Shown here in pieces: positions 1 to 25,261 of a DNA stretch of 25,261 nucleotides. Position 1 is the stretch's first letter. The number at the start of each line of letters is the position of its first letter. The notes beneath the pieces are model-generated. The model did no database searches. It worked only from the letters and a program-made list of their open reading frames with translations, and was not told where the DNA came from. Both the position numbers and the translations under genes were made by a program. Source of the stretch: a virus; the IMG/VR virus record IMGVR_UViG_3300031999_003250, positions 1 to 25,261 of that record; one strand, given 5' to 3'.

Positions 1-4
1 TTGG

Positions 5-1573
5 TTGGTATTTCCGGTGAGTGACCCTTGGTGGCGAAATCCGGGTGGAGGCGCCCCGCCGATCAATGGGAGGTTCGACATTTGGAACGAATCCTATACG
101 GATAATGCCGTAGTTCGTACCGCAAGGTTAAATACATGGCCAAGGCATATATATACTCCGATGCCGGCAGAGGCCGAAACCCTGCTCGAGAGGGTCAAAA
201 CCTCCATCCCCAAAAAAAAGCGGGACGCCAAGATTGGCCAAGATGGAAGGATCATCCCTGTCGAAAGGGAAGGCGACAAGTTATACATCGTCAGACTCGA
301 GAAATTCTGGAATTTCCTGCAAAAAAGCCAAAAGGACCAAAAGAGAGAAGTTGTCCTTTACGGCGGCGGAAGGTCGGGAAAGTCATACAGCATCCGTCAA
401 TGGCTGATAGATGGCTCTTGCAGACATAGCGATACTGGGCTTCTCGATCTTGTCGTTATGAAGACGCGAGCCTCTTTGAAAAACGCCGCTTGGGATCCAA
501 TGATCGAGATGCTTCAGAGTTACAGCATACCTTTCGACCAGCATCAGACATATTTGGACATCCATATAGGAAAGAGCCAGATACAGTTTAGAGGACTTGA
601 CGATCCTGAAAAGCTGAAAAGCACAGAATACAATCGAATATGGATAGAAGAAGCAACGAGGCTCGATTTCGAAGACTATCTCCAACTGAAGGTCAGGATG
701 AGTAGACAAGGACCAGTGCCAAACCAAATGATACTCAGTTTCAACCCGATAGATATATTCCACTGGTGCATGACGAGAGTGGTGGAAAGATCGAAATGGG
801 ACAAAACGGTATGTGTCATGCAGAGCAATTACAAGAATAATCGATTCCTCGATCAAGCTTATATTGACAGTCTCGAAGCTCTCAAAGACGCAAATTACAA
901 TTCTTGGCTGATCTACGCAAAAGGGGAGGCGGGGCATCTCGAACATCTTATTTACAGGAATTGGGATGTCATGGATATGATTGCGACTCCTTTGAGGGTA
1001 AAGGAGAACATTGCGACACCGGACTGTTACGGATTGGATTGGGGTTTCAACAACGAAATGGCCCTTGTTGCCTTCTGGCTACATGATGACGAGGATTATA
1101 TCCAGGAAAAGTTATACAGAAGGCTGATGACGCTCGATGATCTGGCCGCATGGATGGAAACGGGCGGGATCGCGAGAGGTGTCGAAATTTTTGCCGACCC
1201 GAGCAATCCAGAGGCAATTGAGAACCTTGGGAGAAGGGGATGGAATGTAGTTCCAGTACCAAGCAATTGTCGTGATGTCAAAGCGGGAATTGACTATTGC
1301 AAGGGAAGGAAGCTACATGTTATTTGGGGATCGGACAATATCATAAAAGAGATACAGAGTTACAGCTACAAGACGAAGAAGGACAGAAGCGGCGGAGAGG
1401 AGCATGTCATAGACGAGCCGGTGAAGTTCAACGATCATCTCATGGATGCGATGAGATACGCGAGATATGCATTGAAGATGTCAAGCGGCCAGCCTTTCAG
1501 TGGCGATAGCATAGAAATGCAGATGGAGGAATCATTATGGGCAAAAAAGCAGAGAGATCCGATGTTTCTGTGA
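5..1573 (+). CDS. terL: Terminase large subunit (packaging ATPase/nuclease), 5' end uncertain
   Basis: Motor that pumps viral DNA into the prohead through the portal and cuts the concatemer. Numbering from TTG 5, the ATPase domain shows a Walker A motif GGGRSGKS at residues 120-127 and a Walker B segment RIWIEEAT at 211-218 with two acidic residues. The C-terminal RNase H-like nuclease shows acidic positions D345 (in DWGFNN), D398 (in FADPSNPE) and D477/D481 (in FNDHLMDAM). The roughly 119 residues before Walker A are longer than usual for the family. The frame is open to the left edge, so the gene may begin outside the window. GTG at 17 is another plausible start because it would overlap a TGA in the next frame, a coupling pattern used elsewhere here. 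The portal gene overlaps its end by 37 bases. The family call is secure; the start is not. Confidence 0.93.
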   Translation: MVFPVSDPWWRNPGGGAPPINGRFDIWNESYTDNAVVRTARLNTWPRHIYTPMPAEAETLLERVKTSIPKKKRDAKIGQDGRIIPVEREGDKLYIVRLEKFWNFLQKSQKDQKREVVLYGGGRSGKSYSIRQWLIDGSCRHSDTGLLDLVVMKTRASLKNAAWDPMIEMLQSYSIPFDQHQTYLDIHIGKSQIQFRGLDDPEKLKSTEYNRIWIEEATRLDFEDYLQLKVRMSRQGPVPNQMILSFNPIDIFHWCMTRVVERSKWDKTVCVMQSNYKNNRFLDQAYIDSLEALKDANYNSWLIYAKGEAGHLEHLIYRNWDVMDMIATPLRVKENIATPDCYGLDWGFNNEMALVAFWLHDDEDYIQEKLYRRLMTLDDLAAWMETGGIARGVEIFADPSNPEAIENLGRRGWNVVPVPSNCRDVKAGIDYCKGRKLHVIWGSDNIIKEIQSYSYKTKKDRSGGEEHVIDEPVKFNDHLMDAMRYARYALKMSSGQPFSGDSIEMQMEESLWAKKQRDPMFL

Positions 1574-2946
1574 AAAATGTCAAAACCGCGTCCGGCCGGC
1601 CGGTCACGGTGAAAAAGCAGACTCCCAGGGAATTGATGTCTTTTGTCGAAAAAGGAGGGAAAATCGTCGGGCATGGCGGAAGCGGCGAGGAATATTTCAT
1701 GTCCCAGACGGGATATTACATAAAGCCGCAAATTGACGGGAAGCTCGTTCTCGACATGACGAAGAACGAGTATGTTGCTCTTGGGGTGAGATCGTACATA
1801 AATCTCTGTTTCACCGAGAAACCGAAGTATCATGTCTATGATTCGGACATGAAAGAGGATTACGAGCTTGCACTCGAGATGGAAAAGGCTTTCGAGCATC
1901 CAAGCGTCGAATTGTTCTCGAAAATGAAGCTGACAGCCAAGGACATCTATCAATGGGGCTGTTTCCTGTATCAGCATGGATGGATCGCGAACATGGATGG
2001 TTGGGTCGTACCCGCTTACATCCGGCGCCTTCCCCCTGAAACCTTCCTCAACCCGCCTCCAATTTACAAATTGTATGCGGAATTGATGAAAGGGATATGC
2101 ATCACGGAAAGCGGGGAGGTGCAATTCTGGCAGACGTGGTCCGACAACATGGTCCACAAGCTCATAGATGTCACGATCCTTCGGGATCCAACGATGCCGG
2201 GTCTTTCCGGGGAGTCCAAGCTCATACCGGTCATCCCATTGGTCCAGCTAATGGACTTCTGCTGGAAGGCGCAATCCCAGAAGATAAACAGGGTCGGCGC
2301 CCCGGCATTATTCGTGAAATTCACCCAAGCTCCTGTCCAGATACCCGGAAAGAGGGACGATTTGAAGCTTGCGAGATTGATAATGGACAATTGGGGGAAA
2401 GAGGCCCAGTACGTTCTGAGAGAGAACATGGAGATCGTCCAACTCGATTTCCCCGACAACCAATCCGCGATCCAGACGATAGAGGAATTACGCAAGGATA
2501 TAATGGAGCATTTCAATCCTGCGACCTTCCTTGTCAAAGAAGGGGGGACGATCGGAGGCGCGGACACCGGAAAGATGAATCTCATCAAGCTCGCGATACA
2601 AAACTCCAATGCAATGATCGCGATGCTGTGGCAACCGATGTGCCAGGAGTTTCTCGATCGCAACGGGTATGAAGGATATACAGTCCGTCTCGAGCTTCCT
2701 GCGCCCGAGCCCGACAGATCCAGCGTCAATGTTCTCAGAGCCCAAGCGGGATTTCAGATGGGTGTTCTCACAACCGACGAAGGAAGGGGTCTTCTCGGAT
2801 TCCCCGAAGCGACACCGGAAGTGAAAGCCGCCCTCGAGGAGGAAGCGGAGAAGAAGGCGCAGAGGATACCCGGCGTCAAGAGGCCCGGAGAGGGGATCTC
2901 GAGGCAGAAGGTCGAAACGGCGAATAAGGACGAGGGTGAAGGCTGA
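1537..2946 (+). CDS. Portal protein
   Basis: Dodecameric ring at the capsid vertex through which DNA enters and leaves; docking site for terminase and neck. The 469-aa length, the position directly after the large terminase and the overall pattern fit Caudoviricetes portals: an N-terminal region with many aromatics, a central stretch around PLVQLMDFCWKAQSQKI resembling the portal stem helix region, and a late segment ATFLVKEGGTIGGADTGKM followed by a long helix. The C-terminus is a charged, Glu/Lys-rich tail. A GGAGG ribosome binding site lies about 6 bases before ATG 1537. No catalytic motifs are expected. The call rests on context and general pattern rather than a signature motif. Confidence 0.85.
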   Translation: MGKKAERSDVSVKNVKTASGRPVTVKKQTPRELMSFVEKGGKIVGHGGSGEEYFMSQTGYYIKPQIDGKLVLDMTKNEYVALGVRSYINLCFTEKPKYHVYDSDMKEDYELALEMEKAFEHPSVELFSKMKLTAKDIYQWGCFLYQHGWIANMDGWVVPAYIRRLPPETFLNPPPIYKLYAELMKGICITESGEVQFWQTWSDNMVHKLIDVTILRDPTMPGLSGESKLIPVIPLVQLMDFCWKAQSQKINRVGAPALFVKFTQAPVQIPGKRDDLKLARLIMDNWGKEAQYVLRENMEIVQLDFPDNQSAIQTIEELRKDIMEHFNPATFLVKEGGTIGGADTGKMNLIKLAIQNSNAMIAMLWQPMCQEFLDRNGYEGYTVRLELPAPEPDRSSVNVLRAQAGFQMGVLTTDEGRGLLGFPEATPEVKAALEEEAEKKAQRIPGVKRPGEGISRQKVETANKDEGEG

Positions 2947-3215
2947 TGGTCGCATTCGACGAGAAGAAATACATAAACGGGGTCACAGGCAGGGTCAGAA
3001 TTACCCCCGATTCACCCATCCTCGAATTTGACCTTCTTCTTTTCAAGGATGGATCCGGCATAATGGTCGAGTTGAGAGTCCCGGGCTCGAAAGCCAAGCT
3101 CATGCCAGTGAAGATAGACACGCGCATGATGGTCGCAACCGCACTCAAGACCCTGAAGATAGAAAAGCTCGAAGCGGAATCGGGCGCTGATGAAATCAAG
3201 GGATTGGCGTCATAA
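2946..3215 (+). CDS. Hypothetical 89-aa protein
   Basis: I do not recognise this protein. The ATG shares one base with the portal stop (TGATG), so translation is probably coupled to the portal. The sequence alternates hydrophobic and polar residues in its first 55 positions (for example ILEFDLLLF, IMVELRVPG), which suggests a small beta-rich domain, followed by one amphipathic helix. There are no cysteines, signal peptide or membrane segments. A role in capsid assembly is only an inference from position. Confidence 0.72.
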   Translation: MVAFDEKKYINGVTGRVRITPDSPILEFDLLLFKDGSGIMVELRVPGSKAKLMPVKIDTRMMVATALKTLKIEKLEAESGADEIKGLAS

Positions 3216-3547
3216 TGGTCGAGATCGTCTATTCAAAAGCCAGATACTTCCCCGACGGGATGAGGACGATAGCTGTGAATCTGGGCAGTATCGATAGTCC
3301 GACGGCCATTCAGGTCGGGGATTTGACAGTCAACGTCGATGAGATAATTTCGATGATCGAGGAAGCGGAGAGACAGATATCCGAGAAGAAGGAGTTGAGC
3401 ATCCAGAAGAAACTTGTGAAGGATCCCAAAACCCGCCTCGAGGCGCTGAAAGGCCAGAAGCTCAAATTGGAGGAAGGGATCAGATTACTATCAGCCGAGA
3501 TCATGAAGGCAGAGGAAGCGATAGGTGACAGGGAGGGAAGGGTTTGA
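3215..3547 (+). CDS. Hypothetical 110-aa protein with C-terminal coiled coil
   Basis: Not recognised. The start overlaps the previous stop (TAATG). Residues 1-45 look beta-rich. From about residue 45 to the end the protein is strongly charged and helical, with leucine/isoleucine spacing typical of a coiled coil (ISMIEEAERQISEKKEL, then LEALKGQKLKLEEGIRLL). It is followed by a TTGA-overlapped gene. A structural or assembly-factor role near the portal is possible, but nothing in the sequence proves it. Confidence 0.72.
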   Translation: MVEIVYSKARYFPDGMRTIAVNLGSIDSPTAIQVGDLTVNVDEIISMIEEAERQISEKKELSIQKKLVKDPKTRLEALKGQKLKLEEGIRLLSAEIMKAEEAIGDREGRV

Positions 3548-3819
3548 CGAAATTCAGGGCAACGGCAAGGGCGATCGCGCAAAAGTACAGCATGGCTTAT
3601 GACTACCCGAATGATCTTTATGATCCAAAGAAGGACCAGGACGAGATCAACGCGGACAACAGGATGAACACTCCTCGCATAAGTGTCGTGTTCGGGCCGA
3701 AGGAGAAGCAGGGCGAAGTCCTCGAGGCGGTAATCCCCGACAAGTATGCAAAGCACCTGCTCAAGAGGACATTGGAGAAGGATCCCTTCATAGAAGTCGT
3801 TCCCACCGAGAAGAAATAG
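3544..3819 (+). CDS. Hypothetical 91-aa protein, TTG start
   Basis: Not recognised. It begins at TTG 3544, whose last two bases form part of the previous gene's TGA (TTGA), with GGAGGGAAGG just upstream as a strong ribosome binding site. The product is soluble, charged and mixed alpha/beta, with no cysteines or membrane segments. A short acidic stretch (YDPKKDQDEINADN) sits in the middle. It ends in a Lys-rich tail only 8 bases before the probable start of the CxxCxxCC protein. Confidence 0.68.
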   Translation: MTKFRATARAIAQKYSMAYDYPNDLYDPKKDQDEINADNRMNTPRISVVFGPKEKQGEVLEAVIPDKYAKHLLKRTLEKDPFIEVVPTEKK

Positions 3820-3827
3820 GTGGGACC

Positions 3828-4397
3828 ATCCTTTTCAAAATAGGCGCCCGTATCTTCCGGCGGGACGGTGAGTGCAATCGCTGTGGATATTGCTGTAACT
3901 CTGATTATGTGAATTTACAGCAATACCTTCAGAGAAACAACAGATATCGGAGGAAATTCGGGGCTCCGATGTCCGGCAAATGCCGATCCATGCAAAGATC
4001 CGATGACGGCAAGCCGACATGCACCAATTATCAGGAACGAGCTGGAGGTTGTCGGAGATTCCCCTGGCACCCGGACCAGCTTTCCAATACGACCCGCGCG
4101 GACCTTCCGAGGATGCCGATATTCAATACCCCGAAACCCCCGACCATAAGATCGAGGGAGTTGGGGATGAAGGATGGTATGAAGGTATTGCAACAGGAAT
4201 TGGAGGATAAGAGCATTAAGATTGGTGATCTGAAGATAATCGGTTGGGCGCCCTTCTCTAGCGTCTGCTCTTACACATTCGTGGACGTCACGGAATGGTA
4301 TAGGTCTTTGAAGATCAAGCCTGATGTTCGCCAGGAGATCAAACCCTACGTAGTTTATCATGATATAGGAGATGGGGCTGGTTTCTTTGATAAATGA
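3828..4397 (+). CDS. CxxCxxCC (YkgJ-type) metal-binding protein, near-cognate start
   Basis: The frame encodes CNRCGYCCN about 18 codons into the open region, then KPTCTNYQ and GCRRFPWHP. This order (CxxCxxCC, a later C-x-x-Y, then CR-FPW) is the signature of the YkgJ/UPF0153 zinc- or iron-chelating family. The first canonical start in frame is GTG 3909, which would remove the CxxCxxCC motif, so the real start must lie upstream. No ATG, GTG or TTG exists there in frame. ATC 3828, preceded by AGGTGGG at 3818-3824, is my best guess; ATA 3840 is the alternative, and a frameshift from the preceding gene or a sequence error is possible. The last 100 residues form a second domain I do not recognise. 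The biochemical role of the family is poorly defined; presence among head genes is unusual. Confidence 0.7.
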   Translation: MLFKIGARIFRRDGECNRCGYCCNSDYVNLQQYLQRNNRYRRKFGAPMSGKCRSMQRSDDGKPTCTNYQERAGGCRRFPWHPDQLSNTTRADLPRMPIFNTPKPPTIRSRELGMKDGMKVLQQELEDKSIKIGDLKIIGWAPFSSVCSYTFVDVTEWYRSLKIKPDVRQEIKPYVVYHDIGDGAGFFDK

Positions 4398-4668
4398 TCG
4401 AGTTTGCCAGCTTTGCGGCGGGGATACTGGCGAAAAAGGCCCGAAGTTCATCGCAGAGACGGGAAGGATACCGTTCTGCGCCTATTGCGCGGGCGTGATA
4501 TCCAATTGGTTGCACAGGAATGGCAGATCCAAATGCATAGTTGAAGTCGATGTGGAGGTATATCAGGCCAGCCAGAAGTCCCCGATCCGTCTTTTGAGGG
4601 GAAGGCCGAATGGAAGGCCCAAGAAAAACTGCATTTATTATCCAATGGACAATCCACTGAACGCATGA
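4372..4668 (+). CDS. Zinc-ribbon protein with AT-hook-like tail
   Basis: Small protein (98 aa from ATG 4372, or 93 aa from TTG 4387, which is better spaced from the purine-rich GGAGATGGGG). Two CxxC pairs, CQLC at residues 12-15 and CAYC at 36-39, form a typical zinc-ribbon pattern; two further cysteines lie at 55 and 87. Near the C-terminus RGRPNGRPKK resembles an AT-hook, which suggests binding to DNA. It overlaps the CxxCxxCC gene by 26 bases and ends just before the capsid promoter. A regulatory or DNA-organising role is inference; the specific function is unknown. Confidence 0.65.
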   Translation: MGLVSLINDRVCQLCGGDTGEKGPKFIAETGRIPFCAYCAGVISNWLHRNGRSKCIVEVDVEVYQASQKSPIRLLRGRPNGRPKKNCIYYPMDNPLNA

Positions 4669-4700
4669 ATGGATAATTCGCCTATTTATTCCGAAAAAGG

Positions 4701-4731
4701 TATAATAATGCTCTTTTCAGTATTCGTGATG
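4701..4731 (+). promoter_or_regulatory. Archaeal-type TATA promoter for the capsid operon
   Basis: TATAATAA at 4701-4708 is centred about 26.5 bases before GTG 4731, which is the canonical archaeal distance from TATA box to transcription start. The protease gene would then be translated from a leaderless mRNA, consistent with the absence of a Shine-Dalgarno site before GTG 4731. The surrounding 40 bases are AT-rich compared with the flanking genes. Confidence 0.5.
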
Positions 4732-5753
4732 TGGCAGACCTGAAGACATTCGGAGGCGACCTGTCAGGCAAAGGCGGGAAGCTCACCATTCTCCACAAAT
4801 TGAACCAACAGGCGGGAAAGTGGTATCTGAATGCCGACAAATTCGCACCAAACATCAAATCTTGGGACAAAGTCCCCGTGATTTTCGCCAAGGACCATCC
4901 GACTGTCAGGGCAATGTCCGATCTGAAGGGCGCCCTTGAATCCTGTGGCGGGAAACTGATGGGGTATCCGAGCAATGTGAGGTTGGAGGGGACCGGGCAT
5001 CCAAAGCTCCTCGCGGACCTTCCGATCAACGACGCGGTCGCGCAATCCTACTATGACAGGGGGATACTCTCCCCTTCAACTGGATTCGATGCGGAAGATG
5101 ACGGTTCTCATCTGACAAGTGATGTCATACCAGATCACATCCTCCTTTTCCCCGAAGATTCCACCCACAAGCCCGGAGATCCGGCCTCGATGATGTTCCA
5201 GGAGCCAATTCCCACATGGGCCGGAGAGATAAAAGGGATGGTTTCCAAGATATTCACAAAGATCACCAATTCAAGCTCGGAGGCAACAGATATGGACGAA
5301 AAGGAGATGAAAGCATTCCAGGAGAAGATGGCCGAACAACTGAAGACCTTCGAGGCCGAAAAGCTCGCTCTCAACAAGACGATCGAGGAAAAGGACAAGT
5401 TGCTCAAGGAATTTCTCGCGAAAGCCGAGCAGGAGAAGAAGGACAACACCTGGAAGACCATGACCGCTACCGGGAAGGTGCCGAAGGGCTGGCTCACCGG
5501 GAAGGTCAAGCAGAAGGTCGATGGGAAGGACGTCGAGATCGACCGCGCGGCCGAGACTCGCAAGGAGTTTGAGGCGGATCCCGCCTCTTTCGCCATCAGG
5601 ATCCTCAAGTTCCAGGAGCAGAACGGCGATGTCGGCGCGAACGCCGGCGAAGGGGCCGGCGAGGAAAACGCTCCCCCGGCCGCGGATGTCCCCGCGGTGA
5701 AGACGATAGGCGCCCCGCAGGATTGGGACGACAAGACCGGCCAGTACAAGTAA
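4731..5753 (+). CDS. Prohead protease fused to scaffold protein
   Basis: 340-aa protein expected to act inside the procapsid: the N-terminal part cleaves head proteins and the C-terminal part guides shell assembly. Residues 45-155 match the pattern of DUF2213-type viral prohead proteases: KDHP with H56, then GGKLMGYPSNV, ADLPINDAVA, ILSPSTGFD with S114 or S116, and PDHILLFP with H136 followed by a Pro-Gly-Asp segment. Residues 188-240 are a Glu/Lys-rich coiled coil typical of scaffold proteins; residues 300-325 are a Gly/Ala/Pro-rich linker. The start is GTG 4731, supported by TATA spacing. It is followed by the decoration protein and the major capsid protein, as in many tailed phages. Which serine is the nucleophile is not certain. 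Confidence 0.82.
   Translation: MADLKTFGGDLSGKGGKLTILHKLNQQAGKWYLNADKFAPNIKSWDKVPVIFAKDHPTVRAMSDLKGALESCGGKLMGYPSNVRLEGTGHPKLLADLPINDAVAQSYYDRGILSPSTGFDAEDDGSHLTSDVIPDHILLFPEDSTHKPGDPASMMFQEPIPTWAGEIKGMVSKIFTKITNSSSEATDMDEKEMKAFQEKMAEQLKTFEAEKLALNKTIEEKDKLLKEFLAKAEQEKKDNTWKTMTATGKVPKGWLTGKVKQKVDGKDVEIDRAAETRKEFEADPASFAIRILKFQEQNGDVGANAGEGAGEENAPPAADVPAVKTIGAPQDWDDKTGQYK
5292..5753 (+). CDS. Internal in-frame start: free scaffold protein (nested)
   Basis: ATG 5292 (Met188 of the protease-scaffold) is preceded by GGAGG at 5279-5283 with eight bases between, a ribosome binding site better than that of the full-length gene. Translation here would give a 153-aa scaffold lacking the protease domain and starting exactly at the coiled coil. 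Nested scaffold genes inside protease genes are known in lambda (Nu3 within C). Inferred from sequence only. Confidence 0.5.
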   Translation: MDEKEMKAFQEKMAEQLKTFEAEKLALNKTIEEKDKLLKEFLAKAEQEKKDNTWKTMTATGKVPKGWLTGKVKQKVDGKDVEIDRAAETRKEFEADPASFAIRILKFQEQNGDVGANAGEGAGEENAPPAADVPAVKTIGAPQDWDDKTGQYK

Positions 5754-5798
5754 TCAAGCTCAACAGGAAGGAGAGAAATCGGAAAGGGAGGATGGAAT

Positions 5799-6674
5799 AT
5801 GTCAGACGCGACAGGACACAGCACCCCAACGGGCAAGATAATCGACTACGGAACGCCCCTCATCAAGATGGAAAAGAACGTCGAGACCGCGGCCAATGTA
5901 TACTCGGGCCGGCTCGTCGCAAAGGGGACATCCGATTACGATATCAAGGTCGGAGACGGAATAGATGCCGTTCCGATCGCATGGGCGCTCTACGAGCAGG
6001 AGAGCCCGGAATTTAAGAAGGATTCCTGGGCCACCGTCTACAACGTCAACGACAAGATCAAAGTTGGACGGGGCGGAAACTTCTGCATATACGCCTGGAT
6101 GCCGAAAGGCTTCGAGGCAAGACAGGGGGACAAGATGTTCTCCTTCACCGCAGGACAGGTAGTCCCCGGCCAGACCCTCGATGGCCAACCCGCGATCGCC
6201 ATCCCGTTCTCGAAGAACACCAGCGAGACGGACACCAATGTGGACTTCGCGCTCGCGATGGTCGTATCCGATGTCAGGCTCCTGGTCGAAACCGCCGCGG
6301 TATCCGCGACGGTCACAGTCGGCCTTCTGGCTTCGGAATCAGGTGACGCCGATGGCTTCCTCGTCGCGGAGATAGCCGCGGTAGCCGGCCTCGTTCCCCA
6401 TGAGAACGGCGCAGGATCGGCGATCATCACCCAAGGAGTCTTCCTGTCTCCCGTAGTTGGCAAGGATGCCAACACCAAGTACTTCTCCACTCCCAAGGAG
6501 AAGCGGATAGACGGGACCGCGATATCCCCGAGTTACAACACCTCCTCCCACACCATCGCCGGAAGGCTTCTGTTCAAGATGCAAAATTCCGGCATCAGGG
6601 AAGTCGGGGTGGCCGAAGAATCGGTCAGTTCCGTCGCCGCGGCCGCGAGGATCTGGGTGAGGAACACCCTGTAA
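5799..6674 (+). CDS. Capsid decoration/cement protein with Ig-like C-terminal part
   Basis: 291-aa protein between scaffold and major capsid protein, the usual place for head decoration proteins. Residues 24-60 (ETAANVYSGRLVAKGT followed by DYDIKVGDGI) resemble capsid-cement proteins of the DUF2190 kind, in which a short beta-barrel binds the shell surface. The C-terminal 120 residues are Ser/Thr/Ala/Val-rich and look like an additional beta-sandwich. GGGAGGA at 5786-5792 precedes ATG 5799 by 6 bases. The exact family is inferred from pattern and position. Confidence 0.75.
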   Translation: MSDATGHSTPTGKIIDYGTPLIKMEKNVETAANVYSGRLVAKGTSDYDIKVGDGIDAVPIAWALYEQESPEFKKDSWATVYNVNDKIKVGRGGNFCIYAWMPKGFEARQGDKMFSFTAGQVVPGQTLDGQPAIAIPFSKNTSETDTNVDFALAMVVSDVRLLVETAAVSATVTVGLLASESGDADGFLVAEIAAVAGLVPHENGAGSAIITQGVFLSPVVGKDANTKYFSTPKEKRIDGTAISPSYNTSSHTIAGRLLFKMQNSGIREVGVAEESVSSVAAAARIWVRNTL

Positions 6675-6732
6675 AGGAGTCACGCTCAAAAAGGAAAAGT
6701 GGAGGACAGAAAAGAAACAGGGGGCATAGACA

Positions 6733-7626
6733 ATGGCGAACACATCACGTGAGAATGCTTGCAGATACCTCGACAGCCAGATGGTCCCGCCGATGCGGTA
6801 CGCCGCGATCGCGCGCGGGCTCTACAACAAGGTAGTCACCCTCCCGGCCGGAAAGACCAGCGTGGACTTCGACACAATTTCCGAGATGGGCGATGCCCTG
6901 ATGGAGTACCACATCCCAACGGGAGACATGGGATTCGACAACATCAACGTCATACCGACAGTCCTCCGCGTCCCCAACATCTTCAAGGGATGGAAGCTGG
7001 AAAGGGCGGAATTGAACGCCTACCTGTCCGAGGGGAAGCAGATTGCGGCCGAAAGCGCGATCTCCGCAATGTACGTCATGCTCAAAAAGGAGGAGAATTT
7101 CCTTCTTCAGGGCTGGTACAATCCGGCCGGCACGAAGCTCCTGGACGGGCTGTATTCCGGGGCCGGCAACGACTACGCGACCGCAAAGGCCTTCTCCACC
7201 GATGGCCTCCCCACTGACGCGGTCCTCGGAGGACTGGCCCTCAACGACGCGGACGGCGTCCCCCCCATGAATTACAACCTGATCCTCAACCCGACACAGT
7301 TCAGGCTCCTTCAGGCCAACGTCTCGACCACAAGCAACTACAATGAGATGGAAAATATCATGAAGATCCTCAATCCCATGCCCGGGCTTCAGGGAAGGAT
7401 CATCAACGATGCCAAAGGAAACATCGTCGCGGGGACCGGCCTTCTGGTGCCTGTCGATGTGACCGGCGCCTTCTTCGATCTGGTAGTCTGCGAGCAACCG
7501 CAGAACATCTTCGCAAACGAGAAGTGGCCCGGAAAAGGCCCGATAGAGGCGATGGTCTTCGAGGCGATAGTCCCGAGGATCAAACAGGCAGTTTCCCTCT
7601 GCAAACTGTCCAATATAAGCGGGTAG
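6733..7626 (+). CDS. Major capsid protein (HK97 fold)
   Basis: 297-aa shell protein. Position after scaffold and decoration protein, length and sequence pattern all fit HK97-fold capsid proteins: an N-terminal helical region, a long central domain containing MNYNLILNPTQFRLLQ (the NL-L-P segment common in this fold), and a C-terminal strand-rich end IEAMVFEAIVPRIKQAVS. AGGGGG precedes the ATG. Codon choice is strongly C-ending and biased, as expected for the most highly expressed gene. A GC-rich hairpin follows the stop. Confidence 0.88.
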   Translation: MANTSRENACRYLDSQMVPPMRYAAIARGLYNKVVTLPAGKTSVDFDTISEMGDALMEYHIPTGDMGFDNINVIPTVLRVPNIFKGWKLERAELNAYLSEGKQIAAESAISAMYVMLKKEENFLLQGWYNPAGTKLLDGLYSGAGNDYATAKAFSTDGLPTDAVLGGLALNDADGVPPMNYNLILNPTQFRLLQANVSTTSNYNEMENIMKILNPMPGLQGRIINDAKGNIVAGTGLLVPVDVTGAFFDLVVCEQPQNIFANEKWPGKGPIEAMVFEAIVPRIKQAVSLCKLSNISG

Positions 7627-7645
7627 AGGAATCGAGATACATCTC

Positions 7646-7665
7646 GGGGCCGGAACGCCGGCCCC
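7646..7665 (+). terminator. GC-rich hairpin after the major capsid gene
   Basis: GGGGCCGG at 7646-7653 and CCGGCCCC at 7658-7665 form a perfect 8-bp stem with a 4-base loop, starting 20 bases after the capsid stop codon. A smaller GAGAT/ATCTC inverted repeat lies just upstream. There is no long T-run after the stem, so it may act as a partial terminator or as an mRNA-stabilising 3' end for the capsid transcript. Confidence 0.55.
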
Positions 7666-7685
7666 CTTACCTCTGAGGCTACAAT

Positions 7686-8141
7686 GTGTCCAACAAAATG
7701 CAGACCCCGACCCCGCAGACCGCGGCCGAGAATGTTCTGAATCGTTTCACCAAGTCGCACTCGCACCTTATCCCCCTTTTTTTTCTCCAATCGATCATGG
7801 GGGATCTCGCCGAAAGGGGGGAGGCAATGGATGCTTTGGAGTCCTTTCGGGACCAACGATCGGGGAAACTCGATAACGAGAAGATGCAGGTGGAGATCTT
7901 CATACAGACATTCATCGGCCAGAAAAGGCTCGCAAAAGGGGCCGAGATGATGAATCGTTGCCCCATTCTGAAAGGGGAGAAGACATTCGATGAAGTCCAC
8001 TCAAACTCCCATGCCAGATCCCAACCGGAAGACGAATCCGTGAAGATGCCATCAAAGACCTTCCTTTTCATACTCGGACTTGTCGCGATCCTCGCAACCG
8101 GCGGGGTAGCTCTTGGATATATTGGAGGTTGGATTCCATGA
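7686..8141 (+). CDS. Tail-anchored membrane protein, unknown function
   Basis: 151-aa protein from GTG 7686. About 120 residues form a helical, soluble N-terminal domain with charged surface; residues 123-149 (KTFLFILGLVAILATGGVAL and onward) are one clear membrane helix, leaving almost nothing after it. It ends inside the start of a three-helix membrane gene (ATGA overlap), so the two are probably made together. I do not recognise the soluble domain. A role in lysis or exit with the neighbouring holin-like protein is an inference from topology and pairing. Confidence 0.68.
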   Translation: MSNKMQTPTPQTAAENVLNRFTKSHSHLIPLFFLQSIMGDLAERGEAMDALESFRDQRSGKLDNEKMQVEIFIQTFIGQKRLAKGAEMMNRCPILKGEKTFDEVHSNSHARSQPEDESVKMPSKTFLFILGLVAILATGGVALGYIGGWIP

Positions 8142-8434
8142 TGGAATGGTATTACGGGCTGTTGGTGACGATACTGGTCGGAATGCTCGGCGCCCTGCTC
8201 CATGTGATAATTCCCCCGCAAGATAAGGACTATAAGGCCATCGCCATCAAGATGATGGCGGCGGCGGTAGTTTCCAGCTTCCTATTTCTTTTCGGGATGG
8301 ATCCGAGAGGCATGGAGATTCCCTCAAATCAGATAGGGATCTGGTTCATCTCGATAATCGCGCTCGGATATACCTCGCTCGAGGTCTTGCAGAAGCTATT
8401 GACCAAGTACTCGGAGAATCCGCCAGGAGCTTAA
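8138..8434 (+). CDS. Holin-like three-helix membrane protein
   Basis: 98-aa protein starting at ATG 8138, overlapping the previous TGA by the ATGA pattern. Three membrane segments are evident: residues 5-24 (YYGLLVTILVGMLGALLHVI), about 36-54 and about 68-88, the last ending in ALGYTSLEVLQKLL, which resembles the last helix of many phage holins. Size and topology fit a class I holin, which forms holes in the cell membrane at the end of infection. No endolysin is visible nearby, so the assignment is tentative; it could also be another virus membrane protein. Confidence 0.6.
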   Translation: MMEWYYGLLVTILVGMLGALLHVIIPPQDKDYKAIAIKMMAAAVVSSFLFLFGMDPRGMEIPSNQIGIWFISIIALGYTSLEVLQKLLTKYSENPPGA

Positions 8435-8457
8435 CTAGGAGCATTGGGGGTTAGAAC

Positions 8458-10602
8458 ATGACCATACTAGCGGCAGAAAAATTGGCCTCAGAGAGTGCAA
8501 TATCCGTCGGTGGGGCTTACGACCAGGACAAGTGGAACGTAACCAGTCTGATTCGTCAGTTCACTGACGCCACCCCCAATTTCATAGGTCCAATCCCACA
8601 GAATGTAGCACGTCCTTTCGAGACTCCGCTTGCCAATGCTGGAAACTCGCTAGTACATGGTTACAAGTGGAGCGATACATTCGACTATGTGTTCTTTGGT
8701 GATGGCTCCACCGCCGCCGCCACAAGGAAGATACAAGTCTACAAGTTCAATAAGACAGTATCCACGAATCCCTGGACTTACTTGGGTTATATCACACTTA
8801 CCCTACCATACAGAACCGCCTCGACAGCCCTTACATTTAAGGGTCTTTTTATGGCCCGCGACCTATACATCACTGGAACCGCCGCCGCAAGTGGAACTAG
8901 CGTAACTGGAACAAGCACCGCATGGCAAACTTCACGGCTTGCAGTGGGCTCGCGCATAGGCTTTGGGTCTACTGATCCAACAGCCATCACGACATGGTAC
9001 GAGATAAGCGCAATTGGCTCTGATACTGGTATCACGCTGACTGCGACCGCAGGAACGGTCGCAGATGGGCCATATGTCATAGAAGAACTGAGGGCTGTAT
9101 GCACATTTACAAACGCTACACCCGCCAACGGCTCAGGATTGTTCATAGCCAAGGGCTTAAGAATAGAGCTTTTCACAACTGGTGGAACAACAATTGCCGC
9201 CGCCACGACCGTCGATAATATAAGGGCATGTTACTGGCTTTCAGACCATTCGGTTACACAAGTTCATAATGTGCCCTTGGGCCTTGGGGTAAGGGACAAA
9301 GCCTCTTGGACTTCTCACATCGCCTACTATCTGGATAACCACTCGTCATATGACTTCTCCAAATACAATATCAGGGCCGCACTGACTTTAACCGCTGGCG
9401 TAGACCCTGCAAACGCATGGGTACTAGCAACTGGAGTTATGGCGGCTACTGGGACGGTCGTTCTGGTAAACAATGGGCTCATGGCATATGCAGGTCACGG
9501 TGTTGGCTCTGGAGTTTGGGCCTATTACTGGATCACCACCACCAGGGTATATTGCTCTCTCGAAACAAGCATAGTGAGTACTGGAACCTCATGGCAGGAT
9601 GGAGCAATGACCGAGGTTCCTCCCGGAGGAGCCGCTACATTCGCTCTTTCCGCCGCAATGGACCAAGTAAGCTACGATTCAACGACAGACAGATTCGTTA
9701 TCACCACAACCGGTGCAACCTCGTTCAGACATTATATCACGCAATTCAGAACTGATGCTGGCCAAATGGACCATATCTGGGGATGCAATCTGAAACAGTT
9801 GGACCAATCCACGGCCGATGCAAACATAACGCCTTTCCACAATACCTTGGAACTTAAGGCTACGCACTGGTGCATAGGTGGAATCCTATACATAATGACC
9901 ACCGGCACGACCGCTGTGACCAGCTTCCTACACGCAATCCCAATAGGCGCACACTGGACCTATGCATCCTCGAAATCGCAAAGGCTCATCTCTCCTAGGA
10001 TGTCCACGGTGAACAATTCAAGGTTCCAACGTGCATCGGTTATCCGCGACAGAATAATGGGTGGAGATAATCTGGGCCAACCGCCAGAACCTATCTCTGT
10101 ATATTACAGGACGAGCGGAATATCCGATAACAGCGGGAGTTGGACACAACTTACCGATGGAAATTCTCTAACCGGTGTTTCCGGCGCTACTGAGATTCAG
10201 TATGCCTTTGACTTCAGGGTCATAGGAGCCCAATGCATTCCCGCCAGGATCTTCTCCTGCAATGTACTGTTTAACGACCTGGGGAATGATTCACACTATC
10301 AGTCCTCCGCCGATAAGAGCAATAAGACCACAAAGAAATTTGCATGGAGGTTCTCTACTGGCTTCGGCGGAACTGTTCCAAAGCTGTATGTCAGGCTCTA
10401 CGATGCAACCTCGAAAGCCCTTCTGCTTACTGACGATACAGTATCCGCCGGGTACGGGGCATGGTCAAAATCCACCAACGATGGAAGCTCGTGGGGTTCA
10501 TACGATACCACTGACAAGGCCAATGAGACAACCTATATCGGTTATACCCCCACCACACTCGCTGACAGCATAAAAGTGATCTTCGTGATTTCCCAGACCT
10601 AG
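8458..10602 (+). CDS. Large putative receptor-binding/fibre protein
   Basis: 714-aa protein, rich in Ser, Thr, Gly, Ala and aromatics and poor in charged residues, typical of beta-structured phage adhesins. I see no signal peptide or membrane segment. Residues 120-215 contain an SVTGTST segment and neighbouring Gly/Thr-rich strands; the last 120 residues (from YQSSADKSNKTT) have a beta-sandwich pattern with WS-STNDGSSWGSYD like carbohydrate-binding modules. GGGGG precedes ATG 8458 by a short spacing. It lies between capsid and neck genes, not at the tail end. Codon choice looks less dominated by CTC and AGG than in flanking genes, which may mean later acquisition. Function is inferred from composition and neighbours. 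Confidence 0.62.
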   Translation: MTILAAEKLASESAISVGGAYDQDKWNVTSLIRQFTDATPNFIGPIPQNVARPFETPLANAGNSLVHGYKWSDTFDYVFFGDGSTAAATRKIQVYKFNKTVSTNPWTYLGYITLTLPYRTASTALTFKGLFMARDLYITGTAAASGTSVTGTSTAWQTSRLAVGSRIGFGSTDPTAITTWYEISAIGSDTGITLTATAGTVADGPYVIEELRAVCTFTNATPANGSGLFIAKGLRIELFTTGGTTIAAATTVDNIRACYWLSDHSVTQVHNVPLGLGVRDKASWTSHIAYYLDNHSSYDFSKYNIRAALTLTAGVDPANAWVLATGVMAATGTVVLVNNGLMAYAGHGVGSGVWAYYWITTTRVYCSLETSIVSTGTSWQDGAMTEVPPGGAATFALSAAMDQVSYDSTTDRFVITTTGATSFRHYITQFRTDAGQMDHIWGCNLKQLDQSTADANITPFHNTLELKATHWCIGGILYIMTTGTTAVTSFLHAIPIGAHWTYASSKSQRLISPRMSTVNNSRFQRASVIRDRIMGGDNLGQPPEPISVYYRTSGISDNSGSWTQLTDGNSLTGVSGATEIQYAFDFRVIGAQCIPARIFSCNVLFNDLGNDSHYQSSADKSNKTTKKFAWRFSTGFGGTVPKLYVRLYDATSKALLLTDDTVSAGYGAWSKSTNDGSSWGSYDTTDKANETTYIGYTPTTLADSIKVIFVISQT

Positions 10603-10610
10603 GTGAGTTG

Positions 10611-10844
10611 ATGGATGAAATCGAGGAGGCAACAGAAGCGATAAAGAATGGTAACGAGTTTGAAATAACTTGTGTAGCGGGTAGCCCGGTCCAAGCACAG
10701 CCCATCTATACTGTTACCAAATCTATCAAAGCCAAGATAACCGACTTTGTCGAATGCACTCATAAAGATGGATACACAGTGCAATTCCAAGCGTTCTACA
10801 TAAATTCAGGAAAGAATCCGGACGATATACATGGCACTAGCTGA
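10611..10844 (+). CDS. Hypothetical 77-aa protein
   Basis: Not recognised. AGGTGAG just upstream supports ATG 10611 (a TTG immediately before it is in frame). The product has a short acidic helix at the start and then alternating strands (EFEITCVAG, IYTVTKSIKAKITDFV, YTVQFQAFYI), which suggests a small beta domain. It overlaps the next gene by 14 bases and follows the large adhesin, so it may be an accessory or chaperone of that protein. Confidence 0.6.
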   Translation: MDEIEEATEAIKNGNEFEITCVAGSPVQAQPIYTVTKSIKAKITDFVECTHKDGYTVQFQAFYINSGKNPDDIHGTS

Positions 10845-11181
10845 TCTGGTGGCTTACGAAGGCACAGGCGAGGCTATGGAAATCTCCATACCCGCATTCG
10901 GTTCGGGTTACACCATATCTGATATGGTCACAGACCATAGTTTTAGAACCAATGATATTATGGAATTTTCCACCACAGAAATGACACCCGGGACGCCTTC
11001 GGACATCTTAACCGGGCATTATGCCAACAACGGTTCGATGGTCATTAATTACGCGTACGCGTGGCCGCTCGAGAGCGAGGTAAAGAACGGTGTAACTTAC
11101 GGAATAACAGCCGAAAGAACTGGAACCTATACTGGAAGCGGGTCAAGTGGCTATTCGCGGGGGCGTGTTATAAATGGTTGA
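10831..11181 (+). CDS. Hypothetical 116-aa beta-rich protein
   Basis: Not recognised. It starts at ATG 10831 inside the previous gene and overlaps the first fibre gene by 8 bases. The sequence is Gly/Ser/Thr-rich with no charged helices and no cysteines, so it is likely a beta-structured virion or fibre-associated protein. The final 30 residues (TGTYTGSGSSGYSRG) are flexible and Gly-rich. Confidence 0.6.
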   Translation: MALADLVAYEGTGEAMEISIPAFGSGYTISDMVTDHSFRTNDIMEFSTTEMTPGTPSDILTGHYANNGSMVINYAYAWPLESEVKNGVTYGITAERTGTYTGSGSSGYSRGRVING

Positions 11182-11950
11182 AGTATTGAAACAATCTACC
11201 GTCAAGAACAAAATGGTCTTCATGACGGATTCCATCGATCACATTACAGGTAAAGCGAGTTTGACGCTCACCATCACCGCCTCCAAAGATGGAGGCGCCT
11301 TTGGCTCCATCACCCCATCGGTGACAGACCGTGGAAGCGGTTGGTACAACCTCGCTTTGACAGCGAGCCATACCGACACATTGGGTGATCTGGCGATTCA
11401 CATCACATCAACGGGGGCAGACCCAACTGATCTGTCAATGCTGGTAGTGGCATACGACCCGGCCTCCGCAACGAATCTGGGACTGTCCTATCTATCCGGG
11501 TCGGTTGCTCTCGATTCCACAGTCGCAAAAGACTCAACGGTCGCAAAGGATAGCACTGTGGCGAAGGAAGCCACACTTGGAACCAAGATACCGACCAATC
11601 TATCGTTCACCGGCGCGAATGTGAACGCTGAGAGCAAGGTCACCGCACCTCCCGCTAACATGGCCCTCGAAAGTGCCGGGGTATTGGATGAGATTCAAGA
11701 TGTTATAGACCTTAACTTGGATGCCAAATCGTCCGATATAGCCGCCGTACTGGACAGTGTACTTCTGGATAGCGAATTTATTAGAAGGGTATTGACAAAC
11801 AAGCGGGAATGGGATGCCGGTAACTCGAGGTGGGCTATCTATGATGACGCTGGCACTTCCATACTTTACTACCTCCATGTGACCACTCCAAGTGGCGGTC
11901 CAGTCACACTCGACACTACTGCGATAGCAAATGGAGATAAGATTGCTTGA
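11174..11950 (+). CDS. Short fibre protein A (Ig-like head, repeat shaft, conserved C-terminal domain)
   Basis: 258-aa fibre. Residues 1-95 form a beta-sandwich domain common in phage fibres and baseplates (KMVFMTDSIDHITG, then LTLTITASKDGGAFG and GWYNLALTASHTDTLGDL). Residues 114-131 contain three copies of DSTVAK, a short shaft repeat. The C-terminal 50 residues carry WDAGNSRWAIYDDAGTS and end in ANGDKIA. Both ends are clearly paralogous to the 521-aa fibre B at 13107, which differs mainly in shaft length. It is followed by TTGA overlap with the small Gly-rich protein. Confidence 0.8.
   Translation: MVEVLKQSTVKNKMVFMTDSIDHITGKASLTLTITASKDGGAFGSITPSVTDRGSGWYNLALTASHTDTLGDLAIHITSTGADPTDLSMLVVAYDPASATNLGLSYLSGSVALDSTVAKDSTVAKDSTVAKEATLGTKIPTNLSFTGANVNAESKVTAPPANMALESAGVLDEIQDVIDLNLDAKSSDIAAVLDSVLLDSEFIRRVLTNKREWDAGNSRWAIYDDAGTSILYYLHVTTPSGGPVTLDTTAIANGDKIA
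11513..11566 (+). repeat. Three 18-base repeats encoding DSTVAK
   Basis: Three tandem units code for DSTVAK-DSTVAK-DSTVAK in fibre A, followed by a fourth degenerate unit (EATLGTK). The protein repeat is exact but the DNA copies differ at synonymous positions, so the repeat is old or selected at protein level. It probably forms a short trimeric shaft. Confidence 0.75.
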
Positions 11951-12138
11951 CCATAATCGGACATGGATATGGCGGGAAATATGCGACTCCTATAAGTCAT
12001 GGTTACGGTAGTCTCGTCTCCGGTGGACCCCCGCCCGTCTATCTATATCGCGAAATATGGAATGACACCCCCGTCTCCAATGACATCTACAAGCCGATGG
12101 CCGTGAACGCAGGGACCGAGAAATTCAATGGGGGCTGA
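11947..12138 (+). CDS. Small Gly/Tyr-rich protein, copy A
   Basis: 63-aa protein from TTG 11947, overlapping the fibre A stop (TTGA). The first 30 residues (MTIIGHGYGGKYATPISHGY) are Gly/Tyr/His-rich and match the start of the 51-aa protein at 14669 in both composition and order, and each follows a fibre gene. The remainder contains PPVYLYREIWNDTPVSND. Probably a fibre-associated peptide; function unknown. Confidence 0.6.
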   Translation: MTIIGHGYGGKYATPISHGYGSLVSGGPPPVYLYREIWNDTPVSNDIYKPMAVNAGTEKFNGG

Positions 12139-12140
12139 AC

Positions 12141-13106
12141 ATGGTCAAGCCAATAGATGCCGATTGGAGAAACATAAGGAGCATCGACTTGGACCATGAG
12201 GCCATCAGGCTATCTCAACATATCGAGAGGCGCAATAAGATTTACAAGAATTGGCCCAAAGACCAACCGATACCAGAAACTATGCGCGTATCAGACCACA
12301 TAGACAGCATCAAGCAGACCATCAAGAATATTCAAGAGACAACCGCTTGCTATTCCTGTCCAAAGAGGCTCAAATGCAGATACCGGAATTGGAGGAAATC
12401 TTCCGAGTTTACCAAGGTCATTGGATGTAGTGGACATCCAGACCAGGGCAAATATCCGGGCCATTCCACCAATGTTCAAGTCTATGACTTGACATCTTCG
12501 GGCCAGTTGATGTTAACGAATGGGACGTGGTCCTCATGCAGAAGCGCCACGGACGCGGGTAGTTTCACCACCGATGCCATTGGACCAGCCCAAACATCAA
12601 CCGGGTATTATATAGCGCGCGGGGCGCATGTTTACGACTTGGATGATATACCAGCAGGGGCCGATTTTACCGATTGCGCCTTATTTGGATATGAGGCATG
12701 GTACAATGGATCCACCACAGGCTACACCCATTATAATGCAAGCCATCCAGAATCGTCACCTGTCTATGCAGACTATGACCAAACATATAATTCAGGAACG
12801 GATTACGGAACATTCAACACAAGTAGCGGTATAGGTTCTTGGAAACATTACCACTTCTCAGACCTGTCATTTCTAGTTGGTAATGCCATCAATACATTCT
12901 ACACAAGGGATTGGACCAGGGACGAAAATAATTCGACCCCTACCGCGAACGTCGGGGAGAACTGGGAGGGGCCGACAAACACCGGGGGTCATGATCCATA
13001 CCTGGACATAACCTATGATGACCCGGTATCATCAATCATAGGAAGGCGCTCCGGCCAAGTCGATACATCTTATAGGAATAGAATCGGTGGAAGGCAGGTG
13101 GCTTAA
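12141..13106 (+). CDS. Cys-module + beta-sandwich protein, copy A
   Basis: 321-aa protein. Residues 15-68 are helical. Residues 70-96 form the module C-X2-C-X5-C-X16-C (C70, C73, C79, C96) with the signature ACYSCPKRLKC and FTKVIGCSGHP. The same spacing and signature recur in the protein at 15684. Residues 110-298 look like a beta-sandwich of the kind used in carbohydrate-binding modules: an early RGAHVYDLDDIPAGADFTD segment and a final DPYLDITYDD. A basic tail follows. Four conserved cysteines suggest a bound zinc ion or Fe-S cluster. It lacks the FN3 and neck domains of its paralogue. Likely a virion adhesin; not identified further. Confidence 0.72.
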   Translation: MVKPIDADWRNIRSIDLDHEAIRLSQHIERRNKIYKNWPKDQPIPETMRVSDHIDSIKQTIKNIQETTACYSCPKRLKCRYRNWRKSSEFTKVIGCSGHPDQGKYPGHSTNVQVYDLTSSGQLMLTNGTWSSCRSATDAGSFTTDAIGPAQTSTGYYIARGAHVYDLDDIPAGADFTDCALFGYEAWYNGSTTGYTHYNASHPESSPVYADYDQTYNSGTDYGTFNTSSGIGSWKHYHFSDLSFLVGNAINTFYTRDWTRDENNSTPTANVGENWEGPTNTGGHDPYLDITYDDPVSSIIGRRSGQVDTSYRNRIGGRQVA

Positions 13107-14672
13107 ATGAGAGTCTGCAAGCAATCGACAGCGAGGCATATCATGGTCATGATGATAGACGATACCGACCACATATCGGGTTTGGCCGGACTCACCCTCA
13201 CCATAACAAGAAGCAAGAATGGCGGTGGATTTTCCACCATAAACCCCTCTGTTACAGACCGGAGCAATGGATGGTACGACATTGAAATCTCGACCACAGA
13301 CACCGACACGCTCGGTGATTTGTGCCTTCATGTAACTAGTACTGGAGCCGACCCCACCGACATCTGCATGCAGGTCGTAGCCTACGATATGGATTCCGAC
13401 ACTGATCTGGGACTCAGCGATTTCGGGGATATTAAGGACCAAACAGATCTACTCCCCGCCTCGCCCGCGGGCGTGGGAGATCAGATGAACCTCGCCAACG
13501 CGTCCATCACCAATGAGAAATTCGCGGCCGGCGCGATAGATGAAGACGTGATAGACGATGGTTCTTTGACCGCCGATAAATTCGCCGCGGGCGCGATCAC
13601 GTCCGCGAAGATAGCCGCGGGCGCGATCACAGTTACACAGGCACCAAACCTGGATGCCGCGATCTCCACCCGAGCCCCGGAATCCGGCGGGAATATAGGG
13701 GCAATAAAGGACCAAACGGATCTCCTCCCCGCTAGTCCGGCCGCGACAGGGGATTTGATGGGAATTACGGATGGGGGGATCACAACCGTCAAGTTCGCCG
13801 CCGGCGCCATAAACTCCACAGTGGCCCCAAATCTCGATGCCCCGATCTCCGATTGTGCCTTGGAGGATGGTGGAAACCTCGCCGCGGTCATGGCCAAGAC
13901 CGATAATCTCCCCGCCAGTCCCGCCGGAGTGGGAGATGAGATGGCATTAACGACAGATTATGACGCCGCAAAAGCCGCGGCATCCCAATCCAGCGTGAAT
14001 ACGATCGATGATTCGGTGGATCTCATTCGCTCAACTGACATCCCCTCCATTCAGGCTGTTGTGGATGGTATCCAGGATACCGATCTTCCGGCCGTGAGGT
14101 CGGATACCGTGGGAATCAAGGCCAAAACGGACCTTATTGGGGCATCAGTGGCCCTTGAAACCGGGGGTAACGTCTCCACAATCATGGCAAAAACCAATAA
14201 TCTTCCAACTACCCCCGCCGCAACCGGGGATGAAATGGCCCTCATAAGCACCTATGATGCCGCGAAAGTGGCATCATCCCAAGCCAGTGTGGACTCTATT
14301 CAGGATGTTGTGGATAATATCCATGATACGGATCTGCCAGCCGTTCAATCCACCGCCAACTCCATCCAAGCAAAAACCAACAATCTTCCACCATCGCCAG
14401 CCGCGACAGGGGATGCCATGACATTGACAGGGGCATATGATGCCGCAAAGGACGCCGCGGATCAATCATCGGTCGATGACCTTCAGACGGGATTGGATTA
14501 TCTCAGAAGGACTCAGACAAACAAAAAGATCTGGGACGCCGCCAACTCGAGATGGGCGATATATGACGATACCGGCATTTCCGTAATCTATTACCTGAAA
14601 GTATATACCCCATCCTCCGGCAATGTGGTCTTGGGGTCGAACGCGATCGCGAGTGGAGACAAGATAGAATGA
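13107..14672 (+). CDS. Long fibre protein B (paralogue of fibre A)
   Basis: 521-aa fibre. The first 95 residues (KQSTARHIMVMMIDDTDHIS, then LTLTITRSKNGGGFS and GDLCLHVTSTGADPTD) and the last 50 (WDAANSRWAIYDDTGIS to ASGDKIE) match fibre A. The 370-residue middle is a shaft of repeats widely seen in phage tail fibres: KFAAGAI units and five copies of an LPASPAGVGDEM-type unit, three followed by a YDAAK segment. The start ATG follows the previous TAA directly. Expected to trimerise and display a tip, or to act as collar fibre given its place before neck genes. Confidence 0.82.
   Translation: MRVCKQSTARHIMVMMIDDTDHISGLAGLTLTITRSKNGGGFSTINPSVTDRSNGWYDIEISTTDTDTLGDLCLHVTSTGADPTDICMQVVAYDMDSDTDLGLSDFGDIKDQTDLLPASPAGVGDQMNLANASITNEKFAAGAIDEDVIDDGSLTADKFAAGAITSAKIAAGAITVTQAPNLDAAISTRAPESGGNIGAIKDQTDLLPASPAATGDLMGITDGGITTVKFAAGAINSTVAPNLDAPISDCALEDGGNLAAVMAKTDNLPASPAGVGDEMALTTDYDAAKAAASQSSVNTIDDSVDLIRSTDIPSIQAVVDGIQDTDLPAVRSDTVGIKAKTDLIGASVALETGGNVSTIMAKTNNLPTTPAATGDEMALISTYDAAKVASSQASVDSIQDVVDNIHDTDLPAVQSTANSIQAKTNNLPPSPAATGDAMTLTGAYDAAKDAADQSSVDDLQTGLDYLRRTQTNKKIWDAANSRWAIYDDTGISVIYYLKVYTPSSGNVVLGSNAIASGDKIE
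13425..14420 (+). repeat. Shaft repeats in fibre B
   Basis: Five diverged copies of an about 20-residue unit (K-QTDLLPASPAGVGDQM and variants) begin near 13425, 13701, 13887, 14181 and 14363. Between the first three lie four KFAAGAI/KIAAGAI units. DNA copies differ at many synonymous sites but share blocks such as GCGACAGGGGAT, so homologous shortening or lengthening of the shaft is possible. Confidence 0.75.
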
Positions 14673-14824
14673 GTGTGCTAGGTGGAGGATTTGGAGGAAA
14701 CGCCGGCGGTTTCTCCCCGGTCAGCCAGGGCTATGGAAATGATGCCGGCCCCTTGGATGATCAGATCTCCATTTGGAATACTCAGGCTGTCTGCTCGGAG
14801 ATTCAAAGGAAGGTGAATTTGTGA
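14669..14824 (+). CDS. Small Gly-rich protein, copy B
   Basis: 51-aa protein that starts with ATG overlapping the fibre B stop (ATGA) and ends with TGA overlapping the next GTG start (GTGA). The first half, MSVLGGGFGGNAGGFSPVSQ, matches the corresponding small protein after fibre A (11947) in Gly/aromatic pattern. The second half differs (ISIWNTQAVCSEIQRK). Its conserved position after each fibre argues that it is a real gene, probably a fibre accessory. Confidence 0.6.
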   Translation: MSVLGGGFGGNAGGFSPVSQGYGNDAGPLDDQISIWNTQAVCSEIQRKVNL

Positions 14825-15642
14825 CGACTCAATCAGAGATACCGAAAGTTGGAGATTTGAATGTCAAGATAGGCGCGATAATATACAAACAGGGATCGAT
14901 ACTTGACGTCTCCACCTCCACGGTCAAGCAGATAAAGGCCCAAAGACCGGATGGCACCTATGCTTGGACAAAGACGGCCTCATTCGAAACCAATGGAACG
15001 GATGGCAAGATATATTATTCGACATCCTCGGCGTCCGATCTTGATCAGGCAGGGACATGGACATATCAGGCATACATAGAAATTGCCGGCGCCTCCCTAA
15101 ATTCGGATCCCGAGACATTCGAGGTCGGGGAGGCCATAGCTGTAACCCTGACCAAATACATCACATACGATGACGTCCTCAGATATACCGGCACCAGCTA
15201 TGATGAGCAGGACATACGGGATATGATAATCGAGGCGGAATCCGAATTGGAGGCAAGAATATCTGCTCTCGGGCTCACCGCGGATCCCTCATCCAATCTC
15301 CTGAAGGGCGCCGTCCGTGACATCGTGACCGTCCACCTCCTCAATCGCGGCAGGATGGATGGATCAAAGCCCAGGCAATTGATAACCGGGAACCTGACCA
15401 TGATGGACGATGTCGATGCACACATAGAATACCTTGATACCAGGATTCAGAGCAAGATCGATCTATTCGGTTCCTTGGAATCCGGTAAGTATGTCCAAAC
15501 AGGGGATCTGGACCAGACATCCCTCGAGGAAACGGGCGAGAGGGCGGATCATGAGATGCCTCAATACAATTTGGATCAATCAACGATTCGGGAATACCAT
15601 GATAAAGCCGAAGATACAGGGAACGATGACCCGGATGATTAG
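14821..15642 (+). CDS. Ig-like domain fused to head-tail adaptor (neck) protein
   Basis: 273-aa protein from GTG 14821, with an AGGAAGGTG ribosome binding site upstream and GTGA coupling to the preceding gene. Residues 10-102 are an Ig-like domain common in phage baseplate-upper-type proteins (QIKAQRPDGTYAWTKTASF, then LDQAGTWTYQAYI). Residues 112-215 match the helical head-tail connector family (HK97 gp6/SPP1 gp15 type): ITYDDVLRYTG, then DIRDMIIEAESELEARI and LKGAVRDIVTVHLLNRGRMD. The C-terminal 50 residues are acidic and probably disordered. The adaptor would bind the portal, so its Ig domain would be displayed at the neck. Most adaptors are near 100 aa, so the fusion is unusual. Confidence 0.78.
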   Translation: MTTQSEIPKVGDLNVKIGAIIYKQGSILDVSTSTVKQIKAQRPDGTYAWTKTASFETNGTDGKIYYSTSSASDLDQAGTWTYQAYIEIAGASLNSDPETFEVGEAIAVTLTKYITYDDVLRYTGTSYDEQDIRDMIIEAESELEARISALGLTADPSSNLLKGAVRDIVTVHLLNRGRMDGSKPRQLITGNLTMMDDVDAHIEYLDTRIQSKIDLFGSLESGKYVQTGDLDQTSLEETGERADHEMPQYNLDQSTIREYHDKAEDTGNDDPDD

Positions 15643-15683
15643 GGGGAATTGAAACGGCATACAAATTCGATATCGACAAACAT

Positions 15684-17150
15684 GTGGAGGACTACCAGAA
15701 GATACTCGATAGTCTCCCCGATCATCCCGACAGATCCAAGAATCATCACCCCGAAAAGGATGCGCGCTTCGATGAATTATCAAAAGAGATGCTTGTCAGC
15801 CCCGAGGTCTATAAATCGAGGATTGAGAAGACGATCGAGGACAATAAGGAAAATACAGCTTGCAGGACCTGCCCTCAGAATGGAAAATGCAAGAAGATAA
15901 AATGGGACAAGGACCATTCGTTCATCAAGGTTACCGGATGTAGTGGACATCCGAATCAAAGAAAGTTCCCCGGCAAATCCGTAACTGTCGAGCTTACCGA
16001 CAACGTCTATGCCGGTTTCAATGGGACATGGGAGAATAGTTGGGTCGGGGTCCGTAATGGCACCTTTTCGGTGTTTATACAATATACGTATGCCCAGGGG
16101 TTGGCGGCAAAGAGTGGCAGTATATATTATCTCTATCGCGGGCTCACATTCTGGAACACGGATTTCATCCCCGATGATAATGCTGTAAACTGGTCGATAC
16201 TGAAATTGTTCTGCCCCGCCAAATGGTTGGAATACTCCACAAGGAACGCGACTTGTATTCTGACCACGACCGGAAACATCCCACCAACCACCAGCAATTA
16301 TAATAGGTTGTTGGATTTGTTGGAGGTCGCATCGATAGATTATGCTTCGGTAATAATCGGCGTTTACAACAATATCACACTCCCCCCATCCTGCATAAAT
16401 AAAGTCGGATATACGAAGCTCCATCACAGGCACTCCGGCGATGTGGATGATGAGGCGCCCCCATCCAATGGTAATTGGGGGGTGGATTTCGAAGGTTCAA
16501 CGGGCGCCCATCCACCCAAGCTCGAATTGAATTACTCGGAATATAATACCCCATCGGCGCCAACCGACTTGGCCGCGGTCGGGTATGATCGGGGAATAAA
16601 GCTGTCATGGACGCCTCCAACGGAAACGGGGGGAGGGGACTTACTCGGATACAAGATATATGCCGGAAATGGCCCGGACCCGACCACACTTCTCAAAACG
16701 ATCGGACCATCGGAGACAACCTGCGAGTTTCCAATTTCCAACAGGAAAACGAGGTTCTACCGGGTGACGGCGATTGGACCCGGGGGGGATGATAGTCCAT
16801 ATTCCAACGGTGCATATGGAAGATCCGCGGCGAATGCACCCGATGGATTCGTGAGAAGACACCTGATAGAAACGGTGACGATCCGCCCGCGCGAGGGATC
16901 GTCTGGGAGTGGAAAACCGCAGTACGGGGACGGCATAGATGTATATTCAAGGGTCCAGTATGCATCGAAAAACGCCAGGGACAACCGGGGAGAAACCATC
17001 CTTTCCAAATGTCAGATCCAAGTGGATGGCTCGGTAGATGTAGATAGCGAGGGCGCCATAGAGTTTCCAGATGGGAAGATCATGCCGATCCTCGAGGTGA
17101 GGGAATATAAGGTGAACGCCGTCGCATGGATGAAAGAGATATATACATGA
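15684..17150 (+). CDS. Cys module + beta-sandwich + FN3 + head-closure (stopper) protein
   Basis: 488 aa from GTG 15684. Residues 60-86 carry the C-X2-C-X5-C-X16-C module (C60, C63, C69, C86; TACRTCPQNGKC, FIKVTGCSGHP) shared with the protein at 12141. Residues 98-285 resemble a carbohydrate-binding-type beta-sandwich ending in PPKLELNYS. Residues 290-378 are a fibronectin type III domain (PSAPTDLAAVG, IKLSWTPPTE, GYKIYAG, FYRVTAIGPGG). Residues 388-488 fit head-closure/stopper proteins (VTIRPR, YGDGIDVYSRVQY, ILSKCQIQVD, IEFPDGKIMPILEV). Homology with copy A extends upstream of GTG 15684 (FDIDKHVEDYQ versus IDLDHEAIRLSQ). ACG 15654, seven bases after AGGGGGA, may be the true start, giving 498 aa. 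Its place between adaptor and gp10-like gene supports a neck role. Confidence 0.75.
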   Translation: MEDYQKILDSLPDHPDRSKNHHPEKDARFDELSKEMLVSPEVYKSRIEKTIEDNKENTACRTCPQNGKCKKIKWDKDHSFIKVTGCSGHPNQRKFPGKSVTVELTDNVYAGFNGTWENSWVGVRNGTFSVFIQYTYAQGLAAKSGSIYYLYRGLTFWNTDFIPDDNAVNWSILKLFCPAKWLEYSTRNATCILTTTGNIPPTTSNYNRLLDLLEVASIDYASVIIGVYNNITLPPSCINKVGYTKLHHRHSGDVDDEAPPSNGNWGVDFEGSTGAHPPKLELNYSEYNTPSAPTDLAAVGYDRGIKLSWTPPTETGGGDLLGYKIYAGNGPDPTTLLKTIGPSETTCEFPISNRKTRFYRVTAIGPGGDDSPYSNGAYGRSAANAPDGFVRRHLIETVTIRPREGSSGSGKPQYGDGIDVYSRVQYASKNARDNRGETILSKCQIQVDGSVDVDSEGAIEFPDGKIMPILEVREYKVNAVAWMKEIYT

Positions 17151-17758
17151 GGAAGTTCATAACTGATCTACGTCAAATCTCGGAAGATCTCCGATATCTA
17201 GCGGAGCAATTTCCAAACCTGAGTAAGACTGTCATGGTGGACACTATCACCGACATTGGAAAGGAGAGCTTCGATGAATGCCCGAAGGACACCCTCGAGC
17301 TATGCTTCTCTTGGGAAGTCGAGATAATCTATGAATATTTCCAAAGACTATGCATCGCATTCGGATATACCGACCCGAAAGCGTATTGGGTCCATGAAAT
17401 ACCTCCCCCGATGTCGGGCGCGAGGACGCTCGGGTGGAATCCATACAATCCGGGCAGATACCCCGCCAAGGCCATAATGACGCTGTTCGGGGCGATGGGG
17501 ATCGCCAACGACAAGATGCTTGCCAGCGTAAACATAGGATGCAGGACAAATTGGCATGCACCTCCAACGAAATGGAAGTTCCTCGAGGATCCGGTGAACC
17601 GGAACATTGATCTTTTCCCAGAGAGATTAGCCGACGAGGTCGATGATCTGATAATGAGGCATGGCACTACAATGTCTGAATGGAGGCCCGGATATCACGG
17701 CCTCATAGTCCCCGAGGCTCCTGAGACAGAAGCCGGATATGCGGATTGGGGTGAATAA
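17147..17758 (+). CDS. HK97 gp10-like neck/tail-completion protein
   Basis: 203-aa protein from ATG 17147, which overlaps the previous TGA (ATGA); an in-frame ATG at 17126 is possible. It opens with a long helix (DLRQISEDLRYLAEQFPNLS), contains a central Gly/Pro/Trp-rich region, and ends its core with TNWHAPPTKWKFLEDPVNRN and a helix, the pattern of the HK97 gp10 family whose C-terminus typically has a similar P-KFLE-A segment. These proteins sit at the head-tail junction. Gene order (adaptor, stopper, gp10, terminator, tube) is the standard siphovirus order. Confidence 0.72.
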   Translation: MRKFITDLRQISEDLRYLAEQFPNLSKTVMVDTITDIGKESFDECPKDTLELCFSWEVEIIYEYFQRLCIAFGYTDPKAYWVHEIPPPMSGARTLGWNPYNPGRYPAKAIMTLFGAMGIANDKMLASVNIGCRTNWHAPPTKWKFLEDPVNRNIDLFPERLADEVDDLIMRHGTTMSEWRPGYHGLIVPEAPETEAGYADWGE

Positions 17759-18141
17759 TGCCAACAGACAAGGATATCGCGGACAAGCTTGAGGATTTCG
17801 GGTATGGTACGGTCGGTGAGGATATCTTTTACAGCTACATGCCGGCCGAGCCCGTTGATTGCATCTCTGTCATCCAAACCGGGGGATTGAAGCCGGCCCC
17901 TTGGGAACGCCTCGAGTATCCCGGGATCCAGATCATAATCAGGAATGAAGACCCGGATACCGCAAGGGAGATCGCGGACGGCATCCTTGCGGATATCGGG
18001 GGGATCGGCCACTTCACCATCAACGATACCATCTATCATTACATAGAGCCGACTTCCTCACCGAATGATGTTGGAATGGACGAGCAGAACCGTAAAATAT
18101 TCACGATCTCATTTATAGTGACGAAAGATATGGAGGGATGA
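17758..18141 (+). CDS. Tail terminator (minor capsid/tail completion) protein
   Basis: 127-aa protein starting by TAATG overlap. The pattern fits tail terminators such as the lambda gpU/SPP1 gp17 class: an N-terminal helix (ADKLEDFGYG), strand pairs around CISVIQTGGLKPAPW and PGIQIIIRNEDPDTAREIAD, then a strand with YHYIEPTSSP and a final NRKIFTISFIVTKD strand. Position directly before the tail tube gene is where terminators are found. They cap the finished tail and join it to the head. Confidence 0.75.
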   Translation: MPTDKDIADKLEDFGYGTVGEDIFYSYMPAEPVDCISVIQTGGLKPAPWERLEYPGIQIIIRNEDPDTAREIADGILADIGGIGHFTINDTIYHYIEPTSSPNDVGMDEQNRKIFTISFIVTKDMEG

Positions 18142-18142
18142 T

Positions 18143-19069
18143 ATGGCGAATCACATGCCCGGTGACTTGGGAATGGGTACTTTCAGGGATGAGGCTACAC
18201 CCGGTGTAATACAAACCGGCGTCCGGTCTTGGCTAGGTTCCAGCGTCAGGCTGAAGAATGATCGTGATGACGGGGCCACATTCGTCATCCTGCCCGGGGA
18301 TCGCAGTTATGGCGCCGTCCAAAGAGGCCCGACAAAGAACGGATGCACGCTCGAGTTTCACGGCCGGGGGGCTTCAACATATGGGGATTGGCGGGACTTC
18401 ATCGCATATTACGGCTTCGGGGGCAGGAACGCATGCACCGCCGCCCTCGACACCTTCACCCTCATAGTCTATGTCACCAGCAGGGCGAAGTATGAGGTAT
18501 ATACCGGATGCAAGATAAACAAGGTGACAATAACCGCACCCGGCCCCGGGAAACTGCTCGAGTTTTCCGTCCAGATCTTCGCGATGGACCATTCAATAGA
18601 AACCTCGCTCGTCATCACCGACATACAGAACATAACCATAGGCGCCGCCCCGACCGAGCCGTCCAGCTCCTTATTGTTCTGGGCCAACAATTGCCAGGTG
18701 AATCTCGGAGGGGGCGGTTTGACCACTCAGTATTTCCAGAAATGGGAGCTTTCGGTGGACAACCATCTCGAGAGGGTGGAAGGAGTGAAGACGTGGTATG
18801 ATGGAACGAAACACCAGCAGACCGTGGAGCTTCACGAAGGTGAGAGAGAGGTGACGTTCGATGGATCCCTCAGATTGAAAGACCAGACGTGGGACGCCGC
18901 GAAGATCGCCGGCACAAAGATAACGGCCCTCACCATACCCATCGATGATGACACAGTGACCCTCTCCAACGGGGACATCGTTCCAACCGAATATACGGAT
19001 CTTCAACAGAAGGCGGGAGAGGACCACCTGATAGTCAGGTTCCCGAATAATGGCCTAGCGATCGCGTAG
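18143..19069 (+). CDS. Major tail tube protein
   Basis: 308-aa protein with GGAGGG upstream of ATG 18143. It follows the terminator and precedes the chaperone, the conserved place of the tube gene in siphoviruses. The sequence is almost entirely beta-structured, with segments KNGCTLEFHGRGASTYGDW, LIVYVTSRAKYEVYTGCKIN, LLEFSVQIFAMDHSIE, YFQKWELSVDNHLERVEGV and VTFDGSLRLKDQTWD, consistent with a tail tube fold, perhaps with two related halves. It forms stacked hexameric rings. There is no separate sheath gene, so the tail should be non-contractile. Confidence 0.78.
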   Translation: MANHMPGDLGMGTFRDEATPGVIQTGVRSWLGSSVRLKNDRDDGATFVILPGDRSYGAVQRGPTKNGCTLEFHGRGASTYGDWRDFIAYYGFGGRNACTAALDTFTLIVYVTSRAKYEVYTGCKINKVTITAPGPGKLLEFSVQIFAMDHSIETSLVITDIQNITIGAAPTEPSSSLLFWANNCQVNLGGGGLTTQYFQKWELSVDNHLERVEGVKTWYDGTKHQQTVELHEGEREVTFDGSLRLKDQTWDAAKIAGTKITALTIPIDDDTVTLSNGDIVPTEYTDLQQKAGEDHLIVRFPNNGLAIA

Positions 19070-19080
19070 GAGAGATGGTG

Positions 19081-19722
19081 ATGATGGACAAGCTCTCGGA
19101 GAAACCGACGTTCGCGGAGTTGTGCATACAGCATGAGCAGGTCTTCAAGTTCCAAAGCTCGATGGGTGAGATAACCCTGAAAAGACTCAGCTTTGTGGAC
19201 AGTCAGAGGATCATCTCCGAAACCTGTGCCGAAGACAATGAATATGCCGAGGCCCTCGAAAGGTTGGGGGATTACCAAGATCTGGCCAGAGATCAGGAGG
19301 CATTGGTCGAGGCATGGAAGGGGAACGGGTCGGCCGGGGATCCACCGGAGGACTTTCCCCACAATCTTATCGAGGACCGGCGAAGGGTGAGGATGATAGT
19401 TTCGAAATACAACTATCGTCTATATGGTCCATGTTTCGTCAATCCCCCGATCGGGACCAGGACGGAATTGATGTCCCTGATAGATAACCTCGAGGCGAGT
19501 GAGAGGAATGCATTGGTTGCAATGCTCTCCATACTCATATCGGGCCTCAAGGATCTGGACAAGAACAAAATAATCTTGGGGGTTGCAAAGAAATACGGCA
19601 TCCCTTGGGCTCCCGGCCTTTTCCTTTCGAACATGACCCTCCAACAGTTCCAATTGATCGCCGCATCAGAAATGGCCGAGGCTGAAGCGGCCGCAAGTAT
19701 GATAGAGAAAATGAAAAAGTGA
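19081..19722 (+). CDS. Tail assembly chaperone
   Basis: 213-aa soluble, largely helical protein between the tail tube and the tape-measure-like genes, where tail assembly chaperones lie. ATG 19081 is chosen because AGGAGAG at 19068-19074 lies six bases upstream; ATG 19075 is too close to that site and ATG 19084 is possible. The sequence has an N-terminal strand region (FKFQSSMGEITLKRLSFVD) and a C-terminal charged helix rich in Ala, Glu and Met (IAASEMAEAEAAASMIEKM). I see no convincing -1 slippery site for a GT-type frameshift product. Confidence 0.65.
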   Translation: MMDKLSEKPTFAELCIQHEQVFKFQSSMGEITLKRLSFVDSQRIISETCAEDNEYAEALERLGDYQDLARDQEALVEAWKGNGSAGDPPEDFPHNLIEDRRRVRMIVSKYNYRLYGPCFVNPPIGTRTELMSLIDNLEASERNALVAMLSILISGLKDLDKNKIILGVAKKYGIPWAPGLFLSNMTLQQFQLIAASEMAEAEAAASMIEKMKK

Positions 19723-19726
19723 TGAA

Positions 19727-20311
19727 ATGCCCGAATGGTTGATGACTGAAGATTTCCAAAGATCCCTTGCGGATGCCCAAGCAGATGCATCCCGGGGACT
19801 TTCCGGGGGCGGAGGATTCGGAGGTATGGGCGGCGGATCGGCATGGGCATTGGAGGTCGAGGTAGTCTCCCACCGCGGCTCTGATAGTTTCCGCAGGAAT
19901 TTCACAAGGATCAACCATATGAGATATTATATGACCAAACTCGGGGTCGAGGTAGAAACCGATGCACACCTGATGAATTACCTGGCCGTGGCATTGGAGT
20001 TGGGTTGCGGGGGATTCCTGATGTATGCCGGATTGGTGACAGCTTATCGCACCATTGAGGCATGGTCCAAATCCGCCGCGGCCGTTGAAACCGCACAGAA
20101 GGCCGCGTTGGGTCCACCCGGATGGGCCATGATCGCGTTCGCGGCCGGGATTGCCGCCTCCGTCGGGGTCGGATTCGAAGCCGGCGCATGGGCAGGAAGG
20201 GGTTTCAAAGGCCCGGAAAACGTCACAGTCCGATCCAATTGGGGCAACCCGGGGGGAAGGGCCAGAGTGGTCAGCACCCTCAGATCAGTCGGGCCGGAGG
20301 GAGAGCAATGA
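19727..20311 (+). CDS. Short tape-measure-like protein 1
   Basis: 194-aa protein. After a Gly-rich stretch (GGGGFGGMGGGS) comes a strand (LEVEVVSHRG), helices, a hydrophobic segment (CGGFLMYAGLV), a polar helix (IEAWSKSAAAVETAQKAA) and a second hydrophobic helix (AMIAFAAGIAASVGVGFEAG), ending in a strand region (ENVTVRSNWGNPGG). The next gene has the same order of elements, so the two look paralogous. Position after the chaperone and before baseplate genes, plus the Ala/Gly-rich hydrophobic helices, suggests a tape measure, but one much shorter than usual. Confidence 0.58.
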   Translation: MPEWLMTEDFQRSLADAQADASRGLSGGGGFGGMGGGSAWALEVEVVSHRGSDSFRRNFTRINHMRYYMTKLGVEVETDAHLMNYLAVALELGCGGFLMYAGLVTAYRTIEAWSKSAAAVETAQKAALGPPGWAMIAFAAGIAASVGVGFEAGAWAGRGFKGPENVTVRSNWGNPGGRARVVSTLRSVGPEGEQ

Positions 20312-20922
20312 CAAATGCCCCAACAATATCCAGGGTGGTGGAATACGAGTTTCGCCTCGCGGATAATGTGGCAACCACGGCTATGGCCGGCGCCGCCGCC
20401 TCTGATAAGATGGGAACCGCCGTGGACAATACCACTGAAGCCGTAAATCGACAGAACATCTCATACATCAAGACCGTGGCCTCCCTGGGCGCCTTCAGGC
20501 ATGGCCTCAGATCAATGTCGATGGGCCTCGAGGATCTGAACATTATAAGCAAGAAGACCAACAAGAATTTCTATACCCTGATATCCGCCGTTGATACATT
20601 CGTTGGAGTTGCCCTCGCGATCAAGGGGGTGATCGGTCTTATGCAGTTGCTCAGAGATGCTGAGATCGGTTGCGCCGTTGTCGAATCTTACAGAAAGGTA
20701 CTGAACAATCCCGCGACGGCCGCCTTGGTCCTTGGAGCCGGCCTAGCCGCGGGAGCAATAGGGGGATATATGTATTCCCAATGGAACAAGCCGATGTCCG
20801 GGCAATCAACCGTTGGCCCCCCTGTCATATACAATCAAACAGTCAATTTCCAGGACAACATGGAAAGGCGATATGACACAAGGTATGCCGCGAGATCCGG
20901 CCTCGAGGGGATGGGGTTCTAA
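20308..20922 (+). CDS. Short tape-measure-like protein 2
   Basis: 204-aa protein from ATG 20308 (ATGA overlap with the previous stop; an open frame upstream of this ATG is only a shadow). It begins with a strand (VVEYEFRLADNV), continues with Ala-rich helices and a hydrophobic helix (FVGVALAIKGVIGLMQLL), then a polar helix, a second hydrophobic Ala/Gly helix (AALVLGAGLAAGAIGGYMYS) and a C-terminal strand region (PPVIYNQTVNFQDNMERRYD), the latter common at tape-measure C-termini. It may form the tail lumen or membrane-penetrating part. Tail length set by a tape of about 200-400 residues would be short. Confidence 0.6.
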   Translation: MTNAPTISRVVEYEFRLADNVATTAMAGAAASDKMGTAVDNTTEAVNRQNISYIKTVASLGAFRHGLRSMSMGLEDLNIISKKTNKNFYTLISAVDTFVGVALAIKGVIGLMQLLRDAEIGCAVVESYRKVLNNPATAALVLGAGLAAGAIGGYMYSQWNKPMSGQSTVGPPVIYNQTVNFQDNMERRYDTRYAARSGLEGMGF

Positions 20923-21684
20923 ATGGCAACAATATTGAGTCAGGCTAGCGGCAATTGGGCTACGGGTGCCACATGGCTCGGCGGGGTAGCTCCCGGTGTA
21001 AATGATGTTGGACAGATAGAGCCAAACCATACGGTCACCATCGCGGTCGCGGCACAGGCAAAGGGCATCACCCTCAACGGCGGAACGCTCGTCCAGAACG
21101 CGGATTTCTCTTTCACCGACACGTCGGGAGCCCAATTCCTCATCAATGCGGCCAACTCCGGGGGGTTCTCATCCAATGGAAGTGCGGCGTCATGGAGGAA
21201 GATAAAATCGGCGAGCAACCAGCCGACATATCCTTGGATAATCGTTGTCTATCCCGTCTCCGGCACAGACGTCAGATCCTTGAATTTCAAGAATGTAGAA
21301 TTTGATGGGAACAAATTCTTCATCGGAAACAGCACATATCCGACCCATATGAACGACAGGAGCCTGAATGATTATCTCTTTTGCGACCAGATCAATCCCG
21401 CATCGCGCGAGAGTGCATTGATCGAGAATCCCATAAGGGGCAGGACGGCCGGCCGGATATACAAGGGATACTATTCGGCCGCATCTATGGTGATCTCCGG
21501 TTCTTGCAGATATGATTCAGCCTTTCCGAACAGGATCGATGACATCCAGAAATCCGGCCAGAGGATCGCGTTCTTCTCGAGGTACTGGCATATGCCTCAA
21601 TGCAGGATAGACGGGAAACCCATATTCACCCAGAGGAAGGGCCAGTACATAGATTGGAGCATAGTGTTGAGAGAGGATGTTTAA
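20923..21684 (+). CDS. Distal tail (Dit-like) baseplate protein with beta-helix cap-like N-terminus
   Basis: 253-aa protein, start ATG directly after the previous TAA. Residues 6-65 carry a pattern common at the start of beta-helix phage and surface proteins (GNWATGATWLGG, APGVNDVGQIEPNHTVTI, ITLNGGTLV). Residues 160-253 (GRIYKGYYSAASMVISGSC, then QRIAFFSRYWHMPQCRIDGK and YIDWSIVLRED) fit a small baseplate domain of Dit-type tail proteins. The gene is located between the tape-measure-like and tail-hub genes and ends by TAATG overlap with the hub. The two-part reading is from pattern only. Confidence 0.55.
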   Translation: MATILSQASGNWATGATWLGGVAPGVNDVGQIEPNHTVTIAVAAQAKGITLNGGTLVQNADFSFTDTSGAQFLINAANSGGFSSNGSAASWRKIKSASNQPTYPWIIVVYPVSGTDVRSLNFKNVEFDGNKFFIGNSTYPTHMNDRSLNDYLFCDQINPASRESALIENPIRGRTAGRIYKGYYSAASMVISGSCRYDSAFPNRIDDIQKSGQRIAFFSRYWHMPQCRIDGKPIFTQRKGQYIDWSIVLREDV

Positions 21685-24029
21685 TGGCCAATCCAGAGTC
21701 ATATCCCCGGGAAGCCTATCTGAAGATCACCAGCAAAGGCACCGCCGGGTACATAGAAATGCGGGAGAACAATTCATCATTCCTCATAGATTACGAATTG
21801 TCATTCTCCGAAAACTTCCCGAAGGTCTTGACAGTGGTACTCGACAATGCAAACATCGTCTCCACGGTGAACATTCTCAACTCATCCTGCGCGCGCTGGT
21901 CGGGAGGAATAACGGGAGCATTGAAGCAGGGAGACATAGTCAAATTCGGTTTCTATCGGACGGGGACATCCACCATAGACTATTACTTCGATGGGACGGT
22001 TAAAGAGCTTAAACCGGGAGAGAACGGAAGACTGACGGTTGTTTGCAAGGATAGATTGGACAGGCTCGATCACATCAAGAGGGACACTATCATCTACAAC
22101 AAATACAAAAAGAAAACTAAATGGAGCATCACATATGAAAATGGATACCGGAGACTCAATAATTTCACGGATACGGATGTGGTCTATCCATTCGAATATC
22201 TTGCATATTGTTCGGCCCTTCATACTGAAGAATATGGCGCCGGCGTTCTCGGGGGAGGATCTGGAATATTGGACTTGGGCTTGAGCTTGAATAACAGGGT
22301 AGCACAGTCATTCATCGCGACCGGGCATATGATAAGTCACATCTATTGCGAGTTTAGCCTGAACACCTATGGCCCGGGAGGGGGCGGTCCTTCATATGAC
22401 ATTACATGCAATGTCCATCGCGACAATGGAAACTCTCCCGGTGCGATATTCGGAAGTGATATGAAATTCAGGGGATTGGAAACCGGAAATGGCCAGTGGA
22501 TCGGGACATTCGATGTCAATACACCTGCGCCCCTGCTCGCGCCCGGGGAGAAATACTGGATAGTATTCAAGGCAACAGTGGTCGCGGGGAATTGCATCAT
22601 CCAAGGAAATGCGCCCGGGACAACATACAAAGAGGATGCCCAGAAATCAACTGATGGCGGAGTGACATGGTCGAAGGTGACCGGTCCCCCCCATCTCCAA
22701 CTCCATTGCAAAATGACCCAATACGATTTCCAGGAGTTGGAACCAAATCAATATTATTTCGATGACACCAACAATATCGTTTGGCTCTATGGCGATCTGA
22801 ACATTGCCGCAGACATAGCCATGATCTCCTATTTCCAATTGTATATATCCTTGGAGGATGTCTTCAAAGCCCTCATAAAGATGAACACCTTCATGCTCGG
22901 GAATGTGAATGCATACATAGATTTCTTATTGAAGACATATTCCACACAGGGCAAGACAGTCGGGGATTGCATGAGGGAGCTATGCAATATCTTTGAGACT
23001 ACGGCCCCTTGGACCGGCCTTCAGCATGCGATGGCTCACTATGTGGATGCAAATGGAATAAACCGATGCAAGGTCGGTTTCAGAATGAATACCACTTATA
23101 CCGAGGTACTGACGGCATCCTTCCCAGAGGATAGGCCATCCAATACCGATGAGTACATAATCGTGGGAGAGCCGAGATTGCAGAAGACGGATCGGTATAA
23201 ATATTCGGAGGTCATAGTTGTAGGCCAGGATATCCCGACCGGAAGGCCATTGATATGCTGTCGTTCCGATAAGGCACTTAGCTCGAGCTACTGGAAGAAG
23301 GTGGATGGCCAAATCGGGACAATGAAGGTATCGAGGCCGGATCTATGTGATCTGGGGATGGTGAACGCCGAGGCTTATCGTCTCCTGGATGCCGTGAGCA
23401 GGGATCTCTGGGAGGGCTCCATCTCCTTGTCGGGGCATCATCTCGTTTGCTGGTCCACAGATCCGACCCAGGACGATTACGGCGCCGGAAGATTGATCAA
23501 ATTGTATTGGTCCCCGATGGGGATATCCGCCGTGAAATTCAAGATAACACAGATGGTGATCACCCCAACGAGGACTGAAATATTCGTGAACAATGTCGAT
23601 CCCCTGCTCACGAATTATGTGACACAATCATTCGGCGCCTTGGGCCGTCTCGATTCGTATATGGCACCTGTCGGTCTTGTCGATAACATCTACATCGAGA
23701 CATACAGCGATTCTGTGATCACATCGGACCACAATGTCTATATGAAACTCTATGATGAGAATAATGTGGTTCTCACATCCCATGATCAAGCCTTATGCAT
23801 CAGATTCGATTCTCCCAATTACAACGCGATCACATATCATGCCGAGTTTGAAAAGGGGAACGGCTATTCAGATCAGTTGGTAAGGTATGTTGAATTGAAT
23901 ACCATCGAGCATGGCCAGTTGGCGAAAATAGATCTGAGAAGAACGACGAGCAGTATCGAGATAGATGAACGGGCTCGCAAGACCGACACCAACAGGCTGA
24001 TAGTCGAATTGACCGCAAAGAGAGCTTGA
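21684..24029 (+). CDS. Tail hub (Tal/gp27-like) with inserted carbohydrate-binding-like domain
   Basis: 781-aa protein from ATG 21684 (TAATG overlap). Residues 10-135 look like the first hub domain of Tal/gp27-type proteins (FSENFPKVLTVVLDNANIV, GDIVKFGFYRTGT, DGTVKELKPGENGRLTVVC-KDRLDRLD). Residues 203-345 are an insertion resembling lectin-like modules found in many secreted and tail proteins: RVAQSFIATGHMISHIY, NGNSPGAIFGSDM, APGEKYWIVFKA, STDGGVTWSKVTG, HLQLHCKM. The hub fold seems to resume with YISLEDVFKALIKM and KTVGDCMRELCNIFETTAPW. The C-terminal 150 residues may hold another beta-sandwich. It closes the tail tip and may bind the cell surface. Confidence 0.75.
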   Translation: MANPESYPREAYLKITSKGTAGYIEMRENNSSFLIDYELSFSENFPKVLTVVLDNANIVSTVNILNSSCARWSGGITGALKQGDIVKFGFYRTGTSTIDYYFDGTVKELKPGENGRLTVVCKDRLDRLDHIKRDTIIYNKYKKKTKWSITYENGYRRLNNFTDTDVVYPFEYLAYCSALHTEEYGAGVLGGGSGILDLGLSLNNRVAQSFIATGHMISHIYCEFSLNTYGPGGGGPSYDITCNVHRDNGNSPGAIFGSDMKFRGLETGNGQWIGTFDVNTPAPLLAPGEKYWIVFKATVVAGNCIIQGNAPGTTYKEDAQKSTDGGVTWSKVTGPPHLQLHCKMTQYDFQELEPNQYYFDDTNNIVWLYGDLNIAADIAMISYFQLYISLEDVFKALIKMNTFMLGNVNAYIDFLLKTYSTQGKTVGDCMRELCNIFETTAPWTGLQHAMAHYVDANGINRCKVGFRMNTTYTEVLTASFPEDRPSNTDEYIIVGEPRLQKTDRYKYSEVIVVGQDIPTGRPLICCRSDKALSSSYWKKVDGQIGTMKVSRPDLCDLGMVNAEAYRLLDAVSRDLWEGSISLSGHHLVCWSTDPTQDDYGAGRLIKLYWSPMGISAVKFKITQMVITPTRTEIFVNNVDPLLTNYVTQSFGALGRLDSYMAPVGLVDNIYIETYSDSVITSDHNVYMKLYDENNVVLTSHDQALCIRFDSPNYNAITYHAEFEKGNGYSDQLVRYVELNTIEHGQLAKIDLRRTTSSIEIDERARKTDTNRLIVELTAKRA

Positions 24030-24032
24030 TTC

Positions 24033-24092
24033 GGGAGATGGCTCAACTCTGGGCAGGGCCGGTCCATCTCCCAGGGGCTCAATCGCCCCGGG
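24033..24092 (+). terminator. Paired hairpins after the tail operon
   Basis: GGGAGATGG at 24033-24041 pairs perfectly with CCATCTCCC at 24064-24072 (9 bp). A second stem, GGGGC at 24074-24078 with GCCCC at 24085-24089, follows at once. The hairpins begin 4 bases after the hub stop and are followed by an AT-rich stretch, as expected for the end of the structural operon. Confidence 0.5.
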
Positions 24093-24106
24093 ATTAATAT
24101 ATTAAT
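24093..24106. promoter_or_regulatory. AT-only 14-bp palindrome (possible operator)
   Basis: ATTAATATATTAAT is a perfect 14-bp palindrome. It lies about 30 bases before the TATA palindrome of the next gene, in the most AT-rich stretch of the window. It could be a repressor site or a TATA-like element; no binding protein is identified. Confidence 0.35.
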
Positions 24107-24136
24107 ATCTGGATATAATTAATTTTCGGTAAGATA

Positions 24137-24150
24137 GAGTATATATACTC
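24137..24150 (+). promoter_or_regulatory. Palindromic TATA promoter for the Cys-rich gene
   Basis: GAGTATATATACTC is a perfect 14-bp palindrome with a TATATATA core centred near 24143.5. At archaeal spacing, transcription would start near 24170, which is exactly where a stem-loop leader begins. Being symmetric, the core could also recruit TBP in the opposite direction, but no minus-strand gene is seen there. Confidence 0.45.
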
Positions 24151-24169
24151 GGCCAGATAATTACCATAC

Positions 24170-24247
24170 ATCCGGCCGTACACCGGATGGGGCTCCCGGC
24201 ACCCTGGGGGACGCTTTCCATGCGCCGTCCCCCTAAAGTCGCATGGA
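24170..24247 (+). promoter_or_regulatory. Structured 5' leader: hairpin plus H-type pseudoknot
   Basis: From the predicted transcript start, ATCCGG (24170-24175) pairs with CCGGAT (24183-24188). Next, GGGGGACG (24206-24213) pairs with CGTCCCCC (24226-24233), and the loop of that stem, TCCATGCG (24217-24224), pairs perfectly with CGCATGGA (24240-24247). Two 8-bp stems crossing in this way define an H-type pseudoknot with loops CTT and TAAAGT. It ends nine bases before ATG 24257, next to the ribosome binding site, so it could control translation. Confidence 0.45.
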
Positions 24248-24256
24248 TGTGAAAGG

Positions 24257-24487
24257 ATGGACACGCAGAGTATCGAGCCGTTGGACATAGGGCCGAAGTA
24301 TCCCCCACCATTCAATACGGGGCATTTGGGGAACCCCCAAGGACTGAAATCGTGTTGTCTTGCCTGTCTTCTGAAACCGCATGATTGCACCAAACCCTGC
24401 AAGAAGACAAAGAAGGACAGCATCTGCGGGTCATGCGAAGATACCTGTCTCGATTTCATGAATAGATCTCTGGTCCTGCCAAAGTAA
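24257..24487 (+). CDS. Cys-rich 76-aa protein
   Basis: Not recognised. Eight cysteines lie in the second half: CCLAC at residues 33-37, then C44, C48, C57, C60 and C64, in a basic context (TKPCKKTKKD). This suggests one or two bound metal ions or an Fe-S cluster. There is no signal peptide or membrane segment. GAAAGG directly precedes ATG 24257. The gene appears to be on its own, with a TATA promoter and a leader that can fold into a pseudoknot. It sits between the structural operon and the terminase genes; a regulatory role is conceivable. Confidence 0.6.
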   Translation: MDTQSIEPLDIGPKYPPPFNTGHLGNPQGLKSCCLACLLKPHDCTKPCKKTKKDSICGSCEDTCLDFMNRSLVLPK

Positions 24488-24725
24488 TCAGGATCGTGGA
24501 CCAATGGTTACTGAGCAGGATGCCGAGGCGGTATCGCCCTTTGGGGCTGGTGATTGTCTGAAACATTGGCATAGCCAGCTCGTAGTAAGCGTTTGGCTCA
24601 AAACCACTCCCGTAACCCCAGACCAAGCCCCAATTGGTCCTCTGTCCCCCCCTGATTTATGTGTGGAGGCAATAGAGAGTCATATTAAGGATGGCACAGG
24701 AGCAGGGCGTCCACGACCACTGGAA

Positions 24726-24752
24726 ACCCCCCAGAAGGATATATGGGGGGGT
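24726..24752 (+). terminator. C7/G7-type hairpin
   Basis: ACCCCCC at 24726-24732 pairs with GGGGGGT at 24746-24752 around a 13-base loop. The stem is strong but not followed by a T-run. It could be a terminator for the Cys-rich gene's transcript or a structure in the control region before the small terminase. Confidence 0.3.
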
Positions 24753-24826
24753 ATCTGAGCCATTTTCATTGAGATATGAGATGCTTGATGATATATGGAT
24801 TAGCGCAAGCTCTTTCGTTCCATAGG

Positions 24827-24859
24827 TCAGGGGGGTGAGGTCCGTCGGATTCAGGGGGG
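24827..24859. repeat. Two direct copies of TCAGGGGGG, 24 bases apart
   Basis: TCAGGGGGG occurs at 24827-24835 and 24851-24859, with an inverted copy CCCCCCTGA at 24647-24655. The direct copies lie 30-60 bases upstream of the TATA box of the small terminase gene. Such iterated short sites could bind the small terminase (packaging start) or a regulator; this is inference. Confidence 0.4.
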
Positions 24860-24887
24860 ATACATCCTTTTTATCATCACTGGCTAG

Positions 24888-24919
24888 TATATAAATACAT
24901 CATAAAACAGTATAAGGTG
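24888..24919 (+). promoter_or_regulatory. TATA promoter and ribosome binding site for the small terminase gene
   Basis: TATATAAATA at 24888-24897 is a near-ideal archaeal TATA box. Transcription would start about 26 bases later, near 24919, giving a 5' leader of only a few bases. AAGGTG at 24914-24919 lies seven bases before ATG 24927, so it may be in or just at the edge of the transcript. Confidence 0.65.
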
Positions 24920-24926
24920 TGATAAT

Positions 24927-25261
24927 ATGAAACGGACGCCGGTTAATCCAGAGAATGAGGAGGAGATTGAAAAGTCCTTGGCGAAATTGGATCAACCGAA
25001 GAAGGGCGATCCCGTCTTCACAAAGGGTAATTGGTCCCTATCAAAGTTCACCCCAAACAATATTGCAATCATCCTCAACAAGCTCCTGGAAGGATATCCT
25101 CTCAACCTCGCGCTCGCGGAAGCCCGGATAACACTGGCGACATATAAGCATTGGAGCCAGCAATGTGACGCCGGCGTCAAACGGTATGGATCCTTCAATG
25201 AAGTAATAGAGATAGCAAAGGGGCGGGGAGTTGCCCGTCTCCATAGGCAATTGCTCACCCT
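24927..25261 (+). CDS. terS: Probable terminase small subunit (3' end cut by window edge)
   Basis: 111 complete codons, still open at the right edge. Residues 38-90 have the helix-turn-helix pattern of phage small terminases: helix NNIAIILNKLLEGYPLNLAL, then AEARITLATYKHWSQQC, then a charged segment FNEVIEIAKGRGVARLH. Small terminases recognise the packaging site and deliver it to the large subunit, and they are normally encoded just before it. The large subunit is at the left edge of this window, which fits a circular or permuted molecule. It could instead be another small HTH regulator, since the C-terminal part is missing. Confidence 0.65.
   Translation, partial: MKRTPVNPENEEEIEKSLAKLDQPKKGDPVFTKGNWSLSKFTPNNIAIILNKLLEGYPLNLALAEARITLATYKHWSQQCDAGVKRYGSFNEVIEIAKGRGVARLHRQLLT

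Follow-up and report, generated by a model that had tools for sequence, protein, structure and literature searches.

We describe a candidate RNA element in the 25,261-base virus sequence IMGVR_UViG_3300031999_003250 (hereafter the window), which is a whole IMG/VR virus record, lacks end repeats and carries the gene set of a tailed virus. The genes include a terminase large subunit (TerL; 2-1573), a weakly matching portal (1537-2946), an encapsulin-like HK97 capsid protein (6733-7626) and a tail tube (18143-19069). The region of interest is flanked by the last tail gene, which stops at 24029, and by a small-terminase-like gene (TerS) at 24927; on a circular map of the record, TerS and TerL would be adjacent. 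The TerL frame reaches some 90 residues beyond the homologous part on its upstream side and remains open at the edge of the contig, which leaves its true start uncertain. Scored against the encapsulin family PF04454 (Linocin_M18), the capsid protein exceeds the Pfam cut-off. A tail-fibre cassette is apparently duplicated (11174-13106 and 13107-17150): the proteins at 11174 and 13107 seem similar at their N-termini, as do those at 12141 and 15684, which have a Cys motif in common (CxxCxxxxxC...GCSGHP).

Searches of IMG/VR with TerL, capsid and portal as queries yielded no close virus relatives, and the matches were to TerL only, plus portal in three contigs. A related head module was found in a prophage of genome G736 (L221:715-7457, corresponding to about 175714-182456 of G736:C4), which has in common with the window virus TerL (33-37% identity), portal (33%), capsid (about 40%) and two further head genes. 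Because of this module and the order of G736, which is also that of the Methanomassiliicoccus genome G003 (L104), the host is probably a methanogen of the Methanomassiliicoccales; the assignment to an archaeal virus, made earlier from the letters alone, is thereby supported. The region upstream of TerS in the G736 prophage contains no evident Cys-rich gene of the kind described below and no comparable pseudoknot.

The region of interest encodes a Cys-rich protein of 76 amino acids with 8 Cys (24257-24487, plus strand), whose frame scores as coding, unlike its other plus-strand frames. The protein matches no family and has no convincing relative in Pfam, PHROGs, NCBIfam, PDB, phages, viral contigs or 147 genomes of the Methanomassiliicoccales order; the matches are weak (E 0.002-0.1), several of them with internal stop codons. 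An AlphaFold model of the protein alone had a mean pLDDT of 55 and was unusable. Upstream lies a perfect 14-bp TATA-box palindrome, GAGTATATATACTC (24137-24150, plus strand), which is exact letter by letter as first described; the window contains two more 14-bp palindromes. Its centre lies 26-27 bp 5' of A24170, and from archaeal TATA spacing we take it to be the promoter of the Cys-rich gene; with this spacing, the message would begin with a 5' hairpin. A 9-bp inverted repeat, GGGAGATGG/CCATCTCCC (24033-24072, plus strand), directly follows the tail-gene stop and probably forms the hairpin at the 3' end of the upstream operon, with a putative terminator role. A further palindrome is located at 24093-24106. 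A second, putative TATA box, TATATAAATA (24888-24897, plus strand), precedes the gene at 24927, which points to the Cys-rich gene and its leader being transcribed as a short unit of their own.

The predicted 87-nt leader, on the plus strand like all its elements described here, opens with a 6-bp hairpin, HP1 (ATCCGG/CCGGAT; 24170-24175:24183-24188), which has a pair probability of 0.96-0.97 and may gain one extra C-G pair (24169:24189). It is followed by a weak hairpin, HP2 (GGGGCU/GGC-A-CCC; 24189-24204), which competes with an alternative "anti-S1" hairpin (24193-24199:24204-24210). Two 8-bp helices then cross each other: S1 pairs GGGGGACG with CGTCCCCC (24206-24213:24226-24233; stacking -20.2 kcal/mol), and S2 pairs TCCATGCG with CGCATGGA (24217-24224:24240-24247; stacking -16.3 kcal/mol). 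All 16 pairs are Watson-Crick, the loops are CTT (L1, 3 nt), C (L2, 1 nt) and TAAAGT (L3, 6 nt), and nine bases (24248-24256) separate the helices from the ATG at 24257. The 6-bp hairpin (24170-24188) that begins where the transcript is predicted to start, and the two perfect helices that end nine bases before the ATG, had been described in the sequence-only reading, and the description proved exact. It had also placed the helices in H-type pseudoknot order, in agreement with the geometry of the predicted helices (8 bp each) and loops (3, 1 and 6 nt) when judged by assumed loop-length minima. Only on the sense strand do the loop lengths fit an H-type pseudoknot; under the same rules no knot passes on the minus strand, where the loop roles swap and the 3-nt loop would need to span an 8-bp helix. 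We rejected a coding role for the leader on its codon scores and because it contains no start codon in the frame of the Cys-rich ORF.

With loop limits of 1-8 (L1), 0-3 (L2) and 2-12 nt (L3), S1 and S2 are the sole 8 x 8 crossing pair in the window, and likewise the sole 7 x 7 and 6 x 6 pair; 20 Markov copies of the window contained no 8 x 8 or 7 x 7 crossing pair. A 6-bp pseudoknot scan that allowed G-U pairs gave many chance matches and was uninformative. By a simple stacking-energy score under pseudoknot geometry, the site reaches -25.9 kcal/mol, compared with -15.2 kcal/mol for the next best in the window. In comparison DNA from viruses and archaea (2,696,518 strand-bases), no site reaches -25.5 kcal/mol and six reach -22 kcal/mol. 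Exact dinucleotide shuffles of the GC-rich 87-nt leader are the stricter control; scored without terminal A-U penalties (observed value -26.4 kcal/mol), 12 of 20,000 shuffles were as good (p = 6e-4). The nested, unknotted fold of the leader is of average stability (z = -0.07).

Relatives of the leader were sought in viral contigs, phages, Methanomassiliicoccales genomes and plasmids, and none was convincing. A single-sequence covariance model of the leader with S1 (R1) matched 29 of the 147 genomes at E <= 1, the best at 0.0019 per genome, which is about what chance gives over 147 genomes with E-values as rough as these; the corresponding model with S2 (R2) found nothing at E 0.05. Ten places were kept from R1, of which six had E 0.06-0.24 with R2 and four were missing. 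A pattern scan for the exact core gave no match in viral contigs. Single-sequence models are weak probes, so the absence of leader relatives says little about distant homologues. The Rfam covariance models gave no match in the window at the curated gathering score, and relaxing the threshold to E <= 10 for the leader brought up only two antisense matches at chance level, in line with the initial impression that the element is outside the known riboswitch classes.

The rarity of the arrangement and its sense-strand loop lengths are good evidence that the element is real, but this evidence loses strength because the target was freely chosen in the first-stage scan, where a reader could flag any pattern. 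The sequence-only reading held that such crossing helices are unlikely in non-functional DNA. The rarity part of this statement stands (12 of 20,000 shuffles; none in 2.7 million strand-bases), and it is tempered by the free choice of target and the average nested fold. The shuffles and the comparison DNA likewise uphold its proposal that the interval from a convincing archaeal promoter to a start codon holds a structure beyond chance expectation. That a GC-rich intergenic stretch, picked from many scanned windows, holds two accidental interleaved 8-bp inverted repeats is nevertheless the rival to be taken most seriously, and we rate it as unlikely though by no means negligible. Twelve matching shuffles in 20,000 are a non-negligible number across very many windows, the collections searched yielded no relative that could show conservation, and GGGGG and CCCCC runs are frequent in this intergenic region. 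Against chance stand the uniqueness of the site in the window and its absence from 2.7 Mb of comparison strands, its position exactly between promoter and start codon, and sense-strand loop lengths that satisfy pseudoknot geometry.

The best Shine-Dalgarno match of the Cys-rich gene is GGATGTGA (24245-24252, plus strand), which lies 4 nt before the ATG and pairs at -7.4 to -8.6 kcal/mol with the 16S 3' end of the Methanomassiliicoccales order, AUCACCUCC, as read from L104. The 3' arm of S2 covers the GGA at the start of GGATGTGA and thus overlaps the best anti-Shine-Dalgarno duplex, in keeping with the closeness to the ribosome-binding site pointed out in the sequence-only reading. Translational blocking may be partial, because the GUGA of the match and the ATG lie outside the knot. 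With a single assumed penalty of 9.6 kcal/mol for the pseudoknot and assumed loop-length minima, the knotted state of the leader is estimated at -40.7 kcal/mol, whereas the most stable nested fold has -36.2 kcal/mol. Extending the RNA into the coding sequence favours the nested ensemble, which is level with the knot at 24330 (best nested fold -56.5, pseudoknot -56.2 kcal/mol). The GGGGG arm of S1 has two rival partners, 24193-24199 (in the anti-S1 hairpin with 24204-24210) and CCCCC at 24301-24305 in the coding sequence; they may reflect a switch or mere GC-rich promiscuity. The segment 24205-24216, which includes the GGGGG arm, is 83% complementary over 12 nt to 24296-24307 of the Cys-rich coding sequence.

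Our preferred reading, held tentatively and at somewhat less than an even chance, is that the 87-nt leader acts in cis, through a pseudoknot, to keep translation of the Cys-rich gene in check. Its computed basis comprises the pairing, its rarity, the sense-strand loop geometry and the Shine-Dalgarno overlap; the start of the transcript, the fold inside the cell and the repression itself are inferred. Transcription would start near A24170, and the leader would fold into the 5' hairpin and then the H-type pseudoknot directly against the ribosome-binding site. The folded knot would occupy the GGA of the Shine-Dalgarno match and the space needed by the small ribosomal subunit and would therefore hold down translation of the Cys-rich gene until the knot opens. 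Several routes to opening are conceivable: the anti-S1 hairpin (24193-24199:24204-24210) might compete, the GGGGG arm might pair with CCCCC 24301-24305 of the coding sequence, a ribosome might pass through, or a protein or small molecule might bind. A "switch" that senses a ligand, metal or protein is speculation, as is an action of the Cys-rich product on its own leader, for which adjacency is the sole basis. We regard as a long shot the broader proposal of a new class of translational RNA switch in Methanomassiliicoccales viruses, in which an 8+8-bp pseudoknot, with its S1 arm exchanging among 24193-24199, 24226-24233 and 24301-24305, would control a viral Cys-rich protein.

Three other functions can be weighed against translational restraint by the pseudoknot. 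Packaging sites are often located upstream of small terminase genes, and the region is followed closely by the small-terminase-like gene, so that a protein might read the interleaved repeats in double-stranded DNA as an operator, packaging or recombination site near the terminase genes. Several palindromes nearby (24033-24072, 24093-24106 and 24137-24150) and repeats whose starts are 20 and 23 bp apart, roughly two turns of the helix, fit such a DNA-level site. We consider it improbable, given that the window holds no second crossing-repeat site, that the loop lengths suit RNA and that the location is inside a leader, at a ribosome-binding site. Still less probable is coupling through a leader peptide, in which a possible 10-codon uORF (24220-24252, plus strand; MRRPPKVAWM-stop) would be translated, unfold the knot and end 4 nt before ATG 24257, leaving the Cys-rich gene to re-initiation; the PP motif of the peptide could pause the ribosome. 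The uORF, which may be a chance occurrence, would use the GGGGG of S1 as its Shine-Dalgarno sequence (-7.2 kcal/mol, with strength and spacing like those of the capsid gene) and an ATG within S2. S1 would thus hide its Shine-Dalgarno sequence and S2 its ATG, and its stop runs into the Cys-rich gene's Shine-Dalgarno sequence. With several ATGs in the leader and GGGGG common, however, the arrangement is quite likely to arise by chance; the frame has no coding signal (leader f+2, -0.08 bits per codon), and a uORF alone leaves the perfect helices unexplained. The structured 5' end might instead shield a short viral message from 5'-3' exonucleases and leave translation unregulated, a role suggested by the start of HP1 at the predicted +1 and by the ability of most of the first ~78 nt to pair. 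This we judge very improbable, as a knot against the Shine-Dalgarno sequence would affect initiation too.

Small pseudoknots at the ribosome-binding site are known from preQ1-type translational riboswitches, a family to which the leader shows no match at the gathering score or at E <= 10. To our knowledge, few structured leaders with a regulatory role have been documented in archaeal viruses. The leader would work in a manner akin to that of the SAM/SAH riboswitch. In this riboswitch, which like the predicted fold of the leader is a compact H-type pseudoknot, the second (pseudoknot) helix contains the Shine-Dalgarno sequence, and folding hides the ribosome-binding site (PMC7367207). The SAM/SAH riboswitch differs in being bacterial and in having a conserved ligand-binding core and a shorter PK helix (5 bp), whereas the leader has no Rfam match, has longer perfect helices that are predicted to be stable ligand-free, and includes only the GGA of the Shine-Dalgarno sequence in S2. 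The T4/RB69 gene 32 translational operator also places a pseudoknot 5' of the Shine-Dalgarno sequence in a viral mRNA, and there the gene's own nucleic-acid-binding product controls translation: gp32 binding nucleates at the pseudoknot, over 40 nt upstream, and spreads cooperatively along a less structured stretch rich in UUAAA (PMC535899). In the leader, by contrast, the predicted knot abuts the Shine-Dalgarno sequence without a UUAAA-rich stretch, the Cys-rich product has no known activity, and the 9 nt from knot to ATG depart from the gene 32-like layout of a knot followed by a long, less-structured stretch with the ribosome-binding site. On the tests made, the leader belongs neither to the SAM/SAH riboswitch nor to the T4 gene 32 type, and for now it is a candidate from one orphan virus, clearly delimited and inexpensive to test. 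If our reading is true, a pseudoknot that acts ligand-free or under protein control at the ribosome-binding site of an archaeal virus would provide a concrete and easily mutated model of translational control in methanogen viruses.
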